Below, one piece after another: positions 1 to 64,000 of a stretch of DNA of 64,000 nucleotides. This DNA is from Streptomyces sp. PCS3-D2 (lineage in GTDB: Bacteria; Actinomycetota; Actinomycetes; Streptomycetales; Streptomycetaceae). Both the position numbers and the translations under genes were made by a program. Numbering within the stretch: position 1 is the stretch's first letter; each line of letters opens with the position of its first letter. The notes beneath the pieces are model-generated. The model ran no database searches and was not told the origin of the DNA. It worked only from the letters and a program-made list of their open reading frames with translations. The DNA lies in contig NZ_CP097800.1 in NCBI RefSeq assembly GCF_000612545.2, positions 5,530,501 through 5,594,500 on the forward strand. The letters are read 5' to 3'.

Positions 1-620
1 GCAAGGCCGACCCGAAGGTCGGTCTGATCGTCGCGGGCGTGGGAATCGTCACCTTCGGTGTCTTTCTTGCGATCGGCTTCCTGATCGACCACCCGGTCTA
101 CCTGGGCATCCTGGGCTTCCTGGTGGCTTTCCTCGCGATGGCGATCGTCTTCGGGCGACGGGCCGAGCGGGCTGCCTTCGGGCAGATGGAGGGACAGCCG
201 GGCGCGGCCGCGGCCGTACTGGACAACGTGGGACGGGGCTGGACGACCACCCCGGCCATCGCGATGACCCGGCAGCAGGACATCGTCCACCGTGCCGTGG
301 GCAAGGCCGGCGTCGTGCTGATCGCCGAGGGCAACCCGAACCGGGTGAAGCCGCTGCTCGCGAACGAGAAGAAGAAGATGGCCCGGATCATGCCGGACGT
401 GCCCGTCCACGACTTCATCGTGGGCACGGGCGAGGGCGAGGTGCCGCTCAAGAAGGTGCGCACCACCCTGCTCAAGCTGCCGCGCGTCCTGACCGGCCCG
501 CAGATCACCACGGTCAACGACAAGCTGCGCGCCATGGGCGACCTCATGAGCAACATGCCGTTGCCGAAGGGCCCCATGCCCAAGGGCATGAAGATGCCGC
601 GCGGCGGGAAGATGCGCTGA
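1..620 (+). CDS. DUF4191 family membrane protein (5' end missing)
   Basis: The reading frame is open from the window edge (first whole codon at base 3) to TGA at 618-620, so the true start lies upstream; the GTG at 39 is probably internal. The visible part begins with two hydrophobic segments (roughly the first 45 residues, with a short loop containing DHPVYLG), then a cytoplasmic region of about 150 residues rich in Lys and Arg that ends in a Met/Pro/Lys/Gly tail. This layout matches the actinobacterial DUF4191 family, usually encoded next to lipoyl synthase and glnA. No enzymatic motif is visible and the function is unknown. Confidence 0.8.
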   Translation, partial: KADPKVGLIVAGVGIVTFGVFLAIGFLIDHPVYLGILGFLVAFLAMAIVFGRRAERAAFGQMEGQPGAAAAVLDNVGRGWTTTPAIAMTRQQDIVHRAVGKAGVVLIAEGNPNRVKPLLANEKKKMARIMPDVPVHDFIVGTGEGEVPLKKVRTTLLKLPRVLTGPQITTVNDKLRAMGDLMSNMPLPKGPMPKGMKMPRGGKMR

Positions 621-647
621 CCCGCTCAGCCTATTTCCGTATACGAC

Positions 648-689
648 ACAGGGGTGCCCCCGAGCCGGTCGGCTCGGGGGCACCCCTGT
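648..689. terminator. Bidirectional terminator hairpin
   Basis: A perfect 19-bp stem (648-666 with 671-689) closed by a GGTC loop lies between two convergent genes, the DUF4191 gene and the RDD gene. There is no long T-run, as is common for Streptomyces terminators. Confidence 0.85.
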
Positions 690-725
690 GCCGGTCGTCG
701 CTGTGCCCGCCGGCCTGCTGCCCGT

Positions 726-1193
726 CTAGATGCGGACCTGGACGGCGCGCGCGAGGCGGTCGTGGAGGCCGCGGCCGTCCCGGTCCCAGATCAGCGCCGG
801 GATGACCAGGGCCAGCAGCAGCGTGCGCACGACCACCCGGCCGATGCCGAGGCGGGTGCCGTCCTCCGCGACGACGCGCAGGCCCAGAAGCCGCTTGCCG
901 GGCGTGGAGCCCACGGTGCCGACCGTCAGGACGGCCAGGGCCACGAAGAGCCCGAGGGTCCAGTTGCCCGCGGCGCCCAGATTCCCGCCGGTGATCAGCC
1001 CGTACGCGATGAGCTGGCAGCCGATCCAGTCGAGGGACACGGCAGCCAACCGGCGCCCGAAGCGTGCCACCGAGCCGGGGCCCTGCTGTGGCAGGCCGAG
1101 CCGCTGGCCCGGATAGCCGAAGTCGACGCCCATCTCCTCGGCGGCCGTCTTGGGGCCGGAGAGCCAGGATCCGATTGCCTGTCTGTTGTCCAC
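726..1193 (-). CDS. RDD family integral membrane protein
   Basis: A 155-residue protein from a GTG start at 1193; an in-frame GTG at 1220 would add nine Arg-rich residues that look like non-coding extension. The N-terminus (DNRQAIGSWLSGP) is the one I remember for Streptomyces orthologues next to glnA. Three hydrophobic segments lie at about residues 34-55, 70-88 and 115-135. RDD-type signatures are visible, with an LDW motif in the first helix and STPGKRLLGLRV after the second. The family is linked to small-ion or small-molecule transport, but the substrate is unknown. It is transcribed divergently from glnA and converges on the upstream DUF4191 gene. Confidence 0.8.
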   Translation of the reverse strand: MDNRQAIGSWLSGPKTAAEEMGVDFGYPGQRLGLPQQGPGSVARFGRRLAAVSLDWIGCQLIAYGLITGGNLGAAGNWTLGLFVALAVLTVGTVGSTPGKRLLGLRVVAEDGTRLGIGRVVVRTLLLALVIPALIWDRDGRGLHDRLARAVQVRI

Positions 1194-1241
1194 CCGACCA
1201 CGGTACCGGTGGCGCCTCACGGCACTCCGGCCGGACCCTGG

Positions 1242-1279
1242 TTAACTTGTGCGAAACAAATGGGTCATGCTTGGGAAAT
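1242..1279 (+). promoter_or_regulatory. Paired GlnR half-sites upstream of glnA
   Basis: Two copies of the actinobacterial GlnR pattern gTnAc-n6-GaAAc are visible. Site a is TTAAC-ttgtgc-GAAAC at 1242-1257 and site b is GTCAT-gcttgg-GAAAT at 1264-1279, offset by 22 bp, or two helical turns. They lie about 100 bp before the glnA start, where GlnR acts on glnA in S. coelicolor. Nitrogen-dependent control of glnA is inferred from this match. Confidence 0.8.
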
Positions 1280-1377
1280 CCCGTCTGCTTATGGTCGGGT
1301 CAGCGTGCGGCACCGCACTGACGCGCCACGAGCTATAAAACCCGTCCCTCCCCCGGGTCGGGAGTAGGAGGAGTTGG

Positions 1378-2787
1378 ATGTTCCAGAACGCCGACGAAGT
1401 CAAGCAGTACATCGAGGAGAACGACGTCAAGTTCGTCGACGTCCGCTTCTGCGACCTGCCTGGTGTGATGCAGCACTTCACGATCCCGGCGCGGGCATTC
1501 GACCCGGCGGAGGAGCTCGCCTTCGACGGATCCTCGATCCGCGGCTTCCAGGCGATCCACGAGTCCGACATGGCCCTGCGCGCCGACATCACCACCGCGC
1601 GCCTGGACCCCTTCCGTCGCGACAAGACGCTGAACATCAACTTCTTCATCCACGACCCGATCACGGGTGAGGCCTACAGCCGCGACCCGCGCAACATCGC
1701 GAAGAAGGCCGAGGCGTACCTCGCCTCCACCGGCATCGCCGACACCGCGTTCTTCGGTCCCGAGGCCGAGTTCTACATCTTCGACAGCGTGCGCTTCGCG
1801 ACCACCGCGAACGAGGGCTTCTACCACATCGACTCCGAGGCCGGCGCCTGGAACACCGGCTCCGAGGAGAACAACCGCGGCTACAAGGTCCGCTACAAGG
1901 GCGGCTATTTCCCGGTCGCCCCGGTCGACCACTTCGCGGACCTGCGCGCCGAGATCTCCCTGGAGCTGGACGCCCAGGGCCTCCAGGTCGAGCGCCAGCA
2001 CCACGAGGTCGGCACCGGCGGCCAGGCCGAGATCAACTACAAGTTCAACACCCTGCTGGCCGCAGCCGACGACCTGATGCTCTTCAAGTACATCGTGAAG
2101 AACGTCGCCTGGAAGAACGGCAAGACCGCGACCTTCATGCCGAAGCCGATCTTCGGCGACAACGGCTCGGGCATGCACGTCCACCAGTCGCTGTGGGCCG
2201 GCGGCGAGCCGCTGTTCTACGACGAGGCCGGCTACGCGGGCCTGTCGGACACCGCCCGCTACTACATCGGCGGCATCCTCAAGCACGCCCCGTCGCTGCT
2301 CGCCTTCACCAACCCGACGGTGAACTCCTACCACCGCCTGGTGCCGGGCTTCGAGGCGCCGGTCAACATGGTGTACTCGCAGCGCAACCGCTCCGCCGCC
2401 ATGCGCATCCCGATCACGGGCTCGAACCCGAAGGCCAAGCGCGTCGAGTTCCGCGCGCCGGACCCGTCCTCGAACCCGTACCTGGCCTTCTCGGCCCTGC
2501 TCCTCGCCGGCCTCGACGGCATCAAGAACAAGATCGAGCCGATGGAGCCGATCGACAAGGACCTCTACGAGCTCTCCCCGGACGAGCACGCGAACGTCCC
2601 GCAGGTCCCGACCAGCCTTGAGGACGTCCTCAAGGCCCTGGAGGAGGACCACGAGTACCTCCTGGCCGGCGGTGTCTTCACCCCCGACCTGATCGAGACC
2701 TGGATCGACTACAAGCGCACGCACGAGATCGCCCCGATCGCGCAGCGTCCGCACCCGCACGAGTTCGAGCTGTACTTCGACATCTAG
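1378..2787 (+). CDS. glnA: Type I glutamine synthetase
   Basis: ATP-dependent condensation of ammonium and glutamate to glutamine, the main ammonium assimilation step; a cytoplasmic dodecamer. The 469-residue length is normal for bacterial GS-I. Visible hallmarks are FDGSSIRGF near residue 50 (the Asp latch segment), the ATP/metal region with [24 protein letters not shown], and the adenylylation loop containing [11 protein letters not shown], whose Tyr is the expected AMP-modified residue. This implies control by a GlnE-type adenylyltransferase as well as transcriptional control by GlnR (two half-sites at 1242-1279). A strong AGGAGG Shine-Dalgarno lies just before the ATG. A hairpin terminator follows directly, so it appears monocistronic. 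Confidence 0.98.
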
Positions 2788-2801
2788 AAATGCCTGATGG
2801 G

Positions 2802-2841
2802 AGGCCCCCCGCCACGCTCCACGGAGCGAGGCGGGGGGCCT
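2802..2841 (+). terminator. glnA terminator hairpin
   Basis: A GC-rich inverted repeat with an outer stem AGGCCCCCCGCC/GGCGGGGGGCCT and an inner stem, followed by TTTCC, lies 14 bases after the glnA stop codon. Confidence 0.85.
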
Positions 2842-2928
2842 TTCCGCTTTGACAGGTCGGCCGGGCGGAGTGAGGGTGGAAATGACCTAAAGGCCGGATA
2901 AGCGAGACATGTTCGGAGGTGCATGAGA

Positions 2929-3489
2929 ATGCGCCGTAGGATCGTTGCGGCAGGCATGGCCGGAGCCGCAGGAATCGCCATAGGTCTGTTTCCCGTGGCC
3001 AGCGCTTCGGCCTCGGTCGTCGCAGGCAGCGGCGGCGGCGGCGGAAACGGCGGCTACGACTGCTACCGGTACCCCTCGCACCGCTCCGACGCCCGGTGGG
3101 ACTACTGCTGCAACCGCGACTGGCGTGACCGGCCCAGCTGGTGCTGGGACAACGCCGGCGTCGGTGGGGACCGCGGCTACTGGCGCGACAGCAACTGGCG
3201 CGACTCCGACTGGCGCCACAACAACTGGCACGACGACGCGAACTGGAACAACTCCGGCCGCGGCGGCAACGGCCACTGGAACGACTGGGGCAATGGTCGC
3301 GGTGGCGACGGCGGCGGGGACTGGGGCAACGGTCGCGGCGGCAACGGCCACGGGAACGACTGGGGCGGCGGCCGTGGCGGTGACGGCGGCGGGGACTGGG
3401 GCGGTGGCCGTGGCGGTGACGGCGGCGGGGACTGGGGCGGTGGCCGTGGCGGTGACGGCGGCGGCGGGAACTGGGGCGGCGGCCGCTGA
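2929..3489 (+). CDS. Secreted Gly/Trp/Asn-rich repeat protein
   Basis: A 186-residue protein of no recognised family. The ATG at 2929 is preferred because GGAGGT ends 8 nt upstream; an ATG at 2923 is too close. Residues 1-30 form a classical signal peptide (MRRRIVAAG, hydrophobic core, then VASASAS). The mature N-terminal part has several Cys (DCYRYP, DYCCNRDW, SWCWD), then a stretch built on NW/DW steps (DSNWRDSDWRHNNW). The C-terminal third is a degenerate tandem repeat of WGGGRGGDGGGD-like units. Composition suggests a disordered, possibly aggregating or matrix-associated extracellular protein. It stands alone between glnA and a convergent TetR gene. Confidence 0.75.
   Translation: MRRRIVAAGMAGAAGIAIGLFPVASASASVVAGSGGGGGNGGYDCYRYPSHRSDARWDYCCNRDWRDRPSWCWDNAGVGGDRGYWRDSNWRDSDWRHNNWHDDANWNNSGRGGNGHWNDWGNGRGGDGGGDWGNGRGGNGHGNDWGGGRGGDGGGDWGGGRGGDGGGDWGGGRGGDGGGGNWGGGR
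3286..3489 (+). repeat. In-frame 36/39-bp coding tandem repeats
   Basis: Units begin with TGG at 3286, 3322, 3361, 3397, 3433 and a partial unit at 3472, of 36, 39, 36, 36 and 39 bp. They encode 12-13 residue units of the form WGxGRGGDGGGD. The units at 3361 and 3397 are nearly identical at the DNA level, which suggests recent expansion by slippage or unequal exchange. Confidence 0.85.
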
Positions 3490-3522
3490 GGCCGATCGGA
3501 CCGCAGAGGCTGCGGGACCCGG

Positions 3523-3565
3523 GCGATGCCCCTGCTGCGCCGGCTCAGCGCAGCAGGGGCATCGC
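3523..3565. terminator. Convergent terminator overlapping the tetR 3' end
   Basis: A perfect 18-bp stem (3523-3540 with 3548-3565) with a 7-nt loop. The stop codon of the minus-strand TetR gene (3545-3547) lies in the loop, so the last codons of that gene form one stem arm. It can serve the secreted repeat-protein gene on the other strand. Confidence 0.8.
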
Positions 3566-4198
3566 CCCGGTCAGGTCGCGCAGGCACAGGACCGCGAGCT
3601 CAGCCGGGGAACCGGGCCCCGAGACCGGGGCGTCCGTCGCCGACCACAGTTCCAACGCAACCCGGATCGCGTCCGTGGCCGCAGCCGCCAACAGCCGTAC
3701 CTCCCGCAGCTCGGCGTCCGGCCCCGCCAGCCTGCCGATCACCGGTACCAGGCGTTCCTCGGAATCCTGGTTCACGCGGTACCAGACCGCGCGCAGCGCC
3801 TCGTCGTCCGCCGCCGCGCGCAGCAGGCCGCGGGTTACCTCCAGGCCCTCCCCGACCGCCTGCGGGCCGCTCAGCGAGCGCGTGACGGCGCGCTCCAGGG
3901 CCTCGGCGAGGGGTGTGCCCGGGTCCTCCTCCGCGAGCAGTGCGCGCCAGGCGTCGCCGCCGCCCGCCAGGAGCGGGGCCACGGCCTCCTGCTTGTTGCG
4001 GAAGTAGCGGTAGAAGGTGCGCAGGGCCACGCCGGCCCGGTGGGCGATGTCCTCGGCGGTGGTGCCGTCGGGGCCGTGCGCGGCGAACAGTTCGCAGGCG
4101 GCGCGGGCGATGTCGAGCTGCGTGGCGGCCTTGCGGCGCTCGGTCAGCGACAGCGCGCCGGGGCCGGCCTGGGGGGCGTACGGACGAGGGGATCTCAC
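3545..4198 (-). CDS. TetR family transcriptional regulator
   Basis: A 217-residue regulator read from GTG at 4198. An upstream ATG at 4264 is in frame but would run through the palindromic element at 4241-4253, so the shorter form is preferred. The N-terminal helix-turn-helix is clear at about residues 46-68 (TTAEDIAHRAGVALRTFYRYF). The C-terminal part is a variable, Ala/Leu-rich ligand domain with no recognisable ligand signature. It is divergent from the SDR gene at 4285 and most likely represses it together with its own gene; the effector is unknown. Confidence 0.88.
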   Translation of the reverse strand: MRSPRPYAPQAGPGALSLTERRKAATQLDIARAACELFAAHGPDGTTAEDIAHRAGVALRTFYRYFRNKQEAVAPLLAGGGDAWRALLAEEDPGTPLAEALERAVTRSLSGPQAVGEGLEVTRGLLRAAADDEALRAVWYRVNQDSEERLVPVIGRLAGPDAELREVRLLAAAATDAIRVALELWSATDAPVSGPGSPAELAVLCLRDLTGAMPLLR

Positions 4199-4240
4199 GA
4201 GGTGCAGCCTACCGTTCGCCTCCTGTCGTAAGGCATTTCC

Positions 4241-4253
4241 TGCCACTATGGCA
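4241..4253. promoter_or_regulatory. Candidate TetR operator
   Basis: TGCCA-cta-TGGCA is a perfect dyad between the divergent tetR and SDR genes, and a further GCCA half-site lies just downstream. The position over the shared promoter region suggests the binding site of the neighbouring TetR protein; this is inference. Confidence 0.5.
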
Positions 4254-4284
4254 AAATGTGCCACTCCTTCGGTACGCTCACGCC

Positions 4285-5055
4285 ATGAACCGTTACGAAG
4301 GACGTCGCGTCCTCATCACCGGCGGCGGCTCCGGCATCGGCCGCGCCACCGTCCACCGCCTCCTCGCCGAGGGCGGCCGGGTCCACGCGGTGGACGTCAG
4401 CGGGGCCGGACTGGAGGCCACCGCCGAACAAGCCGCCGCCGCGGGCCACGGGGACCGGCTCACCACCGCGCTCCTCGACATATCCGACGAGAACGCCGTC
4501 AAGGAAGGTGTCGCCACCGCGACCGGCACCCTCGGCGGGATCGACGTACTCGTCAACGCGGCGGGCATCCTGCGCTCCGCGCACACCCACCGCACCACGC
4601 TCGACCTGTGGAACCAGGTGATCGCGGTCAACCTGACCGGCACCTTCCTGATGATCCGGGAGTCCCTGCCGGCCCTGCTGGCCGCCGACCGGCCGGTCGT
4701 CGTGAACTTCAGCTCCACCTCGGCGTCCTTCGCCCACCCCTACATGTCCGCCTACGCGGCCAGCAAGGGCGGCATCCAGTCCATGACGCACGCGCTCGCC
4801 GCCGAGTACAGCAAGCAGGGCCTGCGCTTCGTCAGCGTCGCGCCCGGATCCATCGAGAGCGGCATGACCACCGGCAGCGGCCCCGGCCTGCCCGAGGACA
4901 CCGACTGGTCCCTCTTCGCCAAGCTGGCCCCGGCCATCGGCCAGGGCTTCGCCGGCCCCGAGACCGTCGCCGGGGTGGTCGCCATGCTGGGATCCGAGGA
5001 CGGCGCCTTCATCACCGGAACCGAGATCCGCATCGACGGCGGCACGCACTGCTGA
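4285..5055 (+). CDS. Short-chain dehydrogenase/reductase
   Basis: A 256-residue classical SDR, probably NAD(P)-dependent. The cofactor motif TGGGSGIG is at about residues 12-19, VNAAGIL carries the NAG-type motif, the catalytic Ser lies in NFSSTSASF and the catalytic Tyr/Lys in SAYAASKGG. It ends in TGTEIRIDGGTHC, typical of the family. An Asp after beta-2 (AVDVSG) suggests NAD(H) preference. The substrate cannot be inferred. The start is ATG at 4285; longer in-frame readings upstream are antisense to tetR. It is probably controlled by the divergent TetR. Confidence 0.9.
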   Translation: MNRYEGRRVLITGGGSGIGRATVHRLLAEGGRVHAVDVSGAGLEATAEQAAAAGHGDRLTTALLDISDENAVKEGVATATGTLGGIDVLVNAAGILRSAHTHRTTLDLWNQVIAVNLTGTFLMIRESLPALLAADRPVVVNFSSTSASFAHPYMSAYAASKGGIQSMTHALAAEYSKQGLRFVSVAPGSIESGMTTGSGPGLPEDTDWSLFAKLAPAIGQGFAGPETVAGVVAMLGSEDGAFITGTEIRIDGGTHC

Positions 5056-5064
5056 ACCGGGGCG

Positions 5065-5583
5065 TCAGCCTCTGAACCGGTCCCAGAGCCGGGGGAAGCG
5101 CTCCGCGAGCACGGCTTCGTTCTCGAAGTCCAGCGGGGCGCCCTCCGGCTCCGCCGCCTGCAACGCGATGCCCAGGTCCGGAGCCACCGCCCCGGTCAAC
5201 TGCTCGTACGCCTCGTCGGCCGCGTACCCGAGCTCCTCGCCGTCCCCGTCGATCTCCTCGTCGAAGTCGCCGAGCAGCTCCGCCAGGTGGTCCGGATCGT
5301 GCACCCCGCCCTCGAAGACCTCCCGCCCCTGGCCGATCAGCCAGCAGCGGAAGTAGTCGAAGGCGTCGTCGCTCGCCCCGTCGAGCAGCACCCAGGCCGC
5401 GCCCCACAGGTCCCACGTGTACGCCCGGTTGTACCGGGACTCGAAGTGCCGGGCGAAGTCCAGGACGGAATCCGGATCGAGCTGTGCCAGCCGCTCCACG
5501 AGCAGCTCGGCATGCTCCTCGGGGTCGCCGTCGGCGGCCTCACGGGTACGGTCGACGATCTCCCAGAACTCCGTCTCGTCCAT
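5065..5583 (-). CDS. DUF4240 domain protein
   Basis: A 172-residue acidic cytoplasmic protein starting at MDETEFWEIVD (ATG at 5583). The N-terminal half with WEIVD, FARHFESRYNRAYTWDLWGAAW and FDYFRCWLIGQGREVFEGG matches the DUF4240 family found throughout Streptomyces, whose function is unknown. It converges on the SDR gene with a 9-bp gap. A strong hairpin at 5639-5674 separates it from the downstream end of aceE, so it is probably monocistronic. Confidence 0.82.
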   Translation of the reverse strand: MDETEFWEIVDRTREAADGDPEEHAELLVERLAQLDPDSVLDFARHFESRYNRAYTWDLWGAAWVLLDGASDDAFDYFRCWLIGQGREVFEGGVHDPDHLAELLGDFDEEIDGDGEELGYAADEAYEQLTGAVAPDLGIALQAAEPEGAPLDFENEAVLAERFPRLWDRFRG

Positions 5584-5638
5584 CACGGCTCCAGCATCAC
5601 GGCTGCGCCCCGGCGCCGCCACCGCTCGTACGGCGAAA

Positions 5639-5674
5639 GGCCGGTGCCCGCCCCCTGCGGGGCGGGCACCGGCC
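5639..5674 (-). terminator. aceE terminator
   Basis: A perfect 16-bp stem (5639-5654 with 5659-5674) with a CTGC loop, just downstream of the minus-strand aceE stop. Confidence 0.85.
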
Positions 5675-5697
5675 CTTCTCGTCCGGATTCACACGGC

Positions 5698-8391
5698 TCA
5701 GAGGCCGTAGCGCTCCCGGGCCTCCTTGACGGCGGACGCCGGTACCTCGCCACGGCGGGCGAGCTGGGCCAGCGCGGCCACCACGATCGACGGGGCGTCG
5801 ACACCGAAGTGGCGGCGGGCGCCCTCACGGGTGTCGGACAGCCCGAAGCCGTCCGTGCCCAGGGAGGTGTAGTCCTGCTCCACCCACTGGCTGATCTGGT
5901 CCGGGACCTGGCGCATCCAGTCGGAGACCGCGAGGACCGGGCCGGCTGCACCTTCCAGCGCGCGGGTGACGTACGGGGTGCGCACCTCGCCGCGCAGCAG
6001 CGCCTCGTCGCACTCCAGCGCGTCGCGGCGCAGCTCGCCCCAGGAGGTGGCGGACCAGACGTCGGCGGCCACGTTCCAGTCGGCGGCGAGCAGCTTCTGC
6101 GCCTCCAGGATCCAGTGGATCGCCGTGCCCGAGGCCATGAGCTGGATCTTCGGGGCGTCGGCGGCCGGCGCGCCCTCCAGGTCGGAGGCCTGGTTGAAGC
6201 GGTAGAGGCCCTTGATGATGCCCTCTTCCACGCCCTCCGGCATGGCCGGCTGCACCTTCGGCTCGTTGTAGACCGTGAGGTAGTAGAAGACGTCGGAGTC
6301 CTCGCCGGGCGTCGGCTCGCCGTACATGCGGCGCAGGCCGTCCTTGACGATCACCGCGATCTCGTACGCGAACGCCGGGTCGTAGTTGAGCGACGCCGGG
6401 TTGGTGGACGCGATCAGGTGCGAGTGGCCGTCCGCGTGCTGGAGGCCCTCACCGGTCAGCGTGGTGCGGCCGGCGGTGGCGCCGACGATGAAGCCCTTGC
6501 CGAGCTGGTCGGCGAGCTGCCACATCTGGTCGGCGGTGCGCTGCCAGCCGAACATGGAGTAGAAGATGTAGAAGGGGATCATCGGCTCGCCGTGCGTCGC
6601 GTACGACGTGCAGGCGGCGATGAAGTCGGCCATGGCGCCGGCCTCGGTGATCCCCTCGTTGAGGATCTGGCCGTCCTTGGCTTCCTTGTAGTACATCAGC
6701 TGGTCGCGGTCGACCGGCTCGTAGGTCTGGCCCAGCGGGGAGTAGATGCCGGCCGACGGGAAGAGGGACTCCATACCGAAGGTGCGGGCCTCGTCGGGGA
6801 CGATCGGCACCCAGCGCTTGCCGGTCTCCTTGTCCCGCATCAGGTCCTTGACGAGGCGGACGAAGGCCATGGTGGTGGCCATCTCCTGCTTGCCGGACCC
6901 CTTGAGGAGCGGGGCGAAGGAGCGGTCCGCCGGGGCGGGCAGGGCCACCGGGTGGACCTTGCGGGCCGGAGCCGGACCGCCGAGGGCCGCGCGCCGCTCG
7001 TTGAGGTAGCGCACCTCGGGGCTGTCCGCACCCGGGTGGCCGTACGGGACCGTGCCGTCGGCGAAGGCGCTGTCCGGGATCGGGAGTCCGAGCAGGTCGC
7101 GCATGCCCTTGAACTCGTCGATCGTCAGCTTCTTCATCTGGTGGTTCGCGTTCTTCGACTCGAACCCGGCACCCAGCGTGTAGCCCTTGACCGTCTGCGC
7201 CAGGATGACCGTCGGCGCGCCCTTGTGCTCCAGGGCGGCCTTGTACGCGGCGTAGACCTTGCGGGGCTCGTGGCCGCCGCGCGAGGTGTGGAAGCACTCG
7301 GAGATCTTCGCGTCGGAGAGCAGGCCGCCCAGGGCGGTGAGCTCGGCGTTGGCGCCGAAGAAGTGCTGGCGGATGTAGGCCACGTCGCGGGTCGCGTACG
7401 TCTGGAACTGCGCGTCGGGTACCTCGCGCAGGCGGCGTACCAGGGCGCCCGTGGTGTCGAGCTGGAACAGCTCGTCCCAGGCGGAGCCCCACAGGGTCTT
7501 GATGACGTTCCAGCCGGCGCCGCGGAACTGGGCCTCCAGCTCCTGGACCACGCGGAAGTTGGCGCGGACCGGACCGTCGAGGCGCTGCAGGTTGCAGTTG
7601 ATGACGAAGGTCAGGTTGTCGAGCCGCTCGCGGGAGGCCAGGGCCAGGGCGGCAGTCGACTCGGGCTCGTCCATCTCGCCGTCGCCGAGGAAGGCCCAGA
7701 CGTGCGAGTTGGCGGTGTCCTTGATGTTCCGGTTCTGCAGGTAGCGGTTGAAGCGCGCCTGGTAGATCGCGGAGAGCGGGCCGAGGCCCATGGAGACCGT
7801 GGGGAACTCCCACAGCCACGGCAGGCGCCGCGGGTGCGGGTAGGACGGCAGGCCGTCGCCGCCGGACTCCTGGCGGAAGTTGTCGAGCTGCTGCTCGGAG
7901 ATGCGCCCGTCGAGGAAGGCGCGGGCGTAGATGCCGGGGGAGGCGTGGCCCTGGATGTAGAGCTGGTCGCCCGACCCGTCCGCCTCCTTGCCGCGGAAGA
8001 AGTGCTGGAAGCCGGTCTCGTACAGCCACGCGGCGGAGGCGAAGGTGGCGATGTGGCCGCCGACGCCGTACTTCGAACCGCGCGTCACCATGGCGGCCGC
8101 GTTCCAGCGGTTCCAGGCGGTGATCCGGGCTTCCATCTCCTCGTCGCCCGGGAATTCGGGCTCGGCGGAGGTGGGGATGGTGTTGACGTAGTCCGTCTCC
8201 AGCAGCTTCGGCAGGGCGAGGCCGGCGGCCTCGGCGTGCTGGAGCGTGCGGCGGAGCAGGTATTCGGCGCGGCGCGTACCGGCGGCCTTGGCGACGGCGT
8301 CGAGGGAGGCCGCCCATTCGGCGGTCTCCTCGGTGTCGCGGTCCGGGAGCTGGTCGAGCTCGCTCGGAAGCTTTCCTACGGGGTCGGACAT
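5698..8391 (-). CDS. aceE: Pyruvate dehydrogenase E1 component, homodimeric type
   Basis: Thiamine-diphosphate-dependent decarboxylation of pyruvate and reductive acetylation of the E2 lipoyl group. The start is ATG at 8391 (MSDPVGKLPSEL), giving 897 residues, normal for the fused alpha2-type E1 of actinobacteria and E. coli. GDGEMDEPES is the ThDP/Mg signature, and HGxGG- and TxxGEGLQHxDGHS-type segments are present. In this phylum AceE works with an E2 shared with 2-oxoglutarate dehydrogenase; the E2 and E3 genes lie just upstream (9372-12566). It follows the gntR gene in the same direction but has its own candidate promoter, which overlaps a 17-bp palindrome at 8499-8515. Confidence 0.97.
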   Translation of the reverse strand: MSDPVGKLPSELDQLPDRDTEETAEWAASLDAVAKAAGTRRAEYLLRRTLQHAEAAGLALPKLLETDYVNTIPTSAEPEFPGDEEMEARITAWNRWNAAAMVTRGSKYGVGGHIATFASAAWLYETGFQHFFRGKEADGSGDQLYIQGHASPGIYARAFLDGRISEQQLDNFRQESGGDGLPSYPHPRRLPWLWEFPTVSMGLGPLSAIYQARFNRYLQNRNIKDTANSHVWAFLGDGEMDEPESTAALALASRERLDNLTFVINCNLQRLDGPVRANFRVVQELEAQFRGAGWNVIKTLWGSAWDELFQLDTTGALVRRLREVPDAQFQTYATRDVAYIRQHFFGANAELTALGGLLSDAKISECFHTSRGGHEPRKVYAAYKAALEHKGAPTVILAQTVKGYTLGAGFESKNANHQMKKLTIDEFKGMRDLLGLPIPDSAFADGTVPYGHPGADSPEVRYLNERRAALGGPAPARKVHPVALPAPADRSFAPLLKGSGKQEMATTMAFVRLVKDLMRDKETGKRWVPIVPDEARTFGMESLFPSAGIYSPLGQTYEPVDRDQLMYYKEAKDGQILNEGITEAGAMADFIAACTSYATHGEPMIPFYIFYSMFGWQRTADQMWQLADQLGKGFIVGATAGRTTLTGEGLQHADGHSHLIASTNPASLNYDPAFAYEIAVIVKDGLRRMYGEPTPGEDSDVFYYLTVYNEPKVQPAMPEGVEEGIIKGLYRFNQASDLEGAPAADAPKIQLMASGTAIHWILEAQKLLAADWNVAADVWSATSWGELRRDALECDEALLRGEVRTPYVTRALEGAAGPVLAVSDWMRQVPDQISQWVEQDYTSLGTDGFGLSDTREGARRHFGVDAPSIVVAALAQLARRGEVPASAVKEARERYGL

Positions 8392-8487
8392 CGCTGTGCG
8401 CCGCCTTCCGGACAAAGGAGAGGTGGTGAAGAAAATCCCTGACGGGGCAGGACAGGGTCGGTGGACCTGGTTGAGGTCCGCGACGAC

Positions 8488-8516
8488 TGTAAATCCCTGA
8501 TCGATGATCGATCAAA
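8488..8516 (-). promoter_or_regulatory. aceE promoter with GntR-type palindrome
   Basis: TGATCGAT-g-ATCGATCA (8499-8515) is a perfect 8-1-8 palindrome. Reading the minus strand, TTGATC (8516-8511) and TTTACA (8493-8488) are spaced by 17 bp and form a plausible -35/-10 pair. The palindrome covers the -35 and spacer, where a repressor would act. The FadR-type GntR protein encoded next door is the natural candidate. The promoter elements are inferred. Confidence 0.55.
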
Positions 8517-8552
8517 TGAAAGTGACAAAGAAACGTCGATCCGGGGAAAAGT

Positions 8553-8589
8553 CGGCACCGCGTGCCAGGAAAACGGGCACGCGGTGCCG
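8553..8589 (-). terminator. gntR terminator
   Basis: A perfect 14-bp stem (8553-8566 with 8576-8589) and 9-nt loop, 24 bases after the gntR stop codon, separating gntR transcription from aceE. Confidence 0.8.
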
Positions 8590-8613
8590 GGCAAACAGGG
8601 GCGAAACGGTCGC

Positions 8614-9240
8614 TCAGGCCCTCGGCGCGCAGCCCAGGACGTGCCGCTTCACCAGGACACCGATGTCCGGATCCCGGCTGCGGAAGGCCTCGACGAGCGC
8701 CTCGTGCTCCTCCGCGTAGGACTTCTGGACGGTCCCGAGCCAGCGGATGGACAGCGCCGTGAACACCTCGATGCCCAGGCTCTCCCAGGTGTGCAGCAGC
8801 ACGCTGTTCCCGGCGGCCCGCACCATCTCCCGGTGGAAGCCCACCGTGTGCCGCACCTGCGCCGTGCCGTCCGAACTGCGGTCGGCCTCCCACAGGGCCG
8901 CGACGTGCGGCTCCAGCGCCGAGCAGTCCGCTGCCAGTCGCGGGGCCGCCAGCTCGGCCGCGATCTGCTCCAGACCGGCCCGGACCGGGTAGATCTCCTC
9001 CAGGTCGGCGGCGGAGAGGTTCCGTACGCGCACGCCCTTGTTCGGCGCGGACTCGATCAGCCGGAGCGTCTCCAGCTCGCGCAGGGCCTCCCGCACGGGG
9101 GTCTGGCTGACCTCCAGCTCCACGGCGATGCGCCGTTCCACGATCCGCTCACCGGGCTTCCAGCGCCCGCTGACGATCCCCTCCACGATGTGCTCGCGGA
9201 TCTGCTCGCGCAGCGAGTGCACGACGGGTGGGGTGATCAT
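8614..9240 (-). CDS. GntR family regulator, FadR/FCD subfamily
   Basis: A 208-residue regulator. The winged helix-turn-helix occupies about residues 5-72 (IVEGIVSGRWKPGERIVERR, then SQTPVREALRELETLRLIE). The helical FCD ligand domain follows (about 80-205), with metal/ligand-type residues in FHREMVRAAGN and RHVLG. FCD regulators such as PdhR respond to small carboxylates. Placement between aceE and sucB, with a palindrome in the aceE promoter, suggests a pyruvate-responsive or related repressor of pyruvate dehydrogenase. The effector is not known from sequence. Confidence 0.9.
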   Translation of the reverse strand: MITPPVVHSLREQIREHIVEGIVSGRWKPGERIVERRIAVELEVSQTPVREALRELETLRLIESAPNKGVRVRNLSAADLEEIYPVRAGLEQIAAELAAPRLAADCSALEPHVAALWEADRSSDGTAQVRHTVGFHREMVRAAGNSVLLHTWESLGIEVFTALSIRWLGTVQKSYAEEHEALVEAFRSRDPDIGVLVKRHVLGCAPRA

Positions 9241-9304
9241 CGGGGCTTCATCTCCTGATGGGTGAGCAGGGTCGTTGCGGGGCCTGATGCGTAGACAATA
9301 CGGC

Positions 9305-9341
9305 GGCGCCCCCGCCCGGGAGTATCCCGGACGGGGGCGCC
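9305..9341 (-). terminator. Terminator hairpin downstream of sucB
   Basis: GGCGCCCCCG (9305-9314) pairs with CGGGGGCGCC (9332-9341), with a further CCGGGA/TCCCGG inner stem; it lies about 30 bases past the sucB stop on the minus strand. Confidence 0.8.
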
Positions 9342-9371
9342 GACAGTGAGGCTGGTTACAAGCCGTTCGGC

Positions 9372-11123
9372 TCAGAGGCCGAGCTCGACCTCGAACTCGC
9401 CGGCCTCGAGGATCGCCTTGACCGCGGTGAGGTACCGGGCCGCGTCCGCGCCGTCCACCAGACGGTGGTCGTAGGACAGGGTCAGGTACGTCATGTCGCG
9501 GATGCCGATGTTGGTGCCCTCGGCGGTCTCGATGACCACCGGGCGCTTGACCGTGGCACCGATGCCCAGGATGGCGACCTGGTTCGGCGGCACGATGACC
9601 GTGTCGAACAGCGCACCGCGCGAACCGGTGTTGCTGATGGTGAAGGTCGCGCCCGACAGCTCGTCCGGCGTGATCTTGTTGCCGCGGACCTTGGCGGCCA
9701 GGTCGGCGGTCGCCTTGGAGATGCCGGCCAGGTTGAGGTCGCCCGCACCCTTGATGACCGGGGTCATCAGGCCCTTCTCGGAGTCCACGGCGATGCCGAT
9801 GTTCTCCGAGTCGAAGTAGGTGATGGTGCCTTCGTCCTCGTTGATCCGGGCGTTGACGACCGCGTGGGCCTTCAGCGCCTGGGCGGCGGCCTTGACGAAG
9901 AACGGCATCGGGGACAGCTTGACGCCCTCGCGGGCGAGGAAGCCGGCCTTGGCCTTCTCGCGCAGCTTCATGATCTTGGTGATGTCCACCTCGACCACGG
10001 AGCTGAGCTGAGCCTGCGAGTGCAGGGCCTTCATCATGTTGTCGCCGATGACCTTGCGCATGCGGGTCATCTTGACGGTCTGACCGCGCAGCTCGGAGAC
10101 CGCGGCGGCCGGGGCCTTGGCGGCCGGAGCGGCGGCCGGGGCCGGCGCGGCGGCAGCGGCCTTGGCGGCCTCGGCGGCGGCCAGGACGTCCTGCTTGCGG
10201 ATGCGTCCGCCGACACCCGTGCCCGAGACGGCGGACAGGTCCACGCCGGACTCCGAGGCGAGCTTGCGCACCAGCGGGGTCACGTACGCGCCCTCGTCGC
10301 CGGCGGACGCCGGGGCAGCGGCCGGAGCCGGGGTCACCGGAGCCGGGGCGGCCACCGGGGCGGCGGGCTGGACCGGAGCCGGAGCGGCGGCCGGGGCGGG
10401 CTGGACCGGAGCCGGAGCCGGAGCCGGGGCCGGAGCGGCAGCCGGGGCCGCGGGGGCCTCGGCGGCGGGGGCCGGGGCTGCGGCCGGGGCCGGAGCGGCC
10501 GGGGCGGCACCGGCGACGCCGATGACGGCCAGACGCGCGCCGACCTCGGCGGTCTCGTCCTCGCCGACCAGGATCTCCAGCAGGGTGCCGGAGACCGGCG
10601 CGGGGATCTCGGTGTCGACCTTGTCCGTGGACACCTCCAGCAGCGGCTCGTCGGCCTCGACCGACTCGCCGACGGCCTTCAGCCAGCGGGTGACGGTGCC
10701 CTCGGTGACGGACTCGCCCAGGGCGGGCAGCACGACATCGGTGCCGGAGGCGGCAGGGGCTTCGGCAGCGGGGGCCTCGGCGGCCGGAGCCGGGGCCGCG
10801 GGGGCCTCGGCAGCGGGGGCCGGAGCGGCCGCGGGGGCCTCGGCGGCGGCCGGCTCGGCAGCCGGGGCGGCCGCCGGGGCGCCGGAACCGTCGTCGATGA
10901 CGGCCAGCTCGGCGCCGACCTCGACGGTCTCGTCCTCGGCGACCTTGATGGAGGCCAGGATGCCGGCGACGGGCGACGGGATCTCGGTGTCGACCTTGTC
11001 GGTCGAGACCTCGAGCAGCGGCTCGTCGGCCTCGACGCGCTCGCCCTCGGCCTTCAGCCAGCGGGTGACAGTGCCCTCAGTGACGCTCTCGCCGAGCGCC
11101 GGAAGGGTTACGGAAACCGACAT
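9372..11123 (-). CDS. sucB: Dihydrolipoyl acyltransferase E2 (2-oxo acid dehydrogenase)
   Basis: Forms the E2 core, moving acyl groups from the lipoyl arm to CoA. The 583 residues contain two lipoyl domains (about 1-80 and 127-205, each with an [10 protein letters not shown] lipoylation loop), very long Ala/Pro-rich swinging linkers, a peripheral subunit-binding domain ([17 protein letters not shown]), and a catalytic domain ending with SYDHRLVDG (DHRxxDG). It is commonly annotated as succinyltransferase, but in actinobacteria this protein also serves pyruvate dehydrogenase, which fits with aceE nearby. AAGGAG precedes the ATG. It lies 54 bp downstream of lpdA in the same direction, so the two are probably co-transcribed. 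Confidence 0.95.
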
Positions 11124-11177
11124 GGTTTCTGTTGCTCCTTACGAAAGTGCGGAAGTGGTCGTCGCGCCCGGGACGAA

Positions 11178-12566
11178 CTAGTCGTGCGAGTGAAGCGGCT
11201 TGCCGGCCAGGGCCAGGTGGGCCTCGCCGAGCGCCTCGTTCTGGGTCGGGTGCGCGTGGATGAGCTGCGCGACCTCGGCCGGCAGGGCTTCCCAGTTGTA
11301 GATCAGCTGGGCCTCGCCGACCTGCTCGCCCATCCGGTCACCGACCATGTGGACGCCGACCACGGCACCGTCCTTGACCTGGACGAGCTTGATCTCGCCC
11401 GCGGTCTTCAGGATCTTGCTCTTGCCGTTGCCCGCCAGGTTGTACTTGAGGGCCACGACCTTGTCCGCGCCGTAGATCTCCTTGGCCTTGGCCTCGGTGA
11501 TGCCGACGGAAGCGACCTCGGGGTGGCAGTAGGTGACGCGCGGGACACCGTCGTAGTCGATCGGGACGGTCTTGAGACCGGCCAGACGCTCCGCGACCAG
11601 GATGCCCTCGGCGAAGCCGACGTGCGCGAGCTGGAGGGTCGGGACGAGGTCGCCCACGGCCGAGATCGTCGGCACGTTGGTCTGCATGTACTCGTCGACC
11701 AGGACGTAGCCGCGGTCCATCGCGACGCCCTGCTCCTCGTAGCCCAGGCCCTGCGAGACCGGGCCGCGGCCGACGGCGACCAGCAGCACCTCGGCCTCGA
11801 AGGTCTTGCCGTCGGCCAGCGTCACGCGGACGCCGTTCTCGGTGTACTCGGCCTTGTCGAAGAAGGTGCCGAGGTTGAACTTGATGCCGCGCTTGCGGAA
11901 GGCGCGCTCCAGCAGCTTGGAGCTGTTCTCGTCCTCGACCGGCACGAGGTGCTTCAGGCCCTCGATGACGGTGATCTCGGACCCGAAGGACTTCCACGCC
12001 GAGGCGAACTCGACGCCGATGACGCCGCCGCCCAGGACGATCGCGGACTCGGGCACGCGGTCCAGGACGAGCGCGTGGTCCGAGGAGATGATGCGGTTGC
12101 CGTCGATGTTCAGGCCCGGCAGGGACTTCGGCACGGAGCCGGTCGCCAGCAGGATGTGGCGGCCCTGGATGCGCTGGCCGTTCACGTCGACGGAGGTCGG
12201 CGAGGAAAGGCGGCCCTCACCCTCGATGTACGTCACCTTGCGGGAGGCGACCAGGCCCTGCAGGCCCTTGTACAGGCCCGAGATGACCTCGTCCTTGTAC
12301 TTCTGCACCCCCGCGATGTCGATGCCCTCGAAGGTGGCCTTCACGCCGAACTGGGCGGCTTCGCGCGCCTGGTCCGCGATCTCACCCGCGTGCAGCAGAG
12401 CCTTCGTGGGGATGCAGCCGTTGTGCAGGCAGGTGCCGCCGAGCTTGTTCTTCTCGATCAGGGCAACGTCCAGACCCAGCTGGGATGCGCGCAGCGCCGC
12501 GGCGTAACCGCCACTGCCACCGCCGAGGATCACTAGGTCGAAAACGGTGCTGGCGTCGTTCGCCAC
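11178..12566 (-). CDS. lpdA: Dihydrolipoyl dehydrogenase E3
   Basis: A FAD-dependent NAD oxidoreductase that reoxidises dihydrolipoamide for the pyruvate, 2-oxoglutarate and possibly glycine cleavage complexes. GTG at 12566 (preceded by GGAGG with 8-nt spacing) gives 462 residues. The FAD motif GGGSGGYAAA is near the N-terminus, the redox-active disulfide is in GGTCLHNGCIPTKALLHAG, the NAD motif is LGGGVIGVEFAS, and the C-terminal base pair is in HAHPTQNEALGEAH. A longer open reading frame upstream of 12566 lacks family similarity. It is first in a likely lpdA-sucB operon. Confidence 0.96.
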   Translation of the reverse strand: MANDASTVFDLVILGGGSGGYAAALRASQLGLDVALIEKNKLGGTCLHNGCIPTKALLHAGEIADQAREAAQFGVKATFEGIDIAGVQKYKDEVISGLYKGLQGLVASRKVTYIEGEGRLSSPTSVDVNGQRIQGRHILLATGSVPKSLPGLNIDGNRIISSDHALVLDRVPESAIVLGGGVIGVEFASAWKSFGSEITVIEGLKHLVPVEDENSSKLLERAFRKRGIKFNLGTFFDKAEYTENGVRVTLADGKTFEAEVLLVAVGRGPVSQGLGYEEQGVAMDRGYVLVDEYMQTNVPTISAVGDLVPTLQLAHVGFAEGILVAERLAGLKTVPIDYDGVPRVTYCHPEVASVGITEAKAKEIYGADKVVALKYNLAGNGKSKILKTAGEIKLVQVKDGAVVGVHMVGDRMGEQVGEAQLIYNWEALPAEVAQLIHAHPTQNEALGEAHLALAGKPLHSHD

Positions 12567-12796
12567 GTCACGTCCTCCATGCATGTGCGCCGGGCACCGG
12601 TCCTCTGTGACCGGGCGGCGGCTGGTAATCGGCCGCTGTTTCTTCGGCCCTGTGGTGGGGGCCCTGTCCTGCCGAGAACCCATCTTCGCATTTGTCGGGG
12701 GAACGCGGGACGCCGGGCCCACGTTGTGAGAGGGCGTTCTCTCCGAAGCGAGGGTTACCGCGGCGTAGGAACCTACGGATTTCGTCGTCGGCTGAA

Positions 12797-12829
12797 CGCA
12801 CCCCGGGGCCCGCCGGGCCCCGGGGTGCG
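12797..12829 (-). terminator. pepA terminator
   Basis: CGCACCCCGGGGCCC (12797-12811) pairs perfectly with 12815-12829 around a 3-base gap; it lies 22 bases beyond the pepA stop. Confidence 0.8.
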
Positions 12830-12850
12830 TCAGGCGTCACACCGCCCGGG

Positions 12851-14386
12851 TCAGCCCAGGTCGCCCGTGGCCGTGCGCTCGGCCAGCCGCACCAGGGTGC
12901 GCACGGCCGAGCCGGTGCCGCCCTTGGGGGTGTAGCCGTGCGGCGCGCCCTCGTGGAAGGCCGGGCCGGCGATGTCGAGGTGGGCCCAGGTGATGCCCTC
13001 GCCGACGAACTCCTGCAGGAAGAGGCCGGCGATCAGGCCGCCGCCCATGCGGACGCCCATGTTCGCGATGTCCGCGGTGGGGGAGTCCATGGTCTTGCGC
13101 AGCTCGGCGGGGAGCGGCATCGGCCAGGAGGCCTCGCCGACCTCCTCCGCGATCTCGTGGATCGAGGTGCGGAAGGCGTCGTCGTTCGCCATGATCCCGA
13201 AGGTGCGGTCGCCGAGGGCCAGCACCATCGCGCCGGTCAGGGTGGCGACGTCGACGATGGCGTCGGGAGCGTCCTCGGAGGCCTTGGTCAGCGCGTCACC
13301 GAGGACGAGGCGGCCCTCGGCGTCCGTGTTGAGGACCTCGACGGTCTTGCCGCTGTACATGCGCAGCACGTCACCGGGCTTGGTGGCGGAACCGGACGGC
13401 ATGTTCTCGGCGAGCGCGAGCCAGCCGGTGACGTTGACCCGCAGGCCCAGCTTCGCGGCGGCGATGACGGAAGCGAAGACGGCGGCGGCGCCGGCCATGT
13501 CGCACTTCATCGTCTCGTTGTGGCCGGCCGGCTTCAGGGAGATGCCGCCCGAGTCGTAGGTGATGCCCTTGCCGACGAAGGCCAGCGTCTTCTCCGCCTT
13601 GGGGTGCGTGTAGCTGAGCTTCACCAGGCGCGGCGGGTTCTCGGAGCCCTTGCCGACGCCCATGATGCCGCCGTAGCCACCCTTGACCAGGGCCTTCTCG
13701 TCCAGCACCTGGACCTTGACGCCGTTCTCCTTCGCGGCCGCGGAGGCGACCGCGGCGAAGGCCTCGGGGGTCAGGTCGTTCGGCGGGGTGTTGACCAGGT
13801 CACGGGCGACGTTGACCTCGGCGGCGACGACCGCGGCGCGCTCGGCGGCGGCCTTGTGCTCCTTGTCGCGAGGCTTGGCGCCCACCAGGGCCACCTCGGC
13901 GAGCGGCTGCTTCGGACCGGAGTCCTTCTCCTTGCCGGCCTTCTTCTCGCCGCCCTGGTAGGCGGTGAAGGCGTACGCGCCCAGCAGCGCGCCCTCGGCG
14001 ACGGCGGTGACGGCGGAGGCGTCCTCCAGCGGGAGGGCGAAGCCGGCCTTCTTGCTGCCGTGCAGCGCGCGGGCGGCGGCACCGGCGGCGCGGCGCAGTA
14101 CCTCCTCGTCGAACGACTCGTCCTTCTCCGGGACGGAGCCGAGTCCCACCGCCAGCACGACCGGGACCTTGAGGCCCGCCGGGGCCGGCAGCTTGGTGAC
14201 CTCGCCTTCGGCACCCGAGGCGCCGAGCGCGTCCAGGACACCGGCGAGCTTGCCGTCGAACGCCTTGTCCACGGCCTCGGCGCCCGCGGCGACGATCGCG
14301 CCCTTGGGGCCCTTTGCGACACCGACGACGAGGGCGTCGGCGCGCAGCGTCGCCGCGCCGGCAGTGCTGAGAGTCAGAGCAGTCAC
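12851..14386 (-). CDS. pepA: Leucyl (cytosol) aminopeptidase, M17
   Basis: A dinuclear-metal aminopeptidase releasing N-terminal residues, hexameric in the cytoplasm. The 511 residues begin at GTG 14386. The N-terminal macro-like domain is followed by the catalytic domain with VGKGITYDSGGISLKP and NTDAEGRLVLGDAL, which carry the metal ligands and catalytic Arg, and NTPPNDLTP upstream. Length and motifs are standard. It reads in the same direction as lpdA-sucB but is separated by a terminator. Confidence 0.96.
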   Translation of the reverse strand: MTALTLSTAGAATLRADALVVGVAKGPKGAIVAAGAEAVDKAFDGKLAGVLDALGASGAEGEVTKLPAPAGLKVPVVLAVGLGSVPEKDESFDEEVLRRAAGAAARALHGSKKAGFALPLEDASAVTAVAEGALLGAYAFTAYQGGEKKAGKEKDSGPKQPLAEVALVGAKPRDKEHKAAAERAAVVAAEVNVARDLVNTPPNDLTPEAFAAVASAAAKENGVKVQVLDEKALVKGGYGGIMGVGKGSENPPRLVKLSYTHPKAEKTLAFVGKGITYDSGGISLKPAGHNETMKCDMAGAAAVFASVIAAAKLGLRVNVTGWLALAENMPSGSATKPGDVLRMYSGKTVEVLNTDAEGRLVLGDALTKASEDAPDAIVDVATLTGAMVLALGDRTFGIMANDDAFRTSIHEIAEEVGEASWPMPLPAELRKTMDSPTADIANMGVRMGGGLIAGLFLQEFVGEGITWAHLDIAGPAFHEGAPHGYTPKGGTGSAVRTLVRLAERTATGDLG

Positions 14387-14733
14387 GGTGGTGAAGTCTC
14401 GCTTCCGTTTGTGTGTGTGGGCCGAGTGGGTGGACGGCCATCCGTAGCGATCGTATTCGGGGCCCGACGGCCGCCTGCAGGGAGCCTACGCGCACGCGCT
14501 CGCCCGTACGTCACTCGAAGGTTTGGCAAGTTGTTCGATCAAGCAGCCGCCAGGTTCACCCATCCGTGGACTCTGCTCCAGGTTTGCCGCGTAGACCTGA
14601 CGAGGTCCGAAAGACTCGGTCCACTCTCGCAAGGGGACGCGGGGTCCCTTTGCATGATTTCCACAGAGCCTCCCCGGCCCGGCCGACCGCCAAGGGCCGT
14701 GTCGAGGGATGCCCTGCGGGGGGAAAGGCCGAC
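14387..14733. other. Divergent intergenic region, pepA / exopolysaccharide cassette
   Basis: 347 bases without a convincing gene. It must hold the promoters of pepA (minus) and of the deacetylase gene (plus). A weak hairpin (AAGGGGAC with GTCCCTTT, about 14630-14665) is visible. I see no clear operator or riboswitch. Confidence 0.5.
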
Positions 14734-16761
14734 ATGGTCAACAAGAATCGGATGAACAGGCTGGCCGCCGTCATGGCCGCGGCCGCCCTGGTGTCCGTCG
14801 CAGTACCCGCCGCGGCCGCCCAGGCGGCCACGGCACCGCGGATCGACCTCAAGGTGCTCGTCGTCGACGACGGCGGCAGCTCGGTCGAGGCGATCACCGC
14901 GGAGCTCCGCGACACCGGAGTGCCCTACACCCGTGTCCAGCTGGGCAGCAGTGGCCGTCCGGTCATCAACGCGGCGTTCCTGAGCGACACCGTCGACGGC
15001 CGGCCGCGCGCCAAGTACCAGGGCGTGGTGCTGCCCAACGAGAACCCGTTCGGCGAGGGCTCGGCCGAGATGGCCGCGCTCACCGCGTACGAGACGACGT
15101 ACGGGATCCGCCAGGTCGACGCCTACACCTGGGCCCACCCGGGCGTCGGGCTGGAGTACACGGACAACGGAGGCTACAGCGGTCAGCTCGACGGCACCCA
15201 GGCCGCCGTCACCGCGGCCGGCAAGGCCGGCCCCTTCGCCTACCTCGGCGGGCAGGTCACCTTCGAGGACAACTCCGCCCTGGTGCCCGAGAGCTACGGC
15301 TACATGGCCAAGCCGCGCCCCGGCTACACCAGCTACCTCGACGCGCCCGTCGGCTCCGGCCGGGCCTCCCTGGTCGGCGAGTACACGCACGACGGACGCA
15401 GCGAACTGGTCGTCACCTTCGGCTACAACCAGTACCAGCAGCAGTTCCGGCTGCTGGCCCGCGGCATCGTCGACTGGCTGACCCAAGGGGTGCACCTCGG
15501 CCAGAGCCGCAACTACTTCGCGGTCCACGTCGACGACGTGTTCGCCCCCGACGCCCGCTGGAACAAGGAGCTGAACTGCACGCCGGGCGACTACGCCTGC
15601 GCGGGCGGCGAGGGCCAGGAGAGCACCATCCGGATGAGCGCCGCGGACGCGGTGTACGCGGCGCAGTGGCAGACGTCCAAGAACTTCAAGCTGGACATGC
15701 TCTTCAACGGCGGGGCCGGTGAGGAGTGGAAGGCCGAGAACGGCGGCGTCGACGAACTCACCGCCCAGCTCGTCGCCGACCGGGCCAAGTACCGCTGGAT
15801 GAACCACACCTACACGCACCCGTTCCTCGGCTGCATCCAGAACACCGCCGTCGTGCCGTGGACCTGCACCACGGACGCCCAGGGCGCGATCCAGTACATG
15901 AGCCGCGCCGAGATCTCCGCCCAGATCCGCGACAACAACAACTGGGCCGCCGCCAAGGGCATCGTCCTCGACAGGACCGAACTCGTCACCGGCGAGCACT
16001 CCGGCCTCAAGACCGCTCCCCACCAGCCCGTGGACAACCCCAACCTGGCCGCCGCCCTCGCCGACAACGGCGTGAAGTGGGCCGGCAGCGACAACTCCCG
16101 CGAGCCCGACCAGCGCCCGGTCGGCTCCGCCCTCACGGTCCCCCGCCACCCCATGAACGTGTACTACAACACGGGCACCAACGCCGAGATGGCCGACGAG
16201 TACAACTGGATCTACACCAGCCGCGCCCACGGCGGCAGCGGCGTCTGCGAGGACAACCCGGCGACGTCCACCTGCCTGCCCGCCCCGCTGGACGTCACCA
16301 CCGGCTACCTCGACTACATCGTCCCGGCCGAGGCCCGCACCGCCCTGCGGCACGTCCTGGCCAACGACCCGCGGCCGCACTACGTCCACCAGTCCAACCT
16401 GGCCGAGGACCGGACCCTCTACCCGGTGCTCAACCAGGTCCTCGACACCTACCGTGCCCTCTACGCGCCGAGCGCTCCGATCGTCAACCAGTCCATGAAG
16501 GACACCGGTGTCGAGTTCCAGCGCCGCGCGGCCTGGGACAAGGCCCTCGCCGACGGCAAGGTCACGGCCTACCGCATCGGCAACGACGTCACCATCAAGG
16601 CCCCCTCCGGAGTCGTCGCACCAATCACCGCCCCCAACGGCACCAAGAAGCAGATGCTGCTCGGCACGGCGGACTTCGGCACCGCCTACGCCGGCAGCCG
16701 CTCCGCCTGGACCGCCCCCGAGCTCCTGCAGCGCTCCATCACGCTCAAGCTGCCCAGCTGA
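14734..16761 (+). CDS. Secreted Agd3-like polysaccharide deacetylase
   Basis: A 675-residue exported protein. After an N-terminal signal peptide (about residues 1-33, ending AAAAQAATA) there is a Rossmann-like region (LKVLVVDDGGSSVEAI), a central beta-rich part, and a deacetylase domain with HVDDVF (265-270) and NHTYTH (His358 and His362), matching the D-D...H-x3-H metal arrangement of NodB-type and CE18 deacetylases. The domain order resembles fungal Agd3, which N-deacetylates galactosaminogalactan. The neighbouring genes support removal of acetyl groups from an amino-sugar exopolysaccharide. The start at 14734 is chosen for its signal peptide; ATG at 14752 is an alternative. It is first in the cassette, 92 bp before pelF. 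Confidence 0.82.
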   Translation: MVNKNRMNRLAAVMAAAALVSVAVPAAAAQAATAPRIDLKVLVVDDGGSSVEAITAELRDTGVPYTRVQLGSSGRPVINAAFLSDTVDGRPRAKYQGVVLPNENPFGEGSAEMAALTAYETTYGIRQVDAYTWAHPGVGLEYTDNGGYSGQLDGTQAAVTAAGKAGPFAYLGGQVTFEDNSALVPESYGYMAKPRPGYTSYLDAPVGSGRASLVGEYTHDGRSELVVTFGYNQYQQQFRLLARGIVDWLTQGVHLGQSRNYFAVHVDDVFAPDARWNKELNCTPGDYACAGGEGQESTIRMSAADAVYAAQWQTSKNFKLDMLFNGGAGEEWKAENGGVDELTAQLVADRAKYRWMNHTYTHPFLGCIQNTAVVPWTCTTDAQGAIQYMSRAEISAQIRDNNNWAAAKGIVLDRTELVTGEHSGLKTAPHQPVDNPNLAAALADNGVKWAGSDNSREPDQRPVGSALTVPRHPMNVYYNTGTNAEMADEYNWIYTSRAHGGSGVCEDNPATSTCLPAPLDVTTGYLDYIVPAEARTALRHVLANDPRPHYVHQSNLAEDRTLYPVLNQVLDTYRALYAPSAPIVNQSMKDTGVEFQRRAAWDKALADGKVTAYRIGNDVTIKAPSGVVAPITAPNGTKKQMLLGTADFGTAYAGSRSAWTAPELLQRSITLKLPS

Positions 16762-16793
16762 CCGTCCCGCACGACACCACCGAGTAGCACCGC

Positions 16794-16824
16794 GCCGGCG
16801 CTCCGCGAACCCACGGGCGCCGGC
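16794..16824 (+). terminator. Intercistronic hairpin between deacetylase and pelF-like genes
   Basis: GCCGGCGC (16794-16801) pairs with GCGCCGGC (16817-16824), followed by CCCCTTTT. It could reduce read-through or process the mRNA between the deacetylase and the coupled downstream genes. Confidence 0.45.
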
Positions 16825-16853
16825 CCCTTTTCCGTCCTGGGGGGACACACCGC

Positions 16854-18407
16854 ATGAGTCATGGGCGTCACGTCACCATGCTCACCGAAGGCACCTATCC
16901 ACACGTCCACGGGGGCGTCAGCACCTGGTGCGACCAACTGGTCCGCGGCATGCCGGAGGTCGACTTCAACGTCATAGCCCTGACCGGCTCCGGACGCGAG
17001 CCGGTCACTTGGGAACTGCCCCGCAACGTCTACCGGCACACGGCCGTCCCGCTCTGGGGGCCGCCACCCGGCCGGGGCCGCCGGTCGGCCCTGCGCGGCA
17101 AGGCCCACCGCCGTTTCACCGAGGTCTACGAGCGCCTCCTGCTCGCCCTGCTCGACCCGGCTGCCGACCCTGCCGACCGCACCTTCTCCGAGGCCCTGCG
17201 CGAGCTCGCGGTGCTGGCCCGGGCCGGGAAACTCGCCGCGGCCCTGCGGTCCGAATCGGTTCTGCGCCTCCTGATGAAGGTCTGGACCCGGCCCGGCCTG
17301 TCCACCGCCGAGGCGGCGCCCACCATCCACGACGCGCTCACCGTGACCGACCTGCTGGAACACGCGCTGCGCCCGCTCGCGGTCCGCATCCCGCCCGACA
17401 GCGTCGCGCACGCCGTCAGCAGCGGCCTCGCCACCCTGCCCGCGCTCGCCGCCAAACACCTCGACGGGGTGCCCTTCCTCCTCACCGAGCACGGCATCTA
17501 CCTGCGCGAGCGCTACCTCGGCTACCGCACCGCCGAACAGCGCTGGCCCGTCAAGGCGCTCATGCTCGCCTTCTACCGCGAGCTCAACACCGAGGGCTAC
17601 CGCCAGGCCGACCTGATCACCCCCTGCAACCAGTACAACCGCCGCTGGGAGGAGCGCGGAGGCGCCGACTCCGAGCGGATCCGCACGGTCTACAACGGCG
17701 TCGACCCGCACGCCTTCCCCGAGGCCGGGCCCGAACCGGACGTGCCCACCCTCAGCTGGTGCGGCCGCATCGACCCGATCAAGGACCTCGAAACACTGGT
17801 CCGGGCCTACGCCTTCATGCGCGAGGAGCTGCCCGCCCTGAGGCTGCGCCTCTTCGGCCCCGTCCCGGCCGGCTGCGAGGACTACAAGCTGCGCCTGGAG
17901 AAGCTCGCCGCCGAACTCGGCGTGACCGACGGGATCACCTACGAGGGCCGCATCGAGCAGGTCGCCCGGGCCTACGCGGCCGGTTCCGTCGTGATGCTCT
18001 CCTCCATCAGCGAGGGCTTCCCCTTCAGCATCATCGAAGCCATGTCCTGCGGCCGCACCACCGTCTCCACCGACGTCGGCGGCGTCCGCGAGGCCGTCGG
18101 GGACACCGGTCTGGTCGTGCCGCCGCGCGAGCCCGAAACCATGGCCCGCGCCACCCTCGCCCTGCTCCGCGACGACGAACGCCGTGCCGAACTCGGCCGG
18201 ATGTCGCGCAAGCGGGTCGTGGAGAAGTTCACCCTCCACCAGTCCGTCGACGGCTTCCGGCACATCTACCGGGAACTGGCGGGCCAGCCCGTCCTGCCCG
18301 TCCACGCGGGCGACGCGTGGACCCAGCGGCTCGCCGACCCCTGGTACCGCGAACTCGCGGCCCTGGGGCGTTCCCACAAAGAGGCCGGGAAAGGGGGGGC
18401 CTGGTGA
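16854..18407 (+). CDS. pelF: PelF-like GT4 exopolysaccharide glycosyltransferase
   Basis: A cytoplasmic UDP-sugar glycosyltransferase of the GT4/GT-B fold. The 517 residues open with MLTEGTYPHVHGGVSTWCDQ, the strongly conserved PelF N-terminal signature. The central TEHGIYLRERY and the C-terminal CGRIDPIKDL and SEGFPFSIIEAMSCG follow, the last carrying the retaining EX7E pair (Glu387 and Glu395). PelF polymerises the Pel polysaccharide from UDP-GalNAc/GlcNAc, so an N-acetylhexosamine polymer is the expected product here. It overlaps the next gene by 4 nt (GTGA). The symbol is by similarity; no other canonical pel gene names apply cleanly. Confidence 0.87.
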   Translation: MSHGRHVTMLTEGTYPHVHGGVSTWCDQLVRGMPEVDFNVIALTGSGREPVTWELPRNVYRHTAVPLWGPPPGRGRRSALRGKAHRRFTEVYERLLLALLDPAADPADRTFSEALRELAVLARAGKLAAALRSESVLRLLMKVWTRPGLSTAEAAPTIHDALTVTDLLEHALRPLAVRIPPDSVAHAVSSGLATLPALAAKHLDGVPFLLTEHGIYLRERYLGYRTAEQRWPVKALMLAFYRELNTEGYRQADLITPCNQYNRRWEERGGADSERIRTVYNGVDPHAFPEAGPEPDVPTLSWCGRIDPIKDLETLVRAYAFMREELPALRLRLFGPVPAGCEDYKLRLEKLAAELGVTDGITYEGRIEQVARAYAAGSVVMLSSISEGFPFSIIEAMSCGRTTVSTDVGGVREAVGDTGLVVPPREPETMARATLALLRDDERRAELGRMSRKRVVEKFTLHQSVDGFRHIYRELAGQPVLPVHAGDAWTQRLADPWYRELAALGRSHKEAGKGGAW

Positions 18408-19954
18408 GCGGATCCCTCTGGCTCAAGCCGCCCGGATCCGGGCCGGGCGCCGGCTCCGGAACCCTCCCGGCGATCCCCCGGCCGCGTGCCGGGGACGCCG
18501 GGCCCGCCGCCGACCCGATGGACGAACTGGCCGAACGCCTCGACGTGTTCATCGCCTCCGCCGTCCACCCCGACGAGATCGCCGCCGTCCTCGAATCCGA
18601 CGGCATGACCGACGAGTACATCCGGCTCACCTACGGCCGACGTGACTCCTTCGCCCTCGCCGAGGAGCTCTACGCACGCGTGCCCCGCTCCTTCCCGGAG
18701 CCGGGGCCCGCCGCCGACCCCTGGAAGGTCTCCCTCTCCGCCTGCCTGTTGCGCGGGGTCATCTTCGCCCTGCCCGGCCTGGCCTACCTCCTGGGCGCCC
18801 CCCTCCTCGAAGGCCCGCCGGACCGCCTCGGCCTGCCCGCCGGGACCCTGACCCTGCTCGCCGGAGCGCTCATAGGGTGGTGCTGGGACCAGACCCTGTC
18901 CCACCGCGCCTACTCCTGGCTCGGCCTCGGCGACCGGCCCGCCGCCGGGCGGACCCTGCTCGTCGGCGCCCCCGTCGGAGCCCTGCTGGGCACCGCCGCG
19001 GCGCTGTCCGTGCCCGGCGGGCCGCCGTTCTCCTCCGCCTTCGCCGCCGGTCAGGCCCTGTACGTCGGGGCCGCCACCTGCCTGCTGGTCCTCGGCCGGG
19101 AGCGGGTGCTGCTCGCGGCCCTCGCCCCGATGGCCGCCGGAGCCGTGGCCGTGCTCTTCGTCGACCTGCCCGTGCCGGTCCGGGTGACGCTCCTGGTGGT
19201 GTCCCTGGTGGCCGCCTGCACCCTGGCCCTACGGGAGCTCCCGCTGGCCGACGGGCTCCGGGCCGCCGCACGCCGGATCCGGGGCCGGGCGGCCCGCCGG
19301 CCCGCCCGCGTCGGTCCGGTGCGCTGGCAGATGCTGCGCGGCGCCGAGGAGGAGTACGCGTCCCGCGGACCCCGGCTCGGGGACTCGGTGCCCTTCGGCG
19401 TGTTCGGCCTGGGCACGGGCCTGCTCGTGCTCTACGCCGCCCTGGGCGAGGTGCTCGCCGGAGGTCCGGCCGAGGCCGTCGCCGCTCCGTCGGCGGTGGC
19501 CCTCACCCTCAGCATGGGCCCCGCCGAGTGGCTGCTGCACCGCTTCCGCAGCGGCACCCTCTCCGGGCTCCAGGGGGCCCGCTCGCCCCGCCAGTTCCGG
19601 CGCCGGATGCTGACCACCCTGGCCCGCTGCCTCGGCGTCTACCTGTCGGTGCTGCTGGCCCTCGGCGTGACCGGAACCCTCCTGTGGCCCGGAGCCCCCG
19701 GGCTCACCGGGGTCCGCGTCGCCACCCTGCTGCTCCTCGGGACGGTCATGTGGAGCGGGCTGCTCCTGCAGTCCTTCGGAGCCGTCCGGCCCGCGGCCGT
19801 GGTCTGCGCCTCGGCCGCCGTCGCCCAGAGCTTGGCCCTGCTGACCGGGCTGGCCCAGCCCCGGGCCGTCCAGCTGATCGTCGCGGGCACGGCCGCCGCC
19901 GCGCTGGCCACCCTGGTATGCCTGCTCCTGGGCCGCGCGACCGCCCACCGATGA
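18404..19954 (+). CDS. Polytopic membrane protein of the exopolysaccharide cassette
   Basis: A 516-residue protein starting at a GTG that overlaps the pelF stop. About 110 N-terminal residues are soluble, with a conserved-looking segment AVLESDGMTDEYIRLTYGRRD and FALAEELYARVPR. The rest contains about ten to twelve hydrophobic helices with a basic loop near residues 290-320. I do not recognise the family. The position between a polymerase and two glycosidases makes it the candidate exporter or synthase partner (the PelG-like role), but the topology alone does not prove it. It overlaps the downstream gene by ATGA. Confidence 0.75.
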   Translation: MSGSLWLKPPGSGPGAGSGTLPAIPRPRAGDAGPAADPMDELAERLDVFIASAVHPDEIAAVLESDGMTDEYIRLTYGRRDSFALAEELYARVPRSFPEPGPAADPWKVSLSACLLRGVIFALPGLAYLLGAPLLEGPPDRLGLPAGTLTLLAGALIGWCWDQTLSHRAYSWLGLGDRPAAGRTLLVGAPVGALLGTAAALSVPGGPPFSSAFAAGQALYVGAATCLLVLGRERVLLAALAPMAAGAVAVLFVDLPVPVRVTLLVVSLVAACTLALRELPLADGLRAAARRIRGRAARRPARVGPVRWQMLRGAEEEYASRGPRLGDSVPFGVFGLGTGLLVLYAALGEVLAGGPAEAVAAPSAVALTLSMGPAEWLLHRFRSGTLSGLQGARSPRQFRRRMLTTLARCLGVYLSVLLALGVTGTLLWPGAPGLTGVRVATLLLLGTVMWSGLLLQSFGAVRPAAVVCASAAVAQSLALLTGLAQPRAVQLIVAGTAAAALATLVCLLLGRATAHR

Positions 19955-20655
19955 CGCCCGAGACGTATCTGCCGGACAAGAAGAAGGACCCCATGCTGCT
20001 GGTGCCCCTGTACGAGCATCCCGCCGAACGGCCCGAGGCCTGGGAGCGGCTCATCCGCGGCGCGGACCGGCTCCACTCGGTGGTCCTCAACCCCGGCAGC
20101 GGACCCGGCGCCGCCCGCGACGAGCGGTTCGCGAGCGTCGCCGAGCGGCTCCGGGAGGCCGGCGTGCCCGTCCTCGGCTACGTCGACACCGACTACGGGC
20201 GCCGCCCGCACGCCGCGGTGGTGCAGGACCTGCTGCGCCACCGCGACTGGTACGCCGCCGACGGGGCCTTCCTCGACCAGGCCGCCGCCGACCCCGAACT
20301 GCTCCCGCACTACGGGCGGCTCACGGTCGCCGCCCGGGCCGCGGGCGCCCGTACGCTCGTCCTCAACCACGGGGCACACCCGCATCCGGGCTACGTGGAA
20401 CTCGCCGACCTGCTCGTCACCTTCGAGGGCCCCTGGGACGCCTACCGGGCGGCGGGGGCGCCACCGCCTTGGACCGCCGACCACCCCGCCCAGCGGTTCT
20501 GCCACCTCGTGTACGGCGTCCCTCCCGGAGAGATCGCCGCCCGGCTCGCCGGAGCACTCGCCGCGCAGCGGGGTGCGGGCGTGCACTGCGCGGTCCCGGG
20601 CAACGGCCCGCACCCGTGGGGCACCCTCCCGTACGCCCTGGAGACGGCGGGATGA
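19951..20655 (+). CDS. Spherulin-4 family glycosidase (Sph3-like)
   Basis: A 234-residue TIM-barrel-like protein. The diagnostic segment is LLVPLYEHP, then LHSVVLNPGSGPG, VLGYVDTDYGRRP, GAFLDQAA and TLVLNHGAHPHPGY, as in spherulation-specific family 4 proteins. Aspergillus Sph3 (GH135) of this family cleaves galactosaminogalactan and is needed for its synthesis. No signal peptide is evident from the ATG at 19951; an ATG at 19993 starts right at the domain. The location is therefore uncertain (cytoplasmic or non-classical). It overlaps both neighbours by 4 nt, so it is translationally coupled. Confidence 0.82.
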   Translation: MTPETYLPDKKKDPMLLVPLYEHPAERPEAWERLIRGADRLHSVVLNPGSGPGAARDERFASVAERLREAGVPVLGYVDTDYGRRPHAAVVQDLLRHRDWYAADGAFLDQAAADPELLPHYGRLTVAARAAGARTLVLNHGAHPHPGYVELADLLVTFEGPWDAYRAAGAPPPWTADHPAQRFCHLVYGVPPGEIAARLAGALAAQRGAGVHCAVPGNGPHPWGTLPYALETAG

Positions 20656-21473
20656 GGACACCGCGGCCGCTGCGACTCCTGCTGGTCCTGCCCCTCCTGC
20701 TGCTCGCCGCCTGCACGGCCGGACCGGACGACGACGGCGAACCGCGCCGCCGGCCGGAAACCGCTCCCGGCGGGCGCTGGCAGCCCCCGCCCGGCACCGA
20801 CTGGCAGTGGCAGCTCACCGGCAGGCTCGACACCTCGGTGAAGGCGCCCGTCTACGACGTCGACGGGTTCACCACCACGCGGGAACAGGTCGCCGAGCTG
20901 CGCAAGGCCGGCCGCCGGACCATCTGCTACCTCTCCACCGGGGCGTGGGAGGACTTCCGGCCGGACGCGGAAGCGTTCCCGCGGGACCTGCTCGGCAAGG
21001 GCAACGGCTGGGAGGGCGAGCGCTGGCTGGACATCCGGCGCGTGGCGGAACTGGAGCCCCTGATGGCCAAGCGGTTCGACATGTGCCGGGAGAAGGGTTT
21101 CGACGCGGTCGAGCCGGACAACATGGACGGCTACAAGAACGCCTCCGGATTCCCGCTCACCGCCGACGATCAGCTGCGCTACAACCGGCTGATCGCGAAG
21201 CTCGCACACGACCGGGGCATGGCCGTCGGCCTGAAGAACGACCTCGACCAGATCCCGCAGCTCGTCGGGGACTTCGACTTCGCGGTCAACGAGCAGTGCG
21301 CGCAGTACGACGAGTGCGACCGGCTGACCCCCTTCATCGAGGCCGGCAAGGCCGTCTTCCACGCGGAGTACGAACGGTCGACGTCGAGTTTCTGCAGGGG
21401 GTCGAAGACACTGCGGCTCAGCTCGATCCAGAAGCGGTACGACCTCGACGCCTGGCGCAGGACCTGCCCCTAG
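20652..21473 (+). CDS. GH114 endo-alpha-1,4-polygalactosaminidase-like lipoprotein
   Basis: A 273-residue lipoprotein with lipobox LLAAC (Cys21). The GH114 domain follows, with WQWQLTGRLDTSVKAPVYDVD, ICYLSTGAWEDFRPDA, RFDMCREKGFDAVEPDNMDG (acidic catalytic candidates), and GLKNDLDQIPQLVGDFDFAVNEQC. Family members cut alpha-1,4-galactosamine polymers; fungal Ega3 and the PelA hydrolase domain are relatives. On the outer membrane face it could trim or release the deacetylated polymer made by this cassette. It is the last gene of the coupled set and converges on the histidine kinase gene. Confidence 0.85.
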   Translation: MRTPRPLRLLLVLPLLLLAACTAGPDDDGEPRRRPETAPGGRWQPPPGTDWQWQLTGRLDTSVKAPVYDVDGFTTTREQVAELRKAGRRTICYLSTGAWEDFRPDAEAFPRDLLGKGNGWEGERWLDIRRVAELEPLMAKRFDMCREKGFDAVEPDNMDGYKNASGFPLTADDQLRYNRLIAKLAHDRGMAVGLKNDLDQIPQLVGDFDFAVNEQCAQYDECDRLTPFIEAGKAVFHAEYERSTSSFCRGSKTLRLSSIQKRYDLDAWRRTCP

Positions 21474-21480
21474 GACGCGT

Positions 21481-21516
21481 GTCCTGCGTGGCCGCCGGTC
21501 AGGCCCACGGCAGGAC
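21481..21516. terminator. Convergent terminator, exopolysaccharide cassette / kinase
   Basis: GTCCTGC-GTGG (21481-21491) pairs with CCAC-g-GCAGGAC (21505-21516), with a one-base bulge. It spans the short gap and the 3' end of the minus-strand kinase gene. Confidence 0.6.
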
Positions 21517-22707
21517 GGCGTGCACGCGGTAGCCGCCGCCGAAGCGGGGGCCCGTGGAGCAGGAACCGCCCAGGGCCGTGGCCCGCTCCCGCATGCCGAG
21601 CAGGCCGTGGCCGCCGCCCGGCTCGACGTCGGCGGGCTCCGTGCCCCCGTCGTCGAGCACGGTCACCTCCACCGACGGGCCGACCCGGACCACGCTCACT
21701 TCGGCCCGCGCCCCCGGCCCCGCGTGCTTGCGCACGTTGGTCAGCGCTTCTTGGACGACCCGGTACGCCGCCAGGTCCACCGCCGCCGGCAGGGGCCCCG
21801 TCCCGCAGTCCAGCTGGACGATCACCTCCACCGGCAGTCCGGCGTGCCGGAAGGTGTCCACCAGCTCGTCGAGGACGCCGAGCCCCGGGGCCGGCTCGGT
21901 CGGCGCCTCCGGGTCCCCGGACTGCCTGAGCAGGCCGACGGTCGCCCGCAGCTCGTTGAGCGCCGACCGGCTGGCCTCCCGTACGTGCGCCAGCGCCTCC
22001 TTGGCCTGGTCCGGCCGCTTGTCCATGACGTGCGCGGCCACCCCGGCCTGCACGTTGACCAGGGCGATGTGGTGGGCCACCACGTCGTGGAGGTCCCGGG
22101 CGATCCGCAGCCGCTCCTCCGCGACCCGCCGCCGGGCCTCCTCGTCGCGGGTGCGCTCGGCCCGTTCGGCGCGCTCGCGGATGGCGTCGACGAAGGCCCG
22201 TCGGCTGCGCACGGCGTCCCCGGCCGCCGCGGCCATGCCCGTCCAGGCGAAGATCCCGAGGTTCTCCTGCGCGTACCAGGGCAGCGGCCCGGCGAGCATC
22301 GCCACGCCCGTCAGGCCCGTCATCGTGAGCAGCCCGATCCGCCAGGTCGTCGGCCGGTCGGTGTGGGCCGCCACCGTGTAGAGGGCGATCACCGTGCACA
22401 TGGCGACCGGTGCCCGCGGCTCCCCGGTGGTCAGCTCCAGCAGCGAAAGCCCGCAGGTCACCGCGAGCACGGAGCGCGGCCGCCGGCGCCGGAACACCAG
22501 CGCCGCCGAGCCGAGCAGCATCAGCAGCAGGGAGAAGGGCTCGGGGGTACGCGTCCCGAAGGTGGGCCCGTGCGGCCCGTGCGGATCGGCGAAGGAGCCG
22601 ACGACCATGGCGACGAGCGCGCCGAACGCCAGTACGCCGTCCGTGGCCAGCGGATGGCCCCGCAACCACTGTCGGGTGGGGGCGAACGGCCCGCGGTCTG
22701 TCGTCAC
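21499..22707 (-). CDS. Sensor histidine kinase, NarX/DesK type
   Basis: A 402-residue kinase with four to six hydrophobic segments in residues 20-165, a short coiled linker, a HisKA_3 dimerisation domain with RDLHDVVAHH (phospho-acceptor His207), and a C-terminal HATPase_c region with DDGG and GGGHGLLGMRERA. Kinases of this type pair with NarL/LuxR regulators. None is adjacent; the nearest is at 32725-33453, about 10 kb away. It starts at GTG 22707, 31 bp after the rhomboid-like gene on the same strand, so it may be co-transcribed with it. The signal is unknown. Confidence 0.92.
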   Translation of the reverse strand: MTTDRGPFAPTRQWLRGHPLATDGVLAFGALVAMVVGSFADPHGPHGPTFGTRTPEPFSLLLMLLGSAALVFRRRRPRSVLAVTCGLSLLELTTGEPRAPVAMCTVIALYTVAAHTDRPTTWRIGLLTMTGLTGVAMLAGPLPWYAQENLGIFAWTGMAAAAGDAVRSRRAFVDAIRERAERAERTRDEEARRRVAEERLRIARDLHDVVAHHIALVNVQAGVAAHVMDKRPDQAKEALAHVREASRSALNELRATVGLLRQSGDPEAPTEPAPGLGVLDELVDTFRHAGLPVEVIVQLDCGTGPLPAAVDLAAYRVVQEALTNVRKHAGPGARAEVSVVRVGPSVEVTVLDDGGTEPADVEPGGGHGLLGMRERATALGGSCSTGPRFGGGYRVHAVLPWA

Positions 22708-22738
22708 CCCGATACGGTACGGCCTACCGGGGAGCCGC

Positions 22739-23440
22739 TCAGGGCGGAGGGCCCTGGCCGACCGGGACGCGGGAGCGCACCTGGCTCCACCGGGCCCGGA
22801 CCACGCACACGGCCATGACGGCGGCGATGGCCGCCAGGTGCTCCTTGCCGGCCAGGTTGTTCTTGACCAGCACCTCGCCGATCATCGAGAGGATCACCAG
22901 GGCGCCGGTCAGGTACGCCCGGTGGCGCCAGCAGAGGTAGAGGGCGAGGCCGACCACCGCCGCCGAGGGCCCGGTGTCGTTGACGATGCGGTCGGAGACC
23001 GGCAGTCCGAAGGGGTGCTCCGGGCCGAGCGCGACACCGATCCGCGCGTAGGTGGTCCCGGCGAGGGTGGCGAGGTAGCCGATCACCAGCGTGCGCCACC
23101 AGCCGATGCAGATCTCCGCGATGCCGAACACCAGGAGCATCTGCGCGAGCGCACCCCACACCGGCAGGTCGAGGGCCGGAACGAACAAGGACAGGGGGGT
23201 GCGCAGCAGGGCCAGCCAGAACGGGTCGACGGCCTTGACCGAACCGAGGTCCTGCACCGGCTGGAAGCCCCACGAGGTGTTCTGCACGATCTGGAAGACA
23301 AGGGTCAGGCAGACCGCGCCCAGGGTCATCGGGATCGCCCGCCATCCGTCGCGGGCGAGGGCGTCCCGGACGGTCCAGAACATGGGGCCCCACTCGCGGC
23401 GGGCGAACCGCCGCAGTGGTGTGCTGTTCCACGCTGTCAA
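22739..23440 (-). CDS. Rhomboid-like membrane protein
   Basis: A 233-residue integral membrane protein. The TTG at 23440 overlaps the stop of the MprF-like gene (TTGA), which supports this unusual start. It has six or so hydrophobic helices. Rhomboid-like features are visible: DTGPSAAVVGLALYL, with Ser in a GxS context, and KEHLAAIAAV, with His in the last helix. The usual GASG sequence is not present, so it may be an inactive or divergent rhomboid. Coupling to a lipid-modifying enzyme gene suggests a shared envelope role. Confidence 0.7.
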   Translation of the reverse strand: MTAWNSTPLRRFARREWGPMFWTVRDALARDGWRAIPMTLGAVCLTLVFQIVQNTSWGFQPVQDLGSVKAVDPFWLALLRTPLSLFVPALDLPVWGALAQMLLVFGIAEICIGWWRTLVIGYLATLAGTTYARIGVALGPEHPFGLPVSDRIVNDTGPSAAVVGLALYLCWRHRAYLTGALVILSMIGEVLVKNNLAGKEHLAAIAAVMAVCVVRARWSQVRSRVPVGQGPPP

Positions 23441-25302
23441 CGGCGGGTCTCCAGGTGTCTGCGGTGCAGCCACTTCGGAAGGCCGGGGGCCTCCAGGAAG
23501 CCCTCGGCCCGGCCGGCCGCGACACCGATGCGCAGCAGGTCCGAACTCTTCTCGAAGAGCATGAACCGCGGTTCCCAGATCGGGCGGTATTTGGCGTTGG
23601 CCCGGTAGAGGGACTCGATCTGCCACCAGCGCGAGAAGAAGCTCAGCAGCGAGCGCCACAGCCGCAGCACGGGGCCCGCTCCGAGCCGGGACCCGCGTTC
23701 GAAGACCGACCGGAACATCGCGAAGTTCAGCGAGACCTGGGTGACCCCGATCTCCGCGGAGCGTGCGAGCAGCTCGATGACCATGAACTCCATCAGGCCG
23801 TTCTCGGAGTCCCGGTCGCGGCGCATCAGGTCCAGCGACAGCCCCCCCGGGCCCCACGGCACGAAGGACAGCACGGCCCGCAGATCGCCGTCTCCGTCGG
23901 TGCACTCCAGCATCACGCACTGGCCGTCCGCGGGGTCGCCCAGCCGGCCCAGCGCCATGGAGAAACCGCGTTCGGTGGCACCGTCGCGCCAGTCGTCGGC
24001 GCGGCGCACCAGCTCGGCCATCTCCTCGGCCGGGATGTCGGCGTGGCGGCGGATGCGGACCGTGTACCCGGCCCGCTTGACGCGGTTGTACGCCTGCCGG
24101 ACGGTGCGCATGGCACGGCCCTCCAGGGTGAATTCGGCGGTCTCCACGATCGCCTCGTCGCCGAGCTCCAGGGCGTCCAGGCCGTGCCGGGCGTAGATCT
24201 GCCCGGCCTCTTCGCTCGCGCCCATCACGGCCGGTACCCAGCCGTGCTCGCGCGCCTCGGCCAGCCACGGGTCGATGGCCCCGGGCCAGGCCTCCGGGTC
24301 GCCGATCGGGTCGCCGGAGGCGAGCGAGACCCCGCCGACGACGCGGTAGGTCACGGCGGCCTTGCCGGTGGGGGACCAGATGACGGACTTCTCGCGGCGC
24401 AGCGCGAAGTAGCCGAGCGAGTCGCGGTCTCCCTGCCGGGCCAGCAGCGCCCGCAGCCGCTCCTCGTCCTCCTCGCTGATCGGGTCGACGGCGCGCCGCG
24501 AGCGGAACGCCGCGAACAGGACGGCGAGCAGCAGCAGCATCGACATGACGTTGATGAAGACGTCCACCCAGCCGGGCGGGGTGATCGCCGCGGAGGTCCG
24601 GTCGTCGGGGGCCAGGGTGATCAGCCGCATCACGCCGTATTTCCAGCGCTCCGGGAAGGAGACGCCGGCACTGTCGGGGGAGGTGTTGGCGGCTCCCACG
24701 AGGAGGGCCGCGACGAGCGAGGTGACGAGCAGGCCGACGGCGGCCACGGCGGCGGCGAACGCCGGGTTGGAGCGGTCGCCCTTGGCGTAGAACTCCCGGC
24801 GGCCCAGCAGCAGCGCACCCGTGAAGAGGGCGGTCAGGGCCAGCGAGACCCAGTTCTGCGGGTGCTCGCGGATCTCCTCGTACGCGGCGAGCGCGTAGGC
24901 GAGGAGCAGGGCCAGGAGGCCGCTCAGGACGAGGTTCAGGATCCAGGAGGCGCGCTTGCGGCGGCCGAGGGTGACGGCCAGCAGCAGCGTGAACAGCCCG
25001 GACGCGAAGCCCGCGGTGAGCATGTACGGGGTGTAGAAGTCCTCGATGTTGTGGCGCCGCAGGTCCTGGCCGAGTGAAACCCACACCGCGCTGAGGAAGT
25101 TGATGAAGGTGACGGCGCGCAGGTACCAGACCGCGAACGCGGCTCCGCGCTGTGAGCGGGCGCTCCCCCGACCGGTCTCCCGGCCGCCCCCCGCCGCCTT
25201 GCCGGCGGGGTCCCCGCCGGTCTCTTTCCTGCCGGATGACGGACCGGTCGCCGGTACGGCGGTGCGGTCGGTCTGTGCGCTGGTCAAACGGACCTCTCCC
25301 AT
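23437..25302 (-). CDS. MprF-like membrane protein with DUF2156 domain
   Basis: A 621-residue protein with about six to eight N-terminal membrane helices (residues about 55-285) followed by a cytoplasmic GNAT-like DUF2156 domain (RDSLGYFALRREKSVIW, SGDPIGDPEAW, FTLEGRAMRTVRQAYNRVKRAGY, LDLMRRDRDSENGLMEFMVIELL). This is the domain of phosphatidylglycerol lysyltransferases, which transfer an aminoacyl group from tRNA to membrane lipid. The amino acid used is unknown. ATG 25302 has no Shine-Dalgarno; a TTG at 25287 is preceded by GGGAGAGG. Both are possible given the promoter position. It is first in a likely operon with the rhomboid-like and kinase genes. Confidence 0.85.
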   Translation of the reverse strand: MGEVRLTSAQTDRTAVPATGPSSGRKETGGDPAGKAAGGGRETGRGSARSQRGAAFAVWYLRAVTFINFLSAVWVSLGQDLRRHNIEDFYTPYMLTAGFASGLFTLLLAVTLGRRKRASWILNLVLSGLLALLLAYALAAYEEIREHPQNWVSLALTALFTGALLLGRREFYAKGDRSNPAFAAAVAAVGLLVTSLVAALLVGAANTSPDSAGVSFPERWKYGVMRLITLAPDDRTSAAITPPGWVDVFINVMSMLLLLAVLFAAFRSRRAVDPISEEDEERLRALLARQGDRDSLGYFALRREKSVIWSPTGKAAVTYRVVGGVSLASGDPIGDPEAWPGAIDPWLAEAREHGWVPAVMGASEEAGQIYARHGLDALELGDEAIVETAEFTLEGRAMRTVRQAYNRVKRAGYTVRIRRHADIPAEEMAELVRRADDWRDGATERGFSMALGRLGDPADGQCVMLECTDGDGDLRAVLSFVPWGPGGLSLDLMRRDRDSENGLMEFMVIELLARSAEIGVTQVSLNFAMFRSVFERGSRLGAGPVLRLWRSLLSFFSRWWQIESLYRANAKYRPIWEPRFMLFEKSSDLLRIGVAAGRAEGFLEAPGLPKWLHRRHLETRR

Positions 25303-25339
25303 AAAAAGCGATCATATGGGGCGTCGCTGTCCGTGATGG
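25303..25339 (-). promoter_or_regulatory. Candidate -10 element of the mprF-like operon
   Basis: TATGAT (minus strand, 25316-25311) is a good -10 sequence. Transcription about 7 bases later would start at or next to the ATG at 25302. The mRNA would then be leaderless for that ATG, or carry only GGGAGAGG before the TTG at 25287. The -35 region is poor. Confidence 0.4.
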
Positions 25340-25346
25340 TGCGGTC

Positions 25347-25379
25347 GGGGGCCACGGCCTGGTCAGGGCCGCGGCCCCC
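25347..25379 (-). terminator. cobT terminator
   Basis: GGGGGCC-a-CGGCC (25347-25359) pairs with GGCCG-c-GGCCCCC (25367-25379); it ends 6 bases before the cobT stop codon region on the minus strand. Confidence 0.8.
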
Positions 25380-25385
25380 GGCGGC

Positions 25386-26450
25386 TCATTCCGTCGGCTT
25401 CTCCGCCGCGCGTTCAGGAAGCTCCGCCGCGAGCGCGGCGGCCGCCTGGACGAGGGGGAGAGCCAGCAATGCCCCGGTGCCTTCACCCACTGTGACGCCG
25501 TGATCGAGCACGGGGTTGAGTGCCATTCGGTCAAGTGCCTTCGCCTGGCCCGGCTCGCCGCTGGCCTGACCCGCCAGCCACCAGTCGGGAGCCCGGAACG
25601 CGGCCCGCTGGGCCACCAGTCCGCACGCGGCCGAAACAACACCGTCGAGGATGACGGGCGTACGGCGCACCGCGCACTGGAGCAGGAATCCGGTGATGGC
25701 GGCGACGTCCGCGCCGCCGACCGCCGCGAGCAGCGCGACCTGGTCGCCCAGCACCGGACGGGCCCGGCGCAGCGCGTCGCGGATCGCCGCGCACTTGCGC
25801 ATCCAGGCCAGGTCGTCGATGGGCCGGCCGCCACGGCCGGTGACCACCGAGGCGTCCGTTCCGCACAGCGCCGCGACGAGGGTCGCGGCGACGGTCGTCC
25901 CGCCGACGCTCAGGTCGCCGAGGACGACCAGGTCCGTGCCCGAGTCGGCCTCCTCGTCGGCGACGCGCATGCCCAGCCGCAGCGCGGCCTGCGCCTCCTC
26001 GACCGTCAGCGCGTCCTCGACGTCGATCCGGCCGCTGCCGCGCCGGACGCGGTGTGCCACCACGTCCGCCGGGAGCAGCCCGGGATCGCAGTCGAGACCC
26101 GCGTCGACGATCCGTATCGTGGCGCCGAACCGGCCGGCCAGCACGGCGACCGGGCTGGAGCCGTCGAGCACGTCCCGCACCAGCTCGTGCCCGGTGGACG
26201 CGGCCCGGGCGGAGACCCCCTGGGCGGCGATGCCGTGGTCGGCGGCGAACAGCACCACGCGGGGCCGTTCGATCGCCCTGACCGGGACCTGCCCCTGCGC
26301 GGCGGCGAGCCACTCGGCGAGTTCGTCGAGCCGCCCCAGCGCGCCGGGCGGTACGGCGAGGCGCTCGCGGCGTTCCTCGGCGTCACGCCGGACGCCCCCG
26401 TCGGGGCGCTCGATCAGATCGGAGAAGTCGTCGAGATTCAGCGTGCTCAT
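25386..26450 (-). CDS. cobT: Nicotinate-nucleotide-dimethylbenzimidazole phosphoribosyltransferase
   Basis: Activates 5,6-dimethylbenzimidazole to alpha-ribazole phosphate for the lower loop of cobalamin. 354 residues, normal length. Family segments include VLFAADHGIAAQGVS, SGTDLVVLGDLSVGGTT, and the C-terminal catalytic Glu region LDHGVTVGEGTGALLALPLVQAA. It lies 105 bp downstream of the cobU gene on the same strand. Together with cobS at 31844 the lower-loop assembly set is complete in this window, and corrin-ring genes are absent here. Confidence 0.95.
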   Translation of the reverse strand: MSTLNLDDFSDLIERPDGGVRRDAEERRERLAVPPGALGRLDELAEWLAAAQGQVPVRAIERPRVVLFAADHGIAAQGVSARAASTGHELVRDVLDGSSPVAVLAGRFGATIRIVDAGLDCDPGLLPADVVAHRVRRGSGRIDVEDALTVEEAQAALRLGMRVADEEADSGTDLVVLGDLSVGGTTVAATLVAALCGTDASVVTGRGGRPIDDLAWMRKCAAIRDALRRARPVLGDQVALLAAVGGADVAAITGFLLQCAVRRTPVILDGVVSAACGLVAQRAAFRAPDWWLAGQASGEPGQAKALDRMALNPVLDHGVTVGEGTGALLALPLVQAAAALAAELPERAAEKPTE

Positions 26451-26555
26451 CTGCCAGAGAGTACAGCCGGTGAAGTCCTCCCTCAGGCCCCGGCGGGCCC
26501 GGCCGGTCCGGGCACCTCGCCGGGCGGGCCGCCCGGGTGAACACCCCGTCCCGGC

Positions 26556-27761
26556 CTACTCCTTCAGTACGGCCGCCTGCCCCGCGACGACGAGCAGGAC
26601 GTGCTCGCACTCGCCCGCCACCGCTGCGTTCAGCCGGCCCAGCTCGTCGCGGAAGCGCCGCCCCGAGGCGGTCGCCGGAACCACGCCCGAGCCGACCTCG
26701 TTGCTCACCAGGACCACCTGGCGGCCGGTCGCGCGCACCGCCGCCACCAGAGCGGCGGTCCGCTCGCCCAGCTCCCGGCGCCCGTGCTCGGCCCACACCT
26801 CGTCGTCCCAGGCCCCGGCCCGGTCCATGGCGTCGGTCAGCCACAACGCCAGGCAGTCGATCAGCAGCGGCGGCCCGTCCTCGGCGAGCAGCCCGACCAG
26901 CTCGCAGGTCTCCACCGTCCGCCAGCTCGCCGGCCGGCGCTCCCGGTGCAGGCCGATCCGCCGCGCCCACTCCGCGTCCCCGTCCCGGGTGCCGCCGGTG
27001 GCCACGTACACCACCTCGGGGAAGCCCTCCAGGCGCCGCTCCGCCTCCACGGACTTGCCCGAGCGCGCCCCGCCCAGCACCAGCGTGCGGCGCGGCAGGT
27101 CCGGCACCGCCCGGTAGTCGCCGGCGAGCACGGTGGTCCCGTCCGGCACCGCCCGTGCCCCGGAGGCCGCGAGCCGGCGCTCCAGCTCCCGGCCCGGCGG
27201 CACGTCGTGGTCGAGGTGGACGGCGATCACGTCCGTGGCCGGGCCGACGGCACCGCTCGCCCGCAGCCGGGCCAGCGCCTCGGGGCGGCCCGGCACGTCG
27301 GCGAGCACCACGTCGTACGGACGCTGCCCGGCCCGTCCGGCGGTCCCGGCCGGCGCCCCGCCGGGCGGCAGGTACAGCAGTCGGCCGCCGTCCGGTCCGG
27401 TCACCTCGTACCCGGTGCCCGGGGCGTCCATCGGCACCGCCCGCACCCGGTGCCCGGAGATCACCGAGAGCTCCTGCCCGTCCGGCACCCGCCCGGCGGT
27501 GGGCAGGCCCGGCGGCAGCTCCACCGCGGGCCCGTCGTGCGGGTGGGTCAGCAGGACCTGCCGGACACCGGTCAGCGAACGCCCGGCCCGCGCGCCGGCC
27601 AGCACCGCACCGGGGGTCAGGTCGAGCAGCAGCGCACCGTCGACGAGGACCGCCGTGGCGGCGCGGGAGCGCGGGCCGACGGAGACGGCGCACGCGGCGC
27701 AGGGGCAGCCGGGGCGGGGCAGCCCCTCGGGGGTACCGGTGCCGAGCAGAGTGAGTTCCAC
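26556..27761 (-). CDS. cobU: CobU kinase/guanylyltransferase with N-terminal MBL-like domain
   Basis: 401 residues from GTG 27761 (GGGAGGA upstream). The C-terminal 175 residues are a standard CobU: P-loop LGGARSGKS (about 229-237), then ATGGTRDGDAEWARRI, the guanylylation-type histidine region GLHRERRPASW, and SNEVGSGVVP. This domain phosphorylates adenosylcobinamide and adds GMP. The N-terminal 220 residues look like a metallo-beta-lactamase fold (LTLLGTGTPEGLPRPGCPC, LLDLTPG, VLLTHPHDGPAVELP, VIAVHLDHD). The metal motif is incomplete compared with HxHxDH, having His73, His75 and Asp76 without the next His. The fused domain has no known role in CobU chemistry. Confidence 0.9.
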   Translation of the reverse strand: MELTLLGTGTPEGLPRPGCPCAACAVSVGPRSRAATAVLVDGALLLDLTPGAVLAGARAGRSLTGVRQVLLTHPHDGPAVELPPGLPTAGRVPDGQELSVISGHRVRAVPMDAPGTGYEVTGPDGGRLLYLPPGGAPAGTAGRAGQRPYDVVLADVPGRPEALARLRASGAVGPATDVIAVHLDHDVPPGRELERRLAASGARAVPDGTTVLAGDYRAVPDLPRRTLVLGGARSGKSVEAERRLEGFPEVVYVATGGTRDGDAEWARRIGLHRERRPASWRTVETCELVGLLAEDGPPLLIDCLALWLTDAMDRAGAWDDEVWAEHGRRELGERTAALVAAVRATGRQVVLVSNEVGSGVVPATASGRRFRDELGRLNAAVAGECEHVLLVVAGQAAVLKE

Positions 27762-27865
27762 AGGATGATCCTCCCGCGTCGCGGAGACTGCTGCGCGCCC
27801 GGTTACTCTGCGGGCACACTCAAGGCGAGAAGCGTGTGAGCAGCGGACGAGCAACGGAGGCGGAC

Positions 27866-28078
27866 ATGGCGTGGACGTGGCGGTTCGAGACGGCCGAGGG
27901 CAGCGAGACGAGCCCGTCGGTGGTGCCCGAGGAGTTCACCACGCAGGGCGACGCGGAGTCCTGGATCGGCGAGTACTGGAAGGACCTGCTGGAGGGCGGT
28001 ACCGAACAGGTGAGGCTGTCCGACGACAGCGGCACCGAGCTCTACACCATGAGCCTGCGGTCCGCGCTGGAGGCCTGA
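27866..28078 (+). CDS. Small conserved hypothetical protein, 70 aa
   Basis: Starts at ATG 27866 behind GGAGG (MAWTWRFETAEG). It is acidic and soluble, with WIGEYWKDLLEGGTEQVRLSDDSGTELYTMSL. I remember similar small proteins as widespread in Streptomyces. No known domain or function. It is divergent from cobU and has its own terminator downstream. Confidence 0.8.
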   Translation: MAWTWRFETAEGSETSPSVVPEEFTTQGDAESWIGEYWKDLLEGGTEQVRLSDDSGTELYTMSLRSALEA

Positions 28079-28087
28079 CCTCTCCGA

Positions 28088-28124
28088 GCCCTTCGGCCCG
28101 CCGGTCTGCGGCGGGCCGAAGGGC
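28088..28124. terminator. Convergent terminator hairpin
   Basis: A perfect 15-bp stem (28088-28102 with 28110-28124) and 7-nt loop lies between the convergent 70-aa protein gene and the methyltransferase gene. Confidence 0.85.
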
Positions 28125-28129
28125 CGGGG

Positions 28130-28942
28130 TCAGCCCCGGACGCCGCAGAGGTGCAGCAGCGCGGCGACACCCCGGTAGGGGTCGGTGCGGCCCGCGCGGT
28201 CCTCGGCGGCCAGCAGTCGTTGCAGCTCCTCATCGGGCGGCAGCTCCCCGCCCGCCTCGGTGCCGTCGGTGAAGACGCGTACGCCGTACCAGGCCTGCAG
28301 CGGCGCCCCGATCCCCGACAGCGTCGCGGTCAGGCCCGCCAGCCGGTCGGCGCGTACGTCCAGGCCGAGGCGGTTGGTGTAGTCGGTGCTGTCGAAGGCG
28401 GCCAGCGCGCCCTTCCAGTCCCCGTCCAGCCCGTGCCGCATGGCGAGTGCGTCGCCGTTGCGCACCAGCAGGGACAGCAGCCCGCCGGGGGCCAGCATCC
28501 GGGCCAGCCCGGCCAGCATGGCGTCCGGCTCGGGCACGTACATCAGCACTCCGTGGCACAGCACCACGTCGAAGCTGCCCGGCAGGAAGTGGGCGCCGGT
28601 CTCGCGCCCGTCCCCCTCCATGAGCCTGACCCGGTCGCGGATCCCGGCGGGCTCCACGGCCAGCGCCTCTCGGGCGACGGCCAGCATCCCCGGGTCCTGT
28701 TCCAGGCCGGTCACCATGTGCCCGGCGCGGGCGAGGCGCAAAGCCTGGGTGCCCTGCCCCATGCCGACATCGAGAACGCGCAGCCGCTGCCCCACGGGGA
28801 AGCGCTGCGCGATCTGTTCGTCGACCTGTCGGCCCACGAGCTCCTGACGGACCGCGTTGCGCAGTCCGCCCAAGCCCTCCAGCCACAGGCGTGCCCCCTC
28901 GGCGAAACCTTCCCCCGACGCGCCGGGCGTCCCTCCGGTCAG
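28130..28942 (-). CDS. Class I SAM-dependent methyltransferase
   Basis: About 270 residues. The SAM-binding motif is VLDVGMGQGTQALRLARAGH, the acidic residue after beta-2 is in VTGLEQDPGMLAVA, then LMEGDGRE and FDVVLCHGVLMYVPEPD. The family resembles CmoA/CmoM-like or small-molecule methyltransferases, and the substrate is unknown. No ATG/GTG/TTG is suitably placed. A CTG at 28942 overlapping the upstream DUF3043 stop (CTGA), with GGGGAA 5 nt before it, is the best start candidate. The reading frame remains open upstream through the DUF3043 gene, so the exact N-terminus is uncertain. Confidence 0.83.
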   Translation of the reverse strand: MTGGTPGASGEGFAEGARLWLEGLGGLRNAVRQELVGRQVDEQIAQRFPVGQRLRVLDVGMGQGTQALRLARAGHMVTGLEQDPGMLAVAREALAVEPAGIRDRVRLMEGDGRETGAHFLPGSFDVVLCHGVLMYVPEPDAMLAGLARMLAPGGLLSLLVRNGDALAMRHGLDGDWKGALAAFDSTDYTNRLGLDVRADRLAGLTATLSGIGAPLQAWYGVRVFTDGTEAGGELPPDEELQRLLAAEDRAGRTDPYRGVAALLHLCGVRG

Positions 28943-29538
28943 GGTCGTTCCCCGCGCTTGACCTGCGGCTTCGGCAGGCGCAGCCGGCGCATCTGCAGAG
29001 TGCGCATCAAGCCGTAGGCGACGGCGCCGCGCCGCGGCTCGTCCGGGAAGCGCTCCTTGAGGGCCTTGCGCAGGCGGAACACCAGACCGATGGAGTCCAG
29101 GATGATCAGTGCGATCACACCGAGCCACAACAGCAGCGCGATGTTCTGGATCATGGGCTGGCGCACCATGCTGAGCACGAGGATGACGACGGCCAGCGGC
29201 AGGAACATCTCGGCCACCGAGAAGCGGGAGTCCACGAAGTCGCGGACGAACCGGCGTACGGGGCCCTTGTCGCGCGTGGGGAGGTAGCGCTCGTCGCCGT
29301 TGGCCAGCGCCTCGCGCTGCTTGGCCATCTCGGCGCGGCGGCGCTCACGGGCCCGCTTCGCGTCCTCCTTGCGGTTGCCGGTCGAGGCCACCACGGCCTT
29401 GCGCTGCGACTGGGCCACGGCGCGCTTCGGCGTAGGGCGGCCCTTCGGGGCCTGCGGGTCACGGGGCTGCGAGAGGTCGGCGCTCACCTTGTCGGCGGCG
29501 GCGGCCTTCTCTTCCTTGGAGGAGCGGCTACCAAACAC
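28939..29538 (-). CDS. DUF3043 membrane protein
   Basis: 199 residues from GTG 29538 (MFGSRSSKEEKAAAADKVSADL), the N-terminus I recall for Streptomyces relatives. A charged N-terminal third (KGRPTPKRAVAQSQRK, ARERRRAEMAKQ) precedes two membrane helices (about residues 107-128 and 132-152) and a basic C-terminus with YGLMRTLQMRRLRLPKPQVKRG. The function is unknown. It is commonly beside pspA in Streptomyces, here divergent from it, and is probably translationally coupled to the methyltransferase gene. Confidence 0.85.
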   Translation of the reverse strand: MFGSRSSKEEKAAAADKVSADLSQPRDPQAPKGRPTPKRAVAQSQRKAVVASTGNRKEDAKRARERRRAEMAKQREALANGDERYLPTRDKGPVRRFVRDFVDSRFSVAEMFLPLAVVILVLSMVRQPMIQNIALLLWLGVIALIILDSIGLVFRLRKALKERFPDEPRRGAVAYGLMRTLQMRRLRLPKPQVKRGERP

Positions 29539-29818
29539 AAAACCCAAGCGTACGTGGTCACGGGCACGGGCCCCACTCCTGTGGGGAACGATCCGGCAAC
29601 GGCGGGCGTCCTTCCCTGTGTACGGTCCGAGCGGCGGGGCCCGCCCCGGTGGGTCGGGGACCCACCTACTCCTCACGCCTGACACGGCGGAGGCGTAGTC
29701 GTCCTGGAGGAGGAGCGCATCCGTCCTCGAACAGTGCGGTAATGGAGACAGGGCCCGTACTGTGGGTTCTGTCGGTCAGCTGGAGCACAGTCCGTCTAGA
29801 AGGGGGCGCGCGAAGCCC

Positions 29819-30613
29819 ATGAGCGGTGTCATGAAGCGTATGGGGATGATCTTCCGCGCGAAGGCGAACAAGGCCCTTGATCGGGCCGAGGACCCGCGCG
29901 AGACCCTCGACTACTCGTACCAGAAGCAGCTGGAACTGCTGCAGAAGGTGCGCCGCGGCGTCGCCGATGTGGCGACGTCCCGCAAGCGCCTGGAACTGCA
30001 GCTGAACCAGCTCCAGGGGCAGTCCGCGAAGCTGGAGGACCAGGGCCGCAAGGCCCTCGCCCTGGGCCGCGAGGACCTGGCCCGTGAGGCCCTGTCCCGC
30101 CGCGCCTCGCTCCAGCAGCAGGTCAGCGACCTGGAGGTGCAGCACCAGACCCTCCAGGGCGAGGAGGAGAAGCTGACGCTGGCCGCGCAGCGGCTCCAGG
30201 CGAAGGTGGACGCCTTCCGCACGAAGAAGGAGACCATCAAGGCCACCTACACCGCGGCCCAGGCCCAGACCCGGATCGCGGAGTCCTTCTCCGGCATCTC
30301 CGAGGAGATGAGCGACGTCGGCCTGGCCATCCAGCGGGCCGAGGACAAGACCGCCCAGCTCCAGGCCCGTGCCGGGGCGATCGACGAACTGCTGGCCTCC
30401 GGAGCGCTCGACGACCGCAGCGGCCTCGGCTCCAAGGACGACATCCAGGCCGAGCTGGACCGCCTCTCGGGCGGCAGCGACGTGGAGCTGGAGCTCCAGC
30501 GGATGAAGGCGGAGCTGGCCGGCGGCCCGTCCGCGCAGCAGCAGGCCATCGAGGGCGGCGCCCAGGGCAGCGCCCAGCAGCCGCACACCCAGCACCGGTT
30601 CGACAAGCAGTAG
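29819..30613 (+). CDS. pspA: Phage shock protein A (PspA/IM30)
   Basis: A 264-residue peripheral membrane protein that oligomerises on damaged membranes. It begins with the amphipathic helix region MKRMGMIFRAKANKALDRAEDP and continues as a long coiled coil rich in Gln, Glu and Lys (residues about 25-215), as in all PspA/Vipp1 proteins. It ends in a Gln-rich tail. The start at 29819 is used; ATG at 29831 (MKRMGM) is possible. No pspB/pspC genes are nearby; the partner in this phylum is pspAA, which starts 12 bp downstream. Confidence 0.94.
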   Translation: MSGVMKRMGMIFRAKANKALDRAEDPRETLDYSYQKQLELLQKVRRGVADVATSRKRLELQLNQLQGQSAKLEDQGRKALALGREDLAREALSRRASLQQQVSDLEVQHQTLQGEEEKLTLAAQRLQAKVDAFRTKKETIKATYTAAQAQTRIAESFSGISEEMSDVGLAIQRAEDKTAQLQARAGAIDELLASGALDDRSGLGSKDDIQAELDRLSGGSDVELELQRMKAELAGGPSAQQQAIEGGAQGSAQQPHTQHRFDKQ

Positions 30614-30625
30614 GACGGGGCCGTC

Positions 30626-30904
30626 ATGATCGTCCGCATCATGGGGGAAGGCCAGCTGGACGTGGCCGACAGTCACTTCGCCGAGCTCAACAGGCTGGAC
30701 GACGAACTGCTCGCGGAGATGGAGGGCGGTGACGAGGAGGGCTTCCGGCGCACCCTGGGGGCGCTGCTCGAAGCCGTCCGGCGGCTGGGCACGCCGCTTG
30801 CGGACGACTCCCTGGAGCCGTCCGAGCTGATCCTCCCGGCCTCCGACGCGAGCCTCGGCGAGGTCCGGGAGATGCTCAGCGACGACGGCCTGATCCCGGG
30901 CTGA
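30626..30904 (+). CDS. pspAA: PspA-associated protein PspAA
   Basis: A 92-residue acidic protein (MIVRIMGEGQLDVADSHFAELNRLDDELL...) of the PspAA family found directly after pspA in actinobacteria and archaea. It is predicted to be cytoplasmic and to act with PspA at the membrane; the mechanism is not established. It is separated by 12 bp from pspA and is surely in the same operon, which closes with the hairpin at 30931-30970. Confidence 0.9.
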   Translation: MIVRIMGEGQLDVADSHFAELNRLDDELLAEMEGGDEEGFRRTLGALLEAVRRLGTPLADDSLEPSELILPASDASLGEVREMLSDDGLIPG

Positions 30905-30930
30905 CCGTCACGGACCGGACGCACCGGCGC

Positions 30931-30970
30931 GGCGACGGGCCCTCCACCGGCCGGGGGAGGGCCCGTCGCC
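30931..30970. terminator. psp operon terminator, convergent
   Basis: A perfect 15-bp stem (30931-30945 with 30956-30970) and 10-nt loop lies between pspAA and a convergent membrane-protein gene. Confidence 0.85.
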
Positions 30971-30997
30971 GTACGTCCGGTCCGGCGCCGTCCGCTC

Positions 30998-31774
30998 TCA
31001 GTCCGGCGGAGCCGGCGGCTTCTCCAGGGACACCGGCCGCGGGTCCGGGGCGCCGCCGATGAATTCCTCGAACCTGCGCCGCCGTGCGGTCCAGCGCCGG
31101 TCGTGGTGGAAGGCCCGCAGCCCCGCCCTGGCCCGGGCGCGCGGACGGTTGGCGTAGAACCGCTTCGCGTACGGGGAGCCGGGCCGGGCCAGACGGACCG
31201 CGCCGACCAGCGCCACGAAGGGGACGATGACGCCGAACAGCGCGGTGCGCGCCTTGCCCTTCCACAGGGCGACCAGGGCGAGGCAGAAATTGCCGGCCGC
31301 GTTCATGACGACCAGCCCGCGGCTCTGGCGTTCCTCGGGGGTCAGGTCGTTCACCCCGAAGGGCACGAACCCGCCCAGGATCAGGGCCACCACCGCGGCC
31401 GTCACGACCACGATCTCCACGCTCTTGCGGCCCTGCTCGCTCCAGTAGACGTCGTCGAGGTGCAGGATCAGCGCGAACTCGTCCAGGACCAGCCCGGCCC
31501 CGAGCCCGAAGACCACGGCCGAGAGCGCCGCCCCGATGCCGTTGCTTCCGCTGCCGATGGCGCCGAACCCCCCGATGATCACGAGGATCACGCCCGGCAC
31601 GACGTGGTGGATGTGCAGGCCCCCGGGGGTGACGTTCTTGAAGGGGCCGCGGCCGGCCCGGATCATGCGGGTGATCACGCGGGTGACCAGGAACGACATC
31701 ACGAAGGAGACCAGGGCGAGCAGCATGGGCAGCTTTCCTGGCTCGACGATGTTCCGATACCACCAGTGACCCAT
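30998..31774 (-). CDS. Integral membrane protein of unknown function
   Basis: 258 residues from ATG 31774 (GGGAGAAG upstream). About six membrane helices alternate with conserved-looking polar motifs: NVTPGGLHIHHVVPGVILV, GSGSNGIGAALSAVVFGLGAGLVLDEFALILHLDDVYWSEQGRKS, and a basic C-terminus. The clustered HIHH, DEF, HLDD and W-E residues in helices could bind metal or lipid. I do not recognise a characterised family. It is divergent from cobS. Confidence 0.75.
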   Translation of the reverse strand: MGHWWYRNIVEPGKLPMLLALVSFVMSFLVTRVITRMIRAGRGPFKNVTPGGLHIHHVVPGVILVIIGGFGAIGSGSNGIGAALSAVVFGLGAGLVLDEFALILHLDDVYWSEQGRKSVEIVVVTAAVVALILGGFVPFGVNDLTPEERQSRGLVVMNAAGNFCLALVALWKGKARTALFGVIVPFVALVGAVRLARPGSPYAKRFYANRPRARARAGLRAFHHDRRWTARRRRFEEFIGGAPDPRPVSLEKPPAPPD

Positions 31775-31843
31775 CCCACTTCTCCCTATGTGAAACGTAT
31801 GGGGTAATTTACCGCCCGCCCCGAGCGGGTAGCGTTCGCGCCG

Positions 31844-32665
31844 ATGACAGATTCGTACGACGGCCCGCCCCTGACGCCGCCCGCGGAGCGCGCCTCGTTC
31901 CGCGACGGCGTCCGCTTCGCGTTCGGCACCCTCACCGTGCTGCCCGCCCGCATCACCCGCTGGGACCGCCCCGCGGCCCGCACCGGAATGGCCTGCGCCC
32001 CGCTCGCCGGACTGGTCGTCGGCGCGCTCGCGGCCGTCCCCGGAGCACTCCTGCTGCTGCTCGGCGCCCAACCACTGCTCGCGGCGGCCGTGACGGTCGC
32101 CGTACCGGCCGCGCTGACCAGGGGACTGCACCTGGACGGGCTGGCCGACACGGCGGACGGCCTGGGCAGCGCCAAACCGGCCGACGAGGCACTGCGCATC
32201 ATGAAGAAGTCCGACATCGGGCCCTTCGGTGTGATCGCCCTGGTCGTCGTCCTGCTCGTACAGACGGCCGCCCTGTCCGAGCTGTACGCCGACAGCTGGG
32301 TCCGTGGCGCCCTCGCCGTCGTGGTCGCCGCCGTCACGGCCCGCCTCGCCATGACCCTGGCCTCCCGGGAAGGCGTTCCGCCGGCCCGGCCCGAGGGGCT
32401 CGGCGCCGCGGTCGCCGGGGCCGTCCCGCGCCCGGTGGCCGCCGCCCTCGTGGCCCTCGTCACCGTCGCCGCCGCGGCGGCCGCCCTCCCGGTCGGCCCG
32501 CCCGCCGCGGCCCGGGCGGCGGCGGCGGTGCTCGTCGCCCTGCTCGCCGCGGAACTCCTCCTCCGCCGCTGTGTGCGCCGCTTCGACGGGGTCACCGGCG
32601 ACGTGTTCGGAGCACTGGCCGAGGTGGCGGCGACCACCGCGCTCCTCGTCCTCGCCCTCGGCTGA
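31844..32665 (+). CDS. cobS: Adenosylcobinamide-GDP ribazoletransferase (cobalamin synthase)
   Basis: A membrane enzyme that joins adenosylcobinamide-GDP to alpha-ribazole, the last assembly step of cobalamin. 273 residues with several hydrophobic helices. Signature segments are FGTLTVLPARITRWD, GLHLDGLADTADGLGSAKPADEALRIMKKSDIGPFGV (acidic metal-binding residues) and the hydrophobic C-terminal half. It works with CobT (25386) and CobU (26556), which are encoded on the other strand about 5 kb away. Confidence 0.95.
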   Translation: MTDSYDGPPLTPPAERASFRDGVRFAFGTLTVLPARITRWDRPAARTGMACAPLAGLVVGALAAVPGALLLLLGAQPLLAAAVTVAVPAALTRGLHLDGLADTADGLGSAKPADEALRIMKKSDIGPFGVIALVVVLLVQTAALSELYADSWVRGALAVVVAAVTARLAMTLASREGVPPARPEGLGAAVAGAVPRPVAAALVALVTVAAAAAALPVGPPAAARAAAAVLVALLAAELLLRRCVRRFDGVTGDVFGALAEVAATTALLVLALG

Positions 32666-32724
32666 GAGCGTCCGGTCCGACGGGACCCCGGACGGACCGC
32701 GACGGCCCCGCGTACGCTCACCCC

Positions 32725-33453
32725 GTGCACCACACTCCTACGGACCCGCCCCCCGCCGCACCGATCAGGGTGCTGCTCGCCGACGACCAGGCCCTGCTGC
32801 GCAGCGCGTTCAAGGTGCTCGTCGACTCCGAGCCCGACATGGAGGTCGTCGGGGAGGCCTCGGACGGGGCGCAGGCCTTCGCGCTCGCCCGCCGGGAGCG
32901 CCCCGACGTCGTCCTGATGGACATCCGGATGCCCGGTACCGACGGGCTCGCCGCCACCCGCATGATCAGCGCCGACCCGGATCTCGCGGCCGTGCGCGTG
33001 GTGATGCTGACGACCTTCGAGGTGGACGAGTACGTGGTCTCCGCGCTGCGGGCGGGCGCCTCCGGCTTCCTCGGCAAGGGCGCCGAACCCGAGGAGCTGC
33101 TCAACGCCATCCGCGTCGCCGCCGCCGGTGAGGCGCTGCTCTCCCCGGCCGCCACCAAGGGTCTCATCGCCACCTTCCTCGCCCAGGGCGGCGGCGCCGA
33201 CCCGGCCGCCTCCGGCGCCTCGGCCGGGGCCCATGCGGAGCGGCTGGCCGCGCTGACCGTCCGGGAGCGCGAGGTCCTCGTCCACGTCGCCGCGGGCCTG
33301 TCCAACGACGGCATCGCCGAACGGCTGGAGGTCAGCCCCCTCACCGTCAAGACGCACGTGAACCGGGCCATGGCCAAGCTCGGCGCCCGCGACCGGGCCC
33401 AGTTGGTCGTCATCGCCTACGAATCGGGACTCGTCCGGCCCCGAGTGGAGTAG
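32725..33453 (+). CDS. NarL/LuxR family response regulator
   Basis: A 242-residue regulator from GTG 32725. The receiver domain has the acidic pair LLADDQ, phospho-acceptor Asp66 in VLMDIRMPG, a conserved Thr in MLTTFEVDEYV and Lys in FLGKGAEPEELL. A short Gly/Ala-rich linker follows, then the LuxR helix-turn-helix (LTVREREVLVHVAAGLSNDGIAERLEVSPLTVKTHVNRAMAKLGARDR). No kinase is adjacent; the lone HisKA_3 kinase at 21499 is the only one in the window. The RND transporter gene 126 bp downstream is a plausible target. Confidence 0.93.
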   Translation: MHHTPTDPPPAAPIRVLLADDQALLRSAFKVLVDSEPDMEVVGEASDGAQAFALARRERPDVVLMDIRMPGTDGLAATRMISADPDLAAVRVVMLTTFEVDEYVVSALRAGASGFLGKGAEPEELLNAIRVAAAGEALLSPAATKGLIATFLAQGGGADPAASGASAGAHAERLAALTVREREVLVHVAAGLSNDGIAERLEVSPLTVKTHVNRAMAKLGARDRAQLVVIAYESGLVRPRVE

Positions 33454-33579
33454 CGCCGCCTACTACGGACGCGGTATGCCGCACATAAGGACGGGACCTG
33501 CGAGCGACGAAACGTCCCCGCCGCATGGGACAGGGTGGGAGCGCCCTCGCGTTCGTCACTGCAGAGAGATCCCACACAC

Positions 33580-36500
33580 ATGTCCTGGCTGTCCCGCTTC
33601 AGCCTTACCCAAAGGGCGTTGGTCGGCCTCGTGTCGATCGTCGCGCTCCTCTTCGGCGCCATAGCCATCCCGCAGCTCAAGCAGCAGCTGCTGCCCTCCA
33701 TCGAACTCCCGATGGTGTCCGTGCTCGCGCCGTACCAGGGCGCCTCACCCGACGTGGTCGAGAAGCAGGTCGTCGAACCGATCGAGGCCACGCTCAAGGG
33801 CGTCGACGGCATCACCGGCATCACCTCCACCGCCAGCGAGGGCAACGCCCTCATCATGGCCACCTTCGACTACGGCGACAGCGGCACCAAGCAGCTCGTC
33901 GCCGACGTCCAGCAGGCCGTCAACCGGGCCCGCGTCCGGCTGCCCGCCGATGTGGACCCGCAGGTGGTGGCCGGTTCCACCGACGACATCCCGACGGTGG
34001 TCCTCGCCGCCACGTCCGACAAGGACCAGCAGGCCCTCGCCGACCAGCTGGAGAAGTCCGTGGTCCCGGTCCTGTCGGACATCGACGGCGTCGGCCAGGT
34101 CAGCGTCGACGGGGTCCAGGACATCCAGGTCACCGTGACCCCCGACGACGCCCGGCTCGCCGCGGCCGGCCTCGACGGCGCGGCCCTCGCCCAGGGTCTC
34201 CGGGCGGGCGGCGCGGCCGTCCCCGCCGGCTCCTTCGACGAGGCGGGCCAGAGCCGCACCGTCCGCGTGGGCAACGGCTTCACCTCCCTCGCCCAGGTCG
34301 AGGACCTGCGCCTGAGCCCCGGTCAGGGCAGGCCGGCGGTCCGCCTCGGCGACGTCGCCGTCGTCAGGCAGGAGCCGGCCAAGGCCGTATCCATCACCCG
34401 CACCAACGGCCGGCCCAGCCTCGCCCTCGTCCTCACCATGGACAAGGACGGCAGCGCCGTCGCCATCTCCGACGCGGTCAAGGACAAGCTGCCCGAGCTG
34501 CGCTCCACGCTCGGCTCCGGAGCCGAGCTGACCGTCGTCAGCGACCAGGGGCCGGCCGTCGCCAAGTCCATCTCCAGCCTCACCACGGAGGGCATGCTCG
34601 GCCTGCTCTTCGCGGTGATCGTGATCCTGGTCTTCCTGGCGTCGGTGCGTTCGACGCTGGTCACCGCGGTGTCCATCCCGCTGTCCGTGGTCCTCGCCCT
34701 CATCGTGCTGTGGACGCGCGACCTGTCGCTCAACATGCTCACCCTGGGCGCGCTGACCATCGCCATCGGCCGGGTCGTCGACGACTCGATCGTGGTACTG
34801 GAGAACATCAAGCGCCACCTCGGCTACGGCGAGGAGCGCGAGGCCGCGATCACCACCGCAGTCAGGGAGGTCGCCGGGGCGGTCACCTCCTCCACCCTCA
34901 CCACCGTCGCCGTCTTCCTGCCCATCGGCCTCGTCGGCGGCATGATCGGCGAGCTCTTCGGCTCCTTCTCGCTCACCGTCACCGCGGCCCTGCTGGCCTC
35001 GCTGCTGGTCTCGCTGACGGTCGTTCCGGTGCTCTCGTACTGGTTCCTCAGCGCGCCGAAGGGCGTCACGCCCGGGGACGCCGAGAGCGCCGCCGAGGCC
35101 CGTCGCGAAGCCGAGGAGAAGGAGGCACGCAGCCGCCTCCAGCGCTTCTACGTCCGCGTCCTGGGCTTCGCCACCCGGCGCCGCCTGACCAGCGTGGCCA
35201 TCGCGGTGGTCGTCCTCGTCGGCACCCTCGGCATGACCCCCCTGCTGAAGACCAACTTCTTCGACCAGGGCGAGCAGGACCTCCTGACGGTCAAGCAGGA
35301 GCTCGCCCCGGGCACCTCGCTGGCCGCCTCCGACGAGGCGAGCCGCAAGGTCGAGAAGGTGCTGGCCTCCGTTGACGGAGTCAAGAGCTACCAGGTCACC
35401 GTCGGCTCCTCCGGCTTCCTCGCGGCCTTCGGTGGCGGTACCGGCTCCAACCAGGCCTCCTACCAGGTCACCCTGAAGGACGCCGGCGACGCCGAGGCCG
35501 TGAAGCGGCGGATCGAGGAGCGGCTCGCCGCCCTCGACGGCATCGGCGAGACCCGCATCGCGGCCGGCGACGCCTTCGGCAGCCAGAACCTCAGCGTGGT
35601 CGTCAAGGCGGGCGACGGCGAGGTCCTGGCCCGGGCCGCCGAGCAGGTCCGGGCCGCGGTGGCGAAGCTGGACAACGTCACCGACGTGCAGAGCGACCTG
35701 TCCCAGTCCGTGCCCCGGATCTCGGTGACCGCCACTCCCAAGGCGGCGGAGGCGGGCCTGGACCAGGCCGCGCTGGGCGCACTCGTCGCCCAGGCCGTCC
35801 GCGGCAACCCGGCGGGCAGGGCCGTACTGGACGGCACCGAGCGGGACATCGTCATCACGTCCGCGCAGCCGGCCACCACCCTGGCCGAACTGCGGGCGCT
35901 CCCCGTCGGCCCGGTCAGGCTCGGTGACGTCGCCGAGGTCGCGGAGGTTCCCGGTCCGGTCGCGATGACCCGGATCGACGGCGCCCGCGCCGCCACCATC
36001 ACCGCGCGCCCGCAGGGCGACAACACGGGCGCGGTCAGCGCGGAGCTCCAGACGAAGCTCAAGGCCCTGGACCTGCCCGACGGCGCCACGGCCTCCATCG
36101 GGGGAGTCTCCGAGGACCAGGACGAGGCGTTCGGCTCGCTCGGCCTCGCCATGCTCGCGGCCATCGCGATCGTGTTCATGCTGCTGGTGGCGACCTTCCG
36201 GTCGCTCGTCCAGCCGCTGATCCTGCTGGTGTCCATCCCGTTCGCGGCGACCGGCTCGCTCGGCCTGCTCATCGTCACCGGCACCCCGATGGGCGTCCCG
36301 GCGATGATCGGCATGCTGATGCTCATCGGCATCGTCGTCACCAACGCGATCGTCCTGATCGACCTGGTCAACCAGTACCGCACCCAGGGCCTGGGCGTCG
36401 TCGAGGCGGTCGTCGAGGGCGGCCGGCACCGGCTGCGCCCGATCCTCATGACGGCCCTGGCGACGATCTTCGCACTGCTCCCGATGGCGCTCGGCGTCAC

Positions 36501-36702
36501 CGGTGAGGGCGGCTTCATCTCGCAGCCGCTGGCGGTCGTGGTGATCGGCGGCCTGGTCAGCTCGACCCTGCTGACGCTGCTCCTGGTGCCGACCCTCTAC
36601 ACGATGGTCGAGCTCCGCAAGGAACGCCGCCGAGCGAAGAAGGCGGCCCGCCCGGCGGCGGCGCCGCAGGACCGGCCGGAGGAGACCCCGGCCCCGGTCT
36701 GA
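33580..36702 (+). CDS. RND superfamily efflux transporter (HAE1-like)
   Basis: 1040 residues with the AcrB-type plan: one N-terminal helix, a large extracytoplasmic loop, helices 2-6, a second large loop, and helices 8-12. GRVVDDSIVVLENIKRHLG in TM4 carries the paired Asp residues of the proton relay, and the N-terminus ends the first helix with PQLKQQLLPSIELPMV. No membrane-fusion or outer-membrane partner is encoded next to it, as expected for a monoderm. The substrate is unknown. The start ATG 33580 (MSWLSRFSLTQRAL) has AGAGAG upstream. It is likely under the adjacent response regulator. Confidence 0.93.
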   Translation: MSWLSRFSLTQRALVGLVSIVALLFGAIAIPQLKQQLLPSIELPMVSVLAPYQGASPDVVEKQVVEPIEATLKGVDGITGITSTASEGNALIMATFDYGDSGTKQLVADVQQAVNRARVRLPADVDPQVVAGSTDDIPTVVLAATSDKDQQALADQLEKSVVPVLSDIDGVGQVSVDGVQDIQVTVTPDDARLAAAGLDGAALAQGLRAGGAAVPAGSFDEAGQSRTVRVGNGFTSLAQVEDLRLSPGQGRPAVRLGDVAVVRQEPAKAVSITRTNGRPSLALVLTMDKDGSAVAISDAVKDKLPELRSTLGSGAELTVVSDQGPAVAKSISSLTTEGMLGLLFAVIVILVFLASVRSTLVTAVSIPLSVVLALIVLWTRDLSLNMLTLGALTIAIGRVVDDSIVVLENIKRHLGYGEEREAAITTAVREVAGAVTSSTLTTVAVFLPIGLVGGMIGELFGSFSLTVTAALLASLLVSLTVVPVLSYWFLSAPKGVTPGDAESAAEARREAEEKEARSRLQRFYVRVLGFATRRRLTSVAIAVVVLVGTLGMTPLLKTNFFDQGEQDLLTVKQELAPGTSLAASDEASRKVEKVLASVDGVKSYQVTVGSSGFLAAFGGGTGSNQASYQVTLKDAGDAEAVKRRIEERLAALDGIGETRIAAGDAFGSQNLSVVVKAGDGEVLARAAEQVRAAVAKLDNVTDVQSDLSQSVPRISVTATPKAAEAGLDQAALGALVAQAVRGNPAGRAVLDGTERDIVITSAQPATTLAELRALPVGPVRLGDVAEVAEVPGPVAMTRIDGARAATITARPQGDNTGAVSAELQTKLKALDLPDGATASIGGVSEDQDEAFGSLGLAMLAAIAIVFMLLVATFRSLVQPLILLVSIPFAATGSLGLLIVTGTPMGVPAMIGMLMLIGIVVTNAIVLIDLVNQYRTQGLGVVEAVVEGGRHRLRPILMTALATIFALLPMALGVTGEGGFISQPLAVVVIGGLVSSTLLTLLLVPTLYTMVELRKERRRAKKAARPAAAPQDRPEETPAPV

Positions 36703-36720
36703 CCGGGGCTGGGCGCAGAG

Positions 36721-36753
36721 GCCCCGGGCACCGCTGCGAGTGGTGCCCGGGGC
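36721..36753. terminator. Convergent terminator hairpin
   Basis: GCCCCGGGCACC (36721-36732) pairs with GGTGCCCGGGGC (36742-36753) and extends inward with a G-T wobble. It sits between the transporter and the convergent membrane-anchored protein gene. Confidence 0.8.
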
Positions 36754-36754
36754 A

Positions 36755-37405
36755 TCACGCGTACCAGTGGTAGCAGCCGCCCTCCTGGCGCCCCGGGACG
36801 TCCGTGCGCCACTCGTACCATCCGTCGCCTTTCATCAGGTTGCTGATGTCCTCCGAGCGGATGACGAGGCAGAAGGGGAGTCTGATGGGCCGGCCCGTAC
36901 TGGCGCGTTCGACGGTCAGCGTTCCCTCGAAACGGTCGGGTTTGAGCGTCCAGCCGTGGGTGGTGAACTGCATGACGGGCTGTTTGGGGTCGGACTGCGT
37001 GACGACGAACGGTGTGGGGTCCGATGCGAACTCGTACCAGACGCTTGTCTTGTCGACAACCCTGGCGGAGGCACTGCCGCCGCGCTGCACCCACCACTGC
37101 ACGTTCTGTTCCCAGAAGAACTTCGGCTCGCTTCGCGTGGTCTTCGGTCGCAGGCGGATCTGGACGTCAGTGACTATCTCCACGTCCTCCGTGTCGAACC
37201 GGGTGAACACGGTCGGCTGGAGGAAGAGGGAGGTCGCGTCCCCGGACCGGATCATCTTCAGGGACATCGGAAGGGTGACTACGGTCTGCGGGCTCTCTCG
37301 TGCCTCCACGAAGTTGTAGACCGAGAACGCCAGGGCTGTCAGCGAAGCGATGCTCGCGACCCAGGTGTGTCCCGTGCGGAAGCGATGCCGTGTGCGATCG
37401 GCCAT
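36755..37405 (-). CDS. Hypothetical single-pass membrane protein
   Basis: 216 residues from ATG 37405. Short basic N-terminus, one transmembrane segment (about 14-32, HTWVASIASLTALAFSVYNFVEA), then a soluble, beta-rich, presumably extracytoplasmic region with WEQNVQWWVQRGG, KTSVWYEFASDPTPFV and GWYEWRTDVPG. It has fewer Ala/Gly and more Trp/Tyr/Phe than its neighbours, and a lower-GC stretch around 36960-37320, so recent acquisition is possible. No family recognised. Confidence 0.75.
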   Translation of the reverse strand: MADRTRHRFRTGHTWVASIASLTALAFSVYNFVEARESPQTVVTLPMSLKMIRSGDATSLFLQPTVFTRFDTEDVEIVTDVQIRLRPKTTRSEPKFFWEQNVQWWVQRGGSASARVVDKTSVWYEFASDPTPFVVTQSDPKQPVMQFTTHGWTLKPDRFEGTLTVERASTGRPIRLPFCLVIRSEDISNLMKGDGWYEWRTDVPGRQEGGCYHWYA

Positions 37406-37467
37406 GGTTCCCAGCCTGAGCCCGGCCGCCGCCCGGTGCCCCTCGGCCTGGGCCGCCCGGAGGAGCA

Positions 37468-37507
37468 CGAGAAGGGGCGCCCGGCAGATGCCGGGCGCCC
37501 CTTCTCG
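37468..37507 (-). terminator. nadA terminator
   Basis: A perfect 18-bp stem (37468-37485 with 37490-37507) closed by AGAT, 14 bases downstream of the nadA stop. Confidence 0.88.
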
Positions 37508-37521
37508 ATGTTCGGCTACCT

Positions 37522-38700
37522 CTACGGGAGGGCGAGCATGCGCTCCAGCGCGAGCTTCGCGAAGCTCTCCGTCTCCTTGTCGACCTGGATCTGGTTGACG
37601 AGGGTGCCCTCGGCCAGCGACTCCAGGGTCCACACCAGGTGCGGGAGGTCGATGCGGTTCATCGTCGAACAGAAGCAGACCGTCTTGTCGAGGAAGACGA
37701 CTTCCTTGTCCTCGGCAGCGAAACGATTCGCCAGACGGCGGACCAGGTTCAGCTCGGTACCGATGGCCCACTTGGAGCCGGCCGGGGCCGCCTCCAAGGC
37801 CTTGATGATGTACTCCGTCGAGCCGACGTAGTCCGCGGCCGCCACGACCTCGTGCTTGCACTCGGGGTGGACCAGGACGTTCACGCCGGGGATGCGGGCG
37901 CGCACGTCGTTGACCGAGTCGACCGAGAACCGGCCGTGGACCGAGCAGTGCCCGCGCCAGAGGATCATCCTGGCGTCGCGCAGCTGCTGGGCGGTCAGGC
38001 CGCCGTTGGGCTTGTGCGGGTTGTAGACCACGCAGTCGTCCAGGGACATGCCCATGTCGCGGACGGCCGTGTTGCGGCCCAGGTGCTGGTCCGGGAGGAA
38101 GAGCACCTTCTCGCCCTGCTCGAACGCCCACTCCAGGGCCTTCTTCGCGTTGGACGAGGTGCAGATCGTGCCGCCGTGCTTGCCGGTGAAGGCCTTGATG
38201 TCGGCGGAGGAGTTCATGTACGAGACGGGGACCGTCACACCGGCGATACCGGCATCAGTCAGCGCGTCCCAGCACTCCGCGACCTGTTCGGCGGTGGCCA
38301 TGTCGGCCATCGAGCAGCCGGCGGCCAGGTCCGGCAGGACCACCTTCTGGTCGTCCGAGGTCAGGATGTCCGCGGACTCGGCCATGAAGTGGACGCCGCA
38401 GAAGACGATGTACTCGGCCTCCGGCTTGGCGGCCGCGTCCCTGGCCAGCTTGAAGGAGTCGCCGGTGACGTCGGCGAACTCGATGACCTCGTCACGCTGG
38501 TAGTGGTGGCCGAGGATGAAGACCTTGTCCCCGAGCTTCTCCTTGGCCGCGCGGGCGCGCTCCACGAGGTCCGGGTCGGACGGCGAGGGCAGGTCGCCGG
38601 GGCACTCCACCCCGCGCTCGCTCTTGGGGTCGGCCTCACGGCCGAGCAGCAGCAGGGCAAGGGGCGTCGGCTGGACGTCCAACGGCTGGGCGGTGGTCAC
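37522..38700 (-). CDS. nadA: Quinolinate synthase A
   Basis: A [4Fe-4S] enzyme condensing iminoaspartate with dihydroxyacetone phosphate to quinolinate in de novo NAD synthesis. GTG 38700 gives 392 residues and places AAGGG about 8 nt upstream; GTG 38709 is too close to it. Cluster cysteines are expected in VFCGVHFMAESADIL, TICTSSNAKKAL and CFCSTMNRIDL, with substrate residues in FILGHHYQRDEVIEFAD and NVLVHPECKHEVV. The length is of the long type seen in actinobacteria. nadB and nadC are not in this window; the upstream region has repeats suggestive of an operator. Confidence 0.95.
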   Translation of the reverse strand: MTTAQPLDVQPTPLALLLLGREADPKSERGVECPGDLPSPSDPDLVERARAAKEKLGDKVFILGHHYQRDEVIEFADVTGDSFKLARDAAAKPEAEYIVFCGVHFMAESADILTSDDQKVVLPDLAAGCSMADMATAEQVAECWDALTDAGIAGVTVPVSYMNSSADIKAFTGKHGGTICTSSNAKKALEWAFEQGEKVLFLPDQHLGRNTAVRDMGMSLDDCVVYNPHKPNGGLTAQQLRDARMILWRGHCSVHGRFSVDSVNDVRARIPGVNVLVHPECKHEVVAAADYVGSTEYIIKALEAAPAGSKWAIGTELNLVRRLANRFAAEDKEVVFLDKTVCFCSTMNRIDLPHLVWTLESLAEGTLVNQIQVDKETESFAKLALERMLALP

Positions 38701-39002
38701 GACACGCACCCTTTCTGTTCTGCGACGAGGGATTTAAGGATCATCGCTTCGACTTCTCGTCTACTTGACGCTATCTATCATAACCGCTTCACGTCAGTTT
38801 GACGATGCCGATAGTGTCAATGTGACGCATCAGCCCCCGATTCGCCGGGCCCGCGTCCGCGCGGGGTGTGCGAGCATGAATATCTGAAACAAGCGTCGGG
38901 TCCCGGAATGAATCCGCGGTCCCGCTCGTTGCCACCGACGGCAAGAGTCCGACGTTTCCCCGCGCCTCCGCGGGGAGCCGCCCACTTCGGGAGTGAATGC
39001 AG
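38701..39002. promoter_or_regulatory. Divergent nadA / erpA control region with TGACG repeats
   Basis: 302 bases without a gene. A -10-like TATGAT for nadA lies at 38782-38777 (minus). Around it are TTGACGCTATC (38765-38775) and its near-perfect inverted copy GATAGTGTCAA (38810-38820), CGTCA-gtt-TGACG (38792-38804), and another TGACGC at about 38823. This density of TGACR elements over the promoter suggests a repressor site. The rest of the region shows only scattered GC-rich sequence before the erpA ribosome site (GGGAG, 38989). Confidence 0.5.
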
Positions 39003-39359
39003 ATGTCCGTACAGGACGACAAGACCACTGTGAGCGACGGCATCCTCCTGTCCGACGCCGCCGCCGAGAAGGTCAGGACCCTGCTGGAGCAGGAAGGCCG
39101 CGATGACCTGGCGCTCCGCGTCGCCGTCCAGCCCGGCGGCTGCTCCGGCCTGCGCTACCAGCTCTTCTTCGACGAGCGCTCCCTCGACGGCGACGTCGTG
39201 AAGGACTTCGACGGTGTGAAGGTCGTCACGGACCGCATGAGCGCCCCGTACCTGGGCGGCGCCTCCATCGACTTCGTCGACACCATCGAGAAGCAGGGCT
39301 TCACGATCGACAACCCGAACGCCACGGGCTCCTGCGCCTGCGGCGACTCCTTCAGCTGA
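39003..39359 (+). CDS. erpA: Iron-sulfur cluster insertion protein, A-type carrier
   Basis: A HesB/IscA/ErpA-family protein of 118 residues carrying Fe-S clusters to apo-enzymes. Three ligand cysteines are in the right places: GGCSGLRYQL and, at the C-terminus, GSCACGDSF. ATG 39003 is preferred over 38997 because GGGAG lies 9 nt upstream. It may serve the Fe-S enzyme encoded divergently (NadA) and the Rieske protein further along. Followed by a strong terminator. Confidence 0.94.
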   Translation: MSVQDDKTTVSDGILLSDAAAEKVRTLLEQEGRDDLALRVAVQPGGCSGLRYQLFFDERSLDGDVVKDFDGVKVVTDRMSAPYLGGASIDFVDTIEKQGFTIDNPNATGSCACGDSFS

Positions 39360-39378
39360 GCCTGCGGCACACCTACGA

Positions 39379-39420
39379 CGAGGGCCCGCCCCGGTCGCAT
39401 CCGACCGGGGCGGGCCCTCG
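39379..39420. terminator. erpA convergent terminator
   Basis: A perfect 19-bp stem (39379-39397 with 39402-39420) and CATC loop between erpA and the convergent membrane-anchored protein gene. Confidence 0.88.
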
Positions 39421-39436
39421 CGCATGCCCAGGGGCG

Positions 39437-40870
39437 CTACTGCCGGGGGAGCACCTTGCCCGTCGCCGCGTCCAGCACCTTCCGGTCGCCCAGCGGCTCC
39501 TTCAGGGTCACCGACAGGGACATCTCCTCCGCCAGCATGATGCAGGCCTGACCCGGCTTGTTCGGCGTGTCAGTGATCTTCACCATGACCGACCCGGCCT
39601 GCTCCCGCGCCTCCACGGCGTACGTGCTGCACACGCTGCCCCAGAAGTTCACCGTCAGCTTCCGGTCGGCCTCCCGGTACGAGAAGCCGGGCACGGTACG
39701 AGCGCCCGGCCCCGGCGTGTTCTCCTGCGCGGACGCCGGCTCGGCCACCGTGTGACCCGGCGCCCCGCCCCGCCCCGCCACCTCGAACAGCCAGGCCGGA
39801 ACCAGCCCGCGCGCTCCGTCGACCGTCCCCGGAGCCAGCCCGAGCACCGCGCCCGTCACCGTCTCGGTCCGCGGCGGCTTCATCGGCCGGGGCTCCGGAT
39901 TGCAGGGCACCGGCTCCGAGGCGCCCACCGGGGTGTCCGCCGCCAGCGGGACCGCACTCGCGCAGCCGCTGGGCTCCGGCGTGCCGCCGGAGCCGTTCGA
40001 CCGCGCGTTCAGCCGGGCCAGCGCCTCCGCGGCCCCGACCACCTGCTGGTCGGCGGCCCGGACCGGCGCCGTCAGCTCGCCGCTGCCGCCCACCACCGTG
40101 CCGTCCGCGCCCACGCTCACCTGGGTGGACCAGCCCTGCGTGGGCAGGCCGCCGACCACCGGATCGGCCGTCACCACCCGGATCGCGCCCTGGGTGAGCC
40201 GGGCGTCCAGCCGGGCCCCGTCCTGCCCCACGGCCTTCAGCACCGGAGCCGCGGCGGCCTTGGCGGCCTCCTCGGACACCGGTCGGCCGCTCGCGTCGGC
40301 ACCGGCGTCCCGGGGGAGCGCGGCGGGGCCGCAGGTGTCCTTGCCGCGCACGCAGTCGTCCCCGGCGCCGTTGCCCGCGGCGTCGCCGCCCGCCTGGAAG
40401 CGGTTGAAATTCCAGGTGCCCGGTGCCGTACGGGCCACCGTCAACCGGGGCCCGGAGCCGTCGGCGGCCTCACCGGCCAGCCAGACGTCCCCCTCCAGCC
40501 GCGGGGCGCCCGTGAGGCCCAGGGCCGCCGCGAGCCGGGCCACATCGGCCTGCGCGACCTCCCCCGACACGCGGTAGGCGGGCGCCGCCGGCGGGGCCTC
40601 GGGCAGCTTCACATCGGCCCGGTAGACCACACCCCCGCCCGAAGGATCCGGCTCCCCGGGCGCGATGCCCGGACCCGAGGGGTCACCCGCGTCACGGGGT
40701 GCGGATGCCGCGCTGTCACCCGTCCGGCGGGCCGTTCCGTCCCCCTGGGCCGCGGACGCCCAGTAGGCGGTACCACCGCCCGCGAGCAGGACGGCGGCCG
40801 TGATCGAGCCGACGACCCAGGCGGGCCGCCGTCGTGTGCCGCTTGACGTGCCGGGTTCTTCGCTGGTCAC
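39437..40870 (-). CDS. Membrane-anchored hypothetical protein, 477 aa
   Basis: Starts at GTG 40870. A basic cytoplasmic N-terminus (TRRRPAW), one transmembrane helix (about 18-42), a Gly/Pro/Asp-rich low-complexity linker, then a large extracytoplasmic region. The C-terminal part has repeated Cys (DDCVRGKDTCG, SGCASAVP, VPCNPEP, GSVCSTYAV, ACIMLAEE) that could form disulfides. It resembles the large secreted/anchored proteins often found next to adoK and erpA in actinomycetes, but I know no function. It ends downstream against the erpA terminator. Confidence 0.72.
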   Translation of the reverse strand: MTSEEPGTSSGTRRRPAWVVGSITAAVLLAGGGTAYWASAAQGDGTARRTGDSAASAPRDAGDPSGPGIAPGEPDPSGGGVVYRADVKLPEAPPAAPAYRVSGEVAQADVARLAAALGLTGAPRLEGDVWLAGEAADGSGPRLTVARTAPGTWNFNRFQAGGDAAGNGAGDDCVRGKDTCGPAALPRDAGADASGRPVSEEAAKAAAAPVLKAVGQDGARLDARLTQGAIRVVTADPVVGGLPTQGWSTQVSVGADGTVVGGSGELTAPVRAADQQVVGAAEALARLNARSNGSGGTPEPSGCASAVPLAADTPVGASEPVPCNPEPRPMKPPRTETVTGAVLGLAPGTVDGARGLVPAWLFEVAGRGGAPGHTVAEPASAQENTPGPGARTVPGFSYREADRKLTVNFWGSVCSTYAVEAREQAGSVMVKITDTPNKPGQACIMLAEEMSLSVTLKEPLGDRKVLDAATGKVLPRQ

Positions 40871-40960
40871 CGCATCGCTCCTTCACTGGTCCCGCAGTGT
40901 CTGATGCGGGTGTGACGGAACGGGGGCGCAACCGGTTCCCTCCGGCTTCCGGGCGCCCTC

Positions 40961-41200
40961 CTACTGGTCCCCGTAGGCGGCGGTGGAGGCGATCAGCCGG
41001 GCCGAGGCGGCCGGAACCCTGACCCCGTGGATCTGCGAGGGAGCCACCCGGACCTGCCGGGGGCCCTCCTCGACGCCCCAGTGCGGGGCCATCCGGGCGC
41101 AGTCCCCCAGCAGGCGGGCGAAGCCGGGCCGTCCCGGGCCTTCCGCTCCGCGCCGGTCGGCGGTGTACTCGGAGCAGCCGTAACCGTCGGTATAGGTCAT
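40961..41200 (-). CDS. Small conserved hypothetical protein, 79 aa
   Basis: MTYTDGYGCSEYTADRRGAEG..., ending in PSQIHGVRVPAASARLIASTAAYGDQ. It is soluble with no membrane helix. The N-terminal Tyr/Cys-rich stretch is conserved in similar short Streptomyces proteins as far as I recall. It lies between the anchored protein gene (90 bp) and the divergent adenosine kinase gene. No function known. Confidence 0.65.
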   Translation of the reverse strand: MTYTDGYGCSEYTADRRGAEGPGRPGFARLLGDCARMAPHWGVEEGPRQVRVAPSQIHGVRVPAASARLIASTAAYGDQ

Positions 41201-41343
41201 GAGGGCACCGTAGGCACCGGAGCTCTCGCGAAGAAAGACCTACTAAGGGGTAGTTTCTGGGGTTCGTCCGGGGGTTCGGCCGGGGGGCACTTACCGGGTA
41301 GTTTTGACTGTCCCTCGCCGTCCTCAGCAGGAGCGTCCACGCC

Positions 41344-42318
41344 GTGCGCATCGCAGTCACCGGCTCCATCGCCACCGACCACCTCATGACCTTCCCCGGC
41401 CGTTTCGCCGACCAGTTCGTCGCGGACCAGCTGCACACGGTCTCCCTCTCCTTCCTCGTCGACAACCTCGACGTCCGGCGGGGCGGTGTGGGCCCGAACA
41501 TCTGCTTCGGCATGGGGCAGCTCGGCAGCCGCCCGATCCTGGTCGGAGCCGCCGGCTCCGACTTCGACGAGTACCGGGCCTGGCTCGACCGGCACGGCGT
41601 CGACACCCAGTCCGTCCGCATCTCCGAGGTGCTGCACACCGCGCGCTTCGTGTGCACCACGGACTCCGACCACAACCAGATCGGCTCCTTCTACACGGGC
41701 GCGATGAGCGAGGCCCGCCTGATCGAGCTGAAGTCCGTGGCCGACCGCGTGGGCGGCCTCGACCTCGTCCTCATCGGCGCGGACGACCCCGAGGCGATGC
41801 TGCGCCACACGGAGGAGTGCCGGACGCGGGGGATCCCCTTCGCCGCCGACTTCTCGCAGCAGATCGCCCGCATGGACGGCGACAACATCCGCACCCTGAT
41901 GGAGGGCGCGACCTACCTCTTCTCCAACGAGTACGAGAAGGGCCTCATCGAGTCGAAGTCCGGCTGGACGGACGAGGAGATCCTCTCCAAGGTCGGCACC
42001 CGCGTGACCACGCTGGGCTCCAACGGCGTCAGGATCGAGCGGTCCGGCGAGGCCCCGATCGTCGTCGGCTGCCCCGAGGAGAACGCGAAGGTCGACCCGA
42101 CCGGTGTCGGCGACGCCTTCCGCGCCGGGTTCCTGACGGGCCTGGGCTGGGGCGTCGGCCTGGAGCGCGCGGCGCAGCTCGGCTGCATGCTCGCGACCCT
42201 CGTCATCGAGACGCTGGGCACCCAGGAGTACACGCTCGCCCGTGCCCACTTCATGGAGCGCTTCACCAAGGCCTACGGCGAAGAGGCCGCGGCCGAGGTC
42301 CGCGCCCACCTGGCCTAG
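41344..42318 (+). CDS. adoK: Adenosine kinase-like PfkB family sugar kinase
   Basis: 324 residues from GTG 41344. It closely follows the mycobacterial AdoK pattern from its first residues (MRIAVTGSIATDHLMTFPGRFADQ), with GGVGPNICFGMGQLG, HTARFVCTTD and the C-terminal PfkB signature DPTGVGDAFRAGFLTGLGWG, whose Asp is the catalytic base. AdoK phosphorylates adenosine in purine salvage; a general carbohydrate kinase annotation is less specific but safe. The upstream region (41230-41330) has two TAGTTT elements that could be part of its promoter. Confidence 0.88.
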   Translation: MRIAVTGSIATDHLMTFPGRFADQFVADQLHTVSLSFLVDNLDVRRGGVGPNICFGMGQLGSRPILVGAAGSDFDEYRAWLDRHGVDTQSVRISEVLHTARFVCTTDSDHNQIGSFYTGAMSEARLIELKSVADRVGGLDLVLIGADDPEAMLRHTEECRTRGIPFAADFSQQIARMDGDNIRTLMEGATYLFSNEYEKGLIESKSGWTDEEILSKVGTRVTTLGSNGVRIERSGEAPIVVGCPEENAKVDPTGVGDAFRAGFLTGLGWGVGLERAAQLGCMLATLVIETLGTQEYTLARAHFMERFTKAYGEEAAAEVRAHLA

Positions 42319-42351
42319 GCTCCGCCCGGCGGATCGCGGCCGGGGCCGGAG

Positions 42352-42379
42352 GCGGCGGGGTCGGATCCGGCCCCGCCGC
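42352..42379. terminator. Convergent terminator hairpin
   Basis: GCGGCGGGG (42352-42360) pairs with CCCCGCCGC (42371-42379) around a loop with an inner TCCGGA-type dyad, between adoK and the convergent desulfurase fusion gene. Confidence 0.7.
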
Positions 42380-42397
42380 GGCTGTGCCCCGCCGCGG

Positions 42398-43777
42398 CTA
42401 CGCCCCGCGGCGGACCGTGTACGCGGAGCCGGCGGCACGGGGGCTCTCGCCCAGGTACGCGTGCCCGCGCATCGCGCACCACGCCGGGATGTCCAGCCGC
42501 GCCACCTCGTCGTCCGACAGGACGGTCACCGTGCCGCCCACCGGGACCCGGCCGATGGCCCGGGCCAGCTCGATCACCGGCTGCGGGCAGCGCAGCCCGA
42601 GCGCGTCCAGTTCGAGGGACTCCGCCTCCGGCACCACCGCGGGCGCCTCCGAGACCCCGAGCCGCTCCCGTACGCCCGCCACCGCACCCGGCAGCACCTC
42701 CAGGAAGGCGTTGACCTCGGCCGCCGGGGTCCCCGCCGGCAGGGACACCCGTACGTTCCCCTCCGACAGCACGCCCATCGCCCGCAGTACGTGACTGGGG
42801 GTCAGCGTGGAGCTCGTGCAGGAGGAGCCCGAGGAGACCGAGAAGCCCGCCCGGTCCAGCTCGTGCAGCAGCGCCTCCCCGTCGACGTACAGGCAGGAGA
42901 AGGTGACCAGGTGCGGCAGCCGCCGGTCCGCGTGGCCGACCACCTCCACGTCCGGGACGAGCCGCACCACCCGCCGCCGGATCCGATCCACCAGGATCCG
43001 CAGCCGGGCCGCCTCCGCGTCCGCCTCCGCTCGTACCGCCCGCAGGGAGGCCGCCGCCGCCACGATCGCGGGAAGGTTCACGAAGCCGGGGGAGCGCCCC
43101 GACTCCCTTTCGTCCGCGGGGCCTTGGGGTGCGAAGCGCACCCCCTTGCGGACCGCCAGCAGGCCCACCCCGGGCGGGCCGCCCCACTTGTGCGCACTCG
43201 CCGCCAGGACGGACCAGGCGCCCTCCACGGGCCCCCAGGCCAGCGACTGCGCCGCGTCCACCAGCAGCGGCACCCCCGCCGCCCCGCAGACCTCCGCCAC
43301 CTCGGCCACCGGCTGGACCGTGCCCACCTCGTGGTTGGCGGACTGGAGGCAGGCGAGCGCCGTCGCCGGTGCCAGCGCCTGCGCGTACCCGGCGGGGGAC
43401 ACCGCGCCCCAGCGGTCCACGGGGACTTCGGTGACGTGCCCGCCGCGCGCCTCGTGCGCCGCCGCCGCATGCAGTACAGAACTGTGTTCGACCGCCGATA
43501 CGACCAGACGGCCGCCGACGCGTCGGCGGCCGGCGAGGGCGCCGGCGATGCCCGAGTGAACCGCGTGCGTCCCCGAAGGAGTGAACACGAGCTCGTCGGC
43601 GCGGCATCCCACCGCCTCCGCGGCGGCCTCCCGCGCCGCGTCCAGCAGCAACCGCGCGCGCCTGCCCTCCCGGTACAGCCGGGCCGGATCGGCCCAGCCC
43701 TCGTCCAGGGAGGCCTGCAGCGCCTGCCGGGCCACGGGGTGCAGGGGAGCGGCGGACGCGCTGTCGAAGTACGGCAT
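42398..43777 (-). CDS. Cysteine desulfurase-TusA fusion
   Basis: 459 residues. Residues 1-370 are a class V PLP enzyme: SANHEVGTVQPV, VDAAQSLAWG, Schiff-base Lys197 in AASAHKWGGPPG, and a Cys320-containing loop SSGSSCTSST, where the persulfide forms in cysteine desulfurases. Residues about 385-459 are a TusA-type sulfur carrier domain with LGLRCPQPVIELARAI, whose Cys397 (CPxP) accepts sulfur. The fusion lets sulfur pass within one chain. Possible uses are thio-modification of tRNA or cofactor sulfur supply; the acceptor is unknown. It is divergent from ctaC. Confidence 0.88.
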   Translation of the reverse strand: MPYFDSASAAPLHPVARQALQASLDEGWADPARLYREGRRARLLLDAAREAAAEAVGCRADELVFTPSGTHAVHSGIAGALAGRRRVGGRLVVSAVEHSSVLHAAAAHEARGGHVTEVPVDRWGAVSPAGYAQALAPATALACLQSANHEVGTVQPVAEVAEVCGAAGVPLLVDAAQSLAWGPVEGAWSVLAASAHKWGGPPGVGLLAVRKGVRFAPQGPADERESGRSPGFVNLPAIVAAAASLRAVRAEADAEAARLRILVDRIRRRVVRLVPDVEVVGHADRRLPHLVTFSCLYVDGEALLHELDRAGFSVSSGSSCTSSTLTPSHVLRAMGVLSEGNVRVSLPAGTPAAEVNAFLEVLPGAVAGVRERLGVSEAPAVVPEAESLELDALGLRCPQPVIELARAIGRVPVGGTVTVLSDDEVARLDIPAWCAMRGHAYLGESPRAAGSAYTVRRGA

Positions 43778-43951
43778 CCCGCCACGCTAGCGCCGGCCCC
43801 GGAGCGTTCGAGGTCAGGGGGCGTCAGATGGGCCCCGGAGCCCGTCGTTCAGGGGCGTGTCCGCCGTCCCCCGTACGGCGGATCCATCCCTTCGGGGGCA
43901 GTAGCGGCGCGTTGGGCACCCTCCCCGCGCGACCCCAAATAGCGTCCAGTA

Positions 43952-43980
43952 GGGTTTGGTCCGCATAAACATCCAAACCC
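43952..43980. promoter_or_regulatory. Inverted repeat upstream of ctaC
   Basis: GGGTTTGG (43952-43959) and CCAAACCC (43973-43980) are perfect inverted arms with a 13-bp spacer, about 85-110 bp before the ctaC start, inside the divergent desulfurase/ctaC region. It may be a regulator site or an mRNA leader hairpin. Confidence 0.4.
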
Positions 43981-44060
43981 CTGCCTGCGTCAGGGCCGGC
44001 GACCGACCCGAACACGGCCGCGGCCGGCCGCGCGGGCCGAGACTCTCGGGAAGGCGCTAC

Positions 44061-45035
44061 GTGAGTCCCTACGGCTCCGACCGCTCGCCGCGGCGCCCGA
44101 TGCGGCGGAAGCTGCTGCAGGCGCTGACTGCGGGCGTGGTCCTGGCGACCGCCACTGGTTGCTCGTATACATGGAAAGACTTCCCCCGCCTCGGAATGCC
44201 GACTCCGGTAACCGAGGAGGCGCCGCGCATCCTCTCCCTGTGGCAGGGATCCTGGGCGGCCGCGCTCGTCACGGGCATCCTGGTGTGGGGCCTGATCATC
44301 TGGAGCGTCATCTTCCACCGGCGCAGCCGGACGAAGGTGGAGGTCCCCCCGCAGACCCGGTACAACATGCCCATCGAGGCGCTGTACACGGTCGTCCCGC
44401 TCATCATCGTCTCGGTGCTCTTCTACTTCACCGCGCGTGACGAGTCCAAGCTTCTCGCCCTCACCCCGAAGCCGGCGCACACGATCAACGTGATCGGCTT
44501 CCAGTGGAGCTGGGGCTTCAACTACATCGAGAACGTCGACGGCGACGCGGCTACCCCGAAGGCGGGTGCGGTTCCCAAGGAGCTCGCCTCCATTCCGGAC
44601 CGCTTCACCAAGGACTTCCCGGCGGGCGCCGAGGGCGTCTACGAGAAGGGCGTCCCGAGCGACCGCAACCCGCAGACGGGCAACCCGGGTCCGACCCTGG
44701 TCCTCCCCAAGGGTGAGAAGGTCCGCTTCATCCTGTCGTCCAACGACGTCATCCACTCCTTCTGGGTGGTCCCCTTCCTGTTCAAGCAGGACGTCATCCC
44801 GGGCCACACCAACGTCTTCGAGGTCGTCCCGAGCCAAGAGGGCACCTTCATGGGCAAGTGCGCCGAGCTCTGCGGCGTCGACCACTCCCGGATGCTCTTC
44901 AACGTCAAGGTGGTCTCGCCCGAGAAGTACCAGGAGTACCTGAAGGACCTGGCGGAGAAGGGTCAGACCGGCTTCCTCCCCGCCGGCATCCAGCAGACCG
45001 ACCCGGCCCGGAATGCGGAAGTGAACAAACTGTGA
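44061..45035 (+). CDS. ctaC: Cytochrome c oxidase subunit II
   Basis: The aa3 oxidase subunit that accepts electrons at its CuA centre. GTG 44061 (AAGG upstream) gives 324 residues. A lipobox-like ATATGC (Cys34) suggests a lipid-anchored N-terminus after a signal peptide. Two transmembrane helices follow (about 57-80 and 102-123), then the cupredoxin domain with [23 protein letters not shown] and the CuA ligands in [14 protein letters not shown]. It overlaps ctaD by GTGA and forms the ctaCDF operon. Confidence 0.96.
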
Positions 45036-46762
45036 GCATCCTCAACGAATCCCAGGGTGCCGCCGCAGCTGACTCGTACGAGAACGAGCTGCCGGTGCGG
45101 CGCAAGCAGCCGGGCAACGTGGTCGTGAAGTGGCTCACCACCACCGACCACAAGACCATCGGCACGATGTACCTGGTCACCTCGTTCGTGTTCTTCATCA
45201 TCGGCGGTCTCCTGGCGCTCTTCATGCGCGCCGAGCTGGCCCGTCCGGGTACGCAGATCATGTCGAACGAGCAGTTCAACCAGGCGTTCACCATGCATGG
45301 CACGATCATGCTGCTGATGTTCGCCACCCCGCTGTTCGCGGGCTTCGCCAACTGGATCATGCCGCTGCAGATCGGCGCGCCCGACGTGGCGTTCCCGCGG
45401 CTGAACATGTTCGCGTACTGGCTGTACCTCTTCGGCTCGACCATCGCGGTGGCCGGCTTCGTGACGCCGAACGGCGCCGCCGACTTCGGCTGGTTCGCCT
45501 ACTCCCCGCTGTCGGACGCGGTCCGGTCGCCGGGCATCGGCGCCGACATGTGGATCATGGGTCTGGCCTTCTCCGGCTTCGGTACGATCCTCGGCTCGGT
45601 CAACTTCATCACCACGATCATCTGCATGCGCGCTCCGGGCATGACGATGTTCCGCATGCCGATCTTCACCTGGAACGTGCTGCTGACCGGTGTCCTGGTC
45701 CTGCTCGCCTTCCCGGTCCTGGCCGCCGCGCTCTTCGCGCTGGAGTCCGACCGCAAGTTCGGCTCGCACGTGTTCGACAGCGCCAACGGTGGCGCACTGC
45801 TCTGGCAACACCTTTTCTGGTTCTTCGGACATCCAGAGGTGTACATCATCGCGCTGCCGTTCTTCGGCATCGTCTCGGAGATCATTCCGGTCTTCTCGCG
45901 CAAGCCGATGTTCGGTTACATCGGCCTGATCGCCGCGACGATCGCGATCGCCGGCCTCTCGGTGACCGTGTGGGCGCACCACATGTACGTCACCGGCGGT
46001 GTGCTGCTGCCGTTCTTCTCCTTCATGACCTTCCTGATCGCGGTACCGACCGGTGTGAAGTTCTTCAACTGGATCGGCACCATGTGGAAGGGCTCACTGT
46101 CCTTCGAGACCCCGATGCTCTGGACGATCGGCTTCCTGGTCACCTTCACCTTCGGTGGTCTGACCGGCGTCATCCTGGCCTCGCCGCCGATGGACTTCCA
46201 CGTCTCCGACTCGTACTTCGTCGTCGCCCACTTCCACTACGTCGTCTTCGGCACCGTGGTGTTCGCGATGTTCGCCGGCTTCCACTTCTGGTGGCCGAAG
46301 TTCACCGGCAAGATGCTGGACGAGCGCCTCGGCAAGATCACCTTCTGGACGCTGTTCATCGGCTTCCACGGCACCTTCCTGGTCCAGCACTGGCTGGGTG
46401 CGGAGGGCATGCCGCGCCGCTACGCCGACTACCTGGCGGCCGACGGCTTCACCACGCTGAACACGATCTCCACGATCAGCTCCTTCGTGCTCGGCCTGTC
46501 GATGCTGCCGTTCATCTACAACGTGTGGAAGACGGCCAAGTACGGCAAGAAGATCGAGGTCGACGACCCGTGGGGCTACGGCCGTTCGCTTGAGTGGGCG
46601 ACCTCCTGCCCGCCGCCGCGGCACAACTTCCTCACGCTGCCGCGCATCCGTAGCGAGTCGCCCGCCTTCGACCTCCACCACCCGGAGATCGCGGCGCTCG
46701 ACCACCTTGAGGACCACGGCGCCAAGGCGGCCGTCACCGGTGGCAAGGAGGCCGGCAAGTGA
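45032..46762 (+). CDS. ctaD: Cytochrome c oxidase subunit I
   Basis: The haem-copper catalytic subunit, 576 residues, twelve membrane helices. It reduces oxygen to water and pumps protons. [12 protein letters not shown] contains a haem ligand His; [15 protein letters not shown] holds the CuB His and the His-Tyr cross-link; VWAHHMYV has the two further CuB His; [14 protein letters not shown] provides the haem His pair. GTG 45032 overlaps the ctaC stop, so translation is coupled. The C-terminus is an extramembrane tail with [13 protein letters not shown]. Confidence 0.98.
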
Positions 46763-47157
46763 AGATCCAGGGCAAGATGTTCCTCTGGCTCTCCTTCTTC
46801 ATCCTGATCATGGCCGTCGTGTACGGCGTGTGGTCGAAGGAGCCCGTCGGTACCACTGCGCTCTTCCTGGCCTTCGGCCTGAGCGTCATGATCGGCTACT
46901 ACCTGGCCTTCACGGCCAAGCGCGTCGACGAGATGGCCCAGGACAACCTGGAGGCCGACGTCGCCGACGAGGCCGGCGAGCTGGGGTTCTTCTCCCCGCA
47001 CAGCTGGCAGCCGCTCTCGCTCGGCATCGGTGGCGCGCTCGCCTTCCTGGGCGTCGTCTTCGGCTGGTGGCTCATGTACTTCTCGGCCCCGATCATCCTG
47101 ATCGGCCTGTGGGGCTGGGTGTACGAGTACTACCGCGGTGAGAACGCCAACCAGTAG
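46759..47157 (+). CDS. ctaF: Cytochrome c oxidase subunit IV (actinobacterial CtaF)
   Basis: 132 residues with four hydrophobic helices (about 5-23, 33-52, 79-98, 102-124). It matches the small actinobacterial subunit IV, which stabilises the bcc-aa3 supercomplex. It overlaps the ctaD stop (GTGA) and is followed by a hairpin terminator, so it closes the ctaCDF operon. Confidence 0.93.
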
Positions 47158-47199
47158 GCGCGAGAAGCAGCATGCGCGCGGCCCGGCCGCGCACCACGT

Positions 47200-47235
47200 G
47201 GGGCCCGGACACCTCTTCGGAGGAGTCCGGGCCCC
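47200..47235 (+). terminator. ctaCDF terminator with UUCG tetraloop
   Basis: GGGGCCCGGAC-a-CCTC-ttcg-GAGG-a-GTCCGGGCCCC: 15 pairs with one A-A mismatch, closed by the very stable UUCG loop. Confidence 0.88.
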
Positions 47236-47290
47236 TCGTTTGCAGTCACCCCGCGCGCCGTAATTGTCATATCTTCATAGCGTTGGGTCC

Positions 47291-48535
47291 ATGAAGCACT
47301 CACCGCGTCTTTGGACGGTACTCAGCTGCTCCCTGCTGGTCGCGTCCCTCGGGGCCGGCGCCACCGCATGCGGGTCCGGCGACAACCCGCTGTCAGCCCG
47401 CCCGGTCGACGCGGGCGAGCAGGTCGCCTTCAACCAGACGGCGGGCAGCCGGCCCGTCGACCCCAACCGGCCCCTCGAAATCACCGCCAAGGCCAAGGGC
47501 AGCCGGATCACCGACGTCACGGTCGTGGACACCCACGGCCGCCGCCTGGCGGGCGAACTCAGCGCCACGGGGGACCGGTGGCACAGCACCGTCCCCATGG
47601 CCGCAGGTGTGCGCTACACCGTCACCGTGAGCACGGAGGACGAGAGGGGTACCCCGGGCCAGCGCACGATGGCCTTCGACACCACCCCGTCCAAGGGAGT
47701 CCTCAAGGTCGAGTTCGGCCCGGAGGAGGGCAAGTACGGCGTCGGCCAGCCCCTCACCGCCGAACTCAACGAGCCCGTCAAGGACAAGGCGGCCCGCGCC
47801 GTCGTTGAACGCGGCCTGGTCGTCGATGCCCCTCCCGGGGTCGAGGGCGCCTGGCACTGGGTCGACGACAAGCACCTGCACTACCGCCCGAAGGACTACT
47901 GGCCCGCCAACACCGCCGTCTCCGTACGGAGCAACCTGGAGGGCATCAGGATCACCGACGAGCTCCACGGGGCCGCCGCCAAGCCGCTGAAGCTGGAGAT
48001 CGGCGACCGGGTCGAGGTCACCACCGACGCCGCCGCCCACTGGCTGACGTTCAAGCGCAACGGAGAAGTGATCAATTCCATTCCGGTCACCACCGGCAAG
48101 CCCGGGTTCTCCACCCGCAACGGCATCAAGGTGGTGCTGGGGAAGCAGTACTACGTACAGATGCGCGGGGACACCGTCGGCATCGGCGGCAGCGAGTACT
48201 ACAACCTGCCCGTCTACTACGCCACCCGCGTCACCTGGAGTGGTGAATACGTGCACGCCGCGCCCTGGTCCATCGGCTCTCACGGCTACGCCAACGTCAG
48301 CCACGGCTGCACCGGCATGAGCACGGGCAACGCCGCCTGGTTCTACGAGAACATCACCGAGGGCGACATCGTCCAGGTGATCAACAGCATCGGCGACGAC
48401 ATGGACATCTTCGGCAACGGATTCGGCGACTGGAACATGGACTGGAAGGACTGGCGCGAGGGCAGCGCCCTCCTCAAGGGCACCCAGGAAGGCCGCAGCA
48501 CCATCGACCAGGCCCGTCTGCGGCCCACGGTCTGA
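47291..48535 (+). CDS. L,D-transpeptidase lipoprotein (YkuD domain)
   Basis: 414 residues from ATG 47291. A lipobox with Cys27 (GATAC) anchors it outside the membrane. Two Ig-like domains (about residues 45-145 and 145-240) precede the catalytic YkuD domain. The catalytic site is in SIGSHGYANVSHGCTGMS, with the essential Cys in SHGC. Such enzymes make 3-3 cross-links in peptidoglycan or link proteins to it. The architecture resembles mycobacterial LdtMt2. It sits alone between the two respiratory operons, without an obvious functional tie to them. Confidence 0.93.
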   Translation: MKHSPRLWTVLSCSLLVASLGAGATACGSGDNPLSARPVDAGEQVAFNQTAGSRPVDPNRPLEITAKAKGSRITDVTVVDTHGRRLAGELSATGDRWHSTVPMAAGVRYTVTVSTEDERGTPGQRTMAFDTTPSKGVLKVEFGPEEGKYGVGQPLTAELNEPVKDKAARAVVERGLVVDAPPGVEGAWHWVDDKHLHYRPKDYWPANTAVSVRSNLEGIRITDELHGAAAKPLKLEIGDRVEVTTDAAAHWLTFKRNGEVINSIPVTTGKPGFSTRNGIKVVLGKQYYVQMRGDTVGIGGSEYYNLPVYYATRVTWSGEYVHAAPWSIGSHGYANVSHGCTGMSTGNAAWFYENITEGDIVQVINSIGDDMDIFGNGFGDWNMDWKDWREGSALLKGTQEGRSTIDQARLRPTV

Positions 48536-48581
48536 GGATCCGGCCCGGTCCCCCTCCGGGGCGCCGCCGGCCGGCCGGTGA

Positions 48582-48637
48582 GGGCGCACGCGTCAGGAGA
48601 ACCGCTTGGTGCCCGGCGGTTCCCGGCGCGTGCGCCC
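48582..48637. terminator. Two-tier convergent hairpin
   Basis: GGGCGCACGCG (48582-48592) pairs with 48627-48637, and an inner GAACCGC (48599-48605) pairs with 48616-48622. It lies in the 210-base gap between the transpeptidase gene and the convergent receiver-like gene; the remaining gap shows nothing else clear. Confidence 0.75.
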
Positions 48638-48745
48638 CCACTCCCCGTCGTACGTGCCGCTCGGGATCACCCGCCCGTGCGACGGGCGGCGCCCCGGATT
48701 GACGGCCGGTCCCCGGGGCCCGTCCGGCCGATCCGCCGGCGGGCC

Positions 48746-49147
48746 CTAGGCGTCCAGGGACAGTCGGGAACGCAGCAGGCCCGCCAGCGCGTCCGCGAAC
48801 TCCACCGGGTCCACCGGAAGGGTCACCGCGGCGTCCGCGCGGCTCCATGTGGCCAGCCAGGCGTCCTGGGGGCGCCCCATCAGCAACAGCACCGGCGGAC
48901 ACCGGAAGATCTCGTCCTTGATCTGCCGGCACACACCCATGCCCCCGGCCGGGACCGCCTCGCCGTCCAGCACGCACACGTCGATCCCGCCCGCGTCCAG
49001 CTCCGTCAGGACCGCCGGCAGCGTCGCGCACTCCAGGAACTCCACCGGTGGCAGATCAGCGGCGGGACGGCGGCCCGCCGCCAGTCTCACCTGCTCCCGG
49101 GTGCCCGCGTCGTCGCTGTAGACCAGAACCCGCGCAGTCGCCCGCAT
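48746..49147 (-). CDS. Stand-alone receiver-like protein, 133 aa
   Basis: A single receiver-like domain without output: N-terminal strand and acidic pair RVLVYSDDAG, a candidate phospho-acceptor Asp in VCVLDGEAVPAGGMG, then PPVLLLMGRP and VTLPVDPVEFADALAGLLR. The usual Thr/Ser and Lys positions are poorly conserved (no clear Lys), so phosphorylation is doubtful. It is divergent from ctaE and encoded between the two respiratory operons. I know no role; a pseudo-receiver is the safest description. Confidence 0.75.
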   Translation of the reverse strand: MRATARVLVYSDDAGTREQVRLAAGRRPAADLPPVEFLECATLPAVLTELDAGGIDVCVLDGEAVPAGGMGVCRQIKDEIFRCPPVLLLMGRPQDAWLATWSRADAAVTLPVDPVEFADALAGLLRSRLSLDA

Positions 49148-49335
49148 TTCGATCCTCCACGTGTCCCATGAATCACGTTGATGTTGCGCGGGATGCTACT
49201 CCTCCCACCGCCGTGTCAGCATCGGTTCGGACAGGTGCACGAGAGTGCGCGGGGCCGTCATCTGATGGGCCGTTCGGGCCTTGCACACGCCCCTGACACT
49301 CCGAACGGCACCCCCCGGGGTGAGGGCGGGATAAG

Positions 49336-49356
49336 CGACCGACATAATGTCGGTCG
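49336..49356. promoter_or_regulatory. 21-bp perfect palindrome spanning the ctaE start codon
   Basis: CGACCGACAT-a-ATGTCGGTCG is a perfect 10-1-10 palindrome, and the ATG at 49347-49349 is the ctaE start. In DNA it could be an operator; in RNA it could form an 8-bp stem with the start codon in or beside a 5-base loop. No good Shine-Dalgarno precedes the ATG. Confidence 0.6.
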
Positions 49357-49967
49357 TGGCGACAGCAACGACAGTAGATACCGGGCACGCGCACCCGACG
49401 GTCAACCGGCCGAACCTCGTCAGCGTCGGAACCATCATCTGGTTGAGTTCCGAGCTGATGTTCTTCGCGGCCCTCTTCGCGATGTACTTCACCCTGCGAT
49501 CCGTGACGGGTCCCGAGTACTGGACAGAGCAGGCCTCGGCCTTGAATCTGCCCTTCTCGGCGACGAACACGACGATCCTGGTGCTTTCCTCCCTCACCTG
49601 CCAGCTCGGCGTGTTCGCCGCCGAGCGCGGTGACGTGAAGAAGCTCCGGACGTGGTTCATCATCACGTTCGTCATGGGTGCGATCTTCATTGGCGGCCAG
49701 GTGTTCGAGTACACCGAGCTGGTCAAGCACGAGGGCATGAGCCTTTCGTCCGGTCCGTACGGCTCGGTGTTCTACCTGACCACCGGCTTCCACGGTCTGC
49801 ACGTGACGGGCGGCCTCATCGCCTTCCTGCTGGTCCTCGGCCGGACGTACGCGGCCAAGAGGTTCACCCACGAACAGGCCACGTCGGCCATCGTCGTGTC
49901 CTACTACTGGCACTTCGTCGATGTCGTCTGGATCGGCCTCTTCGCCACGATCTACCTGATCAAGTAG
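49347..49967 (+). CDS. ctaE: Cytochrome c oxidase subunit III
   Basis: 206 residues, five membrane helices, the actinobacterial short form lacking the first two helices of the mitochondrial type. [32 protein letters not shown] and [16 protein letters not shown] are typical, the last including the conserved WHFVD. It is first in the ctaE-qcrCAB operon; qcrC follows after 76 bp. The start codon lies inside a perfect palindrome, and a GTG at 49356 is an alternative, but the residues [10 protein letters not shown] match orthologues I remember. Confidence 0.95.
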
Positions 49968-50043
49968 CGAACACGTCACCGGGCCCGACCCGGCACTCCA
50001 TCCAGACACACCGACGCAGAAGATCCTGACACCGGGGTAATCC

Positions 50044-50853
50044 GTGAAAAAGCTCTCCGCACGACGACGCCATCCGCTGGCGGCGGTCGTCGTTCTACTC
50101 CTCGCGCTGGCGGCCACTGGGGGGCTGTACGCCGCCTTTGCTCCCGCGGGCAAGGCGCAGGCCGATGAAACCGCCCAGTCCCTCGCCATCGAGGAGGGCA
50201 AGAAGCTCTACGCCGTGGGTTGCGCAAGCTGCCACGGAACCGGCGGTCAGGGTTCCTCTGACGGCCCGAGCCTGGTCGGCGTCGGCTCCGCGGCCGTCGA
50301 CTTCCAGGTGAGCACGGGCCGCATGCCCGCCCAGCAGCCCGGCGCCCAGGTGCCGAAGAAGCCGGTCATCTACACCCAGGCGCAGATCGACCAGCTGGCC
50401 GCGTACATCGCCTCCCTCGGTGCCGGCCCGATCACGCCGACCGAGAAGCAGTACGACCCGGCGGACGCCGACATCGCCAAGGGCGGTGAGCTGTTCCGCA
50501 ACAACTGCGCGCAGTGCCACAACTTCACCGGCGAGGGCGGCGCGCTGACGAACGGCAAGTACGCCCCCAACCTTGAGGACGTCACGCCGAAGCACATCTA
50601 CGAGGCCATGCAGACCGGCCCGCAGAACATGCCCTCCTTCCCTGACAGCACCATGCCGGAGCAGCAGAAGAAGGACATCATCGCGTACCTCCAGAACGTC
50701 AACGGCGAGAAGTCGACGAACCCCGGCGGCCTCAAGCTCGGCGGGCTCGGCCCGGTCTCCGAGGGCCTGTTCGGCTGGGTCTTCGGACTGGGTGCGCTGA
50801 TCGCTGTCGCCGTCTGGGTCGCGGCCCACACCGCTAAGGCCAAGAAGTCATGA
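50044..50853 (+). CDS. qcrC: Dihaem cytochrome c subunit of bcc complex
   Basis: 269 residues. One N-terminal signal-anchor helix (about 11-32), two cytochrome c domains with haem sites CASCH (60-64) and CAQCH (155-159), and a C-terminal membrane helix (about 240-262). The two haems pass electrons from the Rieske centre directly to the oxidase CuA, since actinobacteria lack a soluble cytochrome c. It overlaps qcrA by ATGA. Confidence 0.96.
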   Translation: MKKLSARRRHPLAAVVVLLLALAATGGLYAAFAPAGKAQADETAQSLAIEEGKKLYAVGCASCHGTGGQGSSDGPSLVGVGSAAVDFQVSTGRMPAQQPGAQVPKKPVIYTQAQIDQLAAYIASLGAGPITPTEKQYDPADADIAKGGELFRNNCAQCHNFTGEGGALTNGKYAPNLEDVTPKHIYEAMQTGPQNMPSFPDSTMPEQQKKDIIAYLQNVNGEKSTNPGGLKLGGLGPVSEGLFGWVFGLGALIAVAVWVAAHTAKAKKS

Positions 50854-51908
50854 GTAGCCAAGAGATTCCCGAAGACAAGCACCTGCCGAGCGAGCAGGGC
50901 GACGCGCACCACGGTGGCGTAGCGGTCGCGGACGACCCGTTCGCCGACCCGGGCCTGCCGGTCCACAAGCCGCGCATCCAGGACATCGACGAGCGGGCGG
51001 CGAAGCGTTCCGAGCGCACGGTCGCGATGCTGTTCACGGTGTCGATGCTGGCCACGGTCGCCTTCATCGCCTCCTACGTGATCCTCCCGGTCGACAAGAT
51101 CGTGTACATCTTCCCCATCGGGAAGGTGAGCGCGCTCAACTTCGCGCTGGGCGTCACCCTGGGCATCGCGCTGTTCTGCATCGGCGCCGGTGCCGTGCAC
51201 TGGGCCCGCACCCTGATGTCCGACGTGGAGGTCGCCGACGACCGCCACGAGATCTCCGCCGCGCCGGAGGTCAGGGCCAAGGTCATGCAGGACTTCGCCG
51301 ACGGCGCGAACGAGTCCGGCATCGGCCGGCGGCCGCTGATCCGCAACACCATGCTGGGCGCGCTGGCTCTGGTCCCGCTCTCCGGTGTGATGCTGCTGCG
51401 CGACCTGGGCCCGCTGCCCGAGGAGAAGCTGCGCAAGACGGTCTGGGCGAAGGGCAAGCTGCTCATCAACCAGAACACGATGGAGCCGCTGCGTCCCGAG
51501 GACGTCCTGGTCGGTTCGCTCACCTTCGCCAAGCCCGAGGGCCTGGAGGAGGACGCGCACGACTACATGACCCAGATCGCCAAGGCGGCCCTGATGATCG
51601 TCCGGCTCAAGCCGGAGGACATCAAGGACAAGCAGGAGCTGGAGTGGTCCCACGAGGGCATCGTGGCCTACTCGAAGATCTGCACCCACGTCGGCTGCCC
51701 GATCAGCCTGTACGAGCAGCAGACGCACCACGTGCTCTGCCCGTGCCACCAGTCCACCTTCGACCTCTCCGACGGCGCCCGTGTCATCTTCGGCCCGGCC
51801 GGTCACGCGCTTCCGCAGCTGCGGATCGGTGTGAATGACGAAGGCTTCCTCGAAGCGCTCGGCGACTTCGAAGAGCCCGTCGGTCCTGCATTCTGGGAGC
51901 GCGGATGA
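50850..51908 (+). CDS. qcrA: Rieske iron-sulfur subunit of bcc complex
   Basis: 352 residues. An acidic N-terminal extension, three membrane helices (about 52-75, 90-115 and 163-185) typical of actinobacterial QcrA, and the Rieske domain with CTHVGCPI and CPCHQSTFD giving two Cys and two His ligands to the [2Fe-2S] cluster. It is coupled to qcrC and qcrB by 4-nt overlaps. Confidence 0.97.
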   Translation: MSSQEIPEDKHLPSEQGDAHHGGVAVADDPFADPGLPVHKPRIQDIDERAAKRSERTVAMLFTVSMLATVAFIASYVILPVDKIVYIFPIGKVSALNFALGVTLGIALFCIGAGAVHWARTLMSDVEVADDRHEISAAPEVRAKVMQDFADGANESGIGRRPLIRNTMLGALALVPLSGVMLLRDLGPLPEEKLRKTVWAKGKLLINQNTMEPLRPEDVLVGSLTFAKPEGLEEDAHDYMTQIAKAALMIVRLKPEDIKDKQELEWSHEGIVAYSKICTHVGCPISLYEQQTHHVLCPCHQSTFDLSDGARVIFGPAGHALPQLRIGVNDEGFLEALGDFEEPVGPAFWERG

Positions 51909-53536
51909 GTACTGCGACCACTGACGCACAGGCGCGCAAAGCGCCCGCCGGCGAGCGCGTGGCTGACTGGGCGGACGGCCGCCTGGGCATCTACAGCCTG
52001 GCCAAGGCGAACATGCGCAAGATCTTCCCGGACCACTGGTCCTTCATGCTGGGTGAGATCGCGCTCTACAGCTTCATCATCATCATCCTCACGGGTGTGT
52101 ACCTGACGCTGTTCTTCCACCCGAGCATGAACGAGGTCGTGTACCACGGCTCGTACGTGCCGATGCAGGGTGTGCGGATGTCCGAGGCGTTCGCCTCGAC
52201 GCTGGACATCAGCTTCGACGTCCGCGGCGGTCTGCTCATCCGGCAGATCCACCACTGGGCGGCCCTGATCTTCGTCGCGGCGATGATGGTGCACATGATG
52301 CGCGTCTTCTTCACCGGCGCGTTCCGCAAGCCGCGCGAGATCAACTGGCTGTTCGGCTTCCTGCTGCTGGTCCTCGGCATGTTCACCGGCTTCACCGGCT
52401 ACTCCCTGCCGGACGACCTGCTCTCGGGCACCGGTGTCCGCTTCATGCAGGGCGCGATCCTGTCCGTGCCGGTCGTGGGCACGTACCTGTCGATGTTCCT
52501 GTTCGGCGGCGAGTTCCCCGGGCACGACTTCGTGGCCAGGTTCTACTCGATCCACATCCTGCTGCTGCCGGGCATCATGATGGGCCTGCTGGTGGCCCAC
52601 CTGATCCTGGTCTTCTACCACAAGCACACCCAGTTCGCGGGTCCCGGCAAGACGAACAAGAACGTCGTCGGCATGCCGCTGCTCCCGGTGTACATGGCGA
52701 AGGCGGGCGGCTTCTTCTTCCTGGTCTTCGGCATCATCGCGGCCATCGCGGGCATCGCCTCGATCAACCCGATCTGGGCGCTCGGACCCTACGTCCCGGA
52801 CCACGTGTCCACGGGCGCGCAGCCGGACTGGTACATGGGCTTCTCCGAGGGCCTCATCCGTGCCATGCCGGGCTGGGAGATCAACCTCTGGGGTCACACG
52901 CTGGTCCTCGGCGTGTTCATCCCGCTGATGATCTTCCCGATGGTCCTGGCGACGATCGCCGTGTACCCCTTCGTCGAGTCCTGGGTCACCGGAGACAAGC
53001 GCGAGCACCACATCCTGGACCGCCCGCGCAACGTCCCGACCCGCACCGCCTTCGGTGTGGCCTGGCTGACCTGGTACGTCGTCCTGCTGATCGCCGGTGG
53101 AAACGACATGTTCGCGCAGTTCTTCCACCTGTCGATCAACTCGATCACCTGGTTCGCGCGGATCGGCTTCTTCGTCTGCCCGGTCCTCGCCTTCATCGTC
53201 ACCAAGCGGATCTGCCTCGGCCTCCAGCGCCGGGACCGGGACAAGGTGCTGCACGGTCGCGAGACCGGCATCATCAAGCGCCTGCCGCACGGTGAGTTCG
53301 TCGAGGTCCACGAGCCGCTTTCGCAGGGCAAGCTGCACACCCTCACCGCGCACGAGCAGTACAAGCCGCTCGAAATCGGCCCGACGGTCGACGAGAACGG
53401 CGTCGAGCGCAAGGTGAAGGCCACCGAGAAGCTGCGCGCGAAGCTCAGCAAGGGCTTCTACGCCGAGGGCAACCAGATCCCGAAGCCCACGGTGGAGGAG
53501 TACAAGGAGATCCAGTCCGGCCACGGCCACCACTGA
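51905..53536 (+). CDS. qcrB: Cytochrome b subunit of bcc complex
   Basis: 543 residues, with eight core helices plus an actinobacterial C-terminal extension. Haem b ligands are expected in IRQIHHWAALIFVAAMMVHMMRVF and FYSIHILLLPGIMMGLLVAHLILVFYHKHTQF, and the quinol site segment is IWALGPYVPDHVS with DWYMGF. It oxidises menaquinol; this subunit is the target class of Q203-type inhibitors in mycobacteria. It is the last gene of ctaE-qcrCAB and is followed by a terminator. Confidence 0.97.
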   Translation: MSTATTDAQARKAPAGERVADWADGRLGIYSLAKANMRKIFPDHWSFMLGEIALYSFIIIILTGVYLTLFFHPSMNEVVYHGSYVPMQGVRMSEAFASTLDISFDVRGGLLIRQIHHWAALIFVAAMMVHMMRVFFTGAFRKPREINWLFGFLLLVLGMFTGFTGYSLPDDLLSGTGVRFMQGAILSVPVVGTYLSMFLFGGEFPGHDFVARFYSIHILLLPGIMMGLLVAHLILVFYHKHTQFAGPGKTNKNVVGMPLLPVYMAKAGGFFFLVFGIIAAIAGIASINPIWALGPYVPDHVSTGAQPDWYMGFSEGLIRAMPGWEINLWGHTLVLGVFIPLMIFPMVLATIAVYPFVESWVTGDKREHHILDRPRNVPTRTAFGVAWLTWYVVLLIAGGNDMFAQFFHLSINSITWFARIGFFVCPVLAFIVTKRICLGLQRRDRDKVLHGRETGIIKRLPHGEFVEVHEPLSQGKLHTLTAHEQYKPLEIGPTVDENGVERKVKATEKLRAKLSKGFYAEGNQIPKPTVEEYKEIQSGHGHH

Positions 53537-53593
53537 TCCCCCGCACCACCGCATGAGGGACTGATTTCGGTCAGTCCTGGTGTCGCCACGGCG

Positions 53594-53624
53594 AGAGCCC
53601 CGTCCAGTGTCTGGACGGGGCTCT
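53594..53624 (+). terminator. qcr operon terminator
   Basis: AGAGCCCCGTCCAG (53594-53607) pairs with CTGGACGGGGCTCT (53611-53624), followed by TT; 57 bases after the qcrB stop. Confidence 0.85.
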
Positions 53625-53699
53625 TTGCCGTAACCGGGGCTGGATAGGCTGATCTCCTTCCCAATCGACGGGGACCCCTACCAGCAGCAGGAGCTGACC

Positions 53700-54764
53700 A
53701 TGAACGTTGTGACCCCGGCAGGCGGCGACAGCGTGGCGGCCCGTGGCTGGCCGGGCGTCCTCGACGCCCTGCTGACCGGCCGGGACCTGCGCGCGGACGA
53801 CACGGCCTGGGCCATGGACCGGATCATGCGGGGGGAGGCCACCGATGCCCAGATCGCCGGTTTCGTGGTCGCCCTGCGTGCCAAGGGGGAGACGGTCGCC
53901 GAGATCAACGGCCTTGTGCGGGCCATGTACGAGCACGCCAACCTCATCGAGGTGCCCGGCCCCAGCGTCGACATCGTCGGCACCGGCGGCGACGGGGCCA
54001 AGACGGTGAACATCTCCACGATGTCGGCGGTCGTCGTGGCCGGGACCGGCGCCAAGGTCGTCAAACACGGCAACCGGGCCGCGTCCTCCGCGAGCGGCTC
54101 CTCGGACGTCCTGGAGAAGCTCGGCGTCAACCTCGACCTGAGCACCGCCCGGGTCGTCGAGGTCGCCGAGGAGGCCGGCATCACCTTCTGCTTCGCGGTG
54201 AAGTTCCACCCGGCCCTGCGCCACGTCGCCGGTGCCCGCCGGGAACTGGGCATCCGCACCACCTTCAACATCCTCGGCCCGCTCACCAACCCGGCCCGCG
54301 TCCGGTCCCAGGCCACCGGCGTGGCGGACCCCCGGATGGCGCCCATCGTCGCGGGCGTGCTCGCCGAGCGAGGCTCCTCGGCGCTGGTCTTCCGCGGCGA
54401 CGACGGCCTGGACGAACTGACCACCACGGCGACCTCCCGCGTCTGGTGGGTCCGCGGCGGGGAGGTCGCCGAGCAGTCCTTCGACCCGCGCGACGTCGGC
54501 ATCCCCCTGGTGGACGTCTCGGCCCTGGCCGGCGGAGACCCCTCGTACAACGCGGACGTGGCCCGTCGCCTGCTGGCCGGCGAGACCGGACCGGTCCGCG
54601 ACGCCGTGCTGCTGAACTCGGCGGCCGCCCTGGTGGCCCTCGACCCCGGCACGGGCAGCCTGGAGGAGCAGATCGCGGCCGGCATCACCCGCGCGGCCGA
54701 GTCGATCGACTCCGGTGCCGCCAGGGCCGCGCTGGAGCGCTGGGTGACGGCCAGCAACGCCTGA
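53700..54764 (+). CDS. trpD: Anthranilate phosphoribosyltransferase
   Basis: The second committed step of tryptophan synthesis, joining anthranilate and PRPP. 354 residues from ATG 53700 with AGGAG upstream. [23 protein letters not shown] binds the PRPP phosphate; [21 protein letters not shown] is the anthranilate/PRPP loop; [13 protein letters not shown] is typical. No other trp gene is nearby, as is usual for this trpD location beside qcrB in actinomycetes. No attenuator-like leader is seen. Confidence 0.96.
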
Positions 54765-54847
54765 CCGCGGCGCCCGTTTCCGGCCAGACCCCGGTCCGCG
54801 ATGTGGACCGGGGTCCGGCGGCCGGCCGATCATGTGGCAGGATGCAG

Positions 54848-54965
54848 ACCAGGTCACGAGTGACAGCGTGTAGGCCCCGGCTTGCTGTCCGGCAACCCTC
54901 CTTCCGTGGCGGGGTGCCCCGGGTGATGACCAGGTCGTAGGCAGCAAGGCCTACGGCAAGCGCGG
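54848..54965 (+). promoter_or_regulatory. SAM-IV riboswitch
   Basis: The sequence closely follows the SAM-IV consensus I remember from actinomycetes. Visible pieces are GGTCACGAGTGACAGCG, GGCCCCGGCTTGCTG with CCGGCAACCCTCC, GGCGGGGTGCCCCGGGTGATGACC, closing helix GGTCA (54852-54856) with TGACC (54927-54931), an extra hairpin CGTAGGC-agcaag-GCCTACG (54936-54955), and the terminal GCAAGCGCGG for the pseudoknot. It senses S-adenosylmethionine and normally shuts off expression at high SAM. It stands 200 bases before the class V aminotransferase gene, with a Shine-Dalgarno-masking hairpin between. Confidence 0.9.
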
Positions 54966-54968
54966 ATC

Positions 54969-55001
54969 CCTCGACACCAGGGGTCCTGGTCTTTCGAGGA
55001 G
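54969..55001 (+). promoter_or_regulatory. Expression-platform hairpin masking a Shine-Dalgarno
   Basis: CCTCGA (54969-54974) pairs with TCGAGG (54994-54999), with an inner ACCAGG/CCTGGT stem (54976-54981 with 54985-54990). The right arm covers most of GAGGAG (54996-55001), the ribosome site of the short ORF at 55010. Located 3 bases after the aptamer, it fits a translation-type SAM-IV switch. Confidence 0.7.
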
Positions 55002-55009
55002 CGTTTTCC

Positions 55010-55030
55010 GTGAGCAAGCGAATGCGATAG
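55010..55030 (+). CDS. Six-codon leader ORF (MSKRMR)
   Basis: GTG AGC AAG CGA ATG CGA TAG, with GAGGAG 8 nt upstream, an excellent ribosome site. Two CGA codons and a TAG stop, all uncommon in Streptomyces, stand out. It ends 137 bases before the aminotransferase start and is in a different frame, so it would be a separate peptide or a translation-coupled switch element. Whether it is translated is unknown. Confidence 0.5.
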   Translation: MSKRMR

Positions 55031-55167
55031 GGCGACCGACGCCCCTTCTTCACCCTCGGACCAGGGTCACTTCCGTGCGCCCTCCTCTCGTCCCGGGGAT
55101 CTTCCCGTACCCACGTGCGTACGGGCACACCGAAGCCATTCAGCCCTGCCTGCCGGGAGATACCGCC

Positions 55168-56565
55168 ATGTCCGCATCCCTGAACACCGCCACCGCCACC
55201 GCCACCACCGCCGTCGCCACCGCCCAGGACCCCGCCTGTGCCGAGCCGCTCGCCGTCCTCGGCCGCGACGTCACCGTCCCGCTCGTCACCGGCGGCGAGG
55301 TCACCTACGCGGCCCTCGACTACGCCGCCAGCGCCCCCGCCCTCCAGCGGGTCTGGGACGACGTGGCCGCCTACGCCCCCTACTACGGCAGCGTCCACCG
55401 CGGCGCCGGATACCTCTCGCAGCTGTCCACCGACCTCTTCGAGCAGAGCCGCGCCACGGTCGCCGAGTTCCTCGACTGCCGCCCCGGAGACCAGGTCGTC
55501 TTCACCCGCTCCACCACCGACTCCCTGAACCTGCTCGCCGCGGCGCTCCCGGCCGACTGCCAGGTCTTCGTCTTCGAGACCGAGCACCACGCCTCGCTCC
55601 TGCCGTGGACGAACGCGCAGGTCACCTACCTCAACGCGCCGCGCACCCCGGCCGAGGCCGTCGCCACCCTGGAGCGGGCGCTCGCCGACCGCGAGCCCTA
55701 CGGCCCGGCGCTCGTGTGCGTCACCGGCGCCTCCAACGTCACCGGCGAGCTGTGGCCGGTGAAGGAACTCGCCGCTGCCGCGCACGCCCACGGCGCACGG
55801 ATCGTGCTGGACGCCGCCCAGCTGGCCCCGCACCACCCCGTTTCCGTGCGGGACCTCGACGTCGACTGGGTCGCCTTCTCCGGCCACAAGCTCTACGCGC
55901 CCTTCGGCTCGGGCGTCCTCGCCGGCCGTGCCGACTGGCTCCAGGAGGCCGAGCCGTACCTGGCAGGCGGCGGGGCCTCCCGCAAGGTCTCCCGCCGCGA
56001 GGACGGCGGGGTGGACGTCGAGTGGCACACCACGGCGGCCCGCCACGAGGCCGGCTCCCCGAACGTCATCGGCGTCTACTCCATCGCCTCGGCCTGCCGG
56101 GCCCTGACCGAGGCCGGGTTCGAGACCCTGGTGGCCCGCGAGGAGCGGCTGGTGGCCCGGGTCCGCGAGGGTCTGGCGGAGGTTCCGGCGGTCCGGGTCC
56201 TGTCCCTCTTCGGCGATGACGCCCCGCGCGTCGGCGTCATCTCCTTCGTGGTGGACGGCTGGAACAGCTCCCACTTCGCCGCCGCGCTCTCCGCCGAGTA
56301 CGGGATCGGCGTCCGGGACGGCCTGTTCTGCGCCCACCCGCTGGTACGGACCCTGCTGGGCAGCGAGCCGCAGGCCCCGGGCGAGTGCGGGGCCCCCGAG
56401 GCCGCTCCGGGCGAGCGCTCCCTGAACGCGATCCGCGTCAGCTTCGGCGCCGGCACCCCGGACGAGCACGTGGAGCGCTTCGTCCGGGCGGTCAAGGAGC
56501 TCGTCGAGGACGGCGCGAAGTGGCAGTACCGCACGGAGGAGGGCCGCTGCGTCCCCGTGGGCTGA
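55168..56565 (+). CDS. Class V aminotransferase / cysteine desulfurase-like
   Basis: A PLP enzyme of 465 residues from ATG 55168 (GGGAG upstream); GTG 55075 is a longer alternative with a poor ribosome site. Motifs: FTRSTTDSLNLLAAAL, FETEHHASLLPW, CVTGASNVTGELWPV, VLDAAQLAPHHPV and Schiff-base Lys241 in FSGHKLYAPFG. The C-terminus contains DGLFCAHPLVRTLLG rather than the usual SSGSAC desulfurase loop, so the reaction may not be cysteine desulfuration. Control by a SAM-IV riboswitch points to sulfur or methionine metabolism. Confidence 0.87.
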   Translation: MSASLNTATATATTAVATAQDPACAEPLAVLGRDVTVPLVTGGEVTYAALDYAASAPALQRVWDDVAAYAPYYGSVHRGAGYLSQLSTDLFEQSRATVAEFLDCRPGDQVVFTRSTTDSLNLLAAALPADCQVFVFETEHHASLLPWTNAQVTYLNAPRTPAEAVATLERALADREPYGPALVCVTGASNVTGELWPVKELAAAAHAHGARIVLDAAQLAPHHPVSVRDLDVDWVAFSGHKLYAPFGSGVLAGRADWLQEAEPYLAGGGASRKVSRREDGGVDVEWHTTAARHEAGSPNVIGVYSIASACRALTEAGFETLVAREERLVARVREGLAEVPAVRVLSLFGDDAPRVGVISFVVDGWNSSHFAAALSAEYGIGVRDGLFCAHPLVRTLLGSEPQAPGECGAPEAAPGERSLNAIRVSFGAGTPDEHVERFVRAVKELVEDGAKWQYRTEEGRCVPVG

Positions 56566-56767
56566 CGGCTTTCCGCGGGGGCTGCTCCGCAGGAGCGCGG
56601 GTCGGTGCCCCGCGCGAGGAGACGCCCCGGCGGCGGCGCCGCTCCCCGGACCGGACCGACACCGCCCCGCCGAGCCGCCCGCAGGGCAACCCGCACCCAT
56701 TGAGCCTCGCCGGCGATGGAGGCGCGGGTCCGGGCAGCGCCCGGGATGTGGACGGTCGAAGCCGGCG

Positions 56768-57049
56768 CTACGCGTCCAGGCCGATCGCGAACGCCGCCTC
56801 CAGGTCGTGCTGCGAGTACGTGCGGAACGCCACGTGCGTGTCGGTGGCCTCGACGCCCGGGATCTTGCTGATGCGGCCGGGGATGATGTCGGCCAGGTTC
56901 TCGTGGCGGTTCACGCGGACCAGCGCGATCAGGTCGTACGTCCCGGTGACGGAGTAGACCTCGCTGACGTTGTCGAGGGCGGCGATGGACTCGGCGATCT
57001 CGGGGATGCGGTCCACGCTGGTCTTGATGAGCACGATCGCGGTGATCAC
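56768..57049 (-). CDS. Stand-alone Lrp/AsnC ligand-binding (RAM) domain protein
   Basis: 93 residues consisting of the alpha-beta RAM fold only (MITAIVLIKTSVDRIPEIAESIAALDNVSEVYSVTGTYDLIALVRV...); the DNA-binding helix-turn-helix of full-length Lrp is absent. Such proteins oligomerise and may bind amino acids, or modulate full-length Lrp proteins. Its GTG start overlaps the rhomboid stop codon (GTGA), so it is translationally coupled to the rhomboid gene. Confidence 0.88.
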   Translation of the reverse strand: MITAIVLIKTSVDRIPEIAESIAALDNVSEVYSVTGTYDLIALVRVNRHENLADIIPGRISKIPGVEATDTHVAFRTYSQHDLEAAFAIGLDA

Positions 57050-57780
57050 GGCTGGCTGTCTCCCTCGGTGGCCGTCGCTGGTCGCCTCACTCTAGTCGTA
57101 CCCCGATACCGGGCCCATGCGTAGAGGAAGCCGAGCGAGAACCCCACCAGATGGGCCAGATAGGCGACTCCCGGCCCGCTCTCCGCGCGGTGCGCCGCCA
57201 CCCACTGCAGGGCGAACCAGAACAGCAGCACGATCCACGCCGGGAACCGCAGGGGCAGGAAGAACAGGAACGGGAACAGGCTCGTCACCCGCGCCCTCGG
57301 CAGCAGGTACAGGAACGCCCCCAGGACGGCCGAGATCGCCCCCGAAGCACCCACCAGTGTCTGCGCGGACTCCGCGTTGGCCGCCGCGTACGCCGCCAGT
57401 GCCAGGTAGCCCGTGCAGAGGTAGAAGACGAGGAACGCCGGGCGGCCCATCCGCTCCTCGGCCATCGCGCCGAAGACGAAGAGGAAGAGCATGTTGCCCA
57501 GCAGGTGCAGCCAGCTGCCGTGGACGAAGAGCGCGGTCAGCGGGGTCAGCCAGGCACGGGGGGTGTCCGTGAAGAGCTCGTCCGGGACCACGCCCCAGCG
57601 CCGGAAGTACTCGGCGCCCGCGACCAGTAGTTCGTCGCCGGTGCCGTAGACCGGGTTGAGCCCCGAGGCCGGGCTCAGGACGAACACCACGCCGCAGCCC
57701 GCGATCAGCGCGTGGGTGACCACCGGTCCCCGGACAGCCTCGCGCACAGTCCGCCACCTTACGATCATGTGACAGAGCAT
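57046..57780 (-). CDS. Rhomboid family intramembrane serine protease
   Basis: About 244 residues with six to seven helices. All rhomboid hallmarks are present: FVHGSWLHLLGNMLFLFVFG (His and Asn of the second helix), GASGAISAVLGAF with the catalytic Ser, and AHLVGFSLGFLYAW with the catalytic His. It cleaves membrane-spanning substrates; none is known here. ATG 57780 is used; GTG 57792 and ATG 57768 are alternatives, with AGGTGGGG at about 57793-57800 favouring 57780. It is coupled to the RAM-domain gene. Confidence 0.92.
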   Translation of the reverse strand: MLCHMIVRWRTVREAVRGPVVTHALIAGCGVVFVLSPASGLNPVYGTGDELLVAGAEYFRRWGVVPDELFTDTPRAWLTPLTALFVHGSWLHLLGNMLFLFVFGAMAEERMGRPAFLVFYLCTGYLALAAYAAANAESAQTLVGASGAISAVLGAFLYLLPRARVTSLFPFLFFLPLRFPAWIVLLFWFALQWVAAHRAESGPGVAYLAHLVGFSLGFLYAWARYRGTTRVRRPATATEGDSQP

Positions 57781-57904
57781 GACGCAACGCACCCCACCTG
57801 AAGCGCTGCCAGGCCGTAGGGTTACGAGCTGCGGTACGCAGGCCGACGCGGACGGCCGAACGGGCCGCTTTAATTGAATCAGCTACGAAGGAGCGAGCAG
57901 CCCG

Positions 57905-58144
57905 ATGACGGTTCCCCTGCCGACCGACACCACGCGGTGGCGCTGCACCCTGTGCGGCAACCTCACGCGCTTCGATGTCACCCGCTCGTCGAAGGTCGTC
58001 GAGTACGTCCACCTGGACCTCGCCGGGGAGCCCAAGGTCGAGGAGCGCGAGGTGGTCAATGAGACCATCGAGTCGGTCCGCTGCCGCTGGTGCAACGCGG
58101 TGGACCAGATCGAGCTCGTGGACAGGCCGGGCGCGGACTCCTGA
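57905..58144 (+). CDS. Small zinc-ribbon-like protein, 79 aa
   Basis: MTVPLPTDTTRWRCTLCGNLTRFDV... with two Cys pairs, CTLCG and CRWCN, about 45 residues apart, a probable zinc ribbon. The middle is a beta-rich acidic stretch. AAGGAG precedes the ATG. It is followed after 46 bp by the NYN-domain gene in the same direction, suggesting a common transcript and an RNA-related role; this is inference. Confidence 0.82.
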   Translation: MTVPLPTDTTRWRCTLCGNLTRFDVTRSSKVVEYVHLDLAGEPKVEEREVVNETIESVRCRWCNAVDQIELVDRPGADS

Positions 58145-58190
58145 CGGAGCCCCGTCCGCAGGTAGACCATCACGGTAGGGGTGACGGATT

Positions 58191-59552
58191 GTGGAGCCAG
58201 CAAGCGGCGCCGGGTCGGCCGACGCGGCCGACGACGCCGCGGAGGCGCTCGACCGCCCGCTTCCGGAAGGTGTGCGGCGCCGGGTCGTCGCGCTCGTCTC
58301 GGACGCCTTCGGCGCGCTGACCGTCGCGGACCTGCCGGCGCAGTTGCGCCAGTACGCCCGCTTCACCCCGACCCGGCGGGCCAAGTTCGCGGGCAACGCC
58401 ATGGCCGCGGCGGTCGAGACCGATCCGGTGTTCCGCGGCAGGGTCGCCGAGAAGCTGCGCGAGGCCCAGGCGGACCTGGCCGGTGCGCTGGAGTCCGGCG
58501 CACCGCCGGCGGCCGCGGACCCGCTGGACGTGGCGGCGGCCGCCTTCGTCCTGCGGCCCGCCGGATGGGTCAAGCTGGTGGCCGCCGCGGGTGAGGAAGC
58601 GCAGCGCGCCGACGCCGAGCGGGTCGGCGAGGAGACCCGGCGCGAGCTGGAGCGCCTGCGCGAGGAGCTGGAGCAGGTACGGGAGCTGCAGCGCACAGGC
58701 GGCGAGCAGGTGCGGGGCGAGCTGGAGGCCGCGCGAAAGGAAGCGGAATCGCTTCAGCGGCGGCTGCGCAGCGCCCTCAGTGACGTCAAGCGCGGCGAGG
58801 CCGCCCTGCGCAAGGCGACCGCCGAGATCGACGGGATCCGCGGGGAGGCGGCGGCCAGGGTGGCGGCGGCCGAGAGTGAGAACCGTCGGCTCAAGTCCCG
58901 CCTGGCGGAGGTGGAGACGGCGCTGGAGACCTCGCGCCGGGCCACCCGCGAGGGGCGCAGCATCGAGGACATGCGGCTGCGACTGCTGCTGGACACCGTG
59001 CTGGACGCGGCGCAGGGGCTGCGCCGCGAGCTGGCGCTGCCGCCGGTGAACACCCGCCCGGCCGACACGGTGGACGCGGTGGAGCCGGGCCGGATGACGC
59101 CGAAGGACATCGCGGCGCGGGCCCTGTCGGAGACCGATCCGGCCCTGCTGGACCAGCTGTTGGCGCTGCCCCAGGCCCACTTGGTGGTCGACGGCTACAA
59201 CGTGACCAAGACCGGCTATCCGACGATGCCGCTGGAGAAGCAGCGGCTGCGGCTGCTGGGCGGGCTGTCGATGCTGGCCGCGCAGACGGGCGCGGAGATG
59301 ACCTGTGTCTTCGACGGCGCGGAGCTGGCGGCCCCGGTGCTGCTCGCTCCGCCGCGCGGTGTGCGGGTGCTGTTCTCCAAGGCCGGGGTGACCGCCGACG
59401 AGCTGATCCGGCAGTTGGTGCGGGCGGAGCCGGCCGGCCGGCCGGTGGTCGTGGTCTCCACGGACCGGGAGGTCGCCGACGGGGTGGCCAAGGCCGGGGC
59501 GCGGCCCGTAACGTCCGCTTTGCTGCTGAAGCGGCTTTCGCGCGTTTCGTAA
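58191..59552 (+). CDS. NYN/YacP-type nuclease-like protein with coiled coil
   Basis: 453 residues from GTG 58191. An N-terminal helical region (about 25-135) resembles RNA-binding helical segments, a long coiled coil rich in Arg/Glu follows (about 145-270), and the C-terminus is a PIN-like NYN domain with LVVDGYNVTKTGYP (first acidic residue), TCVFDGAEL and VVSTDREVADGVAKAGA. YacP-type proteins (Rae1 in Bacillus) cut mRNA on ribosomes. The acidic residues for metal binding are present, so activity is plausible. Confidence 0.88.
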   Translation: MEPASGAGSADAADDAAEALDRPLPEGVRRRVVALVSDAFGALTVADLPAQLRQYARFTPTRRAKFAGNAMAAAVETDPVFRGRVAEKLREAQADLAGALESGAPPAAADPLDVAAAAFVLRPAGWVKLVAAAGEEAQRADAERVGEETRRELERLREELEQVRELQRTGGEQVRGELEAARKEAESLQRRLRSALSDVKRGEAALRKATAEIDGIRGEAAARVAAAESENRRLKSRLAEVETALETSRRATREGRSIEDMRLRLLLDTVLDAAQGLRRELALPPVNTRPADTVDAVEPGRMTPKDIAARALSETDPALLDQLLALPQAHLVVDGYNVTKTGYPTMPLEKQRLRLLGGLSMLAAQTGAEMTCVFDGAELAAPVLLAPPRGVRVLFSKAGVTADELIRQLVRAEPAGRPVVVVSTDREVADGVAKAGARPVTSALLLKRLSRVS

Positions 59553-59804
59553 CTCCCAGCCTGAATGCCGGAATTGGCACCTCCTGTGGGGGACGCACCG
59601 TCAAGTGCTCGGCACGGAGCGTGCGCTGAAAGTAAAGAACCTGGTCGGGGCCCGAGTTTTTTCCCGGCAGGATTTGAACTGATCACAGCTGGGTCACTAG
59701 GGTCTGCTCAAACCTTCGTGCGGTAGATCACTCATTCGGAGTGGCGGCGGAGGTGCTGCCGAGTTGCGTTCTTCGGCGGCTCTAGGAAGAAGGAGCTCGC
59801 CTTC

Positions 59805-60830
59805 GTGGCGTCCCACCGTCGACCCAAGCAGCCGACCCGCGCTCGTGTGACCGTGCTCACCTCGGTCGCGGCCGCGGCCGTCGCGCTCACCGCGCAGAGT
59901 GCCTCCGCCGCCCCGGCGAAGCCGAGCAAGGACGAGGTCAAGAGCCAGGTCGACGCCCTCTACGAAGAGGCGGAGCAGGCCACCGAGAAGTTCAACGGGG
60001 CCAAGGAGCGCCAGGCGACCCTGGAGAAGGAGATCGGGCAGATCCAGGACCAGGTCGCGCGCGGCCAGAGCGAGCTCAACGACTTGCGCAGCGCGCTCGG
60101 TTCGATGGCGAGTGCCCAGTACCGCAGCGGCGGCATCGACCCCTCCCTCGCCCTGCTCCTCTCCGAGGACCCCGACGGCTACCTCGACAAGGCCGCCACC
60201 CTGGAGCACCTGAGCGGCAAGCAGGTCGAAGCGGTCCAGAAGATCCAGGCGAAGCAGCGCACCCTCGCGCAGCAGCGCCAGGAGGCATCCGGCAAGCTCG
60301 CCGATCTCGACGCCACCCGCAAGGAGCTGGCCGAGAAGAAGAAGGTCTCGTCCGAGAAGCTGGCCGCCGCCCAGGCCATCCTCAACACCCTTACGGCGCA
60401 GGAGCGCGCCGCGCTCAAGGACGAGGAGTCGCGCGCCAGCCGCGCCGACGGCCAGCGCGTCGACCTCGGCAACGTCAGTGCCTCCGGTCGTGCCGGAGCC
60501 GCCCTGGCGGCCGCCAAGACCAAGCTCGGCAGCGCGTACATATCGGGCCACGAGGGCCCCAACTCCTTCGACTGCTCCGGGCTGACCCAGTGGGCGTACA
60601 AGCAGGCCGGCGTCAGCATCAGCCGCGTCACCTACACCCAGGCCAACGACGGCACGCGCATCAGCCGCAGCCAGCTCCAGCCCGGTGACCTGGTCTTCTT
60701 CTACGGGGACCTGCACCACGTCGGCCTGTACGCCGGCAACAACATGACGCTGCACGCCTCGAACCCGCGCGGCGGCGTCAAGTACGAGTCGATGGACAAC
60801 ATGCCGTTCCAGTTCGGCGTCCGCATCTGA
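59805..60830 (+). CDS. Secreted NlpC/P60 peptidoglycan hydrolase (first of pair)
   Basis: 341 residues from GTG 59805 (AAGGAG upstream). Signal peptide about 1-35 (ending QSASAAPA), a long coiled coil (about 40-215) resembling RipA/CwlO-type N-termini with YRSGGIDP, and a C40 catalytic domain with NSFDCSGLTQWAYKQAG (Cys) and DLHHVGLYAG (His). It cuts peptide stems of peptidoglycan. The 252-base upstream gap has a small hairpin near the start (GCCGA...TCGGC) and I saw no ydaO-type riboswitch in it. Paralogue of the next gene. Confidence 0.93.
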   Translation: MASHRRPKQPTRARVTVLTSVAAAAVALTAQSASAAPAKPSKDEVKSQVDALYEEAEQATEKFNGAKERQATLEKEIGQIQDQVARGQSELNDLRSALGSMASAQYRSGGIDPSLALLLSEDPDGYLDKAATLEHLSGKQVEAVQKIQAKQRTLAQQRQEASGKLADLDATRKELAEKKKVSSEKLAAAQAILNTLTAQERAALKDEESRASRADGQRVDLGNVSASGRAGAALAAAKTKLGSAYISGHEGPNSFDCSGLTQWAYKQAGVSISRVTYTQANDGTRISRSQLQPGDLVFFYGDLHHVGLYAGNNMTLHASNPRGGVKYESMDNMPFQFGVRI

Positions 60831-60880
60831 CGCGCCGCACACCGCCCATCCGGGCGAATTCCGCGGCCCCGCTCTGACCC

Positions 60881-60916
60881 ACGCCCCGCCGGTGACCTGC
60901 GTCTCCGGCGGGGCGT
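60881..60916 (+). terminator. Terminator between the NlpC/P60 genes
   Basis: ACGCCCCGCCGG (60881-60892) pairs perfectly with 60905-60916; 12-nt loop. Confidence 0.85.
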
Positions 60917-61050
60917 CGGCGTGTGTGCCCTCCGGCGGTCGTTGGTCGGTGCGTGGTCGCACGGCTACTGTCTGCCAGCGCGGAACCCGGCACACGGCCG
61001 TCCACGGGGGGCGGCCCCGGGCCCCGCTCAGCGGAAGGGAGCGGGTGCAC

Positions 61051-62115
61051 GTGGCGTCCCATCGTCGGCCCGGGTTCGGCGGCCTCGACCGGAACCCGAA
61101 GGTCACCGTCCTCACCGCCGCCGCGGCGACCGCCGCGGTCGCCATGGCCGCCGCACCCGCGAGCGCGGCCCCGGCCCTCCCGCACGAGCCCGGCGGCGGC
61201 ACCAGGTCCGGCGTCAGCGCCCAAGTGGACCGGCTCTTCGAGGAGGCCGAGCAGGCCACCGAGCACTTCAACGAGGCGGGCGAGAAGGCCGACAGGCTCC
61301 GCGCCGAGGTCAACCGGGCCCAGGACGCCGTCGCCCGCGGCCAGCAGCGCATCAACACCTTGCGCGGCGTCCTCGGCACCTTCGCCGGGGCCCAGTACCG
61401 CAGCGGCGGCATCGACCCCGCCGTCGGGCTGATGCTCGCCGAGGACCCCGACGCCTACCTGGAACAGGCCGCGGCCCTGGACCGGCTGACCGAGCGCCAG
61501 GCCCGGCAGCTCCACGAACTGCGCCAGGAACAGCGCCGGCTCGGGCAGGTGCGGGCGGAGGCCTCCCACAAACTCGCCGAACTCGACGCCCTGCGCTCCG
61601 ACGTCGCCCGCCACAAGCGCTCCGTCACCGCGAAGCTCGCCGCGGCCCAGCGGCTGCTCAACTCCATGCCGTCCGAGGAGCGGGCCGACTTCGAGCGCTC
61701 CTCGCGCTCCGGCGGGCGCCACGAAACGCTGCCGGATTTGGGCCCCGCCGGCGGCGGAGGCCCCTCCTCCGGCCGCGCCGCGGCCGCCGTGATGGCTGCC
61801 CGGGCCGCCGTCGGCCGCCCGTACGTGTGGGGCTCCACCGGCCCCTCCGGCTTCGACTGCTCCGGGCTGATGGTCTGGTCCTACCGGCAGGCGGGCGTCT
61901 CGCTGCCGCGGACCTCGCAGGCCCAGCGGCACGCGGGGCGGCAGGTGCCGCTCTCGCAGGCCCGCCCGGGCGACCTCGTGACGTACCGGTCCGACGCCAG
62001 CCACGTCGGCATGTACGTCGGCAACGGCCAGGTGGTCCACGCCCCCTATCCCGGGGCGCGGGTGCGCTACGACCCGGTCGGGATGATGCCGGTGTCGGCG
62101 GTGACCCGCCCCTGA
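61051..62115 (+). CDS. Secreted NlpC/P60 peptidoglycan hydrolase (second of pair)
   Basis: 354 residues from GTG 61051, chosen because it gives MASHRRPG, matching the start of its paralogue at 59805. GTG 61045 would add two residues. Signal peptide about 1-40, coiled coil with YRSGGIDPAVG, an Arg/Ser-rich linker and the C40 domain with SGFDCSGLMVWSYRQAG and ASHVGMYVGNG. The pair clearly arose by tandem duplication; this copy has diverged mainly in the linker. It has its own terminator. Confidence 0.92.
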   Translation: MASHRRPGFGGLDRNPKVTVLTAAAATAAVAMAAAPASAAPALPHEPGGGTRSGVSAQVDRLFEEAEQATEHFNEAGEKADRLRAEVNRAQDAVARGQQRINTLRGVLGTFAGAQYRSGGIDPAVGLMLAEDPDAYLEQAAALDRLTERQARQLHELRQEQRRLGQVRAEASHKLAELDALRSDVARHKRSVTAKLAAAQRLLNSMPSEERADFERSSRSGGRHETLPDLGPAGGGGPSSGRAAAAVMAARAAVGRPYVWGSTGPSGFDCSGLMVWSYRQAGVSLPRTSQAQRHAGRQVPLSQARPGDLVTYRSDASHVGMYVGNGQVVHAPYPGARVRYDPVGMMPVSAVTRP

Positions 62116-62121
62116 CCCCGC

Positions 62122-62147
62122 GGGCGGCGGACCGCCCCCCGCCGCCC
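62122..62147 (+). terminator. Terminator after second NlpC/P60 gene
   Basis: GGGCGGCGG (62122-62130) pairs with CCGCCGCCC (62139-62147), followed by TTCC; 7 bases beyond the stop codon. Confidence 0.75.
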
Positions 62148-62204
62148 TTCCGTCCGCCGCCCTCCCCTCCCCGCCGTCCGGGGCGGCCTGCGTACGATCG
62201 GCGG

Positions 62205-63335
62205 ATGCTCCCCGTCCGCCGCCCGCCGCGCCTCCTGCCGCTCGTGCTGCTCCTGCTGTGCGCGCTGCCGGTCGCCTGCGGCCCGCGGCCGGCCGGGACC
62301 GCCGACACCGCCGGCCGGGACGTCCGCCGGGCCGTCGCCGACTGGTCCCGGTCGGTGCCCGAGCGGCTCGCCGGGATCCCGCTGGCCGACTGGTCGTACA
62401 CGGTCTCCGCGGTGCGGCGCGACGGCGACCGGGCCGTCGCCACGGCCCGGCTGCGCTACCGGCTGGCCGGTCACGACACCGCCCCCGAGGAGTCGGCGCG
62501 CGAGGTGGAGCTGGCCCGGGAGGGCGGCACCTGGCGGGTGAGCGCCGACCGGCCCGCGCCGGGCGCCCTGCCGCAGCTGTGGGACCAGGGCCCGGTCTCG
62601 GTGGCCGCCGGCACCTACTCCCTGGTGCTCGGCGGAGCAGGCCAGGGCGCCGGGACGCTGCGGGAGGTCGCCGCCGAGACCGACCGGGCGGTGCCCGCCG
62701 CGCGTGCCGCCTGGCCCGGTCCGTGGGCGGGGCGGGTGGTCGTCCTGGTCCCCGGCTCCCTCGACGCGATGGCGCGGCTGCTGGGCCGCCCCGCCGACAC
62801 CTACCGGGGGCTGGGCGCCGTCACCACCGGCCGGGCGGGCCCGGGCCCGGCCCCCGCGGACCGGGTCGTGCTCAATCCGGAGGGGTACGCCGGGCTGGGT
62901 GCGGAGGGCCGGCGGATCATCCTGACCCACGAGGTCACGCACGTGGCCACGCGCGCCGCGACCTCCGCCACCACCCCCCAGTGGCTCTCCGAGGGCTTCG
63001 CGGACTGGGCGGCGTACCGGGGTGCCTCCACGCCCCCCGCGCAGGCCGCCCCGGCGCTCGCCCGGGCGGTGCGGCGCGGCGAACTGCCGGGGGACCTGCC
63101 CCGGACGGAGGACTTCGCCTTCGGTGGCGACCCGGAGGCGGCCGCGCGGGCCTACGAGGGGGCGTGGCTGGCCTGCCGGCTGATCGCGGCCGAATGGGGC
63201 GAGGAGGCCCTGGTGGACCTGTACGGGCGGGCGGGCCGCGAACCGCTGGAGACCGCGCTGCCGACCGCCCTCGGGGTGGACCGGGCGGAGCTGTCGAAGG
63301 CCTGGCGGGAGTTCCTTCGCGAGGAACTGCGCTGA
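62205..63335 (+). CDS. HExxH metallopeptidase-like lipoprotein
   Basis: 376 residues. Lipobox LPVAC with Cys25. The C-terminal half carries a zincin site: THEVTHVATR (His242, Glu243, His246) and, 17 residues on, WLSEGFADW (Glu263), giving a gluzincin-like arrangement. The N-terminal half (about 40-170) is a beta-rich domain (WSYTVSAVRRDGDRAVATARLRYRL). The substrate is unknown; I recall similar lipoproteins next to pimB in actinomycetes. It ends 20 bp before pimB, so the two are likely in one operon. Confidence 0.87.
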   Translation: MLPVRRPPRLLPLVLLLLCALPVACGPRPAGTADTAGRDVRRAVADWSRSVPERLAGIPLADWSYTVSAVRRDGDRAVATARLRYRLAGHDTAPEESAREVELAREGGTWRVSADRPAPGALPQLWDQGPVSVAAGTYSLVLGGAGQGAGTLREVAAETDRAVPAARAAWPGPWAGRVVVLVPGSLDAMARLLGRPADTYRGLGAVTTGRAGPGPAPADRVVLNPEGYAGLGAEGRRIILTHEVTHVATRAATSATTPQWLSEGFADWAAYRGASTPPAQAAPALARAVRRGELPGDLPRTEDFAFGGDPEAAARAYEGAWLACRLIAAEWGEEALVDLYGRAGREPLETALPTALGVDRAELSKAWREFLREELR

Positions 63336-63355
63336 GCGGGTACTGTCGGCAGGCG

Positions 63356-64000
63356 ATGCACAAGACCCTGATCGTGACCAACGACTTCCCGCCGCGACCG
63401 GGCGGCATCCAGGCCTTCCTCCACAACATGGCGCTGCGACTGGATCCCGACCGGGTCGTCGTCTACGCCTCCACGTGGAAGCACGGCGCGGAGGGCCGTG
63501 AGGCCACCGCGGCCTTCGACGCCGAGCAGCCGTTCCAGGTGGTCCGCGATCGTACGACGATGCTGCTGCCGACCCCGCGGGTGACGCGGCGCGCCGTCGG
63601 CCTGTTGCGCGAACACGGCTGCGAGTCGGTGTGGTTCGGGGCCGCCGCCCCGCTCGGCCTGATGGGCCCGGCGTTGCGGCGGGCCGGTGCCCGGCGGATC
63701 GTGGCCACCACCCACGGGCACGAGGCGGGCTGGGCCCAGCTGCCGGCAGCGCGCGGGCTGCTGCGGCGGATCGGCGAGGGCACGGACACCCTCACGTACC
63801 TGGGGGAGTACACGCGGTCCCGGATCGCCTCGGCGGTCACCGGCCGGGCGGCGGCGCGGATGGTCCAACTCCCGCCGGGCGTCGACGAGAAGACCTTCCA
63901 CCCGGGGTCGGGGGGCGACGGGGTCCGGGCCCGGCTCGGCCTGACGGACCGGCCCGTGGTGGTGTGCGTGTCGCGGCTGGTCCCGCGCAAGGGCCAGGAC
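63356..64000 (+). CDS. pimB: Mannosyltransferase PimB-like (3' end missing)
   Basis: The first 215 codons of a GT4 glycosyltransferase; the frame is open to the window end. LIVTNDFPPRPGGIQAFL, VWFGAAAPLGLMGP, ATTHGHEAGWAQLPAAR and VVVCVSRLVPRKGQD match mycobacterial PimB', which adds the second mannose to phosphatidylinositol mannoside from GDP-mannose. The acceptor-binding N-terminal half is complete here; the donor-binding EX7E motif lies beyond the edge. ATG 63356 begins 20 bp after the lipoprotein gene. Confidence 0.88.
   Translation, partial: MHKTLIVTNDFPPRPGGIQAFLHNMALRLDPDRVVVYASTWKHGAEGREATAAFDAEQPFQVVRDRTTMLLPTPRVTRRAVGLLREHGCESVWFGAAAPLGLMGPALRRAGARRIVATTHGHEAGWAQLPAARGLLRRIGEGTDTLTYLGEYTRSRIASAVTGRAAARMVQLPPGVDEKTFHPGSGGDGVRARLGLTDRPVVVCVSRLVPRKGQD

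Follow-up and report, generated by a model that had tools for sequence, protein, structure and literature searches.

A probable agd3/Pel-like exopolysaccharide cassette in Streptomyces, predicted to make a partly de-N-acetylated polymer

In a window of 64,000 nt of Streptomyces sp. PCS3-D2 (NZ_CP097800.1), within which all positions are given here, five plus-strand genes in the order CE18-GT4-MP-SPH-GH114 were confirmed at 14734..21473 (Table 1). The best reading, and one that we hold to be likely, is that they form a bacterial agd3/Pel-like exopolysaccharide cassette for the synthesis of a partly de-N-acetylated polymer, probably of GalNAc. Streptomyces hyphae form pellets and adhere to surfaces, and this is relevant to fermentation and soil. 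In the proposed mechanism, the PelF-type GT4 would polymerise N-acetylhexosamine on the cytoplasmic face of the membrane, in a linkage that, like the sugar, we infer; the sugar would most likely be GalNAc, supplied as UDP-GalNAc by an epimerase of the GalE type whose gene lies outside the cassette. The MOP-fold membrane protein (MP) would then export the chain, the secreted CE18 would strip part of the acetyl groups to leave a cationic, adhesive polymer that may serve in aggregation, the membrane-anchored GH114 would cut deacetylated stretches outside, and the leaderless GH135-type enzyme (SPH) would trim or clear fully acetylated chain inside, before or during export. This mechanism is built on gene order, protein families, predicted folds, conserved catalytic residues and the presence or lack of leaders. 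The specificities given in the parts of the literature available, namely, that GH135 acts on N-acetylated and GH114 on deacetylated galactosaminogalactan (PMC11356417, PMC7229062, PMC12054363), fit the proposed sides of the membrane. The genome itself has three GalE homologues above the cut-off, and since the cassette has no epimerase, the choice of UDP-GalNAc as donor is guesswork.

Table 1. Features of the cassette and its upstream region, as positions in the window
Feature	Position	Strand	Basis or remark
Conserved non-coding element, candidate promoter or regulator site	14649..14670	+	85 nt upstream of CE18 start
CE18/CBM87 Agd3-type secreted polysaccharide de-N-acetylase (predicted)	14734..16761	+	
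PelF-family GT4 (DUF3492 + GT4), predicted polymerase	16854..18407	+	NF038011, DUF3492, EX7E
MP, membrane protein modelled with a 12-helix MOP fold plus an N-terminal helical domain; predicted to act as exporter instead of PelG	18404..19954	+	
SPH, spherulin-4/GH135-type glycosidase without leader, predicted cytoplasmic	19951..20655	+	PF12138, Sph3 5c5g
GH114 endo-galactosaminidase-type lipoprotein (predicted)	20652..21473	+	PF03537, Ega3 6oj1

The sequence-only reading of this DNA had described five plus-strand genes, the last four joined by 4-nt overlaps, with the motifs HVDDVF and NHTYTH in the deacetylase and EX7E in the glycosyltransferase, and all of these are present. The overlaps are at 18404-18407 (GT4-MP), 19951-19954 (MP-SPH) and 20652-20655 (SPH-GH114), and the gap between CE18 and GT4 is 92 nt. 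The gene order, which that reading had proposed as a check, is conserved: the full five-gene order was found in 62 of the 80 loci fetched via the membrane protein and thus the grouping is not due to chance. The other 18 loci comprise 11 without GH114, one without SPH and six that are interrupted by the end of a contig. Since GH114 had no match in 11 of 80 loci, and SPH in one of 80, where the contig continues, neither gene is essential to the cassette. In a genome of another family (locus L185), CE18, GT4, SPH and GH114 are in the identical order; the membrane protein between them gave no BLAST match to the window MP and was assigned by its place and by a weak alignment (25% identity).

The predicted polymerase scores 172.9 bits against the NCBIfam PelF model NF038011 (curated cut-off 100), in line with the earlier proposal of a PelF-like GT4, and 201.2 bits against DUF3492. 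Its EX7E motif, E387/E395, is invariant in 79/79 sequences. In a tree, the window-type GT4s form a branch separate from three PelG-linked GT4s with a support of 100/100. The MP, which had been called only a polytopic membrane protein, is modelled with the MATE/Wzx/MurJ (MOP) fold of 12 helices in a 6+6 arrangement, and the fold matches of this model are exporters and flippases. Among the exporters of the MOP superfamily (MATE, WzxE, MurJ, PelG) it differs by an extra N-terminal helical domain in the model and by having no sequence-family match: Pfam, NCBIfam and PDB-sequence searches gave no meaningful match, and hhalign to three PelG sequences, with a shallow template, gave no link. No match to PF16933 (PelG) was obtained for the window MP or anywhere in its genome, and PelG was above cut-off in 3/296 Actinomycetota. 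According to the available part of PMC13254593, PelG itself is a 12-helix protein of the MOP superfamily. We predict from the model that MP is an exporter doing the job of PelG, although the MOP fold alone is no proof of polysaccharide transport. If these exporters make up a sequence family distinct from PelG, that would account for the failure of searches based on PelG to find such loci.

The CE18 protein was assigned as Agd3-type by its fold. The model matches the Agd3 fold over residues 34-675, in the order CBM87, CE barrel and beta-rich C-terminal domain, this fold evidence, like that for MP, being from VIA-align on Foldseek's ranking only, and so the Agd3-like deacetylase that had been read from the letters is borne out by a predicted three-domain architecture. 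It is the fold match that decides here because the Pfam scores of the window protein, 21.6 bits (E 1.3e-4) for Agd3_CE and 19.5 bits (E 8.8e-4) for CBM87_Agd3, follow the expected order yet fall short of the curated cut-off of 27.6 for both. Among 25 aligned CE18 members the best Agd3_CE E-value was 2.2e-8. Against PDB sequences, CE18 had no match up to E 1, whether searched as a single sequence (phmmer) or as a profile. Compared with the catalytic residues of Agd3 given in the available part of PMC7229062, motifs CM1 (DD, D267-D268) and CM2 (HxxxH, H358/H362) are invariant in 77/77. As candidates for the Arg of CM3 and the Met/His of CM4 (M666, H668), R456, R471 and H549/H552 are also invariant in 77/77, but the M-x-H spacing of CM4 was not found in this sequence comparison. 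By hydropathy CE18 has a hydrophobic leader.

The GH114 lipoprotein named by the sequence-only reading scores 285.6 bits against PF03537 (cut-off 27) and 198 bits (E 1.2e-57) against Ega3 (6oj1), and its relatives have a lipobox-like motif in 64/67 and a hydrophobic leader in 66/67. D156 and E214 are invariant in 68/68 and align with an Asp/Glu pair of Ega3 that has the published spacing (D189/E247). That GH114 tracks CE18 across genomes was considered and dropped, because GH114 genes are present in 55/61 Streptomyces, some of which do not carry the cassette; the link is found only in the neighbourhoods examined.

The fourth protein, read as a spherulin-4 glycosidase, belongs to PF12138 with 109.6 bits (cut-off 30.2) and matches Sph3 (5c5g) at E 2.5e-11. 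Leaders were judged by hydropathy only, and by this measure SPH lacks one. The barrel motif begins within 25 residues of the chosen start in 77/77 relatives; a plain hydropathy threshold was passed by 12/77, with the hydrophobic stretch at residue 20 or later, past the point where the barrel begins; and a lipobox-like motif was found in 1/77. Thus, the cassette SPH is probably cytoplasmic, with CE18 and GH114 outside, whereas fungal Sph3 is described in the available part of PMC12054363 as membrane-bound and acting outside. An internal role for the cassette GH135 is a prediction that we favour slightly. In keeping with a part in polymer synthesis, SPH accompanies PelF-like GT4s even where CE18 was not found nearby (type C, below). 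Against a glycosidase role one may suppose that SPH serves the synthase as a regulatory or non-catalytic subunit, since it has no leader, adjoins a GT4 in all three cassette types described below and, in 78/78, carries Gln (Q110) in the position next to the catalytic Asp that is Glu in Sph3. However, D109 and E159, which align with the catalytic Asp/Glu pair of Sph3, are invariant in the same 78/78, and we regard this alternative as unlikely. The idea that the lack of a leader is peculiar to cassettes A and B is weakened by 22 control SPHs, of which 14 lack a hydrophobic leader (L244-L257) and four have one (L192, L209, L239, L240); for the other four (L238, L241, L242, L243) the start search gave none or only short starts. 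Seven of the 14 leaderless controls were given wider DNA and 7/7 adjoin a type-C GT4. Type-C SPH was seen by tblastn in the genome of PCS3-D2 (43% identity) and in G056 (41%), both missed by the PF12138 genome searches, so that the family counts of those searches are too low. With a leaderless GH135, the question why loci that make a polymer carry enzymes that cut it becomes testable in a simple host.

The window cassette, type A, has two sister types in Streptomyces. Type A consists of the core with CE18 and GH114 and has neither an epimerase nor sugar-nucleotide genes; type B has CE18, usually GH114, and nucleotide-sugar genes; type C includes an SDR and was found without CE18 or GH114 nearby. 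In 9/10 comparison loci not at pepA, genes for a LegB-like dehydratase, a nucleotidyltransferase and an SDR are between MP and SPH, and this indicates another sugar in type B. The same genes raise the possibility that the machine is as proposed but that its main sugar is not GalNAc but another HexNAc or a 6-deoxy-HexNAc, the likeness to galactosaminogalactan being in enzyme families only. The missing epimerase of type A and the great distance of the CE18 sequence from Agd3 are in line with this, but type A itself has no sugar-nucleotide genes, and the window GH114 is close to Ega3, an enzyme for a galactosamine polymer, with its catalytic residues kept; we consider a sugar other than GalNAc quite unlikely. 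Together, the three types allow a wider and tentative proposal, that actinomycetes have a synthase lineage of their own. Its core, common to A, B and C, would combine a PelF-like GT4, a MOP exporter that bears an extra domain at its N-terminus, perhaps for regulation, and a GH135 that edits the still acetylated chain in the cytoplasm, ahead of export. The amino sugar of type B would be different, possibly 6-deoxy, and of the two glycosidases one would work inside the membrane barrier and the other outside, each fitted to the acetylation state there.

The idea of such a cassette is already in print. In the available text of Bamford 2020 (PMC7229062), bacterial agd3 operons have CE18 by a cytoplasmic GT, a multi-spanning membrane protein and GH114, with spherulin-4 in some Actinobacteria, and the window locus has the same CE18, cytoplasmic GT and multi-spanning membrane protein together with the usual GH114. 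That text is silent on the fold of the membrane protein and on the location of spherulin-4, and it does not distinguish cassette types. What is new here is the MOP fold without a detectable sequence link to PelG, the leaderless GH135 and the two sister cassettes. The Gram-positive pelDEADAFG locus (Whitfield et al. 2020, PMC7112168, as far as available) resembles the cassette in its PelF-family GT, separate deacetylase and hydrolase, PelADA and PelAH, and MOP-fold exporter. It differs in that PelG, which adjoins PelF in those loci, is lacking here, the cassette deacetylase is CE18 and not PelADA, and GH135 and GH114 are in place of a PelAH-like hydrolase. No PelD or PelE was found by Pfam scan among the five cassette and seven flanking proteins. 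The hydrolases and the deacetylase are indeed encoded separately, as had been likened to Aspergillus, but this arrangement is not specific to fungi because Gram-positive pel loci share it. The cassette had also been called a prokaryotic counterpart of the fungal cluster (uge3, sph3, gtb3/gt4c, agd3, ega3). This stands for the enzyme families, GH135, a glycosyltransferase (by description), CE18 and GH114, and less so for the sequences, which resemble their fungal counterparts to very unequal degrees (GH114 198 bits, SPH 47 bits, CE18 no phmmer match at E up to 1); the Streptomyces cassette also lacks the epimerase, and its SPH the leader. Overall, the earlier interpretation is supported, and each of the refutation tests that it had set was run without refuting it.

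That the locus instead serves scavenging or attack, with CE18, GH114 and SPH degrading galactosamine polymers of fungi or other bacteria while the GT and transporter have another task, is very improbable. In its favour are the endogalactosaminidase that S. griseus is known to secrete (cited in the available part of PMC7229062) and the occurrence in Streptomyces of secreted SPH genes and of GH114 genes that lie away from the cassette. Against it, the gene for a PelF-family polymerase with an invariant EX7E overlaps that of the transporter, the predicted fold of MP points to exporters and flippases, and Pfam shows no ABC or PTS family among the five cassette proteins. Galactosamine-containing polysaccharides have been reported from Streptomyces (cited in the same available text), and the cassette is a concrete candidate for their source; in a sample of 40 Streptomyces genomes, 21 carry its CE18 gene.

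Upstream of CE18 there is a conserved non-coding element. An Rfam search over 11000-24000 gave no match that reached the gathering score; the lone match, mir-995, was far under it and was taken as chance. The 17-mer core of the element has one match in the genome at up to 2 mismatches, which is this site, and a reversed control pattern also has one. With up to 4 edits, the element is present in 67/76 type-A upstream regions.

In the accessible text of Bamford 2020 (PMC7229062), Agd3 homologues are reported in 45 bacterial species, a cytoplasmic glycosyltransferase and a multi-spanning membrane protein occur in all the bacterial agd3 operons, GH114 is 'highly consistent' in them, and spherulin-4 is present in some Actinobacteria. 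The Gram-positive pelDEADAFG locus, as described in the text available of Whitfield 2020 (PMC7112168), has separate deacetylase and hydrolase. Since both are already described, the window locus, which the sequence-only reading had called a Pel/galactosaminogalactan-like exopolysaccharide cassette, belongs to a described kind. The exporter fold, the leaderless GH135 and the three cassette types were not found in the open-access literature searched, figures and supplements aside.

The cassette encodes an Agd3-type deacetylase (CE18), a PelF-family glycosyltransferase (GT4), a MOP-fold membrane protein predicted to be an exporter (MP), a Spherulin-4/GH135-type glycosidase (SPH) and an endo-galactosaminidase-type lipoprotein (GH114), an order that we call type A. 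To its left are a divergent leucyl aminopeptidase gene (pepA) and lipoamide dehydrogenase, and to its right is a convergent histidine kinase gene. The window is Streptomyces DNA; by cassette locus the nearest named records are S. yangpuensis and S. virginiae, at 92% in the best segment of MP. Among the best 80 of 411 MP relatives (78 under Streptomyces names, 2 under Actinobacteria bacterium), the full order lipoamide dehydrogenase-pepA-CE18-GT4-MP-SPH-GH114 was kept in 62; GH114 had no match (tblastn, E up to 1e-8) in 11 loci where the contig continued, SPH had none in 1, and contig ends cut 6. CE18, GT4, MP and pepA co-occurred in all 76 of these loci with sufficient contig reach. When the class was sampled evenly, 21 of the 40 Streptomyces drawn had CE18 (two copies in 8 of them), as did 5 of 354 other genomes, two of these with weak matches. 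One locus from another family (L185) has its genes in type-A order, and BLAST did not match its membrane protein to the window MP; L186, L187 and L188 were rearranged or contained other genes.

The 4-nt stop-start overlaps noted earlier between the last four genes were borne out in the window. With starts picked by script nearest the expected place, they were kept among relatives in 68/77 GT4-MP, 33/77 MP-SPH and 60/66 SPH-GH114 pairs; the CE18-GT4 gap is 92 nt in the window, compared with a median of 110 nt among relatives (n=76). The core of a non-coding element upstream of CE18 had no second match in the own genome, and a search ahead of CE18 in 5 type-B loci and 1 type-A-like locus did not detect the element. 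Further blocks lie upstream of CE18 near 14550-14580 and 14608.

Features of the cassette and related loci
Feature	Position	Remark
Five-gene cassette	window 14734-21473	plus strand
22-base non-coding element	window 14649-14670	upstream of CE18; conserved in 67/76 type-A loci
Type-C locus, own genome	L191 6196-10509 (about G000:C1:2674200-2678500)	
Second SPH, own genome	G000:C1:6888132-6888857 (L192 5920-6915)	away from any cassette

A further 19 Streptomyces loci were compared with that of the window. Nine were type A at pepA, one of them (L038) without an SPH match, and the 10 not at pepA comprised 1 type-A-like locus (L048) and 9 of type B (L039, L042-L047, L049, L050), in which genes for a LegB-like 4,6-dehydratase, a nucleotidyltransferase and an SDR lie between MP and SPH; GH114 was within the fetched stretch in 6 of these 9. 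The families of this module were named from one locus, L046, where the dehydratase scored 444.6 bits with TIGR04180 LegB (cut-off 475), the nucleotidyltransferase 140.8 bits with its best model (cut-off 440) and the GalE/RmlD-like SDR 53.1 bits. These nucleotide-sugar genes suggest another sugar donor. Type C has the order GT4-MP-SDR-SPH in 11/11 loci (L189-L191, L258-L265), with a PelF-like GT4 and a shorter MP paralogue, and neither CE18 nor GH114 had a match nearby at E up to 1e-5 (11/11 loci, stretches of 11 to 19 kb). Seven of these loci were selected through SPH, one (L258) with SPH and MP known, and three through GT4 or MP; because the others were chosen with SPH known, only the last three give a fully independent link to SPH.

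Judged from hydropathy, not SignalP, a hydrophobic leader is present in CE18 of the window and 72/76 relatives and in GH114 of the window and 66/67 relatives, with a lipobox-like motif in 64/67 of the latter. SPH had no leader by this measure, its first barrel motif lying within 25 residues of the start used in 77/77 relatives; 12/77 exceeded the plain hydropathy threshold, though at residue 20 or later, within the barrel, and 1/77 had a lipobox-like motif. Upstream alternative starts (up to 110 residues) gave no hydrophobic leader in 18/18 chosen cassette loci, where the best 12-residue mean was 1.12 compared to 2.4 in true leaders. The second SPH of the own genome has a clear hydrophobic leader and is probably a secreted relative.

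According to the text available, N-acetylated galactosaminogalactan is the substrate of GH135 and the deacetylated form that of GH114 (PMC11356417, PMC7229062, PMC12054363). We propose, because of the families of GT4, MP, CE18 and GH114, that GT4 would polymerise the chain, MP would export it and CE18 would deacetylate it; the leaderless SPH would meet the acetylated chain inside the cell, and GH114 the deacetylated chain outside, trimming the polymer. The sugar is probably GalNAc, supplied via one of the three GalE homologues that score over cut-off in the own genome, although the type-B genes caution against certainty.

Transfer from bacteria to fungi was put forward as a hypothesis in the accessible text of PMC7229062. 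Similarity to the fungal enzymes is far stronger for the window GH114 (198 bits) than for SPH (47 bits), and CE18 gave no phmmer match; such unevenness argues against a simple one-step transfer. Five other Streptomyces genomes (G031, G027, G019, G037, G057) have a GH114 that scores cassette-like (278-299 bits), with weak or no matches to the cassette MP, and many genomes also have a GH114 of another class with lower scores (about 116-193 bits).
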